Positions 1-64,000 of a stretch of DNA of 64,000 bases are shown here, in pieces. Both the position numbers and the translations under genes were made by a program. The notes beneath the pieces were generated by a model. That model saw only the letters and a program-made list of their open reading frames with translations. It had not been told where the DNA came from and did not search any database. Within the stretch, counting starts at the first letter, position 1. Every line of letters begins with the position of its first letter. Source of the DNA: Hyphomicrobiales bacterium (GTDB lineage Bacteria; Pseudomonadota; Alphaproteobacteria; Rhizobiales; Beijerinckiaceae); the NCBI GenBank assembly GCA_027483895.1, contig JAIXTP010000037.1, positions 40,620 through 104,619 on the forward strand. Reading direction: 5' to 3'.

Positions 1-208
1 GCCCGATCGGCGGGGTGATCGCAGTGGACGCCGCGGCTTCCGCCTCTTCGATCGGGTTCCCGGCCTCGTCGGTCTCGGGAAGCGTGGTCGGGACGGGATT
101 GGCCGACCGGGGCGGCGGCTCGAGCGGGCCGCGACGCCCGCAGGCGGAAAGGCCCGTCGCCGTGACGACCAGCGCGATCACCAGAAGAGGACGAAGAGAA
201 AACGGCAC
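1..208 (-). CDS. lptM: LptM-type small lipoprotein (partial, runs off the window start)
   Basis: Read on the minus strand from a GTG at 208, the protein starts VPFSLRPLLVIALVVTATG and continues with LSACGRRGPLEPPP. That is a hydrophobic signal segment, a lipobox (LSAC, lipidated Cys near residue 22) and then the CGRRGPLEPP signature of the LptM/YifL family of tiny outer-membrane lipoproteins. The tail is rich in Pro, Glu and Ala and is still open at base 2. It lies 68 bp downstream of argH on the same strand; argH-lptM-lysA is a common alphaproteobacterial order, so lysA probably follows outside the window. LptM is known to assist LptD assembly in enterobacteria; that role here is inferred from family membership. 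Confidence 0.75.
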   Translation of the reverse strand, partial: MPFSLRPLLVIALVVTATGLSACGRRGPLEPPPRSANPVPTTLPETDEAGNPIEEAEAAASTAITPPIG

Positions 209-276
209 GGCTCGAGCTCCGAAGGGTCGGGCGGATCATAACCGCTCGCGCGACGGGCGCGAGCGGAAATGCGGGA

Positions 277-1683
<1,407 letters not shown>

Positions 1684-1711
1684 GCCCACGCCCTCAATGA
1701 CCGGAGATCCG

Positions 1712-2338
1712 ATGTCCCGCAGCCGAATTGTCCTGATCGCGGCTCTCGTCCTCGCGGGCGCGGGCCTCGTCGCGGGGGTGCTATACGGGACGAAACGCCC
1801 CGCCGGCAATGCGGCGGCGGCCTGCGCCTCTTCCGCGGCGGTCGCCGCACGTGCCGCACCCTTCGCCAAGGGCGACGTGGCGGCGATGAAGATGACGAAG
1901 GCGCCCGAGCCTCTCGTCGACTTCGCTTTCGGAACGCCCGGCGGGCAGGGGCGCCTTTCCGACCTGCGGGGCAAGGTCGTCCTGTTCAATCTCTGGGCGA
2001 CATGGTGCGTGCCCTGTCGGGAGGAGATGCCCGATCTCGACGCGCTTCAGAAGACGCTCGGCGGGTCGGATTTCGAGGTACTCGCGCTGAACATGGACAC
2101 GCGCAATCTCGACCGTGTTCCGCGTTGGCTGGAGGAGACGGGCATCACGGCGCTGGCGCTGCGCACCGATGCGGAAGGCAAGGTGTTCCAGCAGCTGCGC
2201 GGTGCCGGCAAGGTGACCGGCCTGCCCACGACGATCCTCATCGACCGCGACGGCTGCGTGCTCGGCGAAATGGCCGGCCCGGCGAAGTGGAGTTCGGAGG
2301 ACGCGAAGGCGATGATCCGGGCGGCCGTCGGCGGCTAG
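1712..2338 (+). CDS. tlpA: TlpA-family thiol:disulfide oxidoreductase
   Basis: This 208-residue protein has an N-terminal membrane anchor (about residues 5-26), a low-complexity Ala-rich linker, and a periplasmic thioredoxin fold with the redox motif WCVPC (Cys99 and Cys102) after the typical FNLWATW strand. The cis-Pro loop GLPTT is present. TlpA proteins keep periplasmic thiols reduced, classically for cytochrome c oxidase maturation in rhizobia. The start at 1712 is preferred because GGAG lies five bases upstream; ATG codons at 1682 and 1697 are in frame but extend the protein with a polar leader. It is divergent from argH, a pairing found in many alphaproteobacteria. The exact partner proteins cannot be read from the sequence. 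Confidence 0.88.
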
Positions 2339-2358
2339 GCGTGTCCGTTCTGCCGCGT

Positions 2359-3165
2359 TCACCCCTGTGCGACGACCGGATGCTCGGCGCTCCGGTCGAC
2401 GGGCATGAGGCCTTTCGGGACCGAGGGGTTCTCGGCGGGAACCCCGAGCATGTTCACGGATCCCTTGCCCGGAAAAATGTCGATCGTCGTGCCGCCGGGA
2501 TTGTCCCGCCGGAAGGCGGGCGCGCTGTGCCAATAGAGACGGTAGCCGGCCTCCTCGGCTGCCGCGATCACGTCGCGCCAGCGGGGGGAGGGCTCGTTCT
2601 CGACATAAAGGAAGGGTCGGCCGCGTCGCAGGATCTCGGACGCGCCCGCAAGCACCTCGCATTCGTGTCCCTCGACGTCGATCTTCAGGATCCTCACTTC
2701 GCCCGGATCGTCCACGAGGTCGTCCAGGCGCAGGACCCGGACGGCCGCTCCCGATCCGCTCGCTATCGAATCGAGACTGACCGCGCCGAAATTCGTCGGC
2801 CGATTCAGCGGCAGTGGGGCGATGCGGATCGTGCTTTCCTCGGCACCCGCGGCTGCATGGACGGGCAGCGCGTTGGTGATCCCGTTCGCCACCAGATTCG
2901 CGCAGAGCAGCTTGAAGTATTCGATGTTCGCCTCGACGGCGAGGATCCGATGCTCGGGAAGGCCCTTCGCCAGCGGCACCGTATGCGAGCCGATATTGGA
3001 CCCGGCTTCGACGACCAGTCCGGGGCGGGTTCGAAGTCCCGTCAGCAGCAGGACCTCGTCATGGGTCCATTCACCGTAGAGCTGGAGGCATTTGCCGACC
3101 ATCGTGTCATGGGTCAGCGTGAAATAGGACAGATCGCCCGCCCGGGTCAGCCGATAAACGCTCAT
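2359..3165 (-). CDS. FkbM-family SAM-dependent methyltransferase
   Basis: This 268-residue protein shows a SAM-binding loop (VVEAGSNIGSHT, about residues 45-56), an acidic turn (AVEAN) and the FkbM signature LKIDVEGHECEVLAGA. FkbM enzymes methylate hydroxyl groups on sugars or polyketides. The ATG at 3165 begins the recognisable homology; the open frame upstream of it overlaps grxD and looks non-coding. The gene lies 95 bp downstream of grxD on the same strand and converges on the TlpA-type gene with 20 bp between. No glycan or polyketide genes are adjacent, so the substrate is unknown. It is an accessory gene beside a conserved purine/iron-sulfur block. Confidence 0.83.
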   Translation of the reverse strand: MSVYRLTRAGDLSYFTLTHDTMVGKCLQLYGEWTHDEVLLLTGLRTRPGLVVEAGSNIGSHTVPLAKGLPEHRILAVEANIEYFKLLCANLVANGITNALPVHAAAGAEESTIRIAPLPLNRPTNFGAVSLDSIASGSGAAVRVLRLDDLVDDPGEVRILKIDVEGHECEVLAGASEILRRGRPFLYVENEPSPRWRDVIAAAEEAGYRLYWHSAPAFRRDNPGGTTIDIFPGKGSVNMLGVPAENPSVPKGLMPVDRSAEHPVVAQG

Positions 3166-3260
3166 TCGCAATAACCGATGAAAAGACCGCGCGGCGAAGA
3201 TCGCGCGCGCGGTCGGTACGGAGCAACGCCGGCGCGGTTGCGTCGACGATGAATCGGCCG

Positions 3261-3599
<339 letters not shown>

Positions 3600-3647
3600 C
3601 GTTCCGTCCTTCACTCGTGCGCGGTCAAGGCGCGCCGTTGCGGTCCA

Positions 3648-3884
3648 TCAGTCTTGCGGCGCCGAGGTCGTCAGCGCAAGGGCATGCAGCACGCCGCCCA
3701 TGTTTCCCTTGAGCGCGGCATAGACCATCTGGTGCTGCTGCACGCGCGTCCGGCCGCGGAAGGCCGAGGACACGACGGTCGCCGCATAATGATCGCCGTC
3801 GCCCGCGAGGTCGCGGATCTCGACGGTGGCATCCGGCAGGGCTTCCTTGATCAGCCGCTCGATATCGCGGGCGTCCATCGCCAT
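3648..3884 (-). CDS. bolA: BolA/IbaG-family protein
   Basis: This 78-residue protein, starting MAMDARDIERLIKEALP, is a short class II KH-like BolA protein close to IbaG/BolA2. The conserved segment around HQMVYAAL, with its invariant histidine, is present. Such proteins bind a [2Fe-2S] cluster jointly with CGFS glutaredoxins and help iron-sulfur delivery. It sits between purL (14 bp upstream) and grxD (48 bp downstream) on the minus strand, so purL-bolA-grxD is probably one transcript. A strong GAGGAG is located about six bases before the ATG. A second, longer BolA gene lies at 34448-34714, so the strain has at least two paralogues. Confidence 0.93.
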   Translation of the reverse strand: MAMDARDIERLIKEALPDATVEIRDLAGDGDHYAATVVSSAFRGRTRVQQHQMVYAALKGNMGGVLHALALTTSAPQD

Positions 3885-3898
3885 GGTTCGAATTCTCC

Positions 3899-6124
3899 TC
3901 AGGCCGCCACGACGGCGTCGGGCCCGGCCATGTAGCCGGGCAACCAGTCCTCATGCGCACGGCGCAGCTTCTCGATGGATATGGGCGCCTCGTCGCCGAG
4001 GGTCAACGCGTCGCCTCCGGTCGTGCCGATGACGACGGCGGGGACGCCCGCGGCCTTCGCCTCGGCCACGATCCGCTCCGCTTCCGCAGGCGCCGCGGCC
4101 AAAAGGTAGCGGGCCTGATCCTCGCCGAACCAGTAGCCGTGCGCCGCGGAAGCGCCCGCGGGCGCCGCGATCTTCGCGCCGATGCGGCCCGCCATCGCCA
4201 TCTCCGCGAGACCCACGGCGAGGCCGCCGTCCGAGAGGTCGTGCACGGTAGTGACGCGGCGCGCCTTGATGAGCGCACGGACGAAATCGCCGTTGCGCTT
4301 CTCGACCGCGAGATCGACCGGCGGGGGGGCGCCTTCCTCGCGGCCGCAGACGTCGCGCAGCCAGACGGACTGGCCGATATGGCCCTTCGTCTCGCCGACG
4401 AGGATGACGGCTTCGCCCGCGGCCTTGAAGGCGAGGCTTGCATGCACCTTCACGTCGTCGAGGATGCCGACGCCGCCGATCGAGGGCGTCGGCAGGATGC
4501 CCACGCCGTTCGTCTCGTTGTAGAGCGAGACATTGCCCGACACGATCGGGAAATCGAGCGCGCGGCAGGCCTCGCCGATGCCGCGGATGCAGCCGACGAA
4601 CTGGCCCATGACGTGCGGGCGCTCGGGATTGCCGAAATTCAGGTTGTCCGTGACCGCGAGCGGCAGGCCGCCGACGGCCGTGATGTTGCGCCACGCTTCG
4701 GCGACCGCCTGCTTGCCGCCTTCGACCGGATCCGCCTCGCAATAGCGCGGGGTGACGTCGCAGGTCATGGCGAGGCCCTTGGGGCCGTCGAGCACGCGCA
4801 CGACGGCGGCATCGCCGCCGGGCTTCTGAACCGTATTGCCGAGGATCAGGTGGTCGTACTGCTCCCAGATCCAGCGCTTGGAGCAGAGATCGGGCGAGCC
4901 CACGAGTTTCACGAGCGCTTCCGCCGTCGACAGCGGAGCCTTCACGCTTTCGGCGGGGATCGCAGGCGGGAATTCGTTCTGAATGTGCGGCCGGTCGTAG
5001 ATCGGAGCCTCGTCGCCCAGTTCCTTGATCGGCAGATCGGCCATGACCTCGCCGTGATGCTTCACGACGAAGCGCAGGGTGTCGGTGGTGTAGCCGATCA
5101 CCGCGAAGTCGAGGCCCCATTTGCGGAAGATCGCCTCGGCCTGCTTCTCCTTGGCCGGGTCGAGCACCATGAGCATGCGCTCCTGGCTTTCCGACAGCAT
5201 CATCTCGTAGGCGCTCATCCCTTCCTCGCGGCAGGGGACGTTTTCGAGATGAAGTTCGACGCCGAGATCGCCCTTCGCGCCCATCTCGACCGCCGAACAG
5301 GTGAGGCCCGCCGCGCCCATGTCCTGGATCGCGATGACCGAGCCGGTCTGCATCAGTTCGAGGCAGGCTTCGAGAAGGAGCTTTTCGGCGAAGGGATCGC
5401 CGACCTGCACGGTCGGACGCTTCTCTTCCGACTTGTCGTCGAAGGCCGCGGACGCCATCGAGGCGCCGTGAATGCCGTCGCGGCCGGTCTTCGAGCCGAG
5501 ATAGACGATCGGATTTCCGACGCCGGTCGCCTTCGCGTAGAAGATCTCGTCCGCCTTGGCGATGCCGACCGCCATCGCGTTGACGAGGATGTTGCCGTCA
5601 TAGCGCGTGTGGAAACCGGTCTGGCCGCCGACGGTCGGCACGCCGAAGGAATTGCCGTAACCGCCGATGCCCGCCACGACGCCCGCCACGAGATGGCGGG
5701 TCTTCGGATGGTCGGGCGAGCCGAAGCGCAGCGCGTTCAGCGCCGCGATGGGGCGCGCCCCCATGGTGAACACGTCGCGGAGAATGCCGCCCACACCCGT
5801 CGTCGCGCCCTGATAGGGCTCGATGTAGCTCGGGTGATTGTGGCTCTCCATCTTGAAGACGCAGGCCATGCCGTCGCCGATGTCGATCACGCCCGCATTC
5901 TCGCCCGGGCCTTGGATGACCCAGGGCGCGGAGGTGGGCAGCGTCTTCAGATGAAGCCGGGACGACTTGTACGAGCAGTGCTCGTTCCACATCGCGGAAA
6001 AGATGCCGAGTTCCGTGAGCGTCGGCACGCGGCCGATCAGATCCAGGATCCGTTGATACTCGTCGGGCTTCAGCCCGTGCTCGGCGACGAGTTCGGGCGT
6101 GATGGCGACGGCGTTGGGAATCAT
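3899..6124 (-). CDS. purL: phosphoribosylformylglycinamidine synthase, large subunit
   Basis: This 741-residue protein is the small form of PurL, which needs PurQ and PurS as separate partners; both are encoded nearby. The complex converts FGAR to FGAM in purine synthesis using ATP and glutamine-derived ammonia. Visible family motifs include ESHNHPS (about residues 86-92), a glycine-rich [13 protein letters not shown], and a repeated AIRS-like architecture with [13 protein letters not shown] near residue 650. The ATG at 6124 begins [13 protein letters not shown] with GGGAG about eight bases upstream. Unusually, the gene is separated from purQ by an opposite-strand TadG-like gene, so it must have its own promoter in the 174 bp upstream. 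Confidence 0.97.
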
Positions 6125-6298
6125 GGACGGAAGCTCCCGGGCGGGCGAAGGAGGCGATGGGAGCCGGATATCGGTCCGCGCCCCGGAAATCAATCGTTCC
6201 GAGGGACCGTAGGGTCGCGTTAGGTACAACCTCCGATAGGCAGACGGGCTTTCGAAATCAGGTTAGTATCTACAAAACGTTGGTTCGGTCGTTCATAC

Positions 6299-7630
6299 AT
6301 GCGTCTTTTCAAGATTTCGCCACAGCGTTTGGCTGCCGACGAACGTGGTGCCGTAGCGGCGATGTTCGTGATCTTCGTCGCGTCCGGCTTCTTTTCCGTC
6401 GTCCTGATGCTCAATGCCCTCGCGGCCTACGTCATGACGGAGAAGGCGGCCGAGAACGCGGCTCGCGAAGTCGCATACCAGCTCGCGCAATCGAACATCT
6501 GGACCACCCAGCTCACCAAGTCCGAACTCGAGGCCGCGGTCCGCGAGACGGTTCTCGGCTCCTTCGCGGCTGCGAATCCGTCGAGCATCGGCAAGGTGGA
6601 GAGATACGACGTCGATCTCGACGGGCGGCGCGTGACGCTCACGATCAATGCCTCCGTTCCCCTGTGGGGCAGCGACGGATTCAGGCTCAGCATGCGTGCT
6701 TCCGCGCGGAGCCCGATCAGGACGATCGAGACCTCGATCGCCTTCTCCATCGCGGGCACCGGCGCCGCCCAGCAACCGCGGACGATGACGCCGGGGGTCG
6801 CGCCCTTGGCGAGTCTGGTTTCGGAAGTCGTGCAGGAGCTTCAACTCCGAGAGACCCAGACCTTCAGCGCCTCGTTCGCCTATGCGCTGATCGGGCGCGC
6901 CCATGCAAACCAGGTCGGCCCGAAATCGTCGCTGCGTTTGAGCGTGGTGCCCTTCAATCATCAGGTGGCCCACGCATCCGGACAGACGACGTTTTGCGAC
7001 GATGCGCGCGGCCGCCGTCTTCTGACGGACACGGACCGGCCTACGAAGTGGGTTCTCCGCAACTATGGCTGCGATCCGATGACGCCGAGATCGCCCCTTC
7101 GCGTGCCTCGGCGTCTCGATTCCCGCGCCATCGAAGATGCGGCCGTGGCGAACTACGTCAAAAGCGATCTGGCCGGCTCGGGCACCGAGCTGGGATACGG
7201 CGGTTGTCGAGACCTCGCGTTCGGGCTTTCGCGGGCCTACCATCAGTTCGACTCGACCTGGTCATCCTCGGTCGAGCGTGTGATCGTCCTCATGGCGGAC
7301 GGGCCAAGCACGCTGGGTCGCGCCCTGGGCTCGACGACCACTCCCGATCTTCTCGCGGTCCGGGATCAGGATTGCGATGCGCCGGCCATCAAGCTCAACC
7401 CGGGGCAGTTGAAGAACGAACTCGTCGATGCCTGTCGCGGGGCGAAGCGCCTCAAGCAGAACGGCATGCCTGACGTGCGGCTGATCTTCATCGATCTCGC
7501 CCCTGCCGGTGCAGCCCGGACGTTCCCGCAGGAATGCGAGGCGTTCGTTCTGAATCTGAACGGAACCGGCCGTCTGACCGACAAGCAGAAGGCGACCCGG
7601 ATCGTCGACGCGGTCCTCGGCTCGCAGTGA
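6299..7630 (+). CDS. TadG-like pilus-assembly protein
   Basis: This 443-residue protein begins RLAADERGAVAAMFVIFVAS, the charged-then-hydrophobic N-terminus typical of TadE/TadG-like proteins, with a membrane segment at about residues 18-43 followed by EKAAENAAREVAYQLA. The middle and C-terminal parts resemble a degenerate von Willebrand A fold (VERVIVLMADGPS near residue 325), but I do not see the DxSxS metal site usual in TadG. Several cysteine-containing loops suggest an extracytoplasmic domain. No other tad/cpa genes are in the window. The gene lies on the plus strand between purL and purQ, both minus, which breaks the otherwise conserved purine order; no clear ribosome site is seen before the ATG. 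Function beyond family membership is unknown. Confidence 0.75.
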   Translation: MRLFKISPQRLAADERGAVAAMFVIFVASGFFSVVLMLNALAAYVMTEKAAENAAREVAYQLAQSNIWTTQLTKSELEAAVRETVLGSFAAANPSSIGKVERYDVDLDGRRVTLTINASVPLWGSDGFRLSMRASARSPIRTIETSIAFSIAGTGAAQQPRTMTPGVAPLASLVSEVVQELQLRETQTFSASFAYALIGRAHANQVGPKSSLRLSVVPFNHQVAHASGQTTFCDDARGRRLLTDTDRPTKWVLRNYGCDPMTPRSPLRVPRRLDSRAIEDAAVANYVKSDLAGSGTELGYGGCRDLAFGLSRAYHQFDSTWSSSVERVIVLMADGPSTLGRALGSTTTPDLLAVRDQDCDAPAIKLNPGQLKNELVDACRGAKRLKQNGMPDVRLIFIDLAPAGAARTFPQECEAFVLNLNGTGRLTDKQKATRIVDAVLGSQ

Positions 7631-7639
7631 GCCGCCCGC

Positions 7640-8326
7640 TCAGGCCGCGCTGAGGCTCCGGAACAGGCCGAGACCGTCGGTGCCGCCGACGAGATCCTCG
7701 ATGAGGTTCTCCGGATGCGGCATCATGCCGAGCACGTTGAGCTTCTCGGAATAGATGCCCGCGATCGAATGCGTGGAGCCGTTCGGGTTGGTCTCGGGCC
7801 CGACCAGACCGGCTGCGTCGCAGTAACGGAACGCGACGCGGCCGTCGCCTTCGAGACGACGGATGGTCTCTTCGTCGGCTTCGTAATTGCCCTCGCCATG
7901 GGCGACGGCGACCTCGATCACCTGACCGGGCGCATAGGCGCGGGTGAAGGCGGTATCCGTCCGCTCGACCTTCAGATGCTGCATCTTGCACAAGAAGCGG
8001 AGCTGCGCGTTGCGCATCAGGATGCCCGGCAACAGGCCGGATTCGACGAGGATCTGGAAGCCGTTGCAGATGCCGAGCACGAGACCGCCGCGGGCGGCAT
8101 GCGCGCGCACCGCGTCCATGATGCGGGCCCGGCCCGCGATCGCGCCGCAGCGGAGATAGTCGCCGTAGCTGAAGCCGCCGGGCAGGACGACGAGGTCGGT
8201 GCCTGCAGGCAGGTCGGCGTCGGCGTGCCAGATCTTGACCGGCTCATGCCCCGTGCCGACACGAAGAGCGCGGATCACGTCCTGCTCGCGGTTCGAACCC
8301 GGAAAGACGACGACGGCGGCCTTCAT
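7640..8326 (-). CDS. purQ: phosphoribosylformylglycinamidine synthase, glutaminase subunit
   Basis: This 228-residue class I glutamine amidotransferase supplies ammonia to PurL. The nucleophile lies in GICNGFQ (Cys87) and the catalytic His/Glu are in MMPHPE near residue 205. The oxyanion segment PGGFSYGDYLRCGAIA is intact. It follows purS by nine bases on the same strand, so purC-purS-purQ is likely one operon. Its 3' end faces the TadG-like gene, with nine bases between the two stop codons. The length is standard for the single-domain PurQ that pairs with small PurL. Confidence 0.97.
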   Translation of the reverse strand: MKAAVVVFPGSNREQDVIRALRVGTGHEPVKIWHADADLPAGTDLVVLPGGFSYGDYLRCGAIAGRARIMDAVRAHAARGGLVLGICNGFQILVESGLLPGILMRNAQLRFLCKMQHLKVERTDTAFTRAYAPGQVIEVAVAHGEGNYEADEETIRRLEGDGRVAFRYCDAAGLVGPETNPNGSTHSIAGIYSEKLNVLGMMPHPENLIEDLVGGTDGLGLFRSLSAA

Positions 8327-8335
8327 GGCGACCCC

Positions 8336-8578
8336 TCAGCCCGCGATCTCGACGCGGTAATTCTCGATGACGGTGTTGGCGAGCAGCTTTTCGCAGGCGG
8401 TCTTCAGCGCCGCTTCGGCGGCGGCCTTGTCGCGGCTCGAGAGTTCGATGTCGAACACCTTGCCCTGCCGGACGGAATCGACGCCTTCGATGCCGAGCGA
8501 CCGGAGCGCTCCCTCGATGGCCTTGCCCTGAGGGTCAAGGACGCCGTTCTTCAGGGTGACGGTCACGCGGGCTTTCAT
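8336..8578 (-). CDS. purS: phosphoribosylformylglycinamidine synthase subunit PurS
   Basis: This 80-residue protein begins MKARVTVTLKNGVLDPQGKAI, the standard PurS N-terminus. PurS is the small bridging subunit that docks PurQ onto small PurL and helps channel ammonia. The ATG at 8578 is chosen because homology begins there; the frame remains open for 23 codons upstream without homology. It is nine bases upstream of purQ and 82 bases downstream of purC, and that gap holds two stem-loops (8602-8657). Confidence 0.95.
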   Translation of the reverse strand: MKARVTVTLKNGVLDPQGKAIEGALRSLGIEGVDSVRQGKVFDIELSSRDKAAAEAALKTACEKLLANTVIENYRVEIAG

Positions 8579-8601
8579 GGGTTCTCCGCCGAAATCGGAA
8601 A

Positions 8602-8657
8602 CGGGGGCCGTGAGCCCCCGCTTAGCGCGAATTGTTGCGGGGCTCAATCGGCCCCGC
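8602..8657 (-). terminator. two tandem stem-loops between purC and purS
   Basis: The gap between purC and purS holds two perfect hairpins: a 7-bp stem (arms 8602-8608 and 8614-8620, loop 8609-8613) and a second 7-bp GC-only stem (arms 8637-8643 and 8651-8657, loop 8644-8650). Neither is followed on the minus strand by a run of T, so a full rho-independent terminator is unlikely. They may attenuate read-through or set mRNA processing between purC and purS. Confidence 0.4.
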
Positions 8658-8660
8658 GCC

Positions 8661-9425
8661 TCACTTCACCAGCTTCGGGCCCGCGCCCGCCGGGGGCTCG
8701 TTCTCGGCGATGATGCCGAGGCGGCGCGCCACCTCGGAATAGGCCTCCACAAGACCGCCCATGTCGCGGCGGAAACGGTCCTTGTCCAGCTTGTCGGCGG
8801 ACTTGATGTCCCACAGACGGCAGGAGTCGGGAGAGATCTCGTCCGCGACGACGATCCGCATGAGATCGCCTTCCCACAGACGGCCGCATTCCATCTTGAA
8901 GTCGACGAGACGGATGCCGACGCCGAGGAAGAGACCGGACAGGAAGTCGTTGACCCGGATGGCCAGCGCCATGATGTCGTCGATTTCCTGCGGGGTCGCC
9001 CAGCCGAAGGCCGTGACATGCTCTTCCGACACCATCGGGTCGTTGAGCGCGTCGTTCTTGTAGTAGAACTCGATGATCGAGCGCGGCAGCTGCGTGCCTT
9101 CCTCGATGCCGAGCCGCTGCGAGAGCGAGCCCGCCGCGACGTTCCGGACCACAACCTCGAGAGGAATGATCTCGACCTCGCGGATCAACTGCTCGCGCAT
9201 GTTGAGCCGGCGGATGAAATGCGTCGGCACGCCGATGTCGTTCAGGTGCTGGAAGACGTATTCCGAGATGCGGTTGTTCAGGACGCCCTTGCCGTCGATC
9301 ACCTCATGCTTCTTCGCATTGAAGGCGGTGGCATCGTCCTTGAAGTGCTGGATCAGAGTTCCCGGTTCGGGCCCTTCATAAAGGACCTTCGCCTTCCCCT
9401 CGTAGATCCGACGGCGGCGGTTCAT
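8661..9425 (-). CDS. purC: phosphoribosylaminoimidazole-succinocarboxamide synthase (SAICAR synthetase)
   Basis: This 254-residue protein joins aspartate to CAIR in purine synthesis. The N-terminal YEGKAK motif, the FNAKK loop and [10 protein letters not shown] are all hallmarks of PurC. The ATG at 9425 gives the usual [13 protein letters not shown] start; an ATG ten codons earlier (9455) is also possible. It is the first gene of the purC-purS-purQ group. The 277 bp between it and the divergent DUF1476 gene contain no further gene and presumably carry both promoters. Confidence 0.96.
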
Positions 9426-9702
9426 CGGCGTGTACCGTGTCTTGAGAAAATCCATTGCGACGGCCGTAGGCTCCCTCGAATGACGCCCTTTCGCCGACTG
9501 CACGGCTGCGGCGTCGAATCGGAGCGGACCGGCCGGCGGCCGCGGTCGCGACCCTACTCGATCGAAGCCCGTAGCACAACGACGGCCTTCCCGCACCTGC
9601 GAAGAGGCCCGCGATCGGGCCGGTCTGGCATACCGCGAAAGCAATCCATATTTTCTCTTCTGCAAGGAGAGGCACGGCCTTCCGCTTCAGAAGGAATTTC
9701 GG

Positions 9703-10017
9703 ATGACCACGTTCGACAAACGCGAAGAAGGTTTCGAGAAGAAGTTCGCCCATGACGAAGAGATGCGCTTCAAGCTCGTCGCGCGTCGTAATCGCTTGTT
9801 CGGCGAATGGGTGGCGGAACGCATCGGCAAGACGGGGGAAGCGGCTAAGGAATACGCCACGAGCGTGGTCCTCGCCGATTTCGAGGAAGCCGGCGACGAG
9901 GACGTGCTGCGCAAGGTGCGCGCGGATCTCGAGCGCGCCGGGATCGCGGTGTCGGACGCCGAATTGCGGGCCCGCCTGAGCGAGAGCGAGGCCGCGGCGA
10001 CCCGCGATATGAAATGA
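9703..10017 (+). CDS. DUF1476 protein, F1-ATPase zeta inhibitor subunit
   Basis: This 104-residue, highly charged helical protein starts MTTFDKREEGFEKKFAHDEEMRFK, the defining segment of DUF1476. In Paracoccus denitrificans this family is the zeta subunit that blocks ATP hydrolysis by F1Fo-ATP synthase through its N-terminal region; assignment here rests on that family knowledge. Downstream landmarks such as RRNRLFGEWVAE match the family. AGGA lies about seven bases before the ATG. It stands alone, divergent from purC, and is followed by a terminator-like hairpin. Confidence 0.9.
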   Translation: MTTFDKREEGFEKKFAHDEEMRFKLVARRNRLFGEWVAERIGKTGEAAKEYATSVVLADFEEAGDEDVLRKVRADLERAGIAVSDAELRARLSESEAAATRDMK

Positions 10018-10041
10018 ACGCTCCGCGGTAGGACCCGATCT

Positions 10042-10080
10042 GCGTCGTCGCGGGTTGCGGCACCGGCGACGACGCTTCTA
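10042..10080 (+). terminator. probable terminator after the DUF1476 gene
   Basis: A perfect 10-bp inverted repeat (arms 10042-10051 and 10066-10075) encloses a 14-base loop that can pair further, and it is followed by TTCTACTCT. It sits 25 bases after the DUF1476 stop. The T content is modest, so termination is likely but not certain. Confidence 0.45.
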
Positions 10081-10160
10081 CTCTCCGCAAGTCCTCGGAG
10101 TCCCCGGGGTCAAGAACGGTCCCGATCAAGCGGGCCGCACCCGCCGGAGAGGACGCCTCG

Positions 10161-10946
10161 ATGACCACGCCTTCCACCGTTCCCCTGCTCGCCGCCTCGC
10201 TCGCGCGCGACGAGACGCTGCTGACCGCCTGGACCGGCATCCCCGATCCTCTGCTGGCGGGCCTCTTGGCGCGGGAAGCGTTCGACACCGTCACGCTCGA
10301 CATGCAGCACGGGGCGCAGGACATCGGGTCGGTCACGCTCGGCGTGCAGACCGTCGCGGCGGCCGGCAAGCCGACGATCGTCCGCATCCCGGTCGGGCAG
10401 TTCCCCATCGCGTCCCGCGTGCTCGACCTCGGCGCCTCGGGCGTGATCGCGCCGATGATCAATTCCCGTGCGGATGCCGAGGCGTTCGCCTCCTTCATGA
10501 AATTCCCGCCCGTGGGCGACCGCAGCTGGGGCCCGGCCGTCACCATGTCGATGATGCACGGCGCGTCCGGCCATGACTATCTGACCGGCGCCAACGGCAT
10601 GCATGTGTCGATCGCGATGATCGAGACGCGCGAGGCGCTGGCCGCCGTGGACGAAATCCTGGCCGTACCGGGCATCGATGCGGTGTTCGTCGGGCCGTCC
10701 GATCTCTCGATCGCGCTTTCCGACGGTGCGGGCGTCGACCCCACGCGCAAGGACGTGGCCGATGCGCTGGCCCATGTCGCGGCGCGTGCGCGCGCCCACG
10801 GCAAGATCGCGTCCTGCTTCGCGCCCCGTCCGGAGGACGTGCCGAGCCTGTCCCGGCAGGGCTACCGGCTGATGGCGATCTCGACGGATTTCATGCAGCT
10901 CCGCGCCGGGGCCAAGGCCTCGCTGGCGGCCGCCGGCCGGAGTTGA
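10161..10946 (+). CDS. HpcH/HpaI-family aldolase
   Basis: This 261-residue TIM-barrel protein belongs to the class II pyruvate aldolases related to HpaI and 2-keto-3-deoxy sugar-acid aldolases. The catalytic set is visible: His in DMQHG (about 50), Arg in VRIPVGQ, and the metal ligands Glu in MIETREA and Asp in GPSDLS. Such enzymes cleave 4-hydroxy-2-keto acids to pyruvate and an aldehyde. Neighbours give no substrate clue: it stands alone and its stop codon abuts, without a gap, the stop codon of the convergent methyltransferase. Confidence 0.88.
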   Translation: MTTPSTVPLLAASLARDETLLTAWTGIPDPLLAGLLAREAFDTVTLDMQHGAQDIGSVTLGVQTVAAAGKPTIVRIPVGQFPIASRVLDLGASGVIAPMINSRADAEAFASFMKFPPVGDRSWGPAVTMSMMHGASGHDYLTGANGMHVSIAMIETREALAAVDEILAVPGIDAVFVGPSDLSIALSDGAGVDPTRKDVADALAHVAARARAHGKIASCFAPRPEDVPSLSRQGYRLMAISTDFMQLRAGAKASLAAAGRS

Positions 10947-11846
10947 TCAGTCGCCCGGCTTCTCTCCGGCGCTCTTCTCCTCGGTGCGGAGAGCGTCGGC
11001 GAGGCGCATCGCGGCGCTTCCCGGCCGGAGCGGCTTCTGCTGGCTCTCGTGCGGGACCCAGCCCGACATCCAGACGAGTTCGAAGGTCGCCCGGACGCGC
11101 CCGTCGGGATCCGAGAACCGCTCCGCATAGATCTCGGCCGCCCGCAGCAGCGTCGCGCGCCTCAGCGGGTCGCGGCGGCGCGCGGCCAGCGGATTGGTGG
11201 CCCCCATCGCGCGCAGGTCGCGGAACAGGCCGAAGGGGCTCGCATACCGGACCACCACCGTATCGACGTCGGTGACGGGGAGCGCGAAACCGGCGCGTTG
11301 CAGAAGCCCCCCGAGATCACGGACGTCGGCGAAGGGCGCGACGCGCGGGCTCACGCCGCCTTCCATCTCGCTTTCGGCCTGCATGAAGGCCTGACGCAGC
11401 TCCGTCAGCGTGGCTCCGCCGAAAAGGCAGGCCATGAACAGGCCGTCCGGTTTGAGGACCCGCCGGGTCTGCACCAGCGTTCCCGGCAGATCGTCGACCG
11501 ACTGGAGCGCCAGCAGCGACACCACGAGATCGAAACGCTCGGACGCCGTCGCGATCAGCGAAGGATCGGCGACGAAGCCGTCGCGGCGCCCCGGCGCCAG
11601 CGCCGCCGCGACGGGCGCGGCCTGAACGATCCGTTGCGGGCGACCGTCGGCGGCGAGCGCGGCCACCGCCTGCGGGCCCGGCGTGCCGAGATCGAGCGCG
11701 GTCTCGAAGGGCCGCAGCACCGCGCCCAAGCGCTCGGCGAAATCTTCGGCGACGCGGGAGAGGAGGAAATCGGCCGGATCGCGGGCCGCGCGTTCGAGGC
11801 GGCGACGCAGGAGTTCGCGGTCGAAAAGGGCGGGTGCGCCGGTCAT
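10947..11846 (-). CDS. class I SAM-dependent methyltransferase (NDUFAF5/BioC-like)
   Basis: This 299-residue protein starts MTGAPALFDRELLRRRLERAA and contains a Rossmann-type methyltransferase core with ALDLGTPG as motif I and FDLVVSLLALQSVDDLP as the post-motif region. The layout matches the alphaproteobacterial homologues of NDUFAF5, the mitochondrial complex I assembly hydroxylase, and of BioC. Motif I is degenerate (usually DLGCGxG), which is also seen in NDUFAF5. The start at 11846 is chosen because the homologous MTGAP..FDRELL begins there. It is divergent from comF with 96 bp between them, a conserved pairing. The biochemical activity cannot be fixed from sequence alone. Confidence 0.82.
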   Translation of the reverse strand: MTGAPALFDRELLRRRLERAARDPADFLLSRVAEDFAERLGAVLRPFETALDLGTPGPQAVAALAADGRPQRIVQAAPVAAALAPGRRDGFVADPSLIATASERFDLVVSLLALQSVDDLPGTLVQTRRVLKPDGLFMACLFGGATLTELRQAFMQAESEMEGGVSPRVAPFADVRDLGGLLQRAGFALPVTDVDTVVVRYASPFGLFRDLRAMGATNPLAARRRDPLRRATLLRAAEIYAERFSDPDGRVRATFELVWMSGWVPHESQQKPLRPGSAAMRLADALRTEEKSAGEKPGD

Positions 11847-11942
11847 GGGCTCCTTATGGCGTCTGCCGCCGGGGCGGTCAAAGGAGGGAAGGACCGCAGC
11901 GGGGCGATTGGTTCCCGGCTCGCTCCCGGCTAAGCTCCCCGC

Positions 11943-12728
11943 ATGAGCGATGCACCGGCCCTCGCGGCCGATTTCGGGTCTCCACAACGTTCCGGCTCCC
12001 GCCTGAGGGCGATGCTGCGCGCCTTCGTGGACATCGTTCATCCGCCCGCCTGCGTTGCCTGCGGGGTCGGCCTGACCTTGCCGCATGCGCTTTGCCCCGC
12101 CTGCTGGCGGGCGATGCCCTTCATCGAGCGGCCCGTCTGCGAAAGGCTGGGCCGGCCGCTGCCGGTCGATTTCGGCGTGCCGATGCTTTGTGCCACCGCT
12201 CTGGCCGAGCCGCCGGCATTCGATCGGGCCCGCGCCGTCGTCCGTTATGACGGTCCCGGCCGCGAAATGGTGCACCGTCTGAAATACGGGGACGGGCTGC
12301 ATCTCGTGCCGGCGATGAGTGCATGGATGGAGCGCGCTGGGGCGGAACTCGTCGTCGATGCGGATCTGCTGGTGCCGGTGCCCCTGCACCGTTTCCGCCT
12401 GTGGCGGCGCCGGTTCAACCAGGCCGCCTCGCTGGCGCGCCCCATCGCCGAACGGTCCGGCAAGCCCCTATTGACCGACGCTCTCCGCCGCGTCCGGTCG
12501 ACGGCGCCGCAGCCCGGTCTGACCCGGAAGGAGCGCGCCGCCAATCTGCACCGGGCCTTCGCGGTGAAGGGGCGCAATGCCGAACGCATCCGGGGCGCGC
12601 GCGTGCTTTTGGTCGACGACGTGCTCACCACGGGCGCCACGGCGGAGGCCTGCACCCGTGCGCTTCTCGCGGCGGGCGCGTCCGCGGTGGATCTGCTCGT
12701 CTTCGCCTGCGTGGTGCCGGGCGACTGA
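11943..12728 (+). CDS. comF: ComF-family phosphoribosyltransferase-like protein
   Basis: This 261-residue protein has an N-terminal zinc-ribbon-like cysteine cluster (PPACVACG and CPACW, residues 35-60) and a C-terminal PRTase fold with the PRPP-binding motif VLLVDDVLTTGATA. ComF proteins are needed for DNA uptake in competent bacteria, but the alphaproteobacterial copies are conserved even without known competence. It is the first gene of a comF-grxC-nitrilase-DUF1178 run on the plus strand, with 45 bp to grxC. Confidence 0.9.
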   Translation: MSDAPALAADFGSPQRSGSRLRAMLRAFVDIVHPPACVACGVGLTLPHALCPACWRAMPFIERPVCERLGRPLPVDFGVPMLCATALAEPPAFDRARAVVRYDGPGREMVHRLKYGDGLHLVPAMSAWMERAGAELVVDADLLVPVPLHRFRLWRRRFNQAASLARPIAERSGKPLLTDALRRVRSTAPQPGLTRKERAANLHRAFAVKGRNAERIRGARVLLVDDVLTTGATAEACTRALLAAGASAVDLLVFACVVPGD

Positions 12729-12773
12729 AGGCCCTATATACTCCGCACCGCGTTTTTCGTCGGAGAGTTCGTG

Positions 12774-13031
12774 ATGGCCCCCGTCACCATCTACACCAAG
12801 GGCTACTGCCCCTATTGCCATGCCGCGAAGGACCTTCTGAAGAAGAAGGGCGCCGCCTTCGAGGATATCGACGTCACCACCGATCGCGAAGGTCAGGCCG
12901 CGATGACGAAGCGCGCCGGCGGACGCACGACGGTGCCGCAGATCTTCATCGGCGACACGCATGTCGGCGGCTGCGACGACCTTTATGCCCTCGACGCCGC
13001 GGGCAAGCTCGATCCCCTTCTCGCCGCCTGA
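12774..13031 (+). CDS. grxC: glutaredoxin 3 (dithiol)
   Basis: This 85-residue glutaredoxin carries the dithiol active site CPYC (Cys12 and Cys15) after TIYTKGY, the TVPQIFIG cis-Pro segment and the GGCDDLYAL turn. It reduces protein disulfides and mixed disulfides using glutathione. The ATG at 12774 is preferred over the GTG one codon earlier because a GGAGAG lies six bases upstream of it. It precedes the nitrilase-type gene by eight bases and is probably co-transcribed with it. Confidence 0.95.
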   Translation: MAPVTIYTKGYCPYCHAAKDLLKKKGAAFEDIDVTTDREGQAAMTKRAGGRTTVPQIFIGDTHVGGCDDLYALDAAGKLDPLLAA

Positions 13032-13039
13032 GGCCGTCC

Positions 13040-13888
13040 ATGTCCCGTTTCATCGCCGCCTGCGTCCAGCTCCGCTCGGGCACCGATCCGAAGGCGAATA
13101 CCGAGACCGCGCTTCGGCTGATCGCCGAAGCTGCGGACAAGGGTGCGCATTACGTCCAGACCCCCGAGATGTCGAATGCGGTGAACCGCAATCGCGAGGG
13201 GCTGATGGCGACGCTCGCGCCGGAGGAAAAGGACGGGATGCTGGCGGCGCTGCGCGGCCTCGCCCGCGACCGGCGGATCCATATCCATATCGGTTCGCTG
13301 GCGATCGCGGTGGGCGACAAGGTGGCGAACCGCGCCTATGTGATCGGCCCTGACGGCGGGATCGCCGCGCGTTACGACAAGGTCCATCTCTACGACGTCG
13401 ACCTGCCGAACGGCGAAAGCTGGCGCGAGTCCCGCACCTATACGGCGGGCAAGCAGGCCGTGGCGGTCGATCTGCCTTGGGGCCGGCTCGGCGTGACGAT
13501 CTGCTACGACGTGCGCTTCGCGCATCTCTATCGGGCGCTGGCGGAAGCGGGCTGCGATTTCATCTCGGCGCCCGCCTGCTTCACCAAGCAGACCGGCGAG
13601 GCGCATTGGCAGGTGCTGCACCGCGCCCGCGCGATCGAGACGGGCTCGTTCATGATCTCCGCGGCGCAGGCCGGGAAGCATGAGGACGGTCGGGAGACCT
13701 ACGGCCATTCGATCATCGTCGATCCGTGGGGCCGGGTTCTGGCCGAAGCGGGCGACGCGCCGGGCGTGATCCTCGCCGAGATCGATACGGCGCTCGTGGC
13801 CGACGCCCGCGCCCGCATTCCGACGCTCGTCCATGCGCGTCAGGTGCCGGTGACGGTGCTCGGCACGGCCGAGGCCGTCGCGTCCTGA
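13040..13888 (+). CDS. carbon-nitrogen hydrolase (nitrilase family, Nit1/omega-amidase-like)
   Basis: This 282-residue protein has the nitrilase catalytic triad: Glu43 in TPEMSN, Lys in RYDKVHLYDVD and Cys in TICYDVRF. The closest family branch is deaminated-glutathione amidase/omega-amidase, which repairs side products of transamination. The gene is linked to a glutaredoxin gene just upstream, which fits a glutathione-related role. The ATG at 13040 starts the homologous MSRFIAACVQL and follows the grxC stop by eight bases. It is followed 16 bases later by the DUF1178 gene. Confidence 0.92.
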   Translation: MSRFIAACVQLRSGTDPKANTETALRLIAEAADKGAHYVQTPEMSNAVNRNREGLMATLAPEEKDGMLAALRGLARDRRIHIHIGSLAIAVGDKVANRAYVIGPDGGIAARYDKVHLYDVDLPNGESWRESRTYTAGKQAVAVDLPWGRLGVTICYDVRFAHLYRALAEAGCDFISAPACFTKQTGEAHWQVLHRARAIETGSFMISAAQAGKHEDGRETYGHSIIVDPWGRVLAEAGDAPGVILAEIDTALVADARARIPTLVHARQVPVTVLGTAEAVAS

Positions 13889-13904
13889 GGAGCGCTCCGT
13901 CGCC

Positions 13905-14375
13905 ATGATCCGCTACGCGCTGGCCTGCGACGCGGGCCACGATTTCGAGAGCTGGTTCCGCGACAGCGCCGCTTATGACGAGCAGCGGGCGCAGGGCTTC
14001 GTCGCCTGCCCGTTCTGCGGATCCGCGAAGGTGGAAAAGGCGATCATGGCGCCCCGCGTCGCCCGCACGGACCGCGACGCGCCGGCCTTGTCGGCGCCGG
14101 TCCCCGCCGAGCCCGCATCGGAGGCGACCGTTCCCGCAGTGGTGTCCGAGAAGGACAGGATGCTGCGCGACCTCGTCCGTCGCGTCCACGCGCATCTGAA
14201 GGACAATGCCGATTATGTCGGCCCGTCCTTCGCGGACGAGGCGCGCCGGATGCATGAGGGCGAAGCCGAGATGCGCGCCATCTGGGGCGAGGCGACGCTC
14301 GAAGAGGCGAAGGCGCTGATCGAGGACGGCATCGAGGCGATGCCGATCCCCGCGCTTCCCGACGACCGGAACTGA
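13905..14375 (+). CDS. DUF1178 family protein
   Basis: This 156-residue protein starts MIRYALACDAGHDFESWF and has a CPFCGS knuckle near residue 36 together with the earlier CDAGH, suggesting a small zinc-binding N-terminal domain like rubredoxin-type regulators. An Ala/Pro linker (about 50-80) leads to a helical C-terminus (KDNADYVGPSFADEARRMH, about 105-125). The family is conserved in Proteobacteria and usually follows the grxC-nitrilase pair, as here, but has no assigned function. It converges on the thiolase gene with six bases between stops. Confidence 0.88.
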   Translation: MIRYALACDAGHDFESWFRDSAAYDEQRAQGFVACPFCGSAKVEKAIMAPRVARTDRDAPALSAPVPAEPASEATVPAVVSEKDRMLRDLVRRVHAHLKDNADYVGPSFADEARRMHEGEAEMRAIWGEATLEEAKALIEDGIEAMPIPALPDDRN

Positions 14376-14381
14376 CCCGGC

Positions 14382-15548
14382 TTACTTCGTCCGTTCGAGG
14401 ATCGAGACGTAGTTCGCGACCGCGGCGCCGCCCATGTTGAAAATGCCGCCCATGGTCGCGCCGGGGATCTGCATGTCGCCCGCCTCGCCCGCGAGCTGCA
14501 TCGCGGTGAGCGCATGCATGGAGACGCCGGTCGCGCCGATGGGGTGCCCCTTGGCCTTGAGGCCGCCCGACGGATTGACGGGCAGGCGCCCGTCCTTCTG
14601 CGTCCACCCCTCGCGGATCGCGCGGGCGCCCTGACCTTCGGGCGCGAGGCCCATCGCCTCGTATTCGATGAGTTCGGCGATGGTGAAGCAGTCATGCGTC
14701 TCGACGAAGGAGAGATCGTCGAGCGTGACGCCCGCCTGCTCGAGCGCCCGCCGCCAAGCGGTGCCGCAACCCTCGAATTTCAGGATGTCGCGCTTCGACA
14801 TCGGCAGGAAATCCTGCGCATGCGCGGCGGCGCGGAAGGAGATCGCGCGCTCCATGCCCGCGGCCACCTCGCCGTCGGCGATCACCACGGCGGCGGCGCC
14901 GTCGGACACCAGCGAGCAGTCGGTCCGCTTCAGCGGTCCGGCGACGAACGGGTTCTTCTCGCTTTCCTGTCGGCAGAAATCGAAGCCGAGATCCTTGCGC
15001 ATCTGAGCGTACGGATTGGCGACGCCGTTCTTGTGGTTCTTCGCGGCGATCATCGCCAGCGCGTCGGACTGGTCGCCCCAGCGCTGGAAATAGGCCGCGC
15101 CGATCTTGCCGAACACGCCCGCGAAGCCGCCGGGCGTGTCGCCGTCCTCCGGGAGATAGGAGGCCTTCAGCAGGTTGCGGCCGATCTCGGCGCCGGGCGT
15201 CTTCGTCATCTGCTCGACGCCGACGACGAGGACGATCCTCGCGGATTTCGCGGCGATGCTCTTCACCGCCTGATGAACGGCGGCCGAGCCGGTGGCGCAG
15301 GCGTTCTCGACGCGCGTGGCCGGCTTGAAGCGCAGGGCGGGGTCGGCCTGCAGCACGAGCCCGGCCGTGAATTCCTGCGCGGAGAAGCCCGCGCCGAAAT
15401 GGCCGAGATAGATCTCGTCGACTTCGGAGGCCGTGATGCCGGCATGCGCGATCGCGTCCTGCGCCACGCGCACGATCAGGCTTTCCACGGTCTCGGCGTC
15501 CATCTTGGCGAAAGGCGTATGCGCCCAGCCCACGATCGCGGCGGTCAT
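14382..15548 (-). CDS. SCP2-type thiolase (acetyl-CoA acetyltransferase family)
   Basis: This 388-residue thiolase-fold protein carries the nucleophilic cysteine in VENACATGSAA (about residue 84), an HDCF motif (ETHDCFTIAELIEYE) and the GHP motif (LKAKGHPIGATG). HDCF replaces the usual NEAF and marks the SCP2/SCP-x branch. These enzymes degrade or condense 3-ketoacyl-CoA substrates, often of unusual branched or ring structure. It stands alone on the minus strand, with the EamA exporter 97 bp upstream. Its acyl-CoA substrate is unknown. Confidence 0.88.
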   Translation of the reverse strand: MTAAIVGWAHTPFAKMDAETVESLIVRVAQDAIAHAGITASEVDEIYLGHFGAGFSAQEFTAGLVLQADPALRFKPATRVENACATGSAAVHQAVKSIAAKSARIVLVVGVEQMTKTPGAEIGRNLLKASYLPEDGDTPGGFAGVFGKIGAAYFQRWGDQSDALAMIAAKNHKNGVANPYAQMRKDLGFDFCRQESEKNPFVAGPLKRTDCSLVSDGAAAVVIADGEVAAGMERAISFRAAAHAQDFLPMSKRDILKFEGCGTAWRRALEQAGVTLDDLSFVETHDCFTIAELIEYEAMGLAPEGQGARAIREGWTQKDGRLPVNPSGGLKAKGHPIGATGVSMHALTAMQLAGEAGDMQIPGATMGGIFNMGGAAVANYVSILERTK

Positions 15549-15645
15549 CGGAAGATCCTCCCCGTCCTGAATGCGGGGGCAGTGTGTTCGGCCGGAACGG
15601 GACCCGCAAGGGGCAGCAACGCGGATCCGCCGTGCGGTTTTCGGC

Positions 15646-16530
15646 TCAGTGGGAGAGGAGAAGGAGCGCGACGCCGCCCACGATGAGAGCCATGCCCGCG
15701 AGCTCGCGCCGGTCGGGCGCCCTTTCGGACAGGCGCCGCGCGACGGCTTGGGCCATCAGCACCTCGACGAGAGCGAGCGTCCGGACATTCGCGGCGCTCG
15801 TCAGCGCGAAGCCGATGAACCAGAACTGCGAGGCGAAGGCGCCCATGAAGCCCGCGAAGACCGATCCGCGCCATGCGCCGAAGCTCTTGACGAGCGCCTG
15901 CCGATCGAAGGCCGTCATCCAGACGAGGAGAAGCGCCGATTGGAGGCCGAGCGACCAGGCGAGCACGGTCGTGGCCCTGAGCACGAAATCCGCATCGCCG
16001 AGCGTGGTGATGGCGCCGCGGAAGGCGACCGCGGCCAAGGCGAAGAACGCGCCCGCGCCGATCCCGAACAGCGTCGCGCGCAGGCTGCCCGCCTCGCGCT
16101 CGACGCCGGGTTTCCATGCGGTCAGCACGACGCCCACGGTGGCGACCACCACCGCGATCATGCCGAGCGGCGTCAGCGTTTCGCCGAGGAGCACGATGCC
16201 GAACAGCGCCGCCTGCACGGGCTCTGTCTTCACATAGGCCGTGGTGAGGGCGAAGGAGCGCTCCTTCATCGCGGCGAGCATCAGCCCCGTCGCAAGGATC
16301 TGCGCCACCGCGCCCGCGAGGATGAAGGCGAGGTGAGACGTCTCGACGGCAGGCGCGGCCTTGCCGGTGGCCGTCGTCACGAGAAACAGGAACAGCAGCG
16401 AGAACGGAAAACCGAACAGGAAGCGGACCTGCGTCGCGCCGACCGTGCCGATCCGGGCCGTGAGGTTGCGCTGCATCGCGTTGCGGGCCGTCTGAGCCGC
16501 CGCCGCGATCAGCGTCGCGAGGATCCACAC
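15646..16530 (-). CDS. EamA-family DMT-superfamily transporter
   Basis: This 294-residue protein has about ten hydrophobic segments arranged as two EamA repeats; conserved pieces include LVEVLMAQAVARR and GMALIVGGVALLLL. EamA proteins export or import small metabolites such as amino acids. I chose the GTG start at 16530 because AGGA is about nine bases upstream and the first membrane helix begins immediately; an in-frame ATG at 16593 would add 21 hydrophilic residues. That upstream segment would overlap a perfect 28-bp palindrome (16598-16625) that probably regulates this gene and the divergent dac gene. Substrate unknown. Confidence 0.82.
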   Translation of the reverse strand: MWILATLIAAAAQTARNAMQRNLTARIGTVGATQVRFLFGFPFSLLFLFLVTTATGKAAPAVETSHLAFILAGAVAQILATGLMLAAMKERSFALTTAYVKTEPVQAALFGIVLLGETLTPLGMIAVVVATVGVVLTAWKPGVEREAGSLRATLFGIGAGAFFALAAVAFRGAITTLGDADFVLRATTVLAWSLGLQSALLLVWMTAFDRQALVKSFGAWRGSVFAGFMGAFASQFWFIGFALTSAANVRTLALVEVLMAQAVARRLSERAPDRRELAGMALIVGGVALLLLSH

Positions 16531-16597
16531 GATCTTGCGTCCTTTCGTCCGCGATCGGCCGTCCGCGACGGCCGCGCCGCCTTCGTGCCGCATTCGC

Positions 16598-16625
16598 TGC
16601 CTAGCAGCGGGCCCGCTGCTAGGCA
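16598..16625. promoter_or_regulatory. perfect 28-bp palindrome between divergent genes (operator candidate)
   Basis: The segment 16598-16625 equals its own reverse complement over all 28 bases, with half-site TGCCTAGCAGCGGG. It lies in the 165-bp region between the EamA gene (start 16530, minus) and the D,D-carboxypeptidase gene (start 16696, plus). There is no T-run, so it is not a simple terminator; a dimeric regulator site is the better guess. Confidence 0.5.
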
Positions 16626-16695
16626 AATCGCCGAGGCGGCGCTACCACTTTCCACGCGACCCCAGCGGTCCCTCCCGAGGCAAGCGATCACGGTG

Positions 16696-18117
16696 ATGCG
16701 GTTTCCGGTTCTCGTCGGTGCGGTTTTGACGGCGGCGGCAACGCTTGCCGGCCCGGCATCGGCCGCGCCCGTTCTGCTTGCCGACCTTGCGACCGGGCAG
16801 GTGCTCGAGGCCGAGGAGGCGACCCGCCCCTGGCATCCCGCCTCCGTCACGAAGCTGATGACGGCCTATGTCGCGCTCAAGCATGTGCGCACGGGCAAGA
16901 TCCGGCTGGACGCGCCGCTCCCGGTCTCCGCACGCGCCACGACCGCGCCGCCCTCGCGCATCGGCATCAAGCCCGGCCAGACCGTGACGCTGGACGATGC
17001 ACTCAAGATCCTGATGGTGAAGTCGGCCAACGACGTCGCGATCGTCGTGGCGGAGGGCATCGGCGGTTCGGTCGAGAAATTCGCCGCGATGATGAATGCC
17101 GAGGCCGCGGCGCTCGGCATGCGCGAGAGCCGTTTCCTCAATCCGCACGGGCTGCAGGCCGACGGGCAGCAGACTTCGGCGCGCGACATGGCGATCCTCG
17201 CCCGGCGCCTCCTCACCGATTTCCCGCAGCATCGCGCCCTGTTCGGGATCGGAGCCATCAAGCTCGACGACAAGGTGATGGAGAACCACAACGGCGTGAT
17301 CGGCCGCTATCCCGGCGCGACCGGCATGAAGACCGGGTTCATCTGCGCCTCGGGCTTCAACGTCGTGGCGACGGCGCGGCGCGACGGGCGGGAACTGATC
17401 GCGGTCGTGTTCGGCCAGCCCAACGCCGTCGAGCGGACGTTCCGCACCATGCAGCTCTTCGACGACGGCTTCGCGCGCCGTGCATCCGGCCCCAATCTCG
17501 AGGCCCTGCCGGTCTCGGCCGAGACCGAGGCGCCGAACATGCGCGAGGCGATCTGCGGGCGGAAGGGCGCCGCGACCGGCGAGACCTCCGAGCCTGCGGC
17601 CGCCGCCCCCGGGGAAGCGGCGGTCACCGATCCCGCCGCGGTCGCCGGGCCCCGGAAGCTCGGTCCGCGCGAGCCCTTCGAGCCGATCGTCGTCGCGATC
17701 GCCGGAGCGCCGGCGGTCGTCGCCAAGGCACCCAAGCCCGCGAAAAAGAGCGCCCCCGTACCTGAAAAGGCCACCGACGCCGAGACAAAGACGGCTGCGG
17801 CCGCCGAACCGGTCAAGAAGCCCGCTCCGAAGCCTGCTCCCAAGGCCGAGAAGAAAGAGACGGCCGAGGCGGACGCCAAGGCGAAAGCCCCGGCGCCTGC
17901 CAAGAAGCCGGCACCCAAGCCCGCGCCGCCGAAACCCGCCGAGGAACGGCCCGCCCCCGCGAGCGACACCGTGGCGACGGCCAAGCCCGATGCCGACAAG
18001 CCTGCCGCCGCGGAGACGAAGGAAGCGGCGACCTTGGGTGCGACGCCCATTCTGCCGTCGGGCGGCATTCTCAACCTGCCGGCGCGCAGCCCCGCGCTGT
18101 CCGACCGGACCCGTTGA
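16696..18117 (+). CDS. D-alanyl-D-alanine carboxypeptidase with a long Lys/Pro/Ala tail
   Basis: This 473-residue exported penicillin-binding protein trims pentapeptide stems in peptidoglycan. It has a signal peptide (about residues 1-23, ending ASAA) and the serine D,D-peptidase motifs SVTK (Ser50, Lys53), SAN (110-112) and KTG (212-214). The peptidase domain ends near residue 290. The remaining ~180 residues are low-complexity, rich in Lys, Pro and Ala with repeated KPAPK units, and end in GGILNLPARSP. Alphaproteobacterial relatives often carry an SPOR domain at this position; I do not see one. The EamA gene follows by ten bases. Confidence 0.9.
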   Translation: MRFPVLVGAVLTAAATLAGPASAAPVLLADLATGQVLEAEEATRPWHPASVTKLMTAYVALKHVRTGKIRLDAPLPVSARATTAPPSRIGIKPGQTVTLDDALKILMVKSANDVAIVVAEGIGGSVEKFAAMMNAEAAALGMRESRFLNPHGLQADGQQTSARDMAILARRLLTDFPQHRALFGIGAIKLDDKVMENHNGVIGRYPGATGMKTGFICASGFNVVATARRDGRELIAVVFGQPNAVERTFRTMQLFDDGFARRASGPNLEALPVSAETEAPNMREAICGRKGAATGETSEPAAAAPGEAAVTDPAAVAGPRKLGPREPFEPIVVAIAGAPAVVAKAPKPAKKSAPVPEKATDAETKTAAAAEPVKKPAPKPAPKAEKKETAEADAKAKAPAPAKKPAPKPAPPKPAEERPAPASDTVATAKPDADKPAAAETKEAATLGATPILPSGGILNLPARSPALSDRTR

Positions 18118-18127
18118 GGGCCCGCGC

Positions 18128-19051
18128 ATGACAGGTTCTCCGGCGCCGGCCGCGCCCTTCGCATCCGGCATGCTGCTCGCGCTTTCGAGCGCCTTCTTCT
18201 ACGGCGTGCAGATCAGCTTCGCCCGCATGGCGGCGAATGACGGCGTGACGGGGCCGCTCATCGTCGGCTGGCGAACGGTGCTGATGATCCTCCTCGCTCT
18301 CGGCGTCATGGCGGTGCTGCGCACCGGACCGGCCGTGCCGGCCGACGAGCGCCGCGCGGTCGCCGGCCTCAGCCTCGCCAGCGCCTTCGTGGCGCTCTGC
18401 TACGTGTCCTCGGTCGCCTATATCCCGGTCACCGTCGCCGCGGTGATCTTCTACACCTTCCCCGTCCTGATCGTGCTTTCGGGGCCTTGGGTCGACGGGC
18501 GACCGCTGACGGGCCCGCTGATCGGCGTCGTGCTGCTCGCCTTCGTCGGCGTCGTTCTGGTGGTCGGGCCGGCCCTGTCGGATCTCGATCCGCTCGGCGT
18601 GGCGCTCGCGGCGGGCGCCAGCCTGTCGGCGACCTGGCAGTTTCATGCGGGCGCCCGCGCCCGGAAGACGGGGACCACGGCGAAGCTCTTCTGGGTGCAG
18701 GTGGCGATGCTGCCCCTCGCGGTGGTCGCCGCCTTCGCATCCTCCGGCACCGTCTCGCCTTCGTCCTTCGCCTTCTCGCCGCTCGCGGTGGCGCTCACCA
18801 TCGGCCTCTACGTCGTCGCGCTCGCGCTGCAGCTTCCGGCCATGGCGCGGGTGGCGCCCGCCGCGGCGGGGCTCGCCTTCTGCGCCGAGCCGGTGATCTC
18901 CGCCGTGTCTTCGACGGTGCTTCTCGGCGAACGCCTGTCCGGCATCCAATATGTCGGCGGGCTTCTGGTGGTCGCGGCCATCATCGCCAATGTCGTGGTG
19001 GAAACGCGGGCCGCGCCGCTTCGCGCCGTCGCGGCCGAGGGCGGCGAATGA
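18128..19051 (+). CDS. EamA-family DMT-superfamily transporter
   Basis: This 307-residue protein has about ten membrane helices in two EamA repeats; the second repeat ends AEPVISAVSSTVLLGERLSG, a typical EamA C-terminal motif. The start at 18128 follows the dac stop by ten bases. Its stop overlaps the CobW start in an ATGA of four bases, so translational coupling to the metallochaperone gene is likely. That linkage suggests, without proving, a metal- or cofactor-related substrate. It is a different subgroup from the exporter at 15646-16530. Confidence 0.85.
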   Translation: MTGSPAPAAPFASGMLLALSSAFFYGVQISFARMAANDGVTGPLIVGWRTVLMILLALGVMAVLRTGPAVPADERRAVAGLSLASAFVALCYVSSVAYIPVTVAAVIFYTFPVLIVLSGPWVDGRPLTGPLIGVVLLAFVGVVLVVGPALSDLDPLGVALAAGASLSATWQFHAGARARKTGTTAKLFWVQVAMLPLAVVAAFASSGTVSPSSFAFSPLAVALTIGLYVVALALQLPAMARVAPAAAGLAFCAEPVISAVSSTVLLGERLSGIQYVGGLLVVAAIIANVVVETRAAPLRAVAAEGGE

Positions 19052-20157
19052 CGGGCCGCCCCGAACCGCTGCCGCTCGTCGTCCTCACCGGCTTTCTCGG
19101 CGCGGGCAAGACGACGCTCCTCAACCGCCTGCTGGCCGATCCCGCGATGGAAGGCACCGTCGCGGTGATCAACGAGTTCGGGGAGATCGGGCTCGATCAT
19201 CTCTTCGTCGAGGCCAAGGGCGAGGGGACCGTGCTTCTGTCCTCCGGCTGTCTCTGCTGCACCGTGCGGGGCGAACTGGTCTCGACGCTCGAAGACCTGC
19301 TGCGCGACCTCGATAACGGCCGCCTCGCCTTTCGCCGCGTGGTGATCGAAACCACGGGGCTGGCCGATCCCGCGCCCGTGCTGCAGTCGGTGCTGTCGCA
19401 TCCGTATCTCTCGATGCGCTTCACCGTGGATTCCGTGGTGACGCTGGTCGACGCCGTGAACGGCGAGAGCACGCTCGACGAACATGTCGAGGCCGTGAAG
19501 CAGGCGGCGGTCGCGGACGTGATCGTGCTGACCAAGACGGATCTGCCGGAAGCGGCAGGGCGCATCGGCCCGCTCGTCCGCCGGCTGCGGGCGCTCGCCC
19601 CTTACGCGCCGATCCTCGACGCCGCACGCGGCGAGGCCGTGCCGGATGCGATGTTCGGGCGCGGCTTCGACCCCGCTCGAAAGATCGCCGACGTGTCGGG
19701 CTGGCTTGCCGCCGCCGCGGATGACGACCATACGGGCCATGACCACCCGATGCCCGGCGAAGGGCAGGACGTGGCCGACCCCAACCGCCATGATGCGGAA
19801 ATCCGCGCCTTCTCGCTCGTCTCGGACGTGCCGGTCCGCAGTGCCGCGCTCGAACTCTTTCTCGACCTGCTCCGCTCGGCGCACGGGCCGAAGCTGCTGC
19901 GCGTGAAGGGGCTCGTGGCGCTCGCCGACCACCCGGATCGCCCGCTGGTGCTGCATGGCGTGCAGCACGTCTTCCATCCGCCGGTCCTGCTGCCGGCCTG
20001 GCCCGATGCGGACCGCCGGACCCGGCTCGTCTTCATCACGCGCGAGCTCGACGAAGCCTTCGTGCGCGGGCTGTGGGACGCGTTGTCCGGCGTGCCGCGG
20101 ATCGACACGCCCGACGCGGCGGCCCTTTCCGACAATCCCCTTTCGCTGCGGCGCTGA
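19048..20157 (+). CDS. CobW-type GTP-dependent metallochaperone (COG0523)
   Basis: This 369-residue P-loop GTPase has Walker A GFLGAGKTT at its start, the metal-binding motif CLCC (in SSGCLCCTVRG, about residues 68-71), the switch motif ETTGLADP and the G4 motif TKTD. A short His/Asp-rich stretch (DDDHTGHDHP, about residue 227) precedes the C-terminal CobW_C domain. COG0523 proteins insert zinc, cobalt or other metals into client proteins. Aerobic cobaltochelatase genes cobS/cobT are in this window but 16 kb away, so a specific B12 role is not supported by linkage. It overlaps the upstream exporter gene by four bases. Confidence 0.9.
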   Translation: MTGRPEPLPLVVLTGFLGAGKTTLLNRLLADPAMEGTVAVINEFGEIGLDHLFVEAKGEGTVLLSSGCLCCTVRGELVSTLEDLLRDLDNGRLAFRRVVIETTGLADPAPVLQSVLSHPYLSMRFTVDSVVTLVDAVNGESTLDEHVEAVKQAAVADVIVLTKTDLPEAAGRIGPLVRRLRALAPYAPILDAARGEAVPDAMFGRGFDPARKIADVSGWLAAAADDDHTGHDHPMPGEGQDVADPNRHDAEIRAFSLVSDVPVRSAALELFLDLLRSAHGPKLLRVKGLVALADHPDRPLVLHGVQHVFHPPVLLPAWPDADRRTRLVFITRELDEAFVRGLWDALSGVPRIDTPDAAALSDNPLSLRR

Positions 20158-20160
20158 CCG

Positions 20161-21777
20161 TCAGACCGCGTCGCGCAACTGCCGCCGGATGATCTTGCCG
20201 CTGGTCGTCAGCGGCATGGCGTCGATGAAGGCGACCTCGCGCGGATATTCATGCGCGGAGAGCCGGCCCTTCACGAAGGCGCCGATCTCGCCGGCCAGAG
20301 CGTCGGACGCCTTGAAGCCGGGCTTGAGCACGATGAAGGCCTTCACGATCTCGGTGCGCAGCGCGTCCGGCTTGCCGACGGCCGCGGCGAGCGACACCGC
20401 CGGATGGCGCATCAGGCAGTCCTCGATCTCTGTCGGTCCGATCCGGTAGCCGGAGGAGGTGATCACGTCGTCGTCGCGCCCGCCGAAGCGGATGAAGCCG
20501 TCCTCGTCCGCCGTGCCGCGGTCGCCCGTCGTCATCCAGTCTCCGATGAATTTCGCGGCCGTCGCCTCCGGCTTGTTCCAATAGCCGAGGAACATCACGG
20601 GGTCGGGCCGGCGCACGGCGATCTGGCCGGTCTCGCCGGGTTCGCAGAGCGAGCCGTCCTGCCGGATCACCGCCGTTTCATGGCCGGGGATCGACTTGCC
20701 GGTGAAGCCGGGCTTCACCATGCCGAGCGCCGCGCAGGAGCCGAGCACCAGATTGCATTCGGTCTGGCCGTAGAACTCGTTGATCGAGATGCCGAGCGTC
20801 TCGCGGCCCCATTCGAAGGTTTCCACGCCGAGCGCCTCGCCGGCCGACGCGATGGTGCGCAGCTTCAGGTCGAAGCGCTTGCGCGGATCCGGGACGGCGC
20901 GAAGCATCCGCAGCGCGGTGGGCGGCACGAAGGTGTTGCGCACCTCGAGCCGCTCCATCAGCGCATAGGCTTCTTCCGGATCGAACTTCTCGAATTTCCG
21001 CGCGACGGTGGCGACGCCGAAATGCAATGCTGGCAGAAGACCGTTGAGGAGGCCGCCCGCCCAGGCCCAATCCGCGGGCGTCCACATCCGGTCGCCGGGG
21101 CGGGGCATGAAGTCATGCGCGAGCTGTGCGCCGGGCAGATGGCCGAGCAGCACGCGGTGGCCGTGCAGCGCGCCTTTCGGATTTCCCGTCGTGCCCGAGG
21201 TGTAGATCATCATCGCCGGGTCGTCGGGGGAGGTGTCGACCGGCGTGAAATCGGCGTCGTGCTTCGCGAGCTCGCGGTCGAATCCCAGCGCGTCACCGTC
21301 CGGGCCGTCCGTCGAGAACAGGATTTCGAGTGCGGCCGGCCGGGTGGGCAAGGTCCGCAGCTTGGCGATGCCCGCAGCGTCGGTGACGAGCGCCTTGGCG
21401 CCCGCATCGTCGAGCCGGTAGCCCAGCGCGTCGACGCCGAACAGCACCGCGAGCGGCAGCGCGACCGCGCCGAGCTTGTAGACCGCGACATGGATCTCGG
21501 CGACCTCGCGGCATTGCGGCAACATGATGCCGACCCGGTCGCCCGGGCCGATGCCCGCGGCGCGGAGCATGCGGGCGATGCGGTTCGAACGCTCTCGGAA
21601 GTCCGCGAATGTCACGACCTCGACCGCGCCCGAAGGCGACACGTCGAACAGCGCGGGCCGGTTCGGATCGGCGGCCGCCCAACGGTCGCCGACGTCGACG
21701 CCGATATTGTACCGGGTCGGCAGGTTCCAGCGGAACGCGGCCCTCAGACGGGCTTCGTCGCGAATGTCGGGCAGCAC
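20161..21777 (-). CDS. AMP-dependent acyl-CoA synthetase
   Basis: This 538-residue adenylate-forming enzyme has the AMP-binding signature MIYTSGTTGNPKG, the YGQTE motif, the hinge region TGDRGTADEDGFIRFGGRDDD and the catalytic lysine in TTSGKIIRRQL near the C-terminus. It activates a carboxylate to the acyl-AMP and then the CoA thioester; the overall layout is close to acetyl/medium-chain ligases. The GTG start at 21777 is favoured by GGAGG about seven bases upstream and lies clear of the permease gene that ends at 21872. It is downstream of the ABC importer genes on the same strand, so it might act on the imported compound. Confidence 0.9.
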   Translation of the reverse strand: MLPDIRDEARLRAAFRWNLPTRYNIGVDVGDRWAAADPNRPALFDVSPSGAVEVVTFADFRERSNRIARMLRAAGIGPGDRVGIMLPQCREVAEIHVAVYKLGAVALPLAVLFGVDALGYRLDDAGAKALVTDAAGIAKLRTLPTRPAALEILFSTDGPDGDALGFDRELAKHDADFTPVDTSPDDPAMMIYTSGTTGNPKGALHGHRVLLGHLPGAQLAHDFMPRPGDRMWTPADWAWAGGLLNGLLPALHFGVATVARKFEKFDPEEAYALMERLEVRNTFVPPTALRMLRAVPDPRKRFDLKLRTIASAGEALGVETFEWGRETLGISINEFYGQTECNLVLGSCAALGMVKPGFTGKSIPGHETAVIRQDGSLCEPGETGQIAVRRPDPVMFLGYWNKPEATAAKFIGDWMTTGDRGTADEDGFIRFGGRDDDVITSSGYRIGPTEIEDCLMRHPAVSLAAAVGKPDALRTEIVKAFIVLKPGFKASDALAGEIGAFVKGRLSAHEYPREVAFIDAMPLTTSGKIIRRQLRDAV

Positions 21778-21871
21778 GGGGAGGCCTCCGCCGCTTCCAA
21801 AAAGCGGCGGATCGTAACGGCAAGGCTCGCGCGCATGCAATCGCGCGCGGGCCGGATCCGGGCGGGTGCGC

Positions 21872-22642
21872 TCAGCCCGCCGCGAACTGCGAGCGCTGGG
21901 CCCAGCGCGTGGTGCGGGCTTCGACATGCGCGGTGAGCGCATAAAGGACGACGCCGAGCACCCCGAGCGCGATCAGCGCCGCGAAGAGAAGCGGCACGTT
22001 GAAGTCCGCGCTGGCGCGGGCCATCAGATTGCCGATCCCGAAATTCGAGGCGTTGTACTCGGCGATCACCGAGCCGACATAGGCGAGCGTGATCGCGACC
22101 TTCAACGAGCCGAAGAAGTATGGAAGCGACCGCGGCACGCCGACCTTGAGGATGATGTCGAGCTTCGAGGCGCCGAGCGCCCGCATCACGTCCTCCACCT
22201 CCGGCTCGATCGTGGCGAGGCCGGTGGCGACGTTCACGACGATCGGGAAGAAGGAGATCAGGAAGGCGGTGAGCACCGCGGGCAGCCAGCCCACGCCGAA
22301 CCAGATCACGAGGATCGGCACGACGGCGACCTTGGGGATGGCGTTGAAGCCCACGAGCAGCGGATAGGTGCCCGCATGCACGAGCCGCGATGCGCCGAGC
22401 GCCATGCCCATCACCAGCCCGAACAGCACCGCGAGGATGAAGCCCGCCGTGGTCATCCAGAGCGTATGGGCGGAATGGAAGGCGAGCTGGGACCGATAGT
22501 CCCACAGCGCCTGCGCCACCGCGGAGGGCCGCGGGAGCACGTAGCTCGACACGCCGAGCGCGATGCAGACCGCTTCCCACACGAGGAAGAAGCCGATCGT
22601 GAAGATCCAGGGCGCGGCCTTCAGCAGCATGCGCTCGTTCAT
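21872..22642 (-). CDS. ABC transporter permease (NMT1/taurine type)
   Basis: This 256-residue membrane protein has about six helices and the EAA-type loop VEDVMRALGASKLDIILKVGVPRSLPYFF that contacts the ATPase. It belongs to the BPD_transp_1 permeases of the nitrate/taurine/hydroxymethylpyrimidine class. Its ATG at 22642 overlaps the ATPase stop by four bases, giving a SBP-ATPase-permease order with overlapping junctions. The three proteins form one importer in the inner membrane. Confidence 0.92.
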   Translation of the reverse strand: MNERMLLKAAPWIFTIGFFLVWEAVCIALGVSSYVLPRPSAVAQALWDYRSQLAFHSAHTLWMTTAGFILAVLFGLVMGMALGASRLVHAGTYPLLVGFNAIPKVAVVPILVIWFGVGWLPAVLTAFLISFFPIVVNVATGLATIEPEVEDVMRALGASKLDIILKVGVPRSLPYFFGSLKVAITLAYVGSVIAEYNASNFGIGNLMARASADFNVPLLFAALIALGVLGVVLYALTAHVEARTTRWAQRSQFAAG

Positions 22643-23466
22643 GATGCGGACCTCGCGGTGACGATGTGCCCGCGAAGCTCGTGGACGATGTCCGCGAATT
22701 CCGGGGTGTAGGTGACTTCGAGGTCCCGCGGCCGAGCAAGCCCGATCTCGGCCTCCGCGATCACGCGGCCGGGCCGGGCGCTCATGCAGAAGACGCGGTC
22801 GGCGAGGAAGGCCGCCTCGCGCAGGTCGTGCGTGACGAGCACGACCGTGACCGACCGGCGCGCATGCAGGTCCCGGATCACGCACCAGAGCTCCTCGCGC
22901 GTGAAGGCGTCGAGCGCGCCGAACGGCTCGTCGAGCATCAGCAGGTCCGGCTCGTGGATCAGCGCGCGGCAGAGCGAGGCGCGCTGCTGCATGCCGCCGG
23001 AGAGTTCCCACGGGAACTTCCCGCTCATCCCGCGCAGGCCGACCTGTTCCAAGAGGGCTTCGGCCCGCTCGACGTATTCCGCCTTGTTCGTGCGCAGGCG
23101 GGAGCGGTGCGGTTCCACGATCTCGAGCGGCAGCATGAGATTGTCGAGAATCGTCCGCCACGGCAGCAGCGTGGGCGCCTGGAACGCCATGCCGGCGATC
23201 TTGACCGGGCGGCGGACGACTTCGCCCGCCACCGAGATCGTGCCCCCGCGGGGGAATTGCAGCCCCGTCGCGAGCTTCATCAGCGTCGACTTCCCGCAGC
23301 CCGACGGGCCGACCACCGCGGCGAATTCGCCTTTGCGGATCGCCAGCGTCAGGCCTTCGACCGCGGGAATTCCGCCGGACGTCCCGTAGGCATGCGTCAC
23401 GCCGTCCAACGAGACGAAGACGGGCGCCGGCCCGGAGGCGGGCGCCGTCTTCTCGGCGAGGCTCAC
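22639..23466 (-). CDS. ABC transporter ATP-binding protein (NMT1/taurine type)
   Basis: This 275-residue ATPase has Walker A GPSGCGKST, the Q-loop in MAFQAPTLLPWR, signature LSGGMQQR, Walker B LLMLDEPFGALD and the H-loop VTHD. It is of the TauB/SsuB/ThiZ class. The GTG start at 23466 overlaps the stop of the substrate-binding gene in a GTGA, and the start was chosen on that coupling; the homologous part begins about 17 residues later. It powers the permease encoded immediately downstream. Confidence 0.92.
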   Translation of the reverse strand: MSLAEKTAPASGPAPVFVSLDGVTHAYGTSGGIPAVEGLTLAIRKGEFAAVVGPSGCGKSTLMKLATGLQFPRGGTISVAGEVVRRPVKIAGMAFQAPTLLPWRTILDNLMLPLEIVEPHRSRLRTNKAEYVERAEALLEQVGLRGMSGKFPWELSGGMQQRASLCRALIHEPDLLMLDEPFGALDAFTREELWCVIRDLHARRSVTVVLVTHDLREAAFLADRVFCMSARPGRVIAEAEIGLARPRDLEVTYTPEFADIVHELRGHIVTARSAS

Positions 23467-24506
23467 CGGATCTTCCGGTCCGCGACCGGCGGCAGGAACG
23501 CCTCGGTGAAGATGTCGGCCGTCTTCGGCTTGGCCTTGTAGGAGAATGTGAGGCCGATCTGGTCGAGCGCGCGCTCGAAGCGGGCGGGATCGATGCCGCC
23601 GATGCCGTTCGCCTGGACGTAGGGCGTGAGCACGTTCTGCTGCATCACCATGTTCAGGCGCTCGAGCTCGACGTCCTTCTTCACCACGTCGTTGCGCTTG
23701 ACGACCGAGTCCACGGCCGTGGCCGGGTTGGCGACCGTATCGCGGAAGCCCTTGATGATCGCGCGGACGAAGCCCTTCACCGCTTCCGGCTTCTCGGCCG
23801 CGACCTTCGGGTTGACCATGAAGACGTTGCCGTAGAGCTCCACGCCGTAGTCGCTCATCAGCATCACGACGATGTCGTCGACGGGGACGTTGCGGCTCTT
23901 CAGGTTGATGAAGGACGACATCGAGAATCCGAAGACCGCGTCCACCTCGCCCGAGGCGAGCATGGGCTCGCGGACGGGGAAGCCGACGTTCTCGAACTTC
24001 ATGGCCTTGTCGTCGAGCTTGTTGACCGCCTTGAAGATCGGCCATTGCGCATAGGCGCCGTCGGCCGCCGGCGCGCCGAATTTCTTGCCTTCGAGGCTCT
24101 TGGCGTCCGCCGTGATGCCGCGGCTCTTGCGGCCGATGACCGCGAAGGGCGGACGATCGTAGATCATCATGAAGGCCTTCACGTCGACGCCCGGATTCTC
24201 GTCGCGGAAGCGCACCAGCGAATTCACGTCGCCGAAGCCGATGTCGTAGGTGCCGGACGCGACGCGCGGGATCGACTCGCGCGAGCCGTTGCCGATGTCG
24301 ATGGTGACGTCGAGCCCCTCGGCCTTGAAGTACCCCTTGTCGATCGCGACCACGAAGGGCGCGGCCGGGCCCTCGAAGCGCCAATCCAGCGTGACGCGGA
24401 GCGGCGTCTGCGCGGAGGCGATGCCCGCACTCAGAAGACAGGCGGCGCCCGCCGCGGCGGCCAACACGCGCCGTCGCGCGGCGCTGAACATGCGTGAAGT
24501 CGTCAT
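23463..24506 (-). CDS. ABC transporter substrate-binding protein (NMT1/THI5-like)
   Basis: This 347-residue periplasmic protein has a signal peptide (about residues 1-32, ending IASAQ) and the NMT1/THI5-like core: TLDWRFEGPAAPFVVAIDKGYF, then GSRESIPRVASGTYDIGFGD. Relatives bind thiamine precursors, taurine, sulfonates or aromatic compounds. I looked upstream for a thiamine riboswitch and saw none, so thiamine-precursor uptake is not supported. GGAGGGG lies just before the ATG at 24506. It is the first gene of the importer operon, divergent from terC. Confidence 0.9.
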   Translation of the reverse strand: MTTSRMFSAARRRVLAAAAGAACLLSAGIASAQTPLRVTLDWRFEGPAAPFVVAIDKGYFKAEGLDVTIDIGNGSRESIPRVASGTYDIGFGDVNSLVRFRDENPGVDVKAFMMIYDRPPFAVIGRKSRGITADAKSLEGKKFGAPAADGAYAQWPIFKAVNKLDDKAMKFENVGFPVREPMLASGEVDAVFGFSMSSFINLKSRNVPVDDIVVMLMSDYGVELYGNVFMVNPKVAAEKPEAVKGFVRAIIKGFRDTVANPATAVDSVVKRNDVVKKDVELERLNMVMQQNVLTPYVQANGIGGIDPARFERALDQIGLTFSYKAKPKTADIFTEAFLPPVADRKIR

Positions 24507-24794
24507 CTCACCCCTCCTGCCGCGAATGCGGCCGAATTTTCTTGCGGCGACGACGCAAGCGGCGTGCCGGCGGTTCGTTCCCGATTCCCTTGAAAGACGT
24601 CCGATCACGGGTGCCGATCTGCACCAATTCGGATCTTGTTGCCGGTATTTTGAGCATGACCCGTGCTCGCCCGCCAGTGGGCTTGAAACACGAAAAAGCC
24701 GCATTACCTCCCGTGCTGCGGCACCGGGCCCCTCTGGCGAAAGTCCGACCCTTTCGTGATGTCGGCGCCGCGATCTGAAACAGAGGGATGGATC

Positions 24795-25784
24795 ATGCCC
24801 GAATTCCTGATGATGGACCTCATCGGAAAGCCGCTCTGGATGTGGGCGGCCTTCTTGGGGGTCGTTCTCGTACTTCTCGCCTTCGATCTCGGCGTCCTGC
24901 ATCGCGGATCCAAGGAGATCGGCGTGGCCGAGAGCCTGATGCTCTCGGCGTTCTACATCGCCATGGGCCTGAGCTTCGGCGCCTGGGTCTGGTGGTCGAT
25001 CGGCCCGCAGCAGGGCCTCGAATATCTGACCGGCTTCGTCATCGAGAAATCGCTCTCGATGGACAACATCTTCGTCATCGCGATGATCTTCGGCTATTTC
25101 GGGATCCCGCGGGCCTATCAGTACCGCGTGCTGTTCTGGGGCATCCTCGCGGTCATCGTGCTGCGCGGCCTCATGATCGGCGTCGGCGCGGCGCTGGTGC
25201 AGCAGTTCTCCTGGGTGCTGTACCTCTTCGCGGCCTTCCTCGTGATCACCGGCGTGAAGATGATCGTCGCGGCCGATCAGCAGTACGACGTGGCCTCGAA
25301 CCCCATCCTCAAGCTCATCCGCAAGCACATGCGGGTGACGGACGAGCTGCGGGGCGAGCGCTTCATGGTGAAGGAGCACGATCCGAAGACCGGCAAGCTC
25401 GTGACCGCGGTCACCCCGCTCTTCCTCGTGCTCGTGCTCGTGAACGTCGCGGACGTGATCTTCGCGGTGGACTCGGTGCCGGCGATCTTCGCCATCACCA
25501 CGGATACCTACATCGTGTTCACGTCCAACATCTTCGCGATCCTCGGCCTGCGGGCGCTCTATTTCGCGCTCGCGGCGATGATCGACCGGTTCGCCTATCT
25601 GAAATACGCGCTGGCGGCCGTGCTGATCTTCATCGGCTCGAAGATCGTCGTCGCCGACATGCTGGGCATCGCCAAGGTCCCGCCGTCCATCTCGCTGGGC
25701 GTCACCTTCGCGATCCTCGCGGCGGGCATCTTCTGGTCGCTCTGGAAGACCCGCGGCACCGACAAGGCCGCCACCACGGCCTGA
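24795..25784 (+). CDS. TerC-family integral membrane protein
   Basis: This 329-residue protein has about nine hydrophobic segments and the two TerC metal-site motifs, SLSMDNIFV (about residue 80) and NVADVIFAVDSVPA (about residue 215), with conserved acidic residues inside the membrane. TerC/Alx proteins export metals, notably manganese, and load exoenzymes with metal; tellurite resistance is a side effect. The ATG at 24795 is favoured by GGGATGG a few bases upstream. I found no yybP-ykoY manganese riboswitch consensus in the 288 bp upstream. A strong bidirectional terminator follows. Confidence 0.9.
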   Translation: MPEFLMMDLIGKPLWMWAAFLGVVLVLLAFDLGVLHRGSKEIGVAESLMLSAFYIAMGLSFGAWVWWSIGPQQGLEYLTGFVIEKSLSMDNIFVIAMIFGYFGIPRAYQYRVLFWGILAVIVLRGLMIGVGAALVQQFSWVLYLFAAFLVITGVKMIVAADQQYDVASNPILKLIRKHMRVTDELRGERFMVKEHDPKTGKLVTAVTPLFLVLVLVNVADVIFAVDSVPAIFAITTDTYIVFTSNIFAILGLRALYFALAAMIDRFAYLKYALAAVLIFIGSKIVVADMLGIAKVPPSISLGVTFAILAAGIFWSLWKTRGTDKAATTA

Positions 25785-25796
25785 TCGGGGCGGCAT

Positions 25797-25837
25797 GAAA
25801 AAAGAACGGCCGGGCGAGAGCCCGGCCGTTTTCGTTT
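25797..25837. terminator. bidirectional rho-independent terminator between terC and the 2-hydroxyacid dehydrogenase gene
   Basis: A perfect 11-bp stem (arms 25805-25815 and 25820-25830) closes a GAGA tetraloop. It has an A-run on its left and a T-rich stretch on its right, so it can terminate both converging transcripts. Confidence 0.88.
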
Positions 25838-25852
25838 GCGGATGTCCGTCGT

Positions 25853-26818
25853 TCAGCGCGGCCAGGGCGTCTCGGCCACCGGGGTGAGCGGGCCCTTCCC
25901 CGCGAACCAGCTCTTCACGTTGTCGACCAGAAGCCCGCCCATCAGGTCGCGGGTGTGATGCGTGCCCGAGCCGACATGCGGCAGCAGCACGACGTTTTCC
26001 ATCGCCATCAGCTCGGCGGGCACCTTCGGCTCGTGCTCGAACACGTCGAGCCCGGCCGAGCGGATGGTGCCGTTCTTCAGCGCTTCGACCATGGCCGGCT
26101 CGTCGACGGCACTGCCGCGGCCGATATTGATGAAGATGCCCTTCGGCCCGAGAGCGCGGAACACGTCCGCATCGATCATATGGAAGGTATCCGGACCGCC
26201 GGGCGCCACCGAGACGAGAATGTCGACGGCCGAGGCAAGATCCGCGAGCGAGGCGTGATAGGCGTAGGGCACGCCCGCGACGGGACGGCGGTTGTGATAG
26301 GAGATCGCCACGTCGAAGGCTTCGAGGCGCCGCGCGATGGCCTTGCCGATCCGGCCGAGACCGATGATGCCCACTTTGGCGCCGCGCAGCGTGGTGTGCG
26401 TGAGCGGATAGGGGCCCTTCCCCGTCCAATTGCCGGCCCGAAGCCAGCGCTCGGCCTGCGGCAGTTCGCGGACCGTCATCAGAAGCAGACCGAGGCAGGT
26501 ATCGGCGACCTCTTCGGTCAGGACGTCGGGCGTGTTGGTGACGACGATGCCCTTTTCACCCGCATGTTTCGCATCGACCGAATCGTAGCCGACGCCGAAA
26601 TTCGCGATGATCTCGACATTCGGCAGGGGCTTCAGGAAGGCTTCGTCGATCCGGGCATGCCCGCCGACCAGAAGCCCGCGGATCTTCTCGCCCTTCTCGC
26701 GGATGAAAGCCTCCTTGTCGGCGACCTCCCACAGACGGTGAAGCGTGAAGGCCTCGCCGAGCCGGTCAATGACGAGCGGCATCATCGGGCCGGGCGCGAG
26801 CAGTTCGATCGATTTCAA
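25853..26818 (-). CDS. D-2-hydroxyacid dehydrogenase (hydroxypyruvate/glyoxylate reductase-like)
   Basis: This 321-residue NAD(P)-dependent enzyme has the Rossmann motif VGIIGLGRIGKAIARR and the catalytic Arg/Glu/His set (VSVAPGGPDT, FEHEPKVP, LLPHVGSGT). It is closest to GhrB-type hydroxypyruvate/glyoxylate reductases. The start codon is an unusual TTG at 26818, supported by GGAGG about eight bases upstream. The start region overlaps one of two CG-centred operator-like sites (26815-26828 and 26865-26878), so control by the nearby LacI protein is likely. It is divergent from the sugar importer cluster and probably acts on the same catabolic route. Confidence 0.9.
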   Translation of the reverse strand: MKSIELLAPGPMMPLVIDRLGEAFTLHRLWEVADKEAFIREKGEKIRGLLVGGHARIDEAFLKPLPNVEIIANFGVGYDSVDAKHAGEKGIVVTNTPDVLTEEVADTCLGLLLMTVRELPQAERWLRAGNWTGKGPYPLTHTTLRGAKVGIIGLGRIGKAIARRLEAFDVAISYHNRRPVAGVPYAYHASLADLASAVDILVSVAPGGPDTFHMIDADVFRALGPKGIFINIGRGSAVDEPAMVEALKNGTIRSAGLDVFEHEPKVPAELMAMENVVLLPHVGSGTHHTRDLMGGLLVDNVKSWFAGKGPLTPVAETPWPR

Positions 26819-26878
26819 AGCGTTTTCCTCCGTTTCGCGCAGTTTTCAGCCGCGCGATGATTTTTTCAATCGTTTTGA
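26815..26878. promoter_or_regulatory. pair of LacI-type operator-like sites
   Basis: Two sites share a CG centre flanked by AAN and NTT: TCAAAGCGTTTTCC (26815-26828) and TTCAATCGTTTTGA (26865-26878), with centres 50 bp apart. The first covers the TTG start of the 2-hydroxyacid dehydrogenase gene and the second overlaps a TTGAAA -35-like box on the minus strand. A similar site lies at 33426-33439 beside the lacI gene. Confidence 0.45.
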
Positions 26879-27051
26879 GAGCGCGACGACCCGCCGCTCC
26901 TTGATTTCCGATCGACGGGTGCCGATGATGATCGAGCGACGTGAGCCCGGCAAGGCCGGCGGCGTCGAACGGGGCCTCCCCGATGGGGCTCCGCAACGAA
27001 AAAACGCGGTCGAAACGTGCCATGGGCCGTGACCGCAGGGAGAGAAACGCT

Positions 27052-28119
<1,068 letters not shown>

Positions 28120-28200
28120 CGACGAGCCCGGCACTTCGACCGCGGGCCGCTCGGGACGGCGCCCGCGGCGTTCGAACGAGAGTCCCGTGGAGGAGTGCTC

Positions 28201-29511
28201 ATGACCATCTCAAGACGCGACATGCTTCTCGGCACCGCCGGCCTTGCGGCCGCCGGGGCCGCCGGCGGCCTCGTGACCCCCGCCTTCGCTCAGGCGGCGC
28301 CGAAATACACGCCCGAAAAGGGCGCCTCGCTGCGCCTGCTCCGCTGGTCCCCCTTCGTGAAGGGCGATGAAGACCAGTGGATCGCCAACTCCAAGAAGTT
28401 CACCGAGAAGACGGGCGTCGAAGTCCGGATCGACAAGGAGAGCTGGGAGGACATCCGTCCGAAGGCGGCGGTGGCGGCGAATGTCGGCTCCGGTCCCGAC
28501 ATCATGCTCGTCTGGTTCGACGACGCGCATCAGTATCCGGACAAGCTGCTCGACGTGAGCGAGCTCGCCAACGACCTCGGCAAGCGCTACGGCGGTTGGT
28601 ATCCGGGCCTCGAGGGCTATGCGAAGCGCGACGGCAAGTTCATCGGCCTGCCGCTGGCCGCCATCGGCAACGCGATCTGCTATCGCGAGAGCGCGATGAA
28701 GGAAGCCGGCTGGTCGGCCTTCCCGACCAAGACCGACGACTTCCTCGAGCTCTGCAAGGCGCTGAAGGCGAAGGGCAAGCCCGCGGGCTTCGCGCACGGC
28801 AAGGCGGTCGGCGACGGCAACAACTACGCGCACTGGATCCTCTGGAGCCACGGCGCGCAGATGGTCGACGAGAAGGGCAAGGTCGTCATCAACTCGCCCG
28901 AGACGATCAAGGCGCTCAACTACGCCCGCGAGCTCTACAAGACCTTCATCCCGGGCACCGAGAGCTGGCTCGACGTCAACAACAACCGCGCGTTCCTCGC
29001 CGGCGAGATCTCGCTGACGGCGAACGGCGTGTCGCTCTACTACGCCGCCAAGAACGATCCGAAGCTCGCCGACATGGCGAAGGACATCAAGACGGCGCAG
29101 CTGCCGATCGGTCCGGTCGGCAAGGCGGTCGAGCTGCACCAGACGACGTCCGCGGTGGTCTTCAAGTATACGAAGTACCCCAAGGCGGCGATGGCCTACC
29201 TGCAGTTCATGTGGGAGCAGGACCAGATGCAGGCCTGGATCAAGGAATCCAGCGCCTATTGCTGCCAGCCGCTCAAGGCCTTCGCGAACAACCCCGTCTG
29301 GACGTCGGATCCGAACCACGCGCCTTACGCCAAGGCTTCGGAGACGCTGCGTCCGAACGGTTACGCGGGCCCGCTCGGCTACGCGTCCGCCGCGACCATG
29401 GCGGACTACGTCGTCGTCGACATGGTGGCCGAAGCGGCCACCGGCCAGCGGACGCCGGAAGAGGCGGCCAAGCGCGCCGAGCAGCGGGCCAACCGCTACT
29501 ACCGCGTCTGA
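28201..29511 (+). CDS. ABC sugar substrate-binding protein (CUT1) with Tat signal
   Basis: This 436-residue periplasmic binding protein begins MTISRRDMLLGTAGLAAAGAAG, a twin-arginine signal (SRRDML) ending near TPAFAQA. The mature part is a bacterial extracellular solute-binding protein family 1 fold (RLLRWSPFVKGDEDQW, ANVGSGPDIMLVWFDDAHQY). Export through Tat suggests folding or cofactor binding before export. GGAGG precedes the ATG at 28201. It is 81 bp downstream of the ATPase gene and is followed by a strong hairpin before the permease genes. The sugar or sugar acid bound is not evident from sequence. Confidence 0.92.
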   Translation: MTISRRDMLLGTAGLAAAGAAGGLVTPAFAQAAPKYTPEKGASLRLLRWSPFVKGDEDQWIANSKKFTEKTGVEVRIDKESWEDIRPKAAVAANVGSGPDIMLVWFDDAHQYPDKLLDVSELANDLGKRYGGWYPGLEGYAKRDGKFIGLPLAAIGNAICYRESAMKEAGWSAFPTKTDDFLELCKALKAKGKPAGFAHGKAVGDGNNYAHWILWSHGAQMVDEKGKVVINSPETIKALNYARELYKTFIPGTESWLDVNNNRAFLAGEISLTANGVSLYYAAKNDPKLADMAKDIKTAQLPIGPVGKAVELHQTTSAVVFKYTKYPKAAMAYLQFMWEQDQMQAWIKESSAYCCQPLKAFANNPVWTSDPNHAPYAKASETLRPNGYAGPLGYASAATMADYVVVDMVAEAATGQRTPEEAAKRAEQRANRYYRV

Positions 29512-29549
29512 CCACCGCCCGGGCCTTCGGGGCCCGTCCATGAGAACGC

Positions 29550-29576
29550 CCCGCCGCGGATCCTTTCCGCGGCGGG
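29550..29576 (+). terminator. stem-loop between binding-protein and permease genes
   Basis: A perfect 11-bp GC-rich stem (arms 29550-29560 and 29566-29576) with a five-base loop lies between the two genes, preceded by a smaller GGGCC/GGCCC hairpin at about 29521-29535. No T-run follows. Such structures commonly stabilise the upstream mRNA so the binding protein is made in excess over the permeases. Confidence 0.55.
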
Positions 29577-29604
29577 ATCGCTCGTCCTTTATCGGGAGTG
29601 CATC

Positions 29605-30552
29605 ATGACCGACGCGACGGCAGCGCGGCTGCGACCGGCGTCCCGGCCTTCTTTGTGGGATCGCATCGGCCAGGGGCGGAACGCTCTGGGCCTCATCTTC
29701 ATGCTGCCCGCGGCGGTCTTCCTGCTGCTGTTCCTGACCTATCCGCTCGGGCTCGGCGTATGGCTCGGCTTCACCGACACGCGCATCGGGCGGGCCGGCG
29801 TGTTCATCGGCCTCGAAAATTACGAGATGCTGCTGACCGACCACGTGTTCCTGCTGTCGGTCTTCAACACGATCCTCTACACGGTCGTGGCCTCGATCCT
29901 GAAATTCGCGCTGGGCCTCTGGCTCGCGCTGATCCTGAACGAGCATCTGCCGTTCAAGGCCTTCTTTCGCGCCATCGTGCTGCTGCCCTGGGTCGTGCCG
30001 ACGGTGCTTTCGGCCATCGCCTTCTGGTGGATCTACGACGCGCAGTTCTCGATCATCTCCTGGGCGCTCATCAAGCTCGGCTGGATCGATGCCCCGATCA
30101 ATTTTCTCGGCGATTCCACCAATGCGCGCGCCTCGGTGATCGCGGCGAACGTCTGGCGCGGCATTCCCTTCGTCGCGATCTCGCTTCTCGCGGGCCTTCA
30201 GACCATCCCGCCCTCGCTCAACGAGGCGGCGACGCTCGACGGCGCGACCTCATGGCAGCGCTTCCGCCACATCACGCTGCCGATGCTCTCGCCGATCATC
30301 GCGGTGGTGATGACCTTCTCGGTGCTGTTCACCTTCACCGACTTCCAGCTCATCTACGTGCTGACGCGCGGCGGTCCGCTCAACGCGACGCATCTCATGG
30401 CGACGCTGTCCTTCCAGCGCGCCATCCCGGGCGGGCAGCTGGGCGAGGGCGCGGCGATCGCGGTCGCCATGATCCCGTTCCTGCTCGGCGCGATCCTGTT
30501 CAGCTATTTCGGCCTGCAGCGCCGCAAATGGCAGCAGGGCGGGGCGGACTGA
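29605..30552 (+). CDS. ABC sugar transporter permease (MalF/UgpA type)
   Basis: This 315-residue protein has six predicted membrane helices and the EAA loop motif NEAATLDGATSWQRFRHITLP near residue 210, which docks on the UgpC-type ATPase. It belongs to the CUT1 permeases and would pair with the second permease encoded 16 bp downstream. The cytoplasmic N-terminus (about 25 residues) is polar. A ribosome site (GGGAG) lies about eight bases before the ATG. Confidence 0.93.
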   Translation: MTDATAARLRPASRPSLWDRIGQGRNALGLIFMLPAAVFLLLFLTYPLGLGVWLGFTDTRIGRAGVFIGLENYEMLLTDHVFLLSVFNTILYTVVASILKFALGLWLALILNEHLPFKAFFRAIVLLPWVVPTVLSAIAFWWIYDAQFSIISWALIKLGWIDAPINFLGDSTNARASVIAANVWRGIPFVAISLLAGLQTIPPSLNEAATLDGATSWQRFRHITLPMLSPIIAVVMTFSVLFTFTDFQLIYVLTRGGPLNATHLMATLSFQRAIPGGQLGEGAAIAVAMIPFLLGAILFSYFGLQRRKWQQGGAD

Positions 30553-30568
30553 GGGGGAGAACGAGATC

Positions 30569-31459
30569 ATGGCCATGACCGAACGCACCGCCCTCACCGA
30601 TCAGTCCGAGGGCATGAGCTACCTGAACAGCCTGCCGCGGCGGGTGATGACGGTTTATCTGCCGCTCGCCGTCTTCGTCTTCGTGCTGCTGTTCCCGTTC
30701 TACTGGATGGCGATCACGGCGGTGAAGCCGAACGCCGAGCTGACGGACTACAAGAATTTCAGCCCGTTCTGGGTGGTCCAGCCGACGCTCGACCACATCA
30801 AATATCTCCTGTTCGAGACCTCCTATCCGGGCTGGCTCTGGAACACGATGGTCGTGGCCGTGGGCGCGACCTTCACCTCGCTGTTCACCGCGGTACTCGC
30901 CGCCTATGCGATCGAGCGGCTGCGCTTCAAGGGCTCGCGCTGGGTCGGGCTCGGCATCTTCCTCGCCTATCTGGTGCCGCCCTCGATCCTGTTCATTCCG
31001 CTGGCGCTGATGGTGTTCAAGCTCGGTCTCTACGACACCAAATTCGCGCTGATCCTCACTTATCCCACCTTCCTCGTGCCGTTCTGCACCTGGCTGCTGA
31101 TGGGCTATTTCCGCTCGATCCCCTACGAGCTGGAGGAATGCGCGCTGGTCGACGGCGCCTCGCGCATCCAGATCCTCGTCAAGATCCTGCTGCCGCTCTC
31201 GGTGCCGGGTCTGATCTCGGCGGGCATCTTCGCCTTCACCCTGTCGTGGAACGAGTTCATCTACGCGCTCACCTTCATCCAGTCCTCGGAGAACAAGACC
31301 GTGCCGGTCGGCGTGCTCACGGAACTGGTGCGCAGCGACATCTATGAATGGGGTTCGCTGATGGCGGGCGCCCTGATCGGCTCGCTGCCGGTGGTGATCC
31401 TGTATTCGTTCTTCGTCGACTACTACGTCGCGTCGATGACCGGCGCCGTGAAGGAGTGA
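30569..31459 (+). CDS. ABC sugar transporter permease (MalG/UgpE type)
   Basis: This 296-residue protein has six membrane helices and the EAA motif ELEECALVDGASRIQILVKILLP. It ends with the family-typical VDYYVASMTGAVKE. It is the second membrane subunit of the importer. It is five bases upstream of the dehydrogenase gene at 31465, which ties the importer to sugar-acid oxidation. Confidence 0.93.
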   Translation: MAMTERTALTDQSEGMSYLNSLPRRVMTVYLPLAVFVFVLLFPFYWMAITAVKPNAELTDYKNFSPFWVVQPTLDHIKYLLFETSYPGWLWNTMVVAVGATFTSLFTAVLAAYAIERLRFKGSRWVGLGIFLAYLVPPSILFIPLALMVFKLGLYDTKFALILTYPTFLVPFCTWLLMGYFRSIPYELEECALVDGASRIQILVKILLPLSVPGLISAGIFAFTLSWNEFIYALTFIQSSENKTVPVGVLTELVRSDIYEWGSLMAGALIGSLPVVILYSFFVDYYVASMTGAVKE

Positions 31460-31464
31460 CCGGA

Positions 31465-32346
31465 ATGATCCGCGTCGGTTTCGTCGGCCTCGGCGCCATG
31501 GGCCTGCCCATGGCGCAGAACCTCGTCTCCAAGCAGTTCCGCGTGCGCGGCTTCGACATGCGCGCCGAAGCCGTCGCGGCGCTCGAAGCGTCGGGCGGGA
31601 CCGGAGCACCGAATGCGGCCGAGGCGGCGAAGGACGCGGATGTCCTCGTCCTGATGGTGGTCAACGCCGCGCAGGCCGAGGCCGTCCTGTTCGATGCGGG
31701 CGCGCTCGCGGCGACGGCGCCCGGCGCGGTCGTCATGCTGATGGCGACCTGCCCGCCGGCGGCCGCCGAAGCCCTCGCCCGTCGGATCGAGTCCGAAGGC
31801 CGGCGTCTCGTCGATGCGCCCGTCTCGGGCGGCGTCGCCGGTGCCAAGGGCGGGACGCTGACCATCATGGCGGGTGCTGCGGATGCCGACTTCGCGACCG
31901 CGAAGCCGGTGCTCGACGCCCTCGGCGACAAGGTCTTCCATGTGGGCCCGAAGCCCGGGCAGGGCGCCGCGGTGAAGACCGTGAACCAGCTGCTCTGCGG
32001 CGTTCACATCGCCGTCGCCGCGGAAGGGCTGGCATTGGCGGAGAAGGCCGGCATCGATCCGGCGGTCGCGCTGAAGATCCTCGGCGGCTCCGCGGCGGCG
32101 AGCTGGATGCTCAACAATCGCGGTCCGCGCATGCTCGAAGACGAGCCGCCCGTGATGAGCGCGGTCGACATATTCGTGAAGGATCTCGGCATCGTGCTCG
32201 ACGCGGGCCGCGCGGCCAAGACCGCGTTGCCGCTGGCCGCGGCCGCGCACCAGATGTTCCTCGCCGCATCGGCGCAGGGACTCGGCGGGCAGGACGACAG
32301 CCAGGTGATCGAGACCTACCGGACGCTCGCCGGCCTCGCCGACTGA
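31465..32346 (+). CDS. beta-hydroxyacid dehydrogenase (tartronate-semialdehyde reductase/threonate dehydrogenase-like)
   Basis: This 293-residue enzyme has the NAD-binding motif VGFVGLGAMGLPMAQNL, the substrate motif DAPVSGGVAGAKGG and the catalytic lysine in GAAVKTVNQLL (about residue 171). It belongs to the 3-hydroxyisobutyrate/tartronate-semialdehyde reductase family; the closest branches by eye are 2-hydroxy-3-oxopropionate reductase and L-threonate dehydrogenase. It is five bases downstream of the permease gene and is probably the catabolic enzyme for the imported substrate. It converges on lacI with a four-base gap. Confidence 0.88.
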   Translation: MIRVGFVGLGAMGLPMAQNLVSKQFRVRGFDMRAEAVAALEASGGTGAPNAAEAAKDADVLVLMVVNAAQAEAVLFDAGALAATAPGAVVMLMATCPPAAAEALARRIESEGRRLVDAPVSGGVAGAKGGTLTIMAGAADADFATAKPVLDALGDKVFHVGPKPGQGAAVKTVNQLLCGVHIAVAAEGLALAEKAGIDPAVALKILGGSAAASWMLNNRGPRMLEDEPPVMSAVDIFVKDLGIVLDAGRAAKTALPLAAAAHQMFLAASAQGLGGQDDSQVIETYRTLAGLAD

Positions 32347-32350
32347 CGGC

Positions 32351-33370
32351 TCAGCGCGGCGGCGGCGCCGTCGTGCCCCGCACCACGAGTTCCGGCGTCA
32401 GGCGGATCTTCTGCGGCGCGTCGTCGAAGCCCATGCAGCGGTCGATCAGCAGGTCGGCGGTGCGCGCGCCGATCTCGACCTGCCGGTTGTGCAGGGTCGT
32501 CAAGGCGGGCACCCATTGGGCGGCCTCCTTCACGTCGTCGCAGCCGACGATCGAGAAGTCCCGGCCGGGCTGCATGCCCCGCCGCGTCACGCCGAGAATG
32601 GCGCCGAAGGCCGAAAGATCGTTGAAGCAGATGGCGGCCGTCGGCGGGTCGGGCAGATCGAGAAGCCGGCCGACGCCGATGTCGCCCATCTCGCGCGTGC
32701 CGAAACCTTCGACCATGAGCGCGGGATCGAGCGTCAGGCCGTGCCGCGCATGCATCTCGCGATAGGCTTCACGCCGAAGACGACCCGTCGAGACGGTGTC
32801 CGATCCGCCGATGATCGCGATCCGCCGATGTCCGAGCCCGATCAGATGGTCCATCGCGGCGCGCGCGCCCGCCGCATCGTCGCTGCCGACGAAATCCGCT
32901 TCGAGATCGGGTATCTCGCGCATCATCTGCACGAGGGGAATGCCCGCATTGAGGAACGGCGCGAGCGTTTCGCGAGACGTTCCGCCCGCCGCGCACAGGA
33001 TCAGCCCGTCGGGCCTGTATTCCCGGAGCGTGGCGAGCACGCGCGTCTGGCGCTCGAAGGACTCGCCGTAGGTGCCGAGCAGGATCGAGCGGCCCCGTTC
33101 CGCCGCCCGCTCCTCGATCGCTCCCAGAAGTTCCATGAAATAAGGGTTGGTGATGTCATGAAAGACGACCGCGAGAATGTCGCTGCGCGCCGTGCGCAGG
33201 CTCGCGGCGCTGCGATTGTAGACATAGCCCATCTCGCGCGCGGCCTTCTGGACGCGCTCGCGCGTCGCTTCGGCCACGACCGGACTGTCGCGCAAGGCGA
33301 GCGAGACCGTCGCCGTCGACACTTCGAGACGTTGCGCGATCACCTGAAGCGTGACGCGTTCGTCGCTCAT
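32351..33370 (-). CDS. LacI-family transcriptional repressor
   Basis: This 339-residue regulator has an N-terminal helix-turn-helix (VTLQVIAQRLEVSTATVSLAL, residues 6-26) with the LacI hinge region, and a C-terminal periplasmic-binding-protein-like effector domain (PYFMELLGAIEERA through TLHNRQVEIGARTADLL). The gene lies between two beta-hydroxyacid dehydrogenase genes and divergent from the second, so it very likely controls the local sugar-acid cluster. A CG-centred operator-like site at 33426-33439 overlaps its own -35 box, implying autorepression. The inducer is presumably the imported sugar acid, which cannot be named from sequence. Confidence 0.93.
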   Translation of the reverse strand: MSDERVTLQVIAQRLEVSTATVSLALRDSPVVAEATRERVQKAAREMGYVYNRSAASLRTARSDILAVVFHDITNPYFMELLGAIEERAAERGRSILLGTYGESFERQTRVLATLREYRPDGLILCAAGGTSRETLAPFLNAGIPLVQMMREIPDLEADFVGSDDAAGARAAMDHLIGLGHRRIAIIGGSDTVSTGRLRREAYREMHARHGLTLDPALMVEGFGTREMGDIGVGRLLDLPDPPTAAICFNDLSAFGAILGVTRRGMQPGRDFSIVGCDDVKEAAQWVPALTTLHNRQVEIGARTADLLIDRCMGFDDAPQKIRLTPELVVRGTTAPPPR

Positions 33371-33400
33371 CGCATGCTTCCCTGAACCCCCGATCTTCGT

Positions 33401-33439
33401 ATGATAAGCGGGCAGGGAGCGGCGTTCAAAACGTTTAAG
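33401..33439 (-). promoter_or_regulatory. lacI promoter with overlapping operator
   Basis: On the minus strand, TTGAAC (33424-33429) and TATCAT (33401-33406) are separated by exactly 17 bases and would start transcription about 24 bases before the lacI ATG. The operator-like site TCAAAACGTTTAAG (33426-33439) lies over the -35 box and also just upstream of the divergent dehydrogenase gene, so one bound repressor could block both. Confidence 0.6.
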
Positions 33440-33469
33440 CTCCTCTAAAAGCAAAAAAGGGAGGTCCGC

Positions 33470-34390
33470 GTGGCGACCAAGGAACGGATCGGCTTCATCG
33501 GCGTGGGTCTGATGGGCCACGGCATGGCCAAGAACATCGTCGAGAAGGGTTGGCCGCTCACCGTGATGGGCCACCGCAACCGGACGCCGGTCGAGGATCT
33601 GCTCGGGCGCGGCGCCAAGGAGGCGAAGACGCCGAAGGCGCTCGCCGAAGCGTCGGACGTCGTCTTTCTCTGCGTGACCGGCTCGCCGCAGGTCGAAGCC
33701 GTCGTCCGCGGGCCGGACGGTCTCGTCGCGGGTCTCAAGCCCGGCTCGGTGATCGTCGACTGCTCCACCTCCGACCCCGTCTCCACCGCGACGCTCGCGG
33801 AAGAACTCGCCGCGCAGGGCATCACGCTCGTGGATGCTCCGCTCGGACGCACCCCGAAGGAGGCGTGGGAGGGCAAGCTCGACACGATGGTCGGCTGTTC
33901 GCCCGAGACCTTCGAGCGCCTCAAGCCCGTCCTCGAAGCCTGGGCTGGCCGCGTGATCCATATCGGCGGCACCGGCGACGGACACCGGATGAAGCTGCTC
34001 AACAACTTCCTGTCGATGGGCTATGCGGCGCTCTATGCCGAGGCGCTCGTGCTCGCGCAGAAGGTCGGCATCACGCCGCAGCGCTTCGACAGCGTCATCC
34101 GCGGCGGCCGCATGGATTGCGGCTTCTACCAGACCTTCATGCAATACGTGCTGGAGCGCGACCGCAACGCGCATCGCTTCACGCTGAGCAATGCGCTCAA
34201 GGACATGCGCTATCTCGAGTCGATGGCGGACTCGGTCGCGATCGCCAATCCCATGGGCAACGGCGTGAAGAACGCCTTCGCGCTGGCCGCCTCGGCTCTC
34301 GGCCCGGACAAGTACGTTCCCATGCTGTCGGACGCGGTGGCGGGCCTCAACGGCATCAGCTTCGGCCCGATCCCCGAGGATAAGGCCTGA
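33470..34390 (+). CDS. beta-hydroxyacid dehydrogenase (HIBADH/GlxR family)
   Basis: This 306-residue enzyme has the NAD-binding start IGFIGVGLMGHGMAKNI, the motif DAPLGRTPKEAWEG in place of the more common DAPVSGG, and the catalytic lysine in HRMKLLNNFLSMG. The altered substrate motif suggests a substrate different from that of the paralogue at 31465. The start is a GTG at 33470 with AGGGAGG about eight bases upstream. It is divergent from lacI, with the operator between them. Confidence 0.86.
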   Translation: MATKERIGFIGVGLMGHGMAKNIVEKGWPLTVMGHRNRTPVEDLLGRGAKEAKTPKALAEASDVVFLCVTGSPQVEAVVRGPDGLVAGLKPGSVIVDCSTSDPVSTATLAEELAAQGITLVDAPLGRTPKEAWEGKLDTMVGCSPETFERLKPVLEAWAGRVIHIGGTGDGHRMKLLNNFLSMGYAALYAEALVLAQKVGITPQRFDSVIRGGRMDCGFYQTFMQYVLERDRNAHRFTLSNALKDMRYLESMADSVAIANPMGNGVKNAFALAASALGPDKYVPMLSDAVAGLNGISFGPIPEDKA

Positions 34391-34447
34391 TTTCCCGATG
34401 CCGCGGCGCGCGCCTCCGGTGCGCGTCGCCTCCGGGCCGTCCGCCGC

Positions 34448-34714
34448 TCACTCGCCCGGCGCGCGGGCGGCGATGGCCAGCGCATGCACGCCGGCCTTCA
34501 ATTCCTCGGCGACGATCGCATTGACCATGCGGTGACGCTCCACGCGGCTCTTGCCGGCGAAGGCGTCCGCGACCACATGGATGCGGAAATGCGTTTCGCC
34601 GCTCTCGCGCCAGCCGGCATGGCCCGCGTGGAGATGCGACTCGTCGATCACCTCCAGCGCGACGGGCGAGAGCGCCGTTTCGAGCTTTCGCGTCATCGAT
34701 TCCTTCATCGTCAT
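34448..34714 (-). CDS. bolA: BolA family protein
   Basis: This 88-residue protein starts MTMKESMTRKLETALSP and shows the BolA core SHLHAGHAGWRESGETHFRIHVV followed by SRVERHRMVNAIVAEEL. The HAGH histidine region, which contributes to [2Fe-2S] binding with CGFS glutaredoxins, is intact. It is the BolA1 type, longer than the IbaG-like paralogue at 3648-3884. GGAAGGA precedes the ATG. It is divergent from the J-domain gene, a pairing conserved in Hyphomicrobiales. Confidence 0.93.
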   Translation of the reverse strand: MTMKESMTRKLETALSPVALEVIDESHLHAGHAGWRESGETHFRIHVVADAFAGKSRVERHRMVNAIVAEELKAGVHALAIAARAPGE

Positions 34715-34816
34715 CGGGGATCCTTCCCGGTCCGCGCCGCGTTCGAGCGGTCCGCGGCGCCGACGGAGACAACTCCGTCTTGCCGCACCTGCCCCGTCCC
34801 TCATAATACCCGCGTC

Positions 34817-35434
34817 ATGAATCTCAACTCGCCCCTGTTCGACCGCATCCGCACCCGCCGCAAGGCGGAGGAGGCGGCCGTCGAGAACAAGCCCGGCTGT
34901 CAGCATCCGGGCTGCTCGGCCGCGGGCGAATTCCGCGCGCCCAAGGGCCGCAACCGCGAGGGCGAGTATTTCCGTTTCTGCCTGGAGCACGTGAAGGCCT
35001 ACAACGCGTCCTACAATTACTTCAACGGCATGTCCGACGAAGCGGTCGCGAAGTTCCAGAAGGAATCGGTCATCGGCCACCGGCCCACTTGGGGCATGGG
35101 CGTGAATTCGGCTGCTGCCAAAGCGGCCGCGGCGAACGCCAAGGGCGATCACGGCGTCTATGACGACCCGCTGGGCCTGTTCCGAGCAGCCGGTTTCGCG
35201 GGTCGCACCGCGCCGGAACCGGAGCGTCGCCGCGGCGTCGGGCCCGTCGCACGGCGGGCGCTCGACCGGCTCGATCTCGACGATCAGGCCGATGCGACGG
35301 CGATCAAGATGCGGTTCAAGGCGCTCGTGAAGAAGTTCCACCCCGACATGAACGGGGGCGACCGATCGACCGAAGACCGTCTCCGGGAAATCATCGACGC
35401 CTACAACACGCTGAAGGGCGCGGGCCTCGTCTGA
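34817..35434 (+). CDS. J-domain (DnaJ-like) protein
   Basis: This 205-residue protein has a C-terminal J-domain (about residues 147-205) with the HPD motif in KKFHPDMNGG, which stimulates a DnaK-type chaperone. The N-terminal half is distinctive: CQHPGCSAAGEFRAPKGR followed by FCLEHVKAYNASYNYFNGM, a Cys/His set that may bind a metal. Members of this group sit upstream of cobS in many Hyphomicrobiales, as here, but no client is known. The start at 34817 gives the family-typical MNLNSPLFDRIR. Confidence 0.88.
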   Translation: MNLNSPLFDRIRTRRKAEEAAVENKPGCQHPGCSAAGEFRAPKGRNREGEYFRFCLEHVKAYNASYNYFNGMSDEAVAKFQKESVIGHRPTWGMGVNSAAAKAAAANAKGDHGVYDDPLGLFRAAGFAGRTAPEPERRRGVGPVARRALDRLDLDDQADATAIKMRFKALVKKFHPDMNGGDRSTEDRLREIIDAYNTLKGAGLV

Positions 35435-35469
35435 GCGCAACCGCCGGGGCGGGAATGCGTTTTCCGGAA

Positions 35470-35498
35470 TTGCCTCGGGCCGGGGCGCGCCCTAAAGA
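35470..35498 (+). promoter_or_regulatory. possible cobS promoter
   Basis: TTGCCT (35470-35475) and TAAAGA (35493-35498) are separated by 17 bases, in the 122-bp gap before cobS. The match to the housekeeping consensus is moderate (4 of 6 in each box). Confidence 0.3.
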
Positions 35499-35556
35499 TT
35501 GTCGTCGAAGCCGCCTCGGCCTCCGGTCGGGCGGCGCATCGCTTCCGTGAGGATCC

Positions 35557-36543
35557 ATGTCCGCTGTTTCCGACGTCGCTCCCGGTCTGCCCGACATGAA
35601 GGTGTCGGCGCGTCAGGTGTTCGGGATCGATACCGACATCGAAGTGCCCGCTTATTCCGAGCCGGATCCCCACGTCCCGGATCTCGACCCCGATTACCTG
35701 TTCGACCGCGAGACCACGCTCGCGATCCTCGCGGGCTTCGCGCGCAACCGTCGCGTGATGGTCACCGGCTATCACGGCACGGGCAAGTCGACGCATATCG
35801 AGCAGGTCGCGGCGCGGCTGAACTGGCCCTGCGTGCGCGTGAACCTCGACAGCCACGTCTCGCGCATCGATCTCGTCGGCAAGGACGCGATCGTGCTGCG
35901 TGACGGCAAGCAGATCACGGAATTCCAGGACGGCATTCTCCCCTGGGCGCTGCAGAACAACATCGCGCTCGTGTTCGACGAATACGACGCGGGTCGGCCT
36001 GACGTGATGTTCGTGATCCAGCGCGTGCTGGAACTTTCCGGCAAGCTGACGCTGCTCGACCAGAAGCGCGTCATCCGCCCGCACGGGGCCTTCCGCCTGT
36101 TCGCCACGACCAACACGGTCGGCCTCGGCGACACGTCGGGCCTCTATCACGGCACGCAGCAGATCAACCAGGGTCAGATGGACCGCTGGTCGATCGTGAC
36201 GACGCTCAATTACCTGCCGCACGACAAGGAAGTGGACATCGTCCTGTCCAAGGCGAAGCACTATGCTGGCAAGGAAGGGCGCGACATCGTCAACAAGATG
36301 GTCCGCGTCGCGGACATGACGCGCAACGCCTTCATCAACGGCGATCTCTCGACCGTGATGAGCCCCCGCACCGTCATCACCTGGGCCGAGAACGCCGACA
36401 TCTTCAAGGATATCGGCTTCGCGTTCCGCGTGACCTTCCTGAACAAGTGCGACGAACTCGAGCGCGCCCTCGTCGCCGAGTTCTACCAGCGGTCCTTCGG
36501 CGTCGAATTGCCGGAGAGCTCCCTCAACATCGCGCTGAGCTGA
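35557..36543 (+). CDS. cobS: aerobic cobaltochelatase subunit CobS
   Basis: This 328-residue AAA+ ATPase has Walker [10 protein letters not shown] (about residues 70-78), Walker [12 protein letters not shown] and a sensor region [11 protein letters not shown]. CobS and CobT form the chaperone-like ATPase that drives cobalt insertion into hydrogenobyrinic acid a,c-diamide by CobN in aerobic B12 synthesis. cobT follows after 46 bp; cobN is not in this window. In Hyphomicrobiales cobS-cobT often stand apart from the main cob operon, as here. No cobalamin riboswitch is seen upstream. Confidence 0.95.
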
Positions 36544-36549
36544 TCCGGC

Positions 36550-36570
36550 CGGTCCGTCTCGTACGGACCG
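36550..36570 (+). repeat. stem-loop between cobS and cobT
   Basis: An 8-bp perfect stem (arms 36550-36557 and 36563-36570) with a five-base loop sits in the 46-bp cobS-cobT gap. No T-run follows, so it probably affects mRNA stability or processing rather than ending transcription. Confidence 0.4.
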
Positions 36571-36589
36571 CCCGACCGGAGCCGAAGAC

Positions 36590-38488
36590 GTGACGTCGAA
36601 CCGGAAGCCGTCCCAGCCTCAGAAGGAAGCCCCCACCGAACCGTTCAAGCGGTCGGTGGCCGGCTGCCTGCGCGCGATCGCCCGCGTGCCGGAATTCGAG
36701 GTGACCTTCGCCGCCGACCGGCCCGCCCTGCTGCCGGACCGCGCGCGGCTGCCCGAGCCCGCGCGCAAGCTCTTGCCGCATGAGGCGGCCGTGATCCGTG
36801 GCAATGCCGATGCCATGGCCCTACGCCTCGCCTGCCACGACGAGGGCATGCACCGCCGCCTTGCGCCCGACGGCGCCGCCGCGCGCGCGGTGTTCGATGC
36901 CGTCGAGCAGGCGCGTGTGGAGGCCATCGGCTCGCGGCGCATGACGGGCGTCGCGGGCAACATCGCCGCGATGCTCGACGACCGCTATCACCGCGGCAAT
37001 TATCACGAGATCACAGACCGGGCCGACGCGCCGCTCGAAGATGCGCTGGCCATGATGGTGCGCGAGCGCCTGACGGGGCTGAAGGTGCCGCCCGCGGCGC
37101 GCAAGATCGTCGAACTCTGGCGTCCGTGGATCGAGGAGAAGGCGGGCAAGGATCTCGACCGGCTCGGCGAGAGCCTCGAAGACCAGCGCGCCTTCGCCCG
37201 CAGCATCCGCGACATGCTCGTGCATCTCGACATGGCCGAGGAGACGGAGGGCGAGCCCGACGATTCCGACGACCGCGACGAGAACGAGAGCCAGGAACAG
37301 AGCGAGCAGTCGCAGGAGGGCGAGTCCGAGGACCGCTCCGATTCCGAACGCGCCGAGATGGAGCAGTCGGAAGAAGCCTCCGAGGAGATCGAGGAGGGCA
37401 TGAGCGAGTCCTCCGACGGCCCGACCGGCGAGATGCCCGACGAGATGGACGAGGCCGACGGCGACGACCCGGCCGAGGCCTGGCGCCCGCCGACGAGCTC
37501 CGCCAACGAGCGCCGGGCGCCCGACTACAAGGCCTTCACCGAGCGCTTCGACGAGATCGTCGAGGCCGAGACGCTGTGCGACGCCGAGGAGCTCGACCGT
37601 CTCCGCGCCTATCTCGACAAGCAGCTCTGCCATCTGCAGGGGGTGGTCGCACGCCTCGCCAACCGGCTGCAGCGCCGGCTCATGGCGCAGCAGAACCGCG
37701 CTTGGGAGTTCGACCTCGAAGAGGGCGCGCTCGATCCGGCACGGCTCATCCGCATCGTCATCGACCCCTTCCAGCCGCTCTCCTTCAAACGCGAGAAGGA
37801 TACGAATTTCCGCGACACGGTCGTCACGCTGCTGATCGACAATTCGGGCTCGATGCGCGGCCGACCGATCACGGTCGCCGCGACCTGCGCCGACATTCTC
37901 GCCCGAACGCTGGAGCGCTGCGGCGTGAAGGTCGAGATCCTCGGCTTCACCACCCGGGCGTGGAAGGGCGGGCAATCGCGCGAGTCCTGGCTGCAGGCGG
38001 GCAAGCCCGCCAATCCGGGCCGCCTCAACGATCTCCGGCACATCGTCTACAAGAGCGCCGATGCGCCCTGGCGGCGTGCTCGGCGCAATCTCGGCCTGAT
38101 GATGCGCGAGGGTCTCCTCAAGGAGAACATCGACGGCGAGGCGCTGGATTGGGCACACAAGCGCCTGCTCGGCCGGCCCGAGCAGCGCCGCATCCTGATG
38201 GTGATTTCCGACGGCGCGCCGGTCGACGACTCCACGCTGTCGGTGAACCCGGGCAACTATCTCGAAAAGCATCTGCGGCACGTGATCGACGAGATCGAGA
38301 ACCGCTCGCCGGTGCAGCTCATCGCCATCGGCATCGGCCATGACGTGACCCGCTATTACAAGCGCGCCGTCACCATCGTGGACGCCGAGGAACTCGGCGG
38401 CGCGATGACCGAAAAGCTGGCGGAGCTGTTCGAGGACAAAGTGCCCGAGCGCGTGGTCCGGCGCCCGACGCGTCGCGCGGCCGGCTGA
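36590..38488 (+). CDS. cobT: aerobic cobaltochelatase subunit CobT
   Basis: This 632-residue protein starts at a GTG. It has an N-terminal helical domain, a very acidic central stretch (about residues 215-300, rich in Glu, Asp and Ser) and a C-terminal von Willebrand A domain with the MIDAS motif DNSGSMRG (about residue 418). That layout is typical of CobT, the adaptor that links the CobS ATPase ring to CobN. It is separated from cobS by 46 bp containing a small hairpin. A repeated palindromic element (38519-38621) follows its stop. Confidence 0.95.
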
Positions 38489-38518
38489 GTGGCGACGGAC
38501 CGGCGCAATTTTATTCAC

Positions 38519-38621
38519 CGTCATTGCGAGGAGCGTCAGCGACGAAGCAATCCAGAGAACGGTCGGGTTCGGCGCGAGTGCCGACCGTTCTCTGGATTGC
38601 TTCGCTTCGCTCGCAATGACG
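38519..38621. repeat. REP-like palindromic element (imperfect inverted repeat)
   Basis: A left arm (38519-38566, beginning CGTCATTGCGAGGAGCG) and a right arm (38581-38621, ending CTCGCAATGACG) form a long imperfect inverted repeat with a 14-base centre. The arm words ATTGCGAG and GAAGCAATCCAG are those of a dispersed repeat known from alphaproteobacterial genomes such as Bradyrhizobium and Rhodopseudomonas. It lies between cobT and the rpmB terminator, in non-coding DNA. Only one copy is seen in this window. Confidence 0.75.
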
Positions 38622-38654
38622 ACAGGGGGCGCGAGGGCAACAGCGCGCAGGACG

Positions 38655-38690
38655 CAAAAAACCCGCCGGGCGATCGCCGCGGCGGGTTTC
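38655..38690 (-). terminator. rho-independent terminator of rpmB
   Basis: On the minus strand a GC-rich stem (outer arms 38659-38667 and 38681-38689, with a further self-complementary GGCGATCGCC inside) is followed by a run of six T. It lies about 27 bases past the rpmB stop. Confidence 0.9.
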
Positions 38691-38716
38691 GTGTTCGTCG
38701 AAGACGGAAAGAAGCG

Positions 38717-39013
38717 TCAGGCGGCCGCGGTTTCGGCCAGCTTCTTCTCGATCTGGCGCTTCAGCTCGCGGGCGCCCTGCGACAGGTCGGTCTCGCTCGC
38801 CTTCACGAGGAAGGCGTCGAGGCCGCCGCGGTGCTCCACCGAGCGCAGCGCGTTCGCGGCGATCCGCATGCGGACGGCGCGACCGAGAACGTCGGACTGC
38901 AGCGTGACGCTGCACAGGTTCGGGAGGAACCGGCGCTTGGTCTTGCGGTTCGAGTGGCTGACGAGGTGGCCGCTCATCACGGCGGTGCCGGTCAGTTCAC
39001 AACGGCGAGCCAT
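38717..39013 (-). CDS. rpmB: 50S ribosomal protein L28
   Basis: This 98-residue basic protein starts [24 protein letters not shown], the standard L28 N-terminus, and continues [17 protein letters not shown]. It has the longer C-terminus typical of alphaproteobacterial L28. It stands alone and is divergent from the DUF3108 gene, followed by a strong terminator. Confidence 0.97.
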
Positions 39014-39174
39014 TGTTCTCTTCCTTCGGTCGTTTTCCGCGGGTCGTTCCTGCGAACGAAAAGGGCGGCGATGCCGCCCGGACCCGCAGTGAATTCATGG
39101 GTCGGCGGTCTATAGGGGAGAGCGGGGCGGAACGTCAAGTCGGGAAAGACAGAACCGACGATTCTCGGTAGAAT

Positions 39175-40113
39175 ATGCGCATGCTTCGCAACGTCGTCGA
39201 TGTCCTTCCCGCGCGCCCTCCGCACGGCGCCCTCCTGCGCCGCTTCGGTGCCGTGGTCGCCGCGCTCGGCGCGGCCGTCCTGTCCGGCGGCGCCATCCAG
39301 CTCGGCGACCGCGTGCCCGGCCGCAGCTTCGATCTCGACTATCGCCTGCGTCTCGCGGGCTTCCCGATCGGCAATGCGGCGCTCAAGGGCGGCGTCGGCG
39401 GCGGCCAGTACCGGGTCGATCTCGACGCGCGGCTCACGGGGCTCGTCGGCTGGGTCACGGGGATCAGCGGAACGGGCGTCTCGCAGGGCGCCGCCTCCGG
39501 CCGCCGCGTGGTGCCGTCCGTCTATTCGGTGGATATCCCGTCGGGCGATCATCCCGTGGCGGTCCGCGTCGGCCTCATCGGCGGCAACGTCGTCAACGCC
39601 TCGCTCACCCCGCCGCTGCAGGAGCGGCCGGATCGGATACCGGTTCAGGACGCCCACAAGAAGGGCGTGGTGGATCCGATCGGCGCGCTTCTGATGCTGC
39701 ATCCGGGCGCGGGGCCGGTGCTCGACCCCGGCGCCTGCAACCGCACGCTGCCGGTGTTCGACGGCAGCGGCCGCTTCGACGTGAAGCTCAGCTACTCCGC
39801 CACCAAACCCATCAAGCTGCCGGGTTACGACGGACCCGCGATCGTCTGCTCGGCGCGTTACGTGCCCATCGCCGGGCATCGCGAGCGCCCGTCCGTCGAA
39901 TATATGCGCGAGAACCGGGACATGGAGGCGTGGCTGGTGCCGGTCGCCGGAACGCGCGCGCTCGTCCCCGTCCGCATCGCCGTGGCCACGAAGATCGGAC
40001 GTCTCGTGATCGAGGCCCGCCGCTTCGGCGCTCCCGCCCCCGGCGCGGCGGAGACGGAGCCGGAATTCGAGCCCGAGCCCGCATCCGGTCCCGATCCGGG
40101 ACGAAATCCCTGA
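39175..40113 (+). CDS. DUF3108 domain-containing exported protein
   Basis: This 312-residue protein has an N-terminal hydrophobic segment (about residues 23-42) that acts as a signal or anchor, then the DUF3108 core: FDLDYRLRLAGFPIGNAALKG and later FDGSGRFDVKLSYSATKPIKLPGY. DUF3108 proteins are envelope beta-rich proteins without a settled role. The C-terminus is an acidic Pro/Glu tail. It follows rpmB divergently, a pairing conserved in related genomes. A second ATG two codons in (39181) could be the real start. Confidence 0.85.
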   Translation: MRMLRNVVDVLPARPPHGALLRRFGAVVAALGAAVLSGGAIQLGDRVPGRSFDLDYRLRLAGFPIGNAALKGGVGGGQYRVDLDARLTGLVGWVTGISGTGVSQGAASGRRVVPSVYSVDIPSGDHPVAVRVGLIGGNVVNASLTPPLQERPDRIPVQDAHKKGVVDPIGALLMLHPGAGPVLDPGACNRTLPVFDGSGRFDVKLSYSATKPIKLPGYDGPAIVCSARYVPIAGHRERPSVEYMRENRDMEAWLVPVAGTRALVPVRIAVATKIGRLVIEARRFGAPAPGAAETEPEFEPEPASGPDPGRNP

Positions 40114-40423
40114 GATCGCCCCTCTCCGGAAGGCCGCAAGGACGCTATCCGACGCTTCCGTTCCCCTGCGAGGCCCTGCGCGGACGGGCCGGTCGCCGAT
40201 TCGGACGCGTTCCGTTCTCCGGCGGTTCGAAAGCTGAACGCGAAAGGCTCGTCCGGCCCCTCCCGGATCAAGCTTTCATTAACCCGGGCATCCCCTGAAG
40301 GCGGGGAAAAGCTGTTCTGCGGGGGTTCCGGAGCCGCGGCCGGACGCCATATACAGGTTTCGCCGGTTCCGCTGTCCGGAACGCCCGGAGACGAGGGGCA
40401 CGTCCCCGCTTCATGGTTCGCGC
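40114..40423. other. gap of 310 bases without a gene
   Basis: Between the DUF3108 and helicase genes I see no convincing coding region on either strand, no RNA gene and no clear terminator. The segment presumably carries the helicase promoter and leader. Confidence 0.6.
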
Positions 40424-43400
40424 ATGCTCCTTCCGTCCCAGCGTTCGCGCGGCGTGACGGCCGTTCTCGGTCCCACCAACACCGGCAAGACCCATTACGC
40501 GCTCGAACGGATGCTCGCGCACAAGAGCGGGCTGATCGGCCTGCCGCTGCGCCTGCTCGCGCGCGAGGTCTACGGCCGACTGGTGGAGCGCGCGGGGACG
40601 GAAGCCGTCGCGCTCGTCACGGGCGAAGAGAAGATCAAGCCGAAGAACCCGCGCTACTGGGTGGCGACGGTCGAGGCCATGCCTGGCGATCTCGACACCG
40701 ATTTCGTCGCGCTCGACGAGATCCAGCTCGCGGCCGACGACGATCGCGGCCACGTCTTCACGGATCGGCTGCTCAATCTGCGCGGCCGGCAGGAGACGCT
40801 GTTCATCGGCTCGGCGACCATGAAGCCGCTGATCGAAAAGCTGATGCCCGGCGTGCACGTCGTCTCGCGGCCGCGGCTCTCGCAGCTCGCCTTCGCCGGC
40901 GAGAAGAAGATCACCCGCCTGCCGCGGCGCACGGCCATCGTCGCCTTCTCGGCGGAAGAGGTCTATGCCGTCGCCGAACTCATCCGCCGCCAGCGCGGCG
41001 GCGCGGCCGTGGTGCTCGGCGCGCTTTCTCCGCGCACGCGGAATGCTCAGGTGGAGCTCTACCAGGCGGGCGAGGTCGAATATCTCGTCGCGACCGACGC
41101 GATCGGCATGGGCCTCAATCTCGACGTCGATCACGTCGCCTTCGCCGCGGGCCGCAAATTCGACGGCCGCCGCAACCGCCCGCTCTTCCCCGCCGAGATC
41201 GGCCAGATCGCCGGTCGTGCCGGCCGTTATCTTCGGGACGGGACCTTCGGCACGACCGGCCGCTGCGATCCTTTCGACGACGAACTGGTCGGCGCGCTGG
41301 AGAACCACGCCTTCGATCCGCTGCGTCTTCTGCGCTGGCGCAACGCCGATCTCGACATGTCGAGCATCGCCCGCCTGCTCGAAAGCCTCGACGTCTCGCC
41401 CCGCGAGCCGGAACTCGTGAAGGCCGATCCGGCGGACGACTTCATGTCGCTCGACATTCTCTCGCGCAGCGACGAGATGCGTCGCTATGCGGGCAGCCGC
41501 GAGGGCGTGGAACGGCTCTGGGGCCTCTGCCGTCTGCCGGATTACCGCAAGATCTCGCCCTCGGCCCATGCCGATCTGGTCGGCCATCTGTTCCGCCAGA
41601 TCATGACCAAACGCCGCGTCGCGACGGACTGGTTCTCCGAGCGCGTGGCGGAGGTCGACCGCACCGACGGAGACATCGCGGCCCTCTCGCAACGCATCGC
41701 CCATGTCCGAACATGGAGCTTCGTCGCCAACCGTCCCGACTGGTTGGCCGATCCTGAGCATTGGCAGGGCGTGACGCGTCGGGTAGAGGACAAGCTGTCG
41801 GATGCTCTGCACGAGCGCCTGACCCAACGTTTCGTGGATCGGCGCACCAGCGTTCTGATGCGCCGACTGAGAGAGAACGCCATGCTCGAGGCGGAAATCA
41901 CGCCGACCGGCGACGTACTCGTCGAAGGTCATCACGTCGGCCGGCTGCACGGCTTCCAGTTCGCCCCGGATCCCGAGGCGGGAGGCTCCGAAGCCAAGGC
42001 CCTGAAGGCCGCGTCTTCGAAGGCGCTCGCCGCGGAGTTCGACGCGCGCGCGAACCGCGTCGGCAATGCGGTCGACGACGCCTTCGTGCTGGGCAACGAC
42101 GGAGCGATCCGCTGGCTCGGCGAGGTGGTCGGCAAGATCATCGGCGGCGAGAAGCTTCTGGAGCCGCGCGTCCGTCTGCTGGCGGACGAACAGCTGACGG
42201 GTGCGGCCCGCGACAAGGTGCAGGATCGCCTCGACGCCTGGCTCAAGGCGCATGTCGGCAAACTGCTCGGCCCGTTGATTCAGCTCGAAAGCGCCGAGGC
42301 GCTCGACGGCATAGCGCGCGGCATCGGTTTCCGCATCGCGGAGTCGCTCGGCGTGCTCGAACGCGCCAAGGTCGCCGACGACGTGAAGGCGCTCGACCAG
42401 AACGCCCGCTCGGCGCTGCGCAATCTCGGCGTCCGTTTCGGCGCCTACAACCTCACCGTTCCCGCTTTGCTGAAGCCCGCTCCGCGCGGCCTCGCCTGCC
42501 GCCTCTGGGCGCTGCAGAACGGCGGCGACGACGTGAAGGGCATCGACGACATCATGCATCTAGCGGCCTCCGGCCGCACGTCGATCCCGGTCGACAAGGA
42601 GATCCAGAAGGACCTCTACCGGGCCGCGGGCTTCCGCGTCTGCGGCGAGCGGGCGATCCGCGTCGACATTCTCGAACGTCTGGCCGATCTCATCCGCCCG
42701 GCCATCCAGTACCGTCCCGGCACGACGCCGGGCGAACCGCCCGCGGGCGCGGCGGACGGCGACGGCTTCGTCGTGACGACCGCCATGACCTCCCTTTGCG
42801 GCTGCGCGGGCGAGGACTTCGCGGGCATTCTCCGCTCGCTCGGCTATGTCGCCGAAAAGCGCAACGGCCCGGCCATCAGCGTACCGCTCGCGGCACCCGC
42901 CGCGCCGGCCGGGACCTCCGAGCCCGCGGCCGACGCCGCGCCCGTCGAGGCCGAAGCCGCCGCGCCGGAACCCGTCGCCGAGGAACCCGCTCCCGCGACC
43001 GAGGAGCCCGTGCCCGTCGCCGAGCCGGTTCCCGCGTCCGAAGCCGATGCGGTTCTCGAAGCCTCCGTCGCCGCCTCGGCCGACACGCCGGCCGAGCCCG
43101 TCGTCACCGAAGTCTGGCGGCAGCATCGCCATCATCACGGCCGCCCGCAGAATCGCGGCGAGCGGCGCGAGGGCGCCCCGCGCCGTCACGGCCGCCCGCA
43201 GGGCGAAGCCGGACAGGAAGCCGCGCCTGCGGGCGAGCGCCGCTTCGACCGGCCGCAACGCAAGGACCGCCCCGAAGGCGATCGTCCTCGCGGCGAGCGG
43301 CCTCAGGGAGACCGTGGCCCGCGTCCCGACAAGGGGCGGCGGGACGAGCGTCGCGGCGGCCCCGGCGGCGGTCCGCGTCGCGAGCGCGAGGAGCGTGCCC

Positions 43401-43519
43401 CCCGCGGCTGGACGGACGAGCCGCGGGCGGGCGGTCGGGACAAGCAGCCCGACCCGAATTCGCCCTTCGCCAAGCTGCTCGCCCTGAAGGCCGATCTCGA
43501 AACCAAGGGCCGGAAGTAA
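40424..43519 (+). CDS. SUV3-like DExH-box RNA helicase with a long disordered tail
   Basis: This 1031-residue protein is a bacterial relative of the mitochondrial SUV3 RNA helicase. Helicase motifs are clear: motif I GPTNTGKT (residues 15-22), motif II DEIQ, motif III GSAT, and motif VI QIAGRAGR near residue 260. A central SUV3-type region follows (to about residue 810). The last ~200 residues are low-complexity: an Ala/Pro/Glu-rich part and then an Arg/Gly-rich part with repeated RGERPQGDRGPR-like units that could bind RNA. SUV3 works with RNA-decay exonucleases in mitochondria; a decay role here is inferred. The S4-domain gene follows after four bases. Confidence 0.9.
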   Translation: MLLPSQRSRGVTAVLGPTNTGKTHYALERMLAHKSGLIGLPLRLLAREVYGRLVERAGTEAVALVTGEEKIKPKNPRYWVATVEAMPGDLDTDFVALDEIQLAADDDRGHVFTDRLLNLRGRQETLFIGSATMKPLIEKLMPGVHVVSRPRLSQLAFAGEKKITRLPRRTAIVAFSAEEVYAVAELIRRQRGGAAVVLGALSPRTRNAQVELYQAGEVEYLVATDAIGMGLNLDVDHVAFAAGRKFDGRRNRPLFPAEIGQIAGRAGRYLRDGTFGTTGRCDPFDDELVGALENHAFDPLRLLRWRNADLDMSSIARLLESLDVSPREPELVKADPADDFMSLDILSRSDEMRRYAGSREGVERLWGLCRLPDYRKISPSAHADLVGHLFRQIMTKRRVATDWFSERVAEVDRTDGDIAALSQRIAHVRTWSFVANRPDWLADPEHWQGVTRRVEDKLSDALHERLTQRFVDRRTSVLMRRLRENAMLEAEITPTGDVLVEGHHVGRLHGFQFAPDPEAGGSEAKALKAASSKALAAEFDARANRVGNAVDDAFVLGNDGAIRWLGEVVGKIIGGEKLLEPRVRLLADEQLTGAARDKVQDRLDAWLKAHVGKLLGPLIQLESAEALDGIARGIGFRIAESLGVLERAKVADDVKALDQNARSALRNLGVRFGAYNLTVPALLKPAPRGLACRLWALQNGGDDVKGIDDIMHLAASGRTSIPVDKEIQKDLYRAAGFRVCGERAIRVDILERLADLIRPAIQYRPGTTPGEPPAGAADGDGFVVTTAMTSLCGCAGEDFAGILRSLGYVAEKRNGPAISVPLAAPAAPAGTSEPAADAAPVEAEAAAPEPVAEEPAPATEEPVPVAEPVPASEADAVLEASVAASADTPAEPVVTEVWRQHRHHHGRPQNRGERREGAPRRHGRPQGEAGQEAAPAGERRFDRPQRKDRPEGDRPRGERPQGDRGPRPDKGRRDERRGGPGGGPRREREERAPRGWTDEPRAGGRDKQPDPNSPFAKLLALKADLETKGRK

Positions 43520-43523
43520 GCCC

Positions 43524-43823
43524 GTGCCGCGCCGCGGGCGGGATCATCCCGAAGCGGCTCCCGCCGTCGAGCGCCAGCGCCTCGACAAATGGCTCGTCTA
43601 TGCGCGTTTCGTGAAGACGCGCAGCGTGGCGGGGGAGACGATCGCGGCGGGGCGCGTGCGCCTGAACGGCGCGCGGGTGAACAAGCCCGACAAGGAGATC
43701 GGCGCAGGAGACGTGCTGACTCTGGCTCTGCCGCACGCGACCGTGGTCGTCCGGGTGCTCGATACCGCTGAACGTCGCGGCCCCGCTTCCGAGGCTCGGG
43801 ATCTTTACGAAGAGATCGCCTGA
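43524..43823 (+). CDS. S4-domain RNA-binding protein (Hsp15/RlmL-like family)
   Basis: This 99-residue protein is essentially one S4 RNA-binding domain: RQRLDKWLVYARFVKTRSVA and then GRVRLNGARVNKPDKEI. It resembles Hsp15, which rescues stalled 50S-nascent-chain complexes. The start is a GTG at 43524, four bases past the helicase stop, so the two RNA-binding proteins are probably co-translated. The C-terminus is short and charged. Confidence 0.88.
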   Translation: MPRRGRDHPEAAPAVERQRLDKWLVYARFVKTRSVAGETIAAGRVRLNGARVNKPDKEIGAGDVLTLALPHATVVVRVLDTAERRGPASEARDLYEEIA

Positions 43824-43889
43824 TCGCTTGCGTACATCCGAGTTCGGCGGTAGCAGGGAAGCGTCCGTGCCGGAAATCCGAGGTTTGCG

Positions 43890-44228
43890 ATGACCTATGT
43901 CGTGGTCGAGAACTGCATCAAGTGCAAGTACATGGACTGCGTGGAGGTTTGTCCGGTCGACTGCTTCTACGAAGGCGAGAACATGCTCGTCATTCACCCG
44001 GACGAGTGCATCGACTGCGGCGTCTGCGAGCCCGAATGCCCGGCCGAGGCGATCAAGCCGGATACCGAACCGGGCCTCGAGAGCTGGCTCAAGCTGAACG
44101 CCGACTACGCCAAGAGCTGGCCGAACGTGACCGTGAAGCGCGACGCCATGGCGGACGCGAAGGAGCATGACGGCGAAGAGGGCAAGCTCGAAAAGTACTT
44201 TTCGCCCGAGCCCGGCCAGGGCGACTGA
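43890..44228 (+). CDS. fdxA: 7Fe ferredoxin (3Fe-4S/4Fe-4S)
   Basis: This 112-residue ferredoxin starts [17 protein letters not shown]. By alignment with Azotobacter FdI, Cys9, Cys17 and Cys50 would hold the [3Fe-4S] cluster and Cys21, Cys40, Cys43 and Cys46 the [4Fe-4S] cluster; all are present at the expected spacing. It is a low-potential electron carrier of the FdxA type, found in most alphaproteobacteria. It is followed by a 308-bp gap containing the carD promoter and leader. Confidence 0.96.
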
Positions 44229-44536
44229 GCAACGCGTCAGACGAATGGCGCGCGGCCGAGCCATGCGGCCGCGCATGCATTCCTTTTTGAAATTTCGAAT
44301 TTTTCTGCTATAGTCCTGCGCACAGTCAGTTCAGCGCGGCACGGCGCCCCTTCCCGATCATCCCGACGACGCCTCCGGTCCCTTCCGGAGATGGTCGGGT
44401 CGTCCCGGTCTTCGGCTTTCGCGGCCGAGGGGCAACGTCATCGACTGGAAACAGCGGGTCGGGCGATCCTCCGGATCGCCCGTGTGTTTGTGGCGGTCGC
44501 GCAGGTCGCGGCCGCAGCACGGAGAGCACGAGCAAC
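44229..44536 (+). other. carD leader region (308-base gap)
   Basis: No gene is seen. The segment holds a clear promoter (44287-44314) and then about 210 bases before the carD ATG. In this leader are a 9-bp perfect stem with a three-base loop (arms 44461-44469 and 44473-44481) and a smaller CTCCGG/CCGGAG hairpin near 44371. The length and structure suggest post-transcriptional control. Confidence 0.55.
44287..44314 (+). promoter_or_regulatory. housekeeping promoter upstream of carD
   Basis: TTGAAA (44287-44292) and TATAGT (44309-44314) are separated by 16 bases in an AT-rich island that stands out from the GC-rich surroundings. Both boxes match the sigma-70-type consensus well. Confidence 0.6.
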
Positions 44537-45124
44537 ATGACGACCACGAAGAAGACGACCCAGCGTCAGGGCTTCAAGACGGGCGAGTCCATCGTCTACC
44601 CGGCCCATGGCGTCGGCCAGATCGTCGCCATCGAAGAGCAGGAGGTCGCGGGCTTCAAGCTTGAACTGTTCGTCATCTCTTTCGAGAAGGACAAGATGAC
44701 GCTGCGCGTCCCGACCGCGAAGGCGGCTTCCGTGGGCATGCGCAAGCTGGCCGAGGAATCCCTCGTCGAACGCGCTCTCGAAACGATCGCCGGTCGCGCC
44801 CGCGTGAAGCGGACGATGTGGTCGCGTCGCGCGCAGGAATACGAAGCGAAGATCAATTCGGGCGACCTCATCGCCATCGCCGAGGTCGTGCGCGATCTGC
44901 ATCGCTCGGAGGCGCAGCCGGAACAGTCCTATTCCGAGCGTCAGCTCTATGAAGCCGCGCTGGACCGCATGGTTCGCGAAGTGGCGGCGGTCAATCGCGT
45001 CACCGAGAGCGAGGCTCAGAAGGCGATCGAGACGCAGATCCTGAAGTCGCCGAAGCGCGCCAAGGCGGCCGCGGCGCCCGAGCCGGATCAGGATCTCGAG
45101 GACGAGCAGGACGAAGCCGCCTGA
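44537..45124 (+). CDS. carD: CarD-family transcription regulator
   Basis: This 195-residue protein starts with a Lys/Thr-rich leader and then GFKTGESIVYPAHGVGQIVAIEEQEVAG, the CarD_CdnL_TRCF Tudor-like domain that binds the RNA polymerase beta subunit. A helical C-terminal domain (about 75-165) contacts promoter DNA, with the conserved MWSRRAQEYEAKINSGD. The acidic tail (EPDQDLEDEQDEAA) is typical of alphaproteobacterial CdnL. CarD/CdnL stabilises open promoter complexes, especially at rRNA promoters. It is preceded by a long leader and followed by a strong terminator. Confidence 0.95.
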   Translation: MTTTKKTTQRQGFKTGESIVYPAHGVGQIVAIEEQEVAGFKLELFVISFEKDKMTLRVPTAKAASVGMRKLAEESLVERALETIAGRARVKRTMWSRRAQEYEAKINSGDLIAIAEVVRDLHRSEAQPEQSYSERQLYEAALDRMVREVAAVNRVTESEAQKAIETQILKSPKRAKAAAAPEPDQDLEDEQDEAA

Positions 45125-45150
45125 TCGGCGGCTCTTCTCTCACCCTATCG

Positions 45151-45178
45151 AAGCCCGGCGAAAGCCGGGCTTTTTTCT
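45151..45178 (+). terminator. rho-independent terminator of carD
   Basis: A perfect 9-bp stem (arms 45151-45159 and 45164-45172) closes a GAAA tetraloop and runs into a T-tract ending in CTT. It lies 26 bases after the carD stop. Confidence 0.95.
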
Positions 45179-45279
45179 TGGCCCCAGCCGGCCGCGGCCA
45201 CGGTGCTCGGCCCCAGGCCGAAGGAAAGACTCATCTTTTCTTTACGTCCGTGATCCGGGCCGCGGGCTCATGCGTAATT

Positions 45280-45297
45280 CCTGAGATATCAGGGAGG
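45280..45297 (+). promoter_or_regulatory. small hairpin overlapping the rpoH ribosome-binding site
   Basis: The bases CCTGA (45280-45284) and TCAGG (45289-45293) can pair around a GATA loop, and the right arm overlaps the GGGAGG ribosome site (45292-45297) six bases before the ATG. Opening of this weak stem could tune translation, as expected for a heat-shock sigma factor. Confidence 0.35.
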
Positions 45298-45302
45298 CAC
45301 TC

Positions 45303-46172
45303 ATGAGCGAGATCGCAGGAGTGAGGCGCGCTTTCGTGAAGTCGGCGATGAATGCGCCGTTCCTCTCGCGCGAGGACGAGCACGCCTTGGCCGTGAAGTG
45401 GAAGGACGAGCGCGACGAGCGCTCCCTTCATGCCTTGGCCGCCGCGCATATGCGGCTGGTGATCGCGATCGCCGCGCGCTTCCGTCATTACGGCCTGCCC
45501 ATGGCCGATCTCATCCAGGAAGGCCATGTCGGTCTTCTCGAAGCCGGAGCCCGCTTCGAGCCGGAGCGCGAAGTCCGCTTCTCGACCTATGCGACCTGGT
45601 GGATCCGCGCTTCGATCCAGGACTACATCCTGCGCAACTGGTCCATCGTGCGCGGCGGCACCAGCTCCGCCCAGAAGGCGCTGTTCTTCAATCTGCGTCG
45701 TCTCCGGGCGAAGCTCGCCCATAGTGCGGCCGCCGATCCGTCGGTGGACGTCCACGGCACGATCGCCGACGCCGTCGGCGTCTCGCGCGCCGACGTGGCG
45801 CTGATGGAAGCTCGTCTCGCGGGCTCCGACATGTCGTTGAACGCTCCGCTCACCGAGAGCGACGGCAGCCCGACCGAGCGGATGGATTTCCTCGTCGATA
45901 CGGCGCCGCTGCAGGACGAGACGGTGGGCGACGCCATCGATTCCGAGCGCCGCGTCACCTGGCTCCGCTCCGCAATGACGGTTCTCTCCGAGCGCGAGCT
46001 GAACATCCTGCGTGCGCGCAGGCTGTCGGACGAGGGTGCGACGCTGGAGGCTCTCGGCGACAAGCTCGGGATCTCCAAGGAGCGCGTGCGCCAGATCGAA
46101 AGCCGCGCCATGGAGAAGCTCAAGCGCGCGCTGCTGGAACGGCATCCGGGCGGCGCTGCCGCGCTGGTCTGA
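45303..46172 (+). CDS. rpoH: RNA polymerase sigma factor RpoH
   Basis: This 289-residue group 3 sigma factor has region 2 (HMRLVIAIAARFRHYGLPMADLIQEGHVGLLEA and FSTYATWWIRASIQDYI), the RpoH box QKALFFNLRRLRAKL (about residues 124-138), which marks heat-shock sigma factors, and a region 4.2 helix-turn-helix (GATLEALGDKLGISKERVRQIE). Many Hyphomicrobiales have two RpoH proteins; the divergent sequence resembles the RpoH2 type used in oxidative and photooxidative stress, though this needs a tree to confirm. A small hairpin overlaps its ribosome site. Confidence 0.93.
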   Translation: MSEIAGVRRAFVKSAMNAPFLSREDEHALAVKWKDERDERSLHALAAAHMRLVIAIAARFRHYGLPMADLIQEGHVGLLEAGARFEPEREVRFSTYATWWIRASIQDYILRNWSIVRGGTSSAQKALFFNLRRLRAKLAHSAAADPSVDVHGTIADAVGVSRADVALMEARLAGSDMSLNAPLTESDGSPTERMDFLVDTAPLQDETVGDAIDSERRVTWLRSAMTVLSERELNILRARRLSDEGATLEALGDKLGISKERVRQIESRAMEKLKRALLERHPGGAAALV

Positions 46173-46175
46173 TCG

Positions 46176-47600
46176 TCACTCCGTCACGATCTTGTAGCGC
46201 CGTCCGGCTTCCAGGATCGGCGACGAGACGCCGTTGAGCGCCAGAAAGCGCTCCGTCGGCCGCTCCGTCGCCATCATGGTCGAGAGCACCGCGACGGTAT
46301 CGCCCGGCCGCGCTTCCACCGTTCTGATGACGAGCGGCCGCGCCCGTGCCGCTTCGTCGGGCGTGATCGGCCGGAAGCTCTTCAAGGCGGTCATGAACTG
46401 TCGATCGACCTCGGGCCCGAACCGGCGCGCGGCGAAGATGAAGCGGTAAAGCACATTGCCGTGCCGGATCGCCGCCATCCGGAAGGTCCAATCCGTCCCC
46501 GCCGCCACGGCGGTCGCGGCCGACAGTCCGTTCACCTCCAGCAGCTCGACGGAGCCGAAGCTTACGCCGTCGATCCAGCCTCCGCGGAGCGCCTCCTCCG
46601 GCGATGACGACCCCGTGAGGCTGTCGAAGCGCAGCGCCGTTCCCGCATCGGGATTCATGCCGATGACGGCAACGGGCGAATTTTCCAGAACCGTGCCCTC
46701 GGGCGCGGTGAAGGTGAAGCCGAGCACCGGATGGATGAATCTGCGGTCGCGGATCAGTCCGGCCTGCGAGTCGTCGCCGTAGATGATGCCGTCGACGGCG
46801 GCGAGCCAGCGCGCCCGGTCCTCGGCCCGGTCCCGCGGCGGCTGCGGGACGGCGCGCGCGACGGCGGACGCCCGCGCGATCCGTTCCGGCGTGGTCGGAT
46901 GGCTCGACAGGAAATTCATTCCGGGCCGCCGGCGGTCTCCGCCGGAAGGCGAGCGCAGCGCCGCGTCGCGCCCGAGCGCTTCGAGGAAGCGCACGGCGCC
47001 GAACGGATCGAAGCCCGCTTTGGCCGCCATGGCGACGCCGATCTCGTCGGCTTCCAGTTCCTGGGTCCGCGAGAAGCCCGCGATGCCGGCGCGGTTGCGC
47101 ATGGCGATGAGTTCGCCCGCCGCCGGATCCTCCAGCACTTCGGAGACCACCTGCTGCACGATCGCCGAGCGGCGTTCGAGCTCCGCGCGCTGCAGAGCAT
47201 GGCGTGCGGTGACATGCGCGATCTCGTGGGCCAGAACAGCCGCGATTTCGGACGTGTCGCCCGCAAGCGCGAGAAGGCCGCGCGTCACGAAGACGTCGCC
47301 GGAGGGCAGCGCGAAGGCGTTCGGCGCCGGCGAATTGAGGATCGTGACGCGATAGCTGCGGCCCGGCTCCTCGCTTTGGGCCACGAGGCGGGCCACGACG
47401 TCGTCGAGCATCGCACGCGCCGTCGGAGCCCGATATTCGCCGCCGAACACGGCGAGCAGACGCCCGCGTTCGCGATCGTAGCCGGTTTCGGCCCCGACGA
47501 CCCGGGGAGCGGAGGAGGGGATCAGAGGAACGGCAGCCCTATCGGACGCGCAGGCCGCCACGAGCAGCGCGCAAGCGACCGCGGCCGCACGGCGCAGCAT
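46176..47600 (-). CDS. M48-family metalloprotease lipoprotein with a LysM-like C-terminus
   Basis: This 474-residue protein has a lipoprotein signal (MLRRAAAVACALLVAAC, lipidated Cys17) and an M48 peptidase domain with the zinc motif HEIAH (about residue 124) and the third ligand Glu in ELEADEIG. It resembles BepA/LoiP-type periplasmic proteases that monitor outer-membrane proteins. The C-terminal ~50 residues (VEARPGDTVAVLSTMM through RYKIVTE) look like a LysM repeat and may bind peptidoglycan. The start at 47600 is chosen to give a compact lipoprotein signal; ATGs at 47630 and 47645 are in frame. It is convergent with rpoH, with three bases between stops. Confidence 0.88.
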   Translation of the reverse strand: MLRRAAAVACALLVAACASDRAAVPLIPSSAPRVVGAETGYDRERGRLLAVFGGEYRAPTARAMLDDVVARLVAQSEEPGRSYRVTILNSPAPNAFALPSGDVFVTRGLLALAGDTSEIAAVLAHEIAHVTARHALQRAELERRSAIVQQVVSEVLEDPAAGELIAMRNRAGIAGFSRTQELEADEIGVAMAAKAGFDPFGAVRFLEALGRDAALRSPSGGDRRRPGMNFLSSHPTTPERIARASAVARAVPQPPRDRAEDRARWLAAVDGIIYGDDSQAGLIRDRRFIHPVLGFTFTAPEGTVLENSPVAVIGMNPDAGTALRFDSLTGSSSPEEALRGGWIDGVSFGSVELLEVNGLSAATAVAAGTDWTFRMAAIRHGNVLYRFIFAARRFGPEVDRQFMTALKSFRPITPDEAARARPLVIRTVEARPGDTVAVLSTMMATERPTERFLALNGVSSPILEAGRRYKIVTE

Positions 47601-47828
47601 CTTCCGACCCTCGGCTTCGATCGCCGCCATTCCCTTCACGCGCATCGCTCCACCGGCCACAGATTGAAGAAGCCGGATGACCAATCGGTCAACAAAACCT
47701 GGAAGCGCGCTTCATGTACCCTGCCGCCCGCGCGTGCAAGAGCACCCGTTTCACGACCCCGGCGAATGCCTTCCGCCCCGCCATCCTCTGGAAGCCGTGC
47801 GGCCGTCATGCTATCCGGAACACCGTGC

Positions 47829-47905
47829 GGTCCCGTAGCTCAGCAGGATAGAGCATCAGTTTCCTAAACTGAGGGTCACAGGTTCGAATCCTGTCGGGAT
47901 CGCCA
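47829..47905 (+). tRNA. tRNA-Arg (anticodon CCU)
   Basis: A full cloverleaf is present: acceptor GGTCCCG pairs with CGGGATC (one G-U pair), D-stem GCTC/GAGC, anticodon stem TCAGT/ACTGA with loop TTCCTAA (anticodon CCT at 47863-47865), variable loop GGGTC, and T-stem ACAGG/CCTGT with loop TTCGAAT. A genomically encoded CCA follows the discriminator G. It reads AGG arginine codons, rare in this GC-rich genome. Confidence 0.96.
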
Positions 47906-48204
47906 ATACTTACCGCACTGCACAACGGGCGCGTTCCCGGCGATGTGCCGCACGCGTTCCCGGATCGTCCGCTGCCACGCATCAGGCCTCACCCGTAGAG
48001 CTCTTCGGAGTGACGCAACGGCTGCCGAGCTTGTCCGCCCGGCTCGACACGGTGCTCCGGCTCTCGCGCAAGGGGCGATCGCCGGCGCGGACGCGTCCCT
48101 CTCCGACGACCGCCGCAGGTCGCCGTCCCCCATGGTTGATGTGCGATACCGCTCAGTTTACGCTGGGTCATTCGCTTGCGGGTTTTCCAGCCCATCGGGG
48201 GTCG
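47906..48204. other. 299 bases between tRNA-Arg and the polysaccharide cluster
   Basis: I see no gene here. A weak promoter-like pair, TTGATG (48136-48141) and TACGCT (48159-48164) with a 17-base spacer, could serve the epimerase gene. The epimerase frame stays open back to 48010, but that part lacks homology and I treat it as non-coding. Confidence 0.4.
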
Positions 48205-49362
48205 ATGTCTTCTCTGTCGACGGTTCTGTGCATCGTCGGGACGAGGCCCGAATGCATCAAGATGGCGCCGGTGATCCGGGCGCTTCGGGCGCGCGGGCGA
48301 TGCCGCGTTCTCGTCGTCAGTACCGGGCAGCATCGTGACCTCGTCGCCCAGGAACTCCGCGAATTCGGCCTCGTCGTGGATTTCGATCTCGACGTGATGC
48401 GCGAGAACCAGGCCCTGTCGGGCCTGACCGCACGCATTTTCGAATCCCTCGATCCGCTTCTCGTGGAAACCGCACCCGATCTGGTCCTCGTGCAGGGCGA
48501 TACCACGTCCGTCATGGCCGCCGCGCTCTGCGCCTTCCATCGCCGCATCCCGGTCGGCCATGTCGAGGCGGGGCTGCGGACCGACGACGTCGCCAGTCCC
48601 TTCCCCGAGGAGATGAACCGTCGCGTCACCACGGTCGCGGCGCGGCTCCATTTCGCCCCTACGGCCGGCGCTCGGGATGCATTGCTGCGCGAAGGCGTCG
48701 CGGCCGATCGCGTCTTCCTGACGGGCAACACCGTCATCGATGCCCTCACGGCGAGGGCGGAAGCCGTCGAACCGGCCCCGACCGCGCGGCCGCGCCGCAT
48801 TCTGCTCACCGCCCATCGGCGGGAAAATCACGGCGCGCCGATCCGGCGCATCTGCAGCGCGGTGCGCCGCCTGATCGAACGTTTTCCGGATCTGGAGATC
48901 GTCTATCCGGTCCACCCCAATCCCAATATCTCGCGGCCCGTGACCGAGCTGCTGTCGGGCATCGAGCGGGTCGTCCTGCGGCCGCCGCTCGGTTACGGCG
49001 ACCTGATCGCCGAGATGAAGAGCGCGCAATTGGTGCTGACCGACAGCGGCGGGATTCAGGAAGAGGCGCCGGCTCTCGGCCGGCCGGTCCTCGTGCTGCG
49101 CGAGGAGACCGAGCGGCCCGAAGCGGTGGCCGCGGGCGCGGCGATCCTCGTCGGGACCGACGAGGACCGGATCGTCGCGGAGGCGACGCGGCTCCTGCTC
49201 GAAGCGGATGCGCGGGCCGCGATGACGGGGGCCGGCTCGCCCTATGGCGACGGGCGCGCGGCCGAGCGGATCGCGGAAATCTGCTGTGCTCATCTCGAAG
49301 GCCGGGCGCCGGTCGTCGACGAATTCGCCTTCGGCGGGAGTGCGCGTCATGTCGCGGCGTGA
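48205..49362 (+). CDS. wecB: UDP-N-acetylglucosamine 2-epimerase (non-hydrolysing)
   Basis: This 385-residue enzyme interconverts UDP-GlcNAc and UDP-ManNAc, providing ManNAc-type precursors for surface glycans. Diagnostic motifs are present: GTRPE (residues 12-16), VQGDTTS, HVEAGLRT, FPEEMNR, TAHRREN and DSGGIQEE. The ATG at 48205 begins the homologous region. Its 3' end overlaps the next gene by 14 bases, so the three genes 48205-52040 are one unit. A wecB homologue is needed with NfrA and NfrB to make the phage N4 glycan receptor in E. coli, which guides the reading of this cluster. Confidence 0.93.
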   Translation: MSSLSTVLCIVGTRPECIKMAPVIRALRARGRCRVLVVSTGQHRDLVAQELREFGLVVDFDLDVMRENQALSGLTARIFESLDPLLVETAPDLVLVQGDTTSVMAAALCAFHRRIPVGHVEAGLRTDDVASPFPEEMNRRVTTVAARLHFAPTAGARDALLREGVAADRVFLTGNTVIDALTARAEAVEPAPTARPRRILLTAHRRENHGAPIRRICSAVRRLIERFPDLEIVYPVHPNPNISRPVTELLSGIERVVLRPPLGYGDLIAEMKSAQLVLTDSGGIQEEAPALGRPVLVLREETERPEAVAAGAAILVGTDEDRIVAEATRLLLEADARAAMTGAGSPYGDGRAAERIAEICCAHLEGRAPVVDEFAFGGSARHVAA

Positions 49363-50608
49363 GCGGCTGCTTCTCGCTCCGCTCGCCGCTCTTCTGTTGG
49401 CGGCCGGTGCCGCGGCGGCGGTCGCGGAGCCCGCCGCGCGCGATCTCGACGCCTATTACGCCCGGCGGGCGAGCGATCCGGCCGGGGCTCTCCGGCTGAT
49501 CACGGCGGCGGCCGACCGCAATCCGAAGAATCTGCGCGTCCAGATGGAAGCGGCCTATGCGCTGCTGGCGGCGAAGGATCCTCGCGCGCTCGCGGTGCTG
49601 GAACGCGCGGCAGCGCTGGCCCCGGGCCGTACGGATCTGCAGAAACAGCTCGGCTATGCCCGTCTCGCCGCGGGCGACGCCGCAGGGGCGCGGACCGCCT
49701 TCCGCGCGGCCCTCGCCCTCGATCCGTCGGATCAGGATCTGCGGATGCAGGTCGTCTATGTCGAGGACTCTCTCGGGATGAAGCGGTCCGCGGCGGCCGA
49801 AGCGGCCGTCGTCGCCCGGACGGGGTCGCCGCGCGCCGCCGATGCCTGCGCGGCCTACAAAGTTCTCGCGGGCGCCCCGGACCGCCTTTTCCCGACGCCG
49901 TGGTTCGGGGATTTCTATGCGGCGCCGGAATATCGAAGCCGCGACCGGGTGGCGATCGCGACGGGCCGGCTCCGGGCGGGCCGCAGCTTCATGGACGGCG
50001 CGGTCGAAGCCTACGGCACGCTGCGCGTCACGCGCGACAGCCGGTCCGACGGCGGCGGGCCGCTCGGGCCGACGATCTTCTACGACAACGCGGCCGTTCT
50101 CGGCTTCGGCCTGCAGGCGCGACCCTCCGCGACGTGGCCCCTGTCCTTCTTCGCCGAACAGGGCGCAGCGGCGGACCTGATCGATCGGTCCCGCGCCACG
50201 TGGCGCAACGATACGCGCGCCGGCGCGGTGCTGAGCTGGTCATGGATCGCCCGGACGGCATGCCCGAGCACCGTGACTGTTACCGCGACGCCGATCTTCG
50301 ACGTCTATGCCGATGCGGTCTGGTATTCGCGTCATGACGATCTCATCGCCTATGCGCGGATGCGGCCGGGCCTGCGGCTCGTCGAGGCACCGGCCTTCGC
50401 CCTCGACGCCTACGGCCTCGTCGGCGGTTCGGCCGATACGGCCGACCGGGCGGGCGAACGCTCGACGGATTTCGGCGCGGGCGCGGCCCTCACCCTTTTC
50501 GGTCCGTTGCGCACCACGCTGCGTGCGGAGCTCGCCCGCACCTCGTCCGGGACGCGGCCGACGGCGACGGACGCCCGTCTCCGGATCGAACAGCAATGGC
50601 GCTTCTGA
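49349..50608 (+). CDS. NfrA-like outer-membrane export protein (short form)
   Basis: This 419-residue protein has a signal peptide (about residues 1-27, ending AVAE), a TPR-like helical region (about 30-160; e.g. NPKNLRVQMEAAYALLAAKDP and TDLQKQLGYARLAAGDAAGARTAFRAAL) and a C-terminal half (about 185-419) of alternating beta-strand character, FGDFYAAPEYRSRDRVAIATGRLRAG to ARLRIEQQWRF, ending in an aromatic residue as outer-membrane barrels do. The C-terminal part resembles the NfrA_C domain of the E. coli phage N4 receptor NfrA (about 990 residues), but this protein is less than half as long. It overlaps wecB by 14 bases and precedes the glycosyltransferase by seven. It probably exports the polymer. 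Confidence 0.7.
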   Translation: MSRRERLLLAPLAALLLAAGAAAAVAEPAARDLDAYYARRASDPAGALRLITAAADRNPKNLRVQMEAAYALLAAKDPRALAVLERAAALAPGRTDLQKQLGYARLAAGDAAGARTAFRAALALDPSDQDLRMQVVYVEDSLGMKRSAAAEAAVVARTGSPRAADACAAYKVLAGAPDRLFPTPWFGDFYAAPEYRSRDRVAIATGRLRAGRSFMDGAVEAYGTLRVTRDSRSDGGGPLGPTIFYDNAAVLGFGLQARPSATWPLSFFAEQGAAADLIDRSRATWRNDTRAGAVLSWSWIARTACPSTVTVTATPIFDVYADAVWYSRHDDLIAYARMRPGLRLVEAPAFALDAYGLVGGSADTADRAGERSTDFGAGAALTLFGPLRTTLRAELARTSSGTRPTATDARLRIEQQWRF

Positions 50609-50615
50609 GGGGCCG

Positions 50616-52040
50616 ATGCTGATCGAGACCTACACGACGTTCCTCCACTCCGCGGCCTGGATCCTCGCCGCGGCCTATCTGATCAGCGGGCTCGACGAGC
50701 TGTTGATGACCTGCGCCTTTCTGGTCTGGCAGGGCTTCCGGCGCTTCGTCCTGCTGCCGGGCAACGAGCGTCTCAACATCCGAATGCTTAAGGCGAAGGC
50801 CGAGCAGCGCGCCGCGATCATGGTGCCGGCCTGGCAGGAGGCGGCCGTGATCGGCCGGATGGTGCGCTTCGCGATCGCCGAGATCGACTATGCCGACTAC
50901 ATGATCTTCGTCGGCGTCTATCCGAACGATCCGGACACGATCGCCGCGGTCGAAAGCGTCCGGGCCGAGTTTCCGGATCATGTGCGGATCGCGGTGGTTC
51001 CGAACCCCGGCCCGACCACCAAATCCGATTGTCTGAACGCCATTCTGCGGGCCGCCAGGGATTGGGGGCGCGAGACGAGGCGCGAGGTCGATTTCTACGT
51101 GCTCCACGACGCGGAAGATTATGTTCCGCGCTACGGGCTCCGGCTGTTCAATTTCCTGATACCCCGGAAGGCGATCGTCCAGATCCCCGTATTCCCCTTG
51201 CCGGCGCCCTGGTGGGCGCTGACCGAGGGGCACTACATGGATGAATTCGCGCAGCTTCACCTGAAGGATCTTCGGGTGCGGGAATGGCTGACGGGCGGGG
51301 TGCCCAGCGCCGGCGTCGGCACCGCCTTCAGCCGCGAGGCCATCGCGATGGCGTGGGAAGAGAAGCTCGACGGCGCCTTCCGGCCGCATCTGCTGACCGA
51401 GGACTACGAGATCTCGATGCAGTTGCTCCGCCGCGGCGCGGAGTCGGCGTTCTTCATCGGCGATCTTCGCGATGCGGAACCGGGTCCGCCGGAGTTCCGC
51501 CTTCATGCGCTGCCGGGCCTCCCGGCCGTCAGGGGCGAATTCCCGCGAACCTTCTGGGCGTCCGTCCGCCAGAAGACGCGCTGGACGCTCGGCATCACGC
51601 TGCAGGGTTGGGAAAGCCTCGGCTGGTACGGCGATTTCTGGCAGCGCTACATCCTGTTCAGGGATCGCAAGCCGCTCGTCACCAATCTGCTGAACGTGGT
51701 CGCCTATTCGATCCTCGCGATCTGGCTGGTGCCGCGAGCGATCGCCGCTTGGCTCTTTCCGGATGCGCCGTTTCCGGCGCCGTTGCCGCAGGACCCGCTG
51801 CTTTACGCGCTGGTCGAGGCCAATTTCGTGCTGCTGTCGGTCTTTCTCTGCGTCAGGTTCGCCTGCACCTACATCGCCTACGGCCCCGTCCATGCCGTGA
51901 TGTCGCTGCCGCGCGTGGTCTGGGGCAATTTCGTGAATTTCGCGGCGACCTTCCGTGCCGTCCGGCAATATGTCGCCGCACGCCGCAAAGGCATCAAGAA
52001 CATCCCGTGGGAAAAGACGGCCCACGCCACGAATCGCTGA
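50616..52040 (+). CDS. NfrB-like processive glycosyltransferase (inner membrane, short form)
   Basis: This 474-residue membrane enzyme is a family 2 glycosyltransferase of the cellulose-synthase/NfrB type. It has a first membrane segment at about residues 12-40, catalytic motifs HDAED (164-168), TED (261-263) and QKTRW (319-323, the processive QxxRW motif), and further membrane segments at about 357-382 and 396-425. E. coli NfrB (about 745 residues) carries a C-terminal c-di-GMP-binding domain; here the protein stops at the membrane segments, so that control appears to be missing. It likely polymerises ManNAc/GlcNAc-type sugar made available by the upstream epimerase. Confidence 0.82.
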   Translation: MLIETYTTFLHSAAWILAAAYLISGLDELLMTCAFLVWQGFRRFVLLPGNERLNIRMLKAKAEQRAAIMVPAWQEAAVIGRMVRFAIAEIDYADYMIFVGVYPNDPDTIAAVESVRAEFPDHVRIAVVPNPGPTTKSDCLNAILRAARDWGRETRREVDFYVLHDAEDYVPRYGLRLFNFLIPRKAIVQIPVFPLPAPWWALTEGHYMDEFAQLHLKDLRVREWLTGGVPSAGVGTAFSREAIAMAWEEKLDGAFRPHLLTEDYEISMQLLRRGAESAFFIGDLRDAEPGPPEFRLHALPGLPAVRGEFPRTFWASVRQKTRWTLGITLQGWESLGWYGDFWQRYILFRDRKPLVTNLLNVVAYSILAIWLVPRAIAAWLFPDAPFPAPLPQDPLLYALVEANFVLLSVFLCVRFACTYIAYGPVHAVMSLPRVVWGNFVNFAATFRAVRQYVAARRKGIKNIPWEKTAHATNR

Positions 52041-52049
52041 GCGAGCGCG

Positions 52050-52712
52050 TCAGCAGCCTCCGCGGAACAGCGGTCCTTGGCCCGCGGCACTCATGTTCCG
52101 GTCGTCGATCGCCGCCGGATCGGGCAGGCCGAGGATCCTGAAGACCGCTTGCGTCGTGAGCCGTGCGTGCTGTTCGAAGGTGATGCTCGGCGGTCCCATT
52201 GTCATCAACGCCGCGCTGCCGTGGCATTGCGCCCAGATCTGGACGGCGCGGGCCACGCGCCGGTCCTCGGCGATCGCGAAGACCGGAGCGCCCAAGACTT
52301 CGGTCAGCGCCGAGAACGATCTCGCCGAGATCCTGCTGGTTTCCGGATGCGCGCCGGGATGGAGCTTCGATCCGAACATCAGCGTGTAGACGGCGGGGTT
52401 TTCGCGGGCGAAGGCGAGATAGGCATCGCAAAGATCGGCCAGCTTCCGAATCGGATCCTCGACCGTCGAGGCGCGCAAGGCCGCATCGAACCGCGTGAAT
52501 CCGTCGGCCGCGAGCCGGACCAGCAGGCCTTCCTTGTCCGGAAAGTGGCGATAGAGCGCTGCCGCGGTCACGCCGATCCGCTTCGCGACCGCCGCGAGCG
52601 TCAGACGTTCCGCACCTTGCTGCTCGAGTAGTTCCAGCCCCGCCTTCATCGCAGCAGTCGGCACGTCCCCGTGGTGATATGCCGTTTTCTGCAGGCGGTA
52701 TGATTCATCCAT
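52050..52712 (-). CDS. TetR/AcrR-family regulator (WHG domain)
   Basis: This 220-residue regulator has an N-terminal helix-turn-helix (LTLAAVAKRIGVTAAALYRHFPDKEGLL, about 38-65) and a C-terminal ligand domain with WAQCHGSAALM, the WHG-type signature. It converges on the nfrB-like gene with nine bases between stops. The start at 52712 gives MDESYRLQKTAYHHGD, the family's usual N-terminus. Its target is not evident; the nearest divergent gene is lrp on the same strand, so it may control only itself. Confidence 0.9.
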   Translation of the reverse strand: MDESYRLQKTAYHHGDVPTAAMKAGLELLEQQGAERLTLAAVAKRIGVTAAALYRHFPDKEGLLVRLAADGFTRFDAALRASTVEDPIRKLADLCDAYLAFARENPAVYTLMFGSKLHPGAHPETSRISARSFSALTEVLGAPVFAIAEDRRVARAVQIWAQCHGSAALMTMGPPSITFEQHARLTTQAVFRILGLPDPAAIDDRNMSAAGQGPLFRGGC

Positions 52713-52774
52713 ACAACCCCAAGTAGCATATTCCGGCCGCTGTCCATAAAGCCGGCGGGAGCCGCCGAGCGGGG

Positions 52775-53245
52775 TCAGGCCGACGGCAGATAGGTCATCG
52801 GTACCGCGGTCGTGAATTTCAGCTCTTCCATGCTGATGAAGGACACGACGTCGGTGAAATCGAGGCGCGAGATGAGCGTCTTGTAGACCTTGTCGTAGAT
52901 CTCGACGCTCGGGACGACGAGGCGGAGCAGATAGTCGATCTCTCCCGTCAGCCGATAGGCCTCCACGATCTCCGGAATGTCGCCGATCACGACGCGGAAG
53001 CTCTCCGTCCATTCCATCGAATGCCGCGGCGCGCGGATGCCGACGAAGATCGTCATCGGCAGATTGGCCTTGCGCCGGTCGACCAGCGCCACGCGACGGG
53101 TGATGACGCCGGTCTCTTCCATGTGCCGGATCCGCCGCCAGCAGGCTGAGACGGAAAGCCCGACGCGGTCGGCGATGTCGGCGACCGGCGTGGATGCGTC
53201 CGTCTGTAGATGTTCGAGAATTCTCTTGTCGCGTTGATCGAGCAT
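52775..53245 (-). CDS. Lrp/AsnC-family transcriptional regulator
   Basis: This 156-residue regulator starts MLDQRDKRILEHLQTDASTPVADIADRVGLS, the Lrp helix-turn-helix, and has the C-terminal RAM effector domain (VPSVEIYDKVYKTLISRL). Lrp-family proteins sense amino acids and form octamers. It is divergent from the racemase gene, so it very likely controls amino-acid use in this region. The 168-bp intergenic DNA is unusually AT-rich and holds a palindrome at 53282-53294. Confidence 0.93.
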   Translation of the reverse strand: MLDQRDKRILEHLQTDASTPVADIADRVGLSVSACWRRIRHMEETGVITRRVALVDRRKANLPMTIFVGIRAPRHSMEWTESFRVVIGDIPEIVEAYRLTGEIDYLLRLVVPSVEIYDKVYKTLISRLDFTDVVSFISMEELKFTTAVPMTYLPSA

Positions 53246-53281
53246 TGTGCGATTCCTTTTTCGGCATTTTCCAAAATCGTG

Positions 53282-53294
53282 CGAAAATTTTTCG
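53282..53294. promoter_or_regulatory. palindrome in the lrp-racemase divergent promoter region
   Basis: CGAAAATTTTTCG is a perfect palindrome around a single central base in AT-rich DNA between the divergent lrp and racemase genes. AT-rich palindromes of this kind are typical Lrp/AsnC operator cores. Confidence 0.4.
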
Positions 53295-53413
53295 TTTTCG
53301 ACAATCAGACAAAAAATTCGTTCGAAAGGCGGAACCGAACCCGCAAAGAACGGTCGGATTTTTCTCCGTCCTGTCCCTAGCCTGTTCGCCGAAAGATCGA
53401 ACGGAGGCGCGGG

Positions 53414-54130
53414 ATGGCGACGATCGGGCTGATCGGCGGGATGAGCTGGGAGAGCACCGCCGTCTATTATCGGAAGATCAACGAGATCGTCCGGGATCGG
53501 CGCGGCGGACTGCATTCGGCCGACATTCTGATGCATTCGCTCGATTTCGACCGGATCGTCACCATGCAGAAGGCGGGCCGCTGGGACGATGCCGCCCGCT
53601 GCCTCGCCTCGGCGGGCGACGGGCTGGCGCGTGCCGGTGCCGATTGCGTGCTGATCTGCACGAACACGATGCATCTGGTCGCCGACGAGGTGCAGCAGGG
53701 CATCGGCGTCCCGCTCCTCAACATCATCGACGTGACCGGGCGCGCTCTGGCGAATGCCGGCATGAAGCGGCCTTTGCTGCTCGCCACCCGCTACACGATG
53801 GAGCATCCCTTCTACCGCGACCGCATGCGGGCCCGCTTCGGCATCGAGCCGCTCGTGCCCGACGAGGCGGACCGGAAGACCGTCCATGACGTGATCTTCG
53901 ACGAGCTCTGCTGCGGAACGGTCCGCGACTCCTCGCGCGACGCCTACAAGGCCGTCATCCGCAAGGCGGAAGCGGCGGGCGCGGATTGCGTCATTCTCGG
54001 CTGCACCGAGATCTGCCTGCTCATCGGCCCGGAGGACACGCGGCTTCCCGTCTTCGACTCCACGACGCTGCATGCGCTCGCGGCGGTCGACTTCTCCGAG
54101 CGGGTCGCCGCCGCGACGGTCGCGGCCTAG
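53414..54130 (+). CDS. aspartate/glutamate racemase family protein
   Basis: This 238-residue cofactor-independent racemase has both catalytic cysteines, in LICTNTMH (about Cys82) and in LGCTEI (about Cys195), and the N-terminal [12 protein letters not shown] typical of aspartate racemases (YgeA type). It interconverts the enantiomers of an amino acid or amino-acid-like substrate. It sits divergent from lrp and about 1.5 kb from the operon with two ATC-hydrolase-family genes, so a role as a racemase for amino-thiazoline or related substrates is conceivable but unproven. It overlaps the convergent pncB by four bases at the stop codons. Confidence 0.9.
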
Positions 54131-55428
54131 ACCTCCACCGCATGCGAGCCGCGTCCCTGCGTACCGAAGACGCGAAGATATCGGGCGATCTCCGCCGGCT
54201 CGCCGGTGGCCTTGTCGAGATTGTCGGAGAGCTTCACGGCGGGGCGGCCGTTCACCGACGTGATCTTGCAGACGAGCGACATGGGATCGAGCAGCGGCGC
54301 CGGACGCGAGGCGCATCCGCGGAAGTCGTTGGTCAACCGCGTGCCCCAGCCGTAGCTCAGCCGGATCCGGCCATGAAGGGCGGCGTGGGCGCTTTCGATC
54401 GTATCCACGTCGAGCGCGTCGGACAGGATCAGCAGCTTCTCGCGCGGGTCGCGGCCGCGGGCGCGGTACCAGGCGATGATCTCCTCGCCCGCTTCCAGCG
54501 GTGGCTTCGAATCCGGACGGAAGCCCGTCCAGTCGGCCGCGGAGTCGGGCGCCCGCTCGAGAAAGGCCGCGGTGCCGAAAGTGTCGGGCAGCAGAATGAG
54601 CAGGTTGCCGTCGTAGAAATCCCGCCACATGTCGAGCACGCGATAAGGCGCGCGCCGAAGCTCCTCGTCGCCGTGGGCGAGCGCGGCATAGACCATGGGC
54701 AGCTCATGCGCGTTCGTGCCCACGGACTCCAGGTCGTTCTCCATCGCGAGAAGCACGTTGGACGTGCCTATGAAGGCGTCGCCGAGGCCTTCCTTCATCG
54801 CCTCGACGCACCAGCGCTGCCAGAGGAATCCGTGCCGCCGGCGCGTTCCGAAATCCGAGATGCGCAGACCTTCGAGCTTCTCGAGACGTTCGATCTTCGA
54901 CCAGAGCCGCGCCTTCGCTCTGGCATAAAGGATGTCGAGCTCGAAACGCCCCATGCTGCGCATCGCCGCGCGGGACTTCAGCTCGTTCATGATCGACAGC
55001 GCCGGGATCTCCCACATCGTGGCCTCGGGCCAGGGCGCGTCGAATTCGAGGACGTAGTCGCCGTCCTTCACCCGCAGGTCGTATTCGGGCAGCCGGAACC
55101 CGGCGAGCCAGGCCATGAAATCCGGGCGGAAGATCTGCTTGCGTCCGTAGAAGCTGTTGCCCGCGAGCCAGATCAGCTCCTTCTTCGTGAAGCGCAGCGT
55201 TCGGGCGTGGTCGAGCTGCTCGCGCAGCGCCTTCTCGTCGATCTCGTCGGCCAATCGCACCGCGCTCGTGCGGTTGATCAGCGTGAAGCGCGTGCGGACG
55301 TCGGCATGGCGAGCGACAATCGGCTGCAGCATCAGGAGCTTGTAGAAGTCGGTGTCGAGCAGGCTGCGGACGATCGGGTCGAGCTTCCAGGTATGGTCCC
55401 AGACCCGCTTGGCGAGATCGCTGTTCAT
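54127..55428 (-). CDS. pncB: nicotinate phosphoribosyltransferase
   Basis: This 433-residue enzyme makes nicotinate mononucleotide from nicotinate and PRPP in NAD salvage. The phosphorylated histidine is in [10 protein letters not shown], and the motifs [17 protein letters not shown] and [13 protein letters not shown] are diagnostic. GGAG lies just before the ATG at 55428. It is on the minus strand between the racemase and the FAD oxidoreductase operon and is not related to either by function. Confidence 0.95.
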
Positions 55429-55582
55429 GATGCTCCGATGCGCTCTTCGAGGCGGCGTCATCCTCGGCAGGGCACCTGCCGAGTCAAGTCGAGCCCCCGT
55501 CCGCGCCCGCATCGCGCGCAGGTCCGGCAGGGCTGCACGGGAAGCGAGTGGACGGCGGGGCCCGCAACGTCGACACTCACGA

Positions 55583-55611
55583 TTGACAGAGAGCTTCCTT
55601 AAAAATATCAG
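55583..55611 (+). promoter_or_regulatory. strong promoter directly before the FAD oxidoreductase gene
   Basis: A perfect TTGACA (55583-55588) and TATCAG (55606-55611) are separated by 17 bases. The -10 box ends six bases before the proposed ATG at 55618, so transcription would begin at or near the start codon. Confidence 0.6.
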
Positions 55612-55617
55612 GAATAA

Positions 55618-56931
55618 ATGGTAAATATAGAGTACCACAAGAAAAATCTGGAAAATAGCCATTGGCACCGGGTCACTCGCCCGGGGCCGGTGCTTCCGGA
55701 GCTCGACGGAGGCGTCGAAGCCGATGTGGTGATCGTGGGTGCGGGCTTCACCGGGCTGTCGACGGCGCTGCATCTGCTCGAAGCGGGCCGGTCCGTCGCG
55801 GTGGTGGAGGCGGCCGAGCCCGGTTTCGGCGCCTCGGGCCGCAACAACGGACAGGTCATTCCCACTCTGACGCGGCTCGATCCCGATGAGATGGTCGCCA
55901 AATACGGGGATGCGGGCGACCGCTTCGCCGATCTCGTGCGCGATTCCGCCTCGATCCTGTTCGATCTCGTCCGCCGTCACGGTCTTGCGGCCGAAGCCGA
56001 GCAGAACGGCTGGATGCAGCCCGCCCACACGCCGGGGCGGCTCAAGATCTCCGAGAAGCGCTTCCGGCAATGGGAGAAGCGCGGCGCACCCGTCGCCATG
56101 GTCTCGCGCGAGGAGATGGAAAGCCTGACCGGTTCGCCGATCTGGTTCGGCGGCTGGCGCAACGCGTCGGGCGGCCACATCAACCCGCTTGCGCTCGCGC
56201 GCGAGATGGCGAGGAAGGTCGTCGAACTCGGCGGCCGGATCTTCGTGCGTTCCCCCGTCCGCTCCTTCGCGCGGACCGGCGATTTCTGGACCGTCGAGAC
56301 GGGCAGGGGCTCCGTGAAAGCGCGGGCGCTCGTCCTGTCGACCCATTCCTATACCGATGCCTTCGTGCCCGAGCTTCAGCCGAAGCTCGCGAAGGAGGTC
56401 GTGCCCGTCCTCTCTTGGCAGATGGCGACCGAGCCGCTGTCGGACAATGTGCGCAAGTCGATCATCCCCGGTCGGCAGGCCGTCTCCGACACGCATGGCG
56501 ACCTCTATTTCATGCGTTACGACGCCCGCGGGCAGCTCGTCACCGGCGGGGCGCTCGTCGTTCCGACCAACGGCCACGAGCGTCTCAAGGGGCGGATCGG
56601 CGATCGTCTGCAGCGCATCTTCCCGCAGATCGGCGACGTGCGCTTCACCGCGGTCTGGAACGGCTTCATCGGCATGACCGACGATTACGCGCCGCGCATC
56701 CATGCGCTCGGGCCCTCGGCCTTCGCATGGGTCGGCTGCAACGGGCGCGGCGTCGCGCTGTCGACCGCGCTCGGCCGCGAATTCGCCCGGGCGGTGCAGG
56801 GCGAAAGCCTCGACAGGCTGGCCTTGCCCGTCACGGACATCCGCCCGCTTCCGTTCCACGGCATGGTCCGGCGCTTGGCGCCGCTCATGCTTCTCGAATA
56901 CCGTCGTCGCGACGCGCTCGAAATCAGCTGA
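55618..56931 (+). CDS. FAD-dependent oxidoreductase (DadA/PuuB-like)
   Basis: This 437-residue flavoprotein has an N-terminal FAD-binding GxGxxG motif in [19 protein letters not shown] (about residues 35-53) and a C-terminal FAD-proximal segment [20 protein letters not shown]. It belongs to the D-amino-acid dehydrogenase/gamma-glutamylputrescine oxidase family, which oxidise amines or D-amino acids. It starts at an ATG with an AGGA only four bases before it. It is the first gene of an eight-gene operon running through two ATC-hydrolase-family genes and a Liv transporter (to 62581); the next gene is 13 bases away. Confidence 0.9.
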
Positions 56932-56944
56932 GGAGCAATCATCG

Positions 56945-57463
56945 ATGGCCGACCAGAACCGTACCGTCTCCGCAGCCGAGATGCAGGAGCTCCTGCGCCG
57001 GTCCTTCGCCATGCGCGCGGCCTTCTATGCCGAGACCTTCGACGTGCTGAAGGACAAGTTCGGCCGCGAGGAGGCGCTCGCGCTCTGCATGGAGATGACG
57101 CGCCGCATGGGCGAGAAGATGGGCGCGAACTACGCCCAGTTCGGCCCCGCCGACATCGAGGGCCTGAAGAACGGATTTCTCGCCGGCATCATCGAAGGCG
57201 AAGCACTCTTCTCGCCTGAGGTGACCCGCTGCGACGCGGACGAACTCCGCATCCACTTCCACCGCTGCCCGCTGAAGGAGGCCTGGGAAGCCCAGGGCCG
57301 CAACGGCGACGAACTCGCGGATCTCTGCACCATCGCCGGCGCCATCGACGGCGGGCTGTTCGAGGCCGCCGGCTTCACCTTCGCGGGAGACACGTGGAAG
57401 CCGGGCGACACGGGCTGTTGCCGCCTGCGCGTGCTTCCCGGCCCCGCAGCCGTCTCTCAGTGA
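56945..57463 (+). CDS. L-2-amino-thiazoline-4-carboxylic acid hydrolase family protein (first copy)
   Basis: This 172-residue protein belongs to the ATC_hydrolase family, named for the enzyme that opens L-2-amino-thiazoline-4-carboxylate on the way to cysteine. Recurrent family landmarks are present: a helical N-terminus ([18 protein letters not shown]), then [36 protein letters not shown] and CCRLRV near the end. It shares its pattern of cysteines (RC, LC, final C) with the second copy at 62078-62581. Enzyme activity is assumed from family only. It lies between the oxidoreductase (13 bp) and the Liv-type binding protein (41 bp). Confidence 0.78.
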
Positions 57464-57504
57464 TCGAAACCGCCTCCGCAACCATCGACCTCAGGAAACG
57501 TCCC

Positions 57505-58632
57505 ATGCTCAATCGTCGCAGCCTTCTCTCCCTCGGCGCGGGCGCTCTCGCGCTCTCCGTCTCCTCCGCGGCCTTCGCGCAGCAGCCGACCTACAAGATC
57601 GGCTATCAGCTGCCGCTGACCGGCAACACCGCCCAATACGGCGTCGACTTCAAGAATGCGGCCGAGATCGCGCTCGACCGCTTCGCCAAGGCGAACAAGC
57701 CCTTCAAGGTCGAGATCGTCTTCGAAGACAGCCGTTCGGACGCCAAGGAAGGCGTCGCGATCGCCCGCAAATTCGCGGACGACAAGGCGATCGTCGGCGT
57801 GCTCGGCGACTTCACCTCCGGCGTGTCGATGGCGTCCGCGCAGGTCTACAAGGAAGCGGGCATGCCCCAGCTCTCCCAGACGGCCTCGCATCCCGACTAC
57901 GCCAAGATCTCGGAATGGCAGTTCCGCAACATCACGACGCAGGCGCAGGAAGGCCCGCTGAACGCGGAATGGATGTACGCGCTCGGCTACCGCAAAGTGG
58001 CGGTGATCGCGGAGCAGACCGACTGGGGCCAGACGGTCGTCTCCAACTTCGCCGACAAGTTCAAGGCGCTCGGCGGGCAGGTCGTGTTCTCCGAGTTCTT
58101 CAACCGCGGTCTCGCCGATTTCCGCCCGATCCTCACCAAGATCGGCCGCGAGCGCCCCGACGCGATCTATACCGGCTTCTTCTACGAGGACGGCGCGCAG
58201 TTCCTGAAGCAGGCGAAGCAGCTGGGCCTTGCCACGCCGATCCACTCGACCTCGGCCGCCTACAACCAGCAGCTCATCACGCTCGCCGGCGGCGATTCCG
58301 AAGGCATGAAGCTGACCGCCACCTTCCTGCCGACCAACCCGGCCGCGAACGTTCAGGAATTCGTCGCCGCGTGGAAGGCCAAGACCGGTCAGGCCGAGCC
58401 CGGCCAGTTTCCGGCCCAGGCCTATGATGCGGTCAACATCATGCTCGCCGCCCTCGAGCGCGCCCATGCCGCCGGCAACGTCACCCGCAAGAGCCTTCGC
58501 GACCAGCTGGCCGCAACGAAGGATTTCCCGGGCGTGACCGGCAACACCACCTTCGACGCGAACCGCGAGCCCGCCAAGCAGCTCGTCCGCGCGCAGGTGA
58601 AGGGCGGCGCCTTCGTCGCCGTGCAGAACTGA
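57505..58632 (+). CDS. Liv-type ABC transporter substrate-binding protein
   Basis: This 375-residue periplasmic binding protein starts MLNRRSLLSLGAGALALSVSSAAFAQ, a signal peptide with a twin-arginine pair that may use Tat. The mature protein is a type I periplasmic binding fold of the LivK/branched-chain family (IGYQLPLTGNTAQYGVDFKNAAEIALD). AGGA lies about eight bases before the ATG at 57505. Such proteins bind amino acids, amides or urea; the neighbouring ATC hydrolases hint at a small nitrogen/sulfur heterocycle or amino acid. It is 43 bp upstream of livH. Confidence 0.92.
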   Translation: MLNRRSLLSLGAGALALSVSSAAFAQQPTYKIGYQLPLTGNTAQYGVDFKNAAEIALDRFAKANKPFKVEIVFEDSRSDAKEGVAIARKFADDKAIVGVLGDFTSGVSMASAQVYKEAGMPQLSQTASHPDYAKISEWQFRNITTQAQEGPLNAEWMYALGYRKVAVIAEQTDWGQTVVSNFADKFKALGGQVVFSEFFNRGLADFRPILTKIGRERPDAIYTGFFYEDGAQFLKQAKQLGLATPIHSTSAAYNQQLITLAGGDSEGMKLTATFLPTNPAANVQEFVAAWKAKTGQAEPGQFPAQAYDAVNIMLAALERAHAAGNVTRKSLRDQLAATKDFPGVTGNTTFDANREPAKQLVRAQVKGGAFVAVQN

Positions 58633-58675
58633 CGGAACGGCCCGCAACACGCCGTCCCGAGGAATACGGACCGAG

Positions 58676-59584
58676 ATGGACTATTATCTTCAACAGCTCG
58701 TCATCGGCCTGTCCCTCGGGATGGTCTATGCATTGGTCGCCATCGGCTTCACGCTGATCTTCGGCGTCCTCAACGTCGTGAACTTCGCTCACGGCGAGAT
58801 CTACACGATCGGGGCCTTCGCGGGGCTGCTGCTCTTCACGAGCTTCGCCCCGCCTTTGGCCGCGGTGATCCTGATCGTCCTCGCGGTGGGTGCGCTTGCG
58901 GGCGTGGGGCTGGAACGGCTGGCCTTCCGGCCGTTCCGGCGCTTCACCGACGAGGCGAGTCTGAAGTCCCGCGCCATGCGCGAGGCGACGCTGATGTCCT
59001 CCCTCGCGCTCTCCATCGTGGCGCGCGAGGCCATCGAGCTGATCTTCGGCTCGCAGTTCCAGGCGGTGCCGTTCAAGCTCCTGCTCAACAATCCGATCAA
59101 GCTCGGTCCCGTGACCATCGTCGACGGCGACCTCGTGATCCTCGGCACCTCGGCGCTGATGCTCTTCGCGCTTCAATACGTGCTCAAGCACACCCGCGTC
59201 GGCCTCTCGATCCGGGCGGTGTCGAACAACGCGCTCGGTGCCCGCTATGTCGGCATCGACACGAACCGCACGATCGCTTGGACCTTCGCGGTCGGATCCG
59301 CGATGGGGGCGGTCGCGGGCATTCTCGTGGGCCTCTATTACGGCGCCATCTTCCCGGCCATGGGCTTCTCGCCCGGCATCAAGGCCTTCGTCGCGATGGT
59401 GATGGGCGGTCTCTCGTCGATCCCCGGCGCCGTCGTCTGCGCCATGATCATCGGCGTCAGCGAGGCGCTTTCCACCATCTTCGTCGCCTCCGTCTGGCAG
59501 GACCTCGTCGCCTACGCGTTCCTGATCGTGACGCTCATCTTCTTCCCGCGCGGCATTTTCGGAGGCGTTCGTGAGCGTGTCTGA
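58676..59584 (+). CDS. livH: Liv-type ABC transporter permease (LivH)
   Basis: This 302-residue permease has about eight membrane helices and the family features LNVVNFAHGEIYTIGAF and FTVGSAMGAVAGILVGLYYG-like segments near residue 205. It is one of two membrane subunits of the importer. Its 3' end overlaps livM by 14 bases, which is common in Liv operons. Confidence 0.95.
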   Translation: MDYYLQQLVIGLSLGMVYALVAIGFTLIFGVLNVVNFAHGEIYTIGAFAGLLLFTSFAPPLAAVILIVLAVGALAGVGLERLAFRPFRRFTDEASLKSRAMREATLMSSLALSIVAREAIELIFGSQFQAVPFKLLLNNPIKLGPVTIVDGDLVILGTSALMLFALQYVLKHTRVGLSIRAVSNNALGARYVGIDTNRTIAWTFAVGSAMGAVAGILVGLYYGAIFPAMGFSPGIKAFVAMVMGGLSSIPGAVVCAMIIGVSEALSTIFVASVWQDLVAYAFLIVTLIFFPRGIFGGVRERV

Positions 59585-60596
59585 TCCCGGACGCGGCCGG
59601 AGCCTGCTCTGGACCGCGCTGCTCCTCATCGTCGTCTTCGCCGTGGTGCCGGCGCTGCTCGCCTCGGCGGGCCGCAGCTATCTCTATCAGGTCGCGAACC
59701 TGATCATGATCTTCTCGCTGCTCTCGGTCTCGATGCATCTCGTGACCGGCGTGGCGGGCCTGCTCCAGCTCGGGCATGCCGCCTTCTACGGCGTGGGCGC
59801 CTATTGCGCGGCGCTGCTCGCCACGCATTTCAAGCTGTCGATCGGCATCACGCTGCCGGCCGCGGGCCTCGCGGCGGGCCTCGTGGCCTTCCTCGTCGCG
59901 TTGCCGACCATGCGGCTCGTCTCGATCTATTTCGCGGTGGCGACCTTGGGCATCGGTCAGATGCTCTACGTCGTCATGCTGAACTGGGTCCCGGTGACGA
60001 AGGGCCCCAACGGCATCCTCCTGTTCGGGGGGCTGCAGTTCCTCGGCTTCGACCTCTCCAAGCCCGCGCCCGCCTATTTCTTCGTCGCGACCGTCGTCAG
60101 CGTCTCGATCTACGTGCTCCACCGCCTGTCGCATTCCTATTACGGCAACGCGCTCCGCGCGCTCAGGGAAGACGACCAGTGCGCGGATGCGATGGGCATC
60201 GATACCGCGCGGCTGAAGCTCGAGAGCTTCACGGTGTCCGGCTTCTTCGCGGGCGTCGCGGGCGCCCTCTGGGCGCATACGGCGGGCTACATCTCGCCGG
60301 CCGACTTCAACTTCAACGTCTCGATCCTGATCTTGTCCATGGTGGTGCTGGGCGGGCTCGGCTCGCTGCCGGGCGCGATCGTCGGCGCGGTGCTCCTGAT
60401 CGGCCTCCCCGAACTGCTGCGCGAGTTCAAGGCGGGCGACTACCGCAACATCATCATCGGGCTCGTGCTGTTCGGCGCCATCCTGTTCCTCCCCAAGGGC
60501 CTGATCGGCGAAACGTCGGCACTCGATCTGGTGCGGCGCCAGTTCGGCCGCGGGCGCAGCATCCCGGGCCATGAGGGAGGCGTGGGCTGGAAATGA
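59571..60596 (+). CDS. livM: Liv-type ABC transporter permease (LivM)
   Basis: This 341-residue permease starts at a GTG inside the end of livH. It has the LivM hallmarks TGVAGLLQLGHAAFYGVGAYCAA and the cytoplasmic loop LREDDQCADAMGIDTARLKLESF. It pairs with LivH. Its stop overlaps the livG start by four bases. Confidence 0.95.
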   Translation: MSVSDPGRGRSLLWTALLLIVVFAVVPALLASAGRSYLYQVANLIMIFSLLSVSMHLVTGVAGLLQLGHAAFYGVGAYCAALLATHFKLSIGITLPAAGLAAGLVAFLVALPTMRLVSIYFAVATLGIGQMLYVVMLNWVPVTKGPNGILLFGGLQFLGFDLSKPAPAYFFVATVVSVSIYVLHRLSHSYYGNALRALREDDQCADAMGIDTARLKLESFTVSGFFAGVAGALWAHTAGYISPADFNFNVSILILSMVVLGGLGSLPGAIVGAVLLIGLPELLREFKAGDYRNIIIGLVLFGAILFLPKGLIGETSALDLVRRQFGRGRSIPGHEGGVGWK

Positions 60597-61354
60597 GCGA
60601 ACCCTTCCTCTCGATCCGCGATCTCGGCCGGGCCTTCGGCGGCCTCAAGGCGGTGGACGGCGTTTCGGCCGACATCGCGCGCGGCGAACTCGTCGGCCTC
60701 ATCGGGCCCAACGGCGCCGGCAAGACCACGCTCTTCAACCTGATCTCTGGCTTCACGCCGCCGAGCAGCGGGGAGGTGCATTTCAAGGGGCGCCGCATCG
60801 ACGGGCTGAAACCCGACGAGATCGCGCGCGCCGGCATCGGCCGCACCTTCCAGAACCTGCGCATCTTCCCGAACATGTCGGTCTTCGACAACGTGTCGGT
60901 GGGCGCCATCGGCGCCGAGCGCATCGGCATGCTCTCCGCCTTCACGGGCCGCCGCGGCGTGTCCGAGCGCATCTCGCAGCGGGGCCTCGCGGCGCTGCAG
61001 GCCGTGAAGCTCATCGACGACGCCGAGGAACTCGCGGCCAACATCTCCTACGGCAAGCGGAAATATCTCGAGATCGCCCGTGCGCTGGCGATGCAGCCCG
61101 ACCTCTTGATCCTCGACGAGCCCGCCGCCGGCCTGAACGAGACGGAGACCAAGGCGCTCGCCGACTTCATCGCGAGCCTTCACGCGGACGGGATGACCAT
61201 CATCCTCGTCGAGCACGACATGAAGCTCGTGATGTCGATCTGCCGGCGCATCATCGTGCTCGCCTCGGGCCGCAAGATCGCGGACGGCACGCCCGCGGAG
61301 GTGAAGGCCGATCCGGCGGTCCTCGAAGCCTATCTCGGAGGCGACGACGCATGA
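60593..61354 (+). CDS. livG: Liv-type ABC transporter ATPase (LivG)
   Basis: This 253-residue ATPase has Walker A GPNGAGKTT, a LivG-type signature NISYGKRKYLEIARAL (SYG in place of LSGG is usual in LivG), Walker B LLILDEPAAGLN and H-loop VEHD. It starts in the ATGA overlapping the livM stop and ends in another ATGA shared with livF. Confidence 0.95.
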   Translation: MSEPFLSIRDLGRAFGGLKAVDGVSADIARGELVGLIGPNGAGKTTLFNLISGFTPPSSGEVHFKGRRIDGLKPDEIARAGIGRTFQNLRIFPNMSVFDNVSVGAIGAERIGMLSAFTGRRGVSERISQRGLAALQAVKLIDDAEELAANISYGKRKYLEIARALAMQPDLLILDEPAAGLNETETKALADFIASLHADGMTIILVEHDMKLVMSICRRIIVLASGRKIADGTPAEVKADPAVLEAYLGGDDA

Positions 61355-62067
61355 GCACGCCCGTTCTCGACATCGAGAATCTCGAAGTCTCCATGGGCGT
61401 GCAGCGCATCCTGCGCGGCGTGAGCCTGTCGGTGGGGCAGGGCGAGATCGTCGCCGTCGTCGGCGCAAACGGCGTCGGCAAGACCAGCCTCATGCGTGCG
61501 CTGTCGGGCGTCTATCCCGTTCAGGGCGGCCGCATCCGCTTCCTGGGCGAGGACATCACCAACATGCCCTCGCATCGCATCGTCGATCGCGGGCTTCTGC
61601 AGGCGCCGGAAGGGCGCCAGATCTTCTCGTCCATGACGGTGCGCGAGAATCTGGTCCTCGGCGGCGGGCCGCTCGGCCTGTCCGAACTCGACCGCCTGCT
61701 GCCGCTGTTCCCCATCCTGTCCGAGCGCATGCAGCAGAGCGCGGGCTCGCTCTCGGGCGGCGAGCAGCAGATGCTCTGCGTCGCTCGCGCCCTCATGCGC
61801 CGGCCGAAACTGCTCCTGCTCGACGAGCCGTCGCTCGGCCTCGCGCCGAAGATGATCCGCACGATCTTCTCGCTGGTGCGCGAAATCCGCGAGACCGGCG
61901 TCTCGATCCTGATCGTGGAACAGAACGCCCGCGCCGCGCTCAATCTCGCGGATCGTGCGGCGGTGATGGAGGGCGGGCGGATCGTTCTCGCGGGGCCCGC
62001 GCGCGAGCTCCTGGTCGATCCGCGCGTGGCCGAGACCTATCTCGGCGGCCATGTCGATACGCATTGA
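61351..62067 (+). CDS. livF: Liv-type ABC transporter ATPase (LivF)
   Basis: This 238-residue ATPase has Walker A GANGVGKTS, signature LSGGEQQM, Walker B LLLLDEPSLGLAP and an H-loop-type VEQN (Gln replacing His-Asp is normal for LivF). It completes the importer and is followed ten bases later by the second ATC-hydrolase-family gene. Confidence 0.95.
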   Translation: MSTPVLDIENLEVSMGVQRILRGVSLSVGQGEIVAVVGANGVGKTSLMRALSGVYPVQGGRIRFLGEDITNMPSHRIVDRGLLQAPEGRQIFSSMTVRENLVLGGGPLGLSELDRLLPLFPILSERMQQSAGSLSGGEQQMLCVARALMRRPKLLLLDEPSLGLAPKMIRTIFSLVREIRETGVSILIVEQNARAALNLADRAAVMEGGRIVLAGPARELLVDPRVAETYLGGHVDTH

Positions 62068-62077
62068 GGAGAAGGCC

Positions 62078-62581
62078 ATGAGCGACGCTCCCAAGCCCGC
62101 CGCCCCCGTGATGCCGATGATCGAGCGGCGCCGCATCGAGGCGAACATCCTCAAATACGTCTACGAGACGCTCAAGGGCCGTTTCGGGACGGAAGAGGCG
62201 CAGAAGCTCGTGGGCGAGAGCGTCCGCGCCGCGGCGGTGGCGCAGGGTCGCGAACTCGCGGCCAAGGAGGCCGAAGGCACGAGCCTCGGCTCCTTCGCCG
62301 ATCTCCTCCCGCAATGGACGATGGAGGATGCGCTCCGGCTCGAAGTGCTGGAACGCACCGAGAAGAGCTTCGCCTTCAACGTCACCCGCTGCCGCTATGC
62401 CGAGATGTATCGGGAGATGGGCCTCGGCGAGATCGGCCATCTCCTGTCGTGCCAGCGCGACGGCACCTTCTGCGAAGGCTACGATCCCAAGCTGAAGATG
62501 AAGCGCACCCAGACCATCATGGGCGGCGCCTCGCATTGCGATTTCCGCTACTCCTACGACGACGAGGCCGAGAAGGGCTGA
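62078..62581 (+). CDS. L-2-amino-thiazoline-4-carboxylic acid hydrolase family protein (second copy)
   Basis: This 167-residue protein is a paralogue of the gene at 56945: helical N-terminus (ANILKYVYETLKGRFGTEEAQKL), then NVTRCRYAEMYREMG, LLSCQRDGTFCEGY and HCDFRYSY. It keeps the same cysteine pattern plus an extra FCEGY cysteine. The ATG at 62078 is favoured by GAGGAGAAGG upstream. Two copies of one hydrolase family at the two ends of a transporter operon may reflect two substrates or a heteromeric enzyme. Its 3' end overlaps the convergent lipid kinase gene by 28 bases. Confidence 0.78.
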   Translation: MSDAPKPAAPVMPMIERRRIEANILKYVYETLKGRFGTEEAQKLVGESVRAAAVAQGRELAAKEAEGTSLGSFADLLPQWTMEDALRLEVLERTEKSFAFNVTRCRYAEMYREMGLGEIGHLLSCQRDGTFCEGYDPKLKMKRTQTIMGGASHCDFRYSYDDEAEKG

Positions 62582-63462
62582 AGGCCCGCAGCGGCGGGCG
62601 GCGCGTGAACCAGCAGCGCGCCGCGCAGCAGGGAGAAGCGGGCGGGCGTGGTCGTCCGCAGCTCGCCGTCGACATTGACCGGCCGCGGGCGTCTCGTCCG
62701 GATTTCGAACACGTCGCCGCGGCTCGCGCGCACGTCCGACCAATGCACGTGCTGCCCCGAGCGGAGCGCCCACGCGATCAGGGCGAGGCGCCAAAGACGC
62801 GTCGTCTCCAAACTGTAGAGATCGAGCTTCCCGTCATCGATGCGGGCATCGGGCGCGATCGTCAGTCCGCCCCCGTGATGCCGTCCGTTGCCCACCGCCA
62901 CCATGAGGCTCCGTGCCTCGGTCCGCTCGAAATCTCCCTCGATCGTCACGCGGAAGCTCCGCGCCCGGAGGATCAGCCGCAGCGCAGTAAAGAGATACCC
63001 TGACCGGCCGAAGCGCCGCTTGGCGGTCTCGGTGAGTTCGCCCGCGAGATCCGCCGAGAGCCCGATGCTCGCGGCATTCAGGAAGGGAACCCCGTTCACG
63101 AGCCCGACATCGACGGGCCGCGGCCGCGTCCGGGCGATCAGCGCGACGGCTTCCGCCGGATCGGTCGGAAGGCCCAGCGTGCGTGCGAAATCGTTCGCGG
63201 TGCCGAGCGGCAGGACCCCGAGCGGCGGCCCGCCGTCGAGCAGGGCGGCCGCGATGCCGCCGAGCGTCCCGTCGCCGCCGCCCGCGACGACGACGTCATG
63301 TCCGCCGGAGCGTCGACTGCGCCGCGCCTCCTCGATCAGCGCGTCGGCAGGACCGCCGAGCGCATCGACGACGAAGCCCGTGCGCCGGAGAAGGTCCTCC
63401 GCCCGATCGAGCGCTTCCGCTCCGCTGCGGCTTCTCGGGTTCACAAGCAGCAGGGCTCGCAC
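62554..63462 (-). CDS. diacylglycerol/lipid kinase family protein (YegS/BmrU-like)
   Basis: This 302-residue kinase has the nucleotide-binding motif VVAGGGDGTLGGIA and the conserved LPLGTANDFARTL, hallmarks of the DAGK catalytic family, and the C-terminal VNVDGE. Relatives phosphorylate diacylglycerol, ceramide or phosphatidylglycerol. The GTG start at 63462 is supported by GGAGGAGG eight bases upstream; a TTG ten codons earlier is possible. Its 3' end overlaps the second ATC-hydrolase gene by 28 bases, on the opposite strand. Confidence 0.9.
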   Translation of the reverse strand: MRALLLVNPRSRSGAEALDRAEDLLRRTGFVVDALGGPADALIEEARRSRRSGGHDVVVAGGGDGTLGGIAAALLDGGPPLGVLPLGTANDFARTLGLPTDPAEAVALIARTRPRPVDVGLVNGVPFLNAASIGLSADLAGELTETAKRRFGRSGYLFTALRLILRARSFRVTIEGDFERTEARSLMVAVGNGRHHGGGLTIAPDARIDDGKLDLYSLETTRLWRLALIAWALRSGQHVHWSDVRASRGDVFEIRTRRPRPVNVDGELRTTTPARFSLLRGALLVHAPPAAAGLQPFSASSS

Positions 63463-63567
63463 GGACCGGGCCTCCTCCCCTTCGGCTCTCAACGCCCGCC
63501 GGGCTCCTCCGTTCGCGGGAACCCGATGTCAGGGGAGGCGTCGGCGACGAAGAACAGGTGAACCCGA

Positions 63568-63762
63568 ATGCCGACGGACGGAGCGGACGCGCCATCGCTT
63601 TTCCGGCTGATCGCCACGGTCGGCGGCCCGATCCTGCTGGGGCTCGTGATCGCGTGGGTGCTCCTGCGCAAGCGTGGCAAACCGGGCGGCGCCCCCGACG
63701 TCGCGAACCCGGAATATCGCGCGCCGCCGCATCCGCCGGGGCAGGGGCCTTCGGATGTTTGA
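63568..63762 (+). CDS. small single-pass membrane protein of unknown function
   Basis: This 64-residue protein has one clear membrane helix (about residues 12-33, LIATVGGPILLGLVIAWVLL) followed by a positive cluster (RKRGK) and a Pro-rich tail (YRAPPHPPGQGP). Positive-inside topology puts the tail in the cytoplasm. AGGTGA lies about eight bases before the ATG. No family was recognised. It is divergent from the lipid kinase gene and followed by a hairpin. Confidence 0.6.
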   Translation: MPTDGADAPSLFRLIATVGGPILLGLVIAWVLLRKRGKPGGAPDVANPEYRAPPHPPGQGPSDV

Positions 63763-63782
63763 TGCCGATCGAAGCTCAGGAA

Positions 63783-63807
63783 CGCGGATTTTCGGCGAAA
63801 ATCCGCG
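63783..63807. terminator. perfect 11-bp hairpin upstream of the rRNA-like promoter
   Basis: Arms 63783-63793 and 63797-63807 form a perfect 11-bp stem with a GGC loop, 20 bases after the small membrane protein gene. Without a T-run it is a weak terminator candidate, but it would shield the downstream strong promoter from read-through. Confidence 0.5.
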
Positions 63808-63887
63808 ATAACCGATTCATTTCTCGATCGTTTTTCCGTGAGTGGGCAAAAATCGGCCGCTCATGACGTTTTTTTGAAAGGCTCGTG

Positions 63888-63917
63888 TTGACTCGTGTCA
63901 GGGGTGCCGCCTATATA
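63888..63917 (+). promoter_or_regulatory. strong promoter of a probable rRNA operon
   Basis: TTGACT (63888-63893) and TATATA (63912-63917) are separated by 18 bases, followed by a GCGCC discriminator. The upstream DNA is AT-rich (63820-63880), as in rRNA UP elements, and the downstream words GGTTGTCTTCTAGGATCTTG resemble the leader of alphaproteobacterial rRNA operons. No rRNA is inside the window. Confidence 0.65.
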
Positions 63918-64000
63918 GCGCCAACGACGGCGGCGCCGCGGCCACTTGGGTGGGATGCGGGGCCGGTTCGGTTGTCTTCTAGGATCTTGGGCGATTGGAT

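Follow-up and report, generated by a model that had tools for sequence, protein, structure and literature searches.

A compact wecB-nfrA-nfrB-type operon from a Hyphomicrobiales bacterium, with likely control of its short NfrB by separate c-di-GMP proteins

Described relatives of the NfrB system

NfrB is a recently recognised synthase controlled by c-di-GMP, and its glycan serves as the receptor for N4-like phages. The E. coli genes nfrB-nfrA-ybcH together with wecB make up the N4 glycan receptor (NGR) pathway (PMC8669469, PMC8669472). Linkage of wecB and nfrB was reported in 2021 in the former source, which finds MshEN in 1,705 of 1,841 NfrBs and counts the MshEN-less minority. Both the wecB-nfrB layout and NfrBs devoid of MshEN are thus already published and not new. 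Short forms are also represented by the family model NF011305 (PRK14716.1-3, 486 positions), likewise a glycosyltransferase core with nothing beyond the membrane helices.

Control of a polysaccharide by c-di-GMP can be organised in other ways. The NspS-MbaA system of Vibrio cholerae and Sinorhizobium meliloti reportedly consists of a periplasmic binding protein and a membrane c-di-GMP enzyme and affects biofilm or exopolysaccharide. BgsA, the mixed-linkage glucan synthase of S. meliloti, is reported to be a GT2 enzyme with no recognised c-di-GMP domain, yet it is activated by c-di-GMP and reportedly binds it in its own protein.

A three-gene operon that includes wecB

The window analysed here, a stretch of 64,000 nucleotides, contains three tightly packed genes on the forward strand, all with intact reading frames: wecB (48205..49362; ATG at 48205, stop ending at 49362; 385 residues), an nfrA-like gene for a TPR and outer-membrane barrel protein (49349..50608; ATG at 49349, stop ending at 50608; 419 residues), and a short nfrB for a GT2 glycosyltransferase without C-terminal domain (50616..52040; ATG at 50616, stop ending at 52040; 474 residues). 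The first two genes overlap by 14 bp, and a 7-bp gap separates the nfrA-like gene from nfrB. This layout and the glycosyltransferase motifs, pointed out in a sequence-only reading of the window, were confirmed by reading the sequence, and family assignment agrees with its proposal of a wecB-nfrA-nfrB-type surface polysaccharide system. The operon is predicted to serve the synthesis and export of a surface polysaccharide that contains ManNAc, and c-di-GMP control is likely to come from separate proteins.

WecB is a non-hydrolysing UDP-GlcNAc 2-epimerase that scores 440 bits against the equivalog model TIGR00236 (cut-off 210), which places it within the WecB family, and it matches the solved structure 1f6d with an E-value of 3.1e-105. 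Unlike in E. coli nfrB-nfrA-ybcH, wecB lies inside the operon; it is the sole wecB match in the genome (93% complete), which fits the suggestion of an epimerase dedicated to the operon. By its family, WecB would convert UDP-GlcNAc to UDP-ManNAc, and its linkage to nfrB suggests that the glycan contains ManNAc.

A short NfrB ending after its membrane segments

Homology to E. coli NfrB extends along the entire core, with 38% identity between residues 2-470 of the short NfrB and residues 4-475 of the E. coli protein. Against NF008411, the short NfrB scores 421 bits over profile positions 2-470 of 723 and does not reach the full-length cut-off of 1170; against NF011305, it scores 386 bits, under the cut-off of 409. 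The NF008411 score and that of WecB with TIGR00236 both lie well beyond chance level. Pfam recognises GT2 only. As the earlier reading had stated, and as the alignment to E. coli NfrB and the structure model confirm, the protein stops directly after its membrane segments, whereas E. coli NfrB (745 residues, a length correctly quoted in that reading along with 990 for NfrA) continues for 266 residues past the core. The MshEN tail of the E. coli protein is absent, and no match to MshEN (PF05157) was found in the short NfrB or anywhere in the window's genome. Nor are there residues past the core for a tail such as the one by which BgsA reportedly binds c-di-GMP. Truncation or sequencing error as the origin of the short form is ruled out, since all of its 58-row clade is short (support 98) in a quick, midpoint-rooted glycosyltransferase tree that carries a long-branch warning.

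The catalytic motifs are retained on the forward strand as HDAED (DxD-type, 51105..51119), TED (51396..51404) and QKTRW (QxxRW, 51570..51584). DAED, TED and the Q, K, R and W of the third motif are invariant across all 25 short NfrBs aligned. The structure model (pLDDT 90.4) has BcsA and PcManGT as its closest folds, and a sequence search of the PDB gave no match at E 0.01.

The NfrA-like protein: a short TPR part and a C-terminal region of NfrA length

Pfam assigns only weak TPR matches to the 419-residue protein and no NfrA_C match up to E 1, while E. coli NfrA itself scores 227.6 bits with that model. Its kinship to NfrA is visible only by profile-profile comparison, which gave 95.2% (E 2.5e-8) for the barrel region and 99.2% (E 5.8e-20) for TPR part and barrel together, against 0.3% for a reversed control. 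A first run with E 1.2e-57 was discarded because the NfrA set had taken in NfrA-like relatives through iteration. The structure model (pLDDT 89.4) comprises a predicted helical TPR part with nine helices (residues 28-173; 49430..49867, forward strand) and a predicted β-barrel (residues 185-419; 49901..50605, forward strand) with 13 listed strands, the first two of which are 3 residues apart, giving a barrel of about 12 strands; for E. coli NfrA, a 16-stranded barrel has been described from a model. Together, profile comparison and predicted structure support a TPR part ahead of a C-terminal outer-membrane barrel that shares homology with the barrel of E. coli NfrA.

The sequence-only reading described the protein as less than half the length of NfrA. 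This is correct overall, but the barrel-side region is as long as in NfrA and the loss lies in the TPR array: with cuts of our own choosing, the C-terminal region spans about 265 residues (155-419) versus about 253 in E. coli NfrA (738-990), which rules out a short C-terminal region. The kinship of the 419-residue protein to NfrA is remote, and the greater part of the TPR array is gone. The operon has WecB, the GT2 core of NfrB and a remotely homologous TPR-plus-barrel exporter in common with the E. coli NGR pathway, and differs from it in its reduced TPR array and in lacking ybcH.

VIA-align on the model of the NfrA-like protein listed TPR-type chains, which bears on that part and not on the barrel, and a sequence search of the PDB returned TPR-containing or designed chains (best E 0.001). 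A profile search with the alignment of the NfrA-like protein yielded 97 matches, swamped by unrelated TPR proteins, of which five (P0001-P0003, P0127 and P0128) were accepted as family by score and length. The best Foldseek match of the model is BcsC.

The motifs and the BcsA-like predicted fold suggest that NfrB would polymerise UDP-ManNAc and move the chain through the inner membrane, after which the barrel of the NfrA-like protein would pass the polymer through the outer membrane. In an improbable alternative, NfrB would attach a single ManNAc residue, or a few of them, to a carrier or to a molecule of the envelope, with the barrel otherwise employed and no long polymer exported. The invariance of TED and QxxRW, which with DxD are signatures of processive glycosyltransferases according to PMC8669469, argues against it, as do the BcsC-like model of the barrel protein and the presence of its gene beside nfrB at eight of nine loci (L004-L012), the exception, L004, being cut by a contig end. 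Sequence identity to BcsA and BcsC is 13% and 9% in the structure-search alignments; the synthase here lacks the PilZ tail and is expected to use another substrate. WecB, the pore and NfrB form a compact set for reconstitution.

c-di-GMP genes in sister clusters and in the genome

The short NfrB had been taken in the earlier reading as the mark of a c-di-GMP-independent system. This claim was not supported, since homologous operons and the window's own genome contain c-di-GMP genes; a separate c-di-GMP receptor in homologous operons was what that reading itself had named as counting against it. In sister NfrB clusters, a gene for a periplasmic binding protein is accompanied by one for a diguanylate cyclase. 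The cluster L010 holds GGDEF and EAL genes and, as a candidate separate receptor, a PilZ-like gene (18.8 bits, under the Pfam cut-off of 22.5), and two others (L007 and L008) hold one GGDEF gene each. In the window's genome, homologues of the binding protein, the cyclase and the PilZ-like protein are all present, unlinked to the operon. The PilZ-family gene (C36:111540-111881; PilZ 23.7 bits, cut-off 22.5) encodes RxxxR and DxSxxG, the motifs of PilZ c-di-GMP receptors. On contig C24, a binding-protein gene adjoins a gene for a membrane GGDEF or GGDEF-EAL protein, the arrangement of an NspS-MbaA-like pair. The pair here differs from NspS-MbaA in that its binding protein is of the Peripla_BP_6 type and in that it stands beside the NfrB operon in sister genomes.

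The binding-protein gene occurs in eight of eight genomes of the NfrB clade to which the window's protein belongs versus 3 of 58 relatives without that NfrB, with thresholds of 1e-30 for the clade genomes and 1e-60 for the 60 relatives; at 1e-60, a copy cut by a contig end (G065, 3.3e-59) drops out and the clade count becomes 7/8. The PilZ-family gene is found in 7/8 clade genomes versus 2/58 relatives. The genomes are not independent, so that Fisher values overstate the evidence of this co-occurrence. Binding-protein and cyclase genes are adjacent in the clade genomes, except in G065, where the contig ends. The pair accompanies this NfrB clade across three host lineages in a marker tree built from one gene with 22 rows, with weak deep forks and without G061 and G063 (no match).

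The separate c-di-GMP genes of related clusters make it likely that NfrB is controlled by other proteins rather than left without such control. Gene linkage in the sister clusters and co-occurrence suggest that the local c-di-GMP level would be set by the binding protein together with the membrane enzyme, of GGDEF or GGDEF-EAL type, replacing the built-in MshEN switch, and that the small PilZ protein would read c-di-GMP and act on the synthase through a putative contact. Clade members are set apart from NF011305 and the MshEN-less minority by the c-di-GMP pair, which they encode either within the operon or at another place in the genome. More tentatively, NfrB in this one alphaproteobacterial clade could have exchanged MshEN for a PilZ adaptor that takes its input from a dedicated sensor pair, the periplasmic binding protein and the GGDEF enzyme, tying the surface-glycan machinery to an external chemical signal.

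A minimal system that works without c-di-GMP, with transcription and UDP-ManNAc supply as its sole controls, appears rather unlikely, given the GGDEF, EAL and PilZ-like genes of sister operons and the strong co-occurrence across the three host lineages. In its favour, MshEN is absent from NfrB and genome, and no c-di-GMP gene flanks the operon of the window or occurs among the neighbouring genes called at L004, L005 and L006. The pair is also missing from three sphingomonad-side short-NfrB genomes (L011, L012 and L083), and two genomes (G001 and G002) retain it without NfrB, which indicates that it has other work. Absence of the switch from NfrB in a clade that keeps its c-di-GMP genes constitutes a natural experiment on the gating of polysaccharide synthases, and the binding-protein/cyclase pair is a candidate sensor for the glycan.

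Distribution and genomic setting

Short NfrBs occur at 31 of 80 named loci and wecB lies at most four genes from nfrB at 52 of them; these loci are the best 80 of 275 for a short-NfrB query alignment, so the counts are not population frequencies. Locus genes were called by a simple caller, and start positions are approximate.

The operon was found in 3 of 60 relatives and is missing from two of the same genus (G001 and G002). Upstream, 299 bp separate wecB from a tRNA-Arg (CCT) gene (47829..47905, forward strand), and in G001 and G002 other genes follow this tRNA, which marks a variable spot. Patchy occurrence at such a spot would fit a horizontally acquired or decaying operon of little present function. 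Neither a duplicated tRNA end nor low G+C marks the operon as an island: the tRNA 3' end occurs once within the window and 1-kb G+C values are 0.65-0.73 in the operon and 0.60-0.71 in the flanks scanned. Acquisition or decay with little function is very improbable in view of this single tRNA end, the three intact and tightly coupled frames, the retained active-site motifs, and the nearest relatives, which are 90% identical for NfrB and 85% for the NfrA-like protein.

Operon genes

Judged by homology, the genes form an exopolysaccharide operon of the wecB-nfrA-nfrB type, in which the synthase is trimmed and the exporter is poor in TPRs; their products would make and export a polymer. On the plus strand, wecB (48205-49362) overlaps by 14 bp the gene for a 419-residue NfrA-like protein (49349-50608), which is followed after a 7-bp gap by a short nfrB (50616-52040) encoding a 474-residue glycosyltransferase. 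The sequence-only reading had named and placed all three genes correctly, overlap and gap included. DAED, TED and QxxRW are unchanged across all 25 aligned short NfrBs. The first protein matches TIGR00236 (440 bits, cut-off 210) and the solved structure 1f6d (E 3.1e-105), similarities that identify it as a non-hydrolysing UDP-GlcNAc 2-epimerase. No second TIGR00236 match was found in the window's genome (93% complete), and this sole wecB beside nfrB agrees with Junkermeier and Hengge's rule that genomes without another wecB have one there (PMC8669469).

Pfam detects weak TPRs alone in the 419-residue protein; NfrA_C is not matched, while E. coli NfrA matches it at 227.6 bits. The predicted structure (pLDDT 89.4) contains nine helices (residues 28-173) and lists 13 strands (residues 185-418), the first two of which are 3 residues apart, making about 12. 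Its top Foldseek match is the cellulose exporter BcsC (E 7.7e-9, TM-scores 0.32 and 0.27). Profile-profile comparison, using sets with zero sequences in common, aligned its barrel region with that of NfrA over 180 columns (95.2%, E 2.5e-8) and more strongly with TPRs and barrel together (99.2%, E 5.8e-20); a reversed NfrA profile gave a probability of 0.3%. By our own cuts, the C-terminal region spans ~265 residues, against ~253 in E. coli NfrA, and the TPR array thus accounts for the shortness of the protein. One study describes the E. coli barrel, from a model, as 16-stranded (PMC8669472); with fewer strands predicted in this protein, its pore may be narrower. At L060, L073, L076, L078 and L080, in Legionellales, Elusimicrobia and Sulfuricurvum, NfrBs of ~620 residues have relatives of the NfrA-like barrel nearby (143-187 bits).

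Distribution of short NfrBs

Among the 80 top-ranked of 275 named loci, fewer than 40 residues follow the NfrB core in 31, and a wecB-like gene lies at most four genes from nfrB in 52, directly adjacent in 43. MshEN, the C-terminal c-di-GMP domain of E. coli NfrB, was present in 1,705 of 1,841 NfrBs counted in 2021 (PMC8669469), and MshEN-less NfrBs were therefore visible before this analysis. On a tree of 201 glycosyltransferase cores the short state requires 13 changes, of which well supported branches force at least 8. The window's NfrB falls in an all-short clade of 58 rows (support 98) and, within it, in a clade of 29 rows (support 100). Ten scanned NfrB tails carried MshEN above cut-off (three), a weak MshEN match (one), HEAT repeats (one) or no Pfam domain (five). 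HEAT repeats replace MshEN in an Anaerolineaceae NfrB (L033:6001-8055; HEAT_2, 58.3 bits), and the fetched stretches L040 and L080 each hold two NfrB genes. GGDEF-homology genes in the stretches around the NfrBs of L024, L029, L040, L056, L070 and L079 agree with the cyclase linkage reported in PMC8669469.

Evidence for probable c-di-GMP control in trans

The system had been proposed to be c-di-GMP-independent, with a separate c-di-GMP receptor in homologous operons as an observation that would refute this. The sister clusters, that is, related short-NfrB operons elsewhere, include genes to make and break down c-di-GMP and, less surely, to sense it, and such genes accompany the window's NfrB clade, so that the claim overreaches. 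L007 and L008, with NfrBs 62% and 60% identical to the window's, have the order nfrA-like, nfrB, Peripla_BP_6 protein, GGDEF protein, wecB; L010 (57%) has Peripla_BP_6, GGDEF, PilZ-like, nfrA-like, nfrB, EAL, wecB, its PilZ-like gene scoring 18.8 bits, under the Pfam cut-off of 22.5. At L009 a PilZ-family gene and the nfrA-like gene are divergently oriented, and nfrB is followed by a binding-protein gene cut off by the contig end. No such gene was found among the called neighbours of L004, L005 and L006; a cupin-domain gene follows nfrB at L005:5885-6211 and L004:2775-3227. The genomes of L008 (G064) and L010 (G066) share a nearly identical marker gene (branches 0.015 and 0.019) despite their different cluster orders and NfrB identities, a mismatch reflecting either cluster replacement or mixed bins.

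In the window's genome the counterparts are all unlinked to the operon. Contig C24 carries a Peripla_BP_6 gene (391 bits to its L008 counterpart) and, after it, a GGDEF-EAL gene that scores 211 bits to the L008 cyclase. The PilZ protein encoded on C36 (23.7 bits against a cut-off of 22.5) is homologous to the L010 PilZ-like protein (54 bits). It has RxxxR and DxSxxG, the c-di-GMP-binding signature.

The window's binding protein and PilZ were searched for in 60 relatives, including its own genome, and in the 10 genomes that contain L004-L012 and L083. The 29-row clade, sampled by the window's genome and seven others (G013 and G062 being one genome), has the binding protein in 8/8 and the PilZ family in 7/8 (absent from G061, weak matches in G060 and G062); the other 58 relatives have them in three (G001, G002, G052) and two (G001, G002), respectively (Fisher p 2.9e-8 and 3.6e-7, with genomes not independent). 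Without the window's genus, the counts are 7/7 versus 1/56 and 6/7 versus 0/56. The binding-protein gene adjoins a homologous cyclase gene in the clade genomes, except in G065, where the contig ends; no cyclase neighbour was found in G052. Common descent alone explains this co-occurrence poorly, since a tree of 22 genomes built on one marker gene places the binding-protein carriers in three separate lineages (3 changes; one group in 0% of 200 bootstraps). Control by separate proteins is favoured, and PilZ would contact NfrB. Against it count G001 and G002, two genomes from the window's genus that keep the pair without NfrB, and the more distant short-NfrB genomes of L011, L012 and L083, which have neither gene. 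A limited literature search for NfrB together with PilZ, in partly accessible sources, did not find this arrangement described.

Genomic setting

The operon begins 299 bp downstream of a tRNA-Arg(CCT) (47829-47905). G001 and G002 have the window's M48-like gene and this tRNA, followed by different genes (L103, L104), and within the genus the spot looks variable among these three genomes. No repeat of the tRNA end turned up in the window. NfrB was detected at E 1e-30 in 3/60 relatives, the window's own genome counted; among these, G005 encodes a longer NfrB whose MshEN match sits at the cut-off (23.3 versus 23.1 bits). Elsewhere in the window, a terC RNA element (24716-24774; RF03067, 52.5 bits, gathering 39.9) lies just upstream of an ORF starting at 24795.
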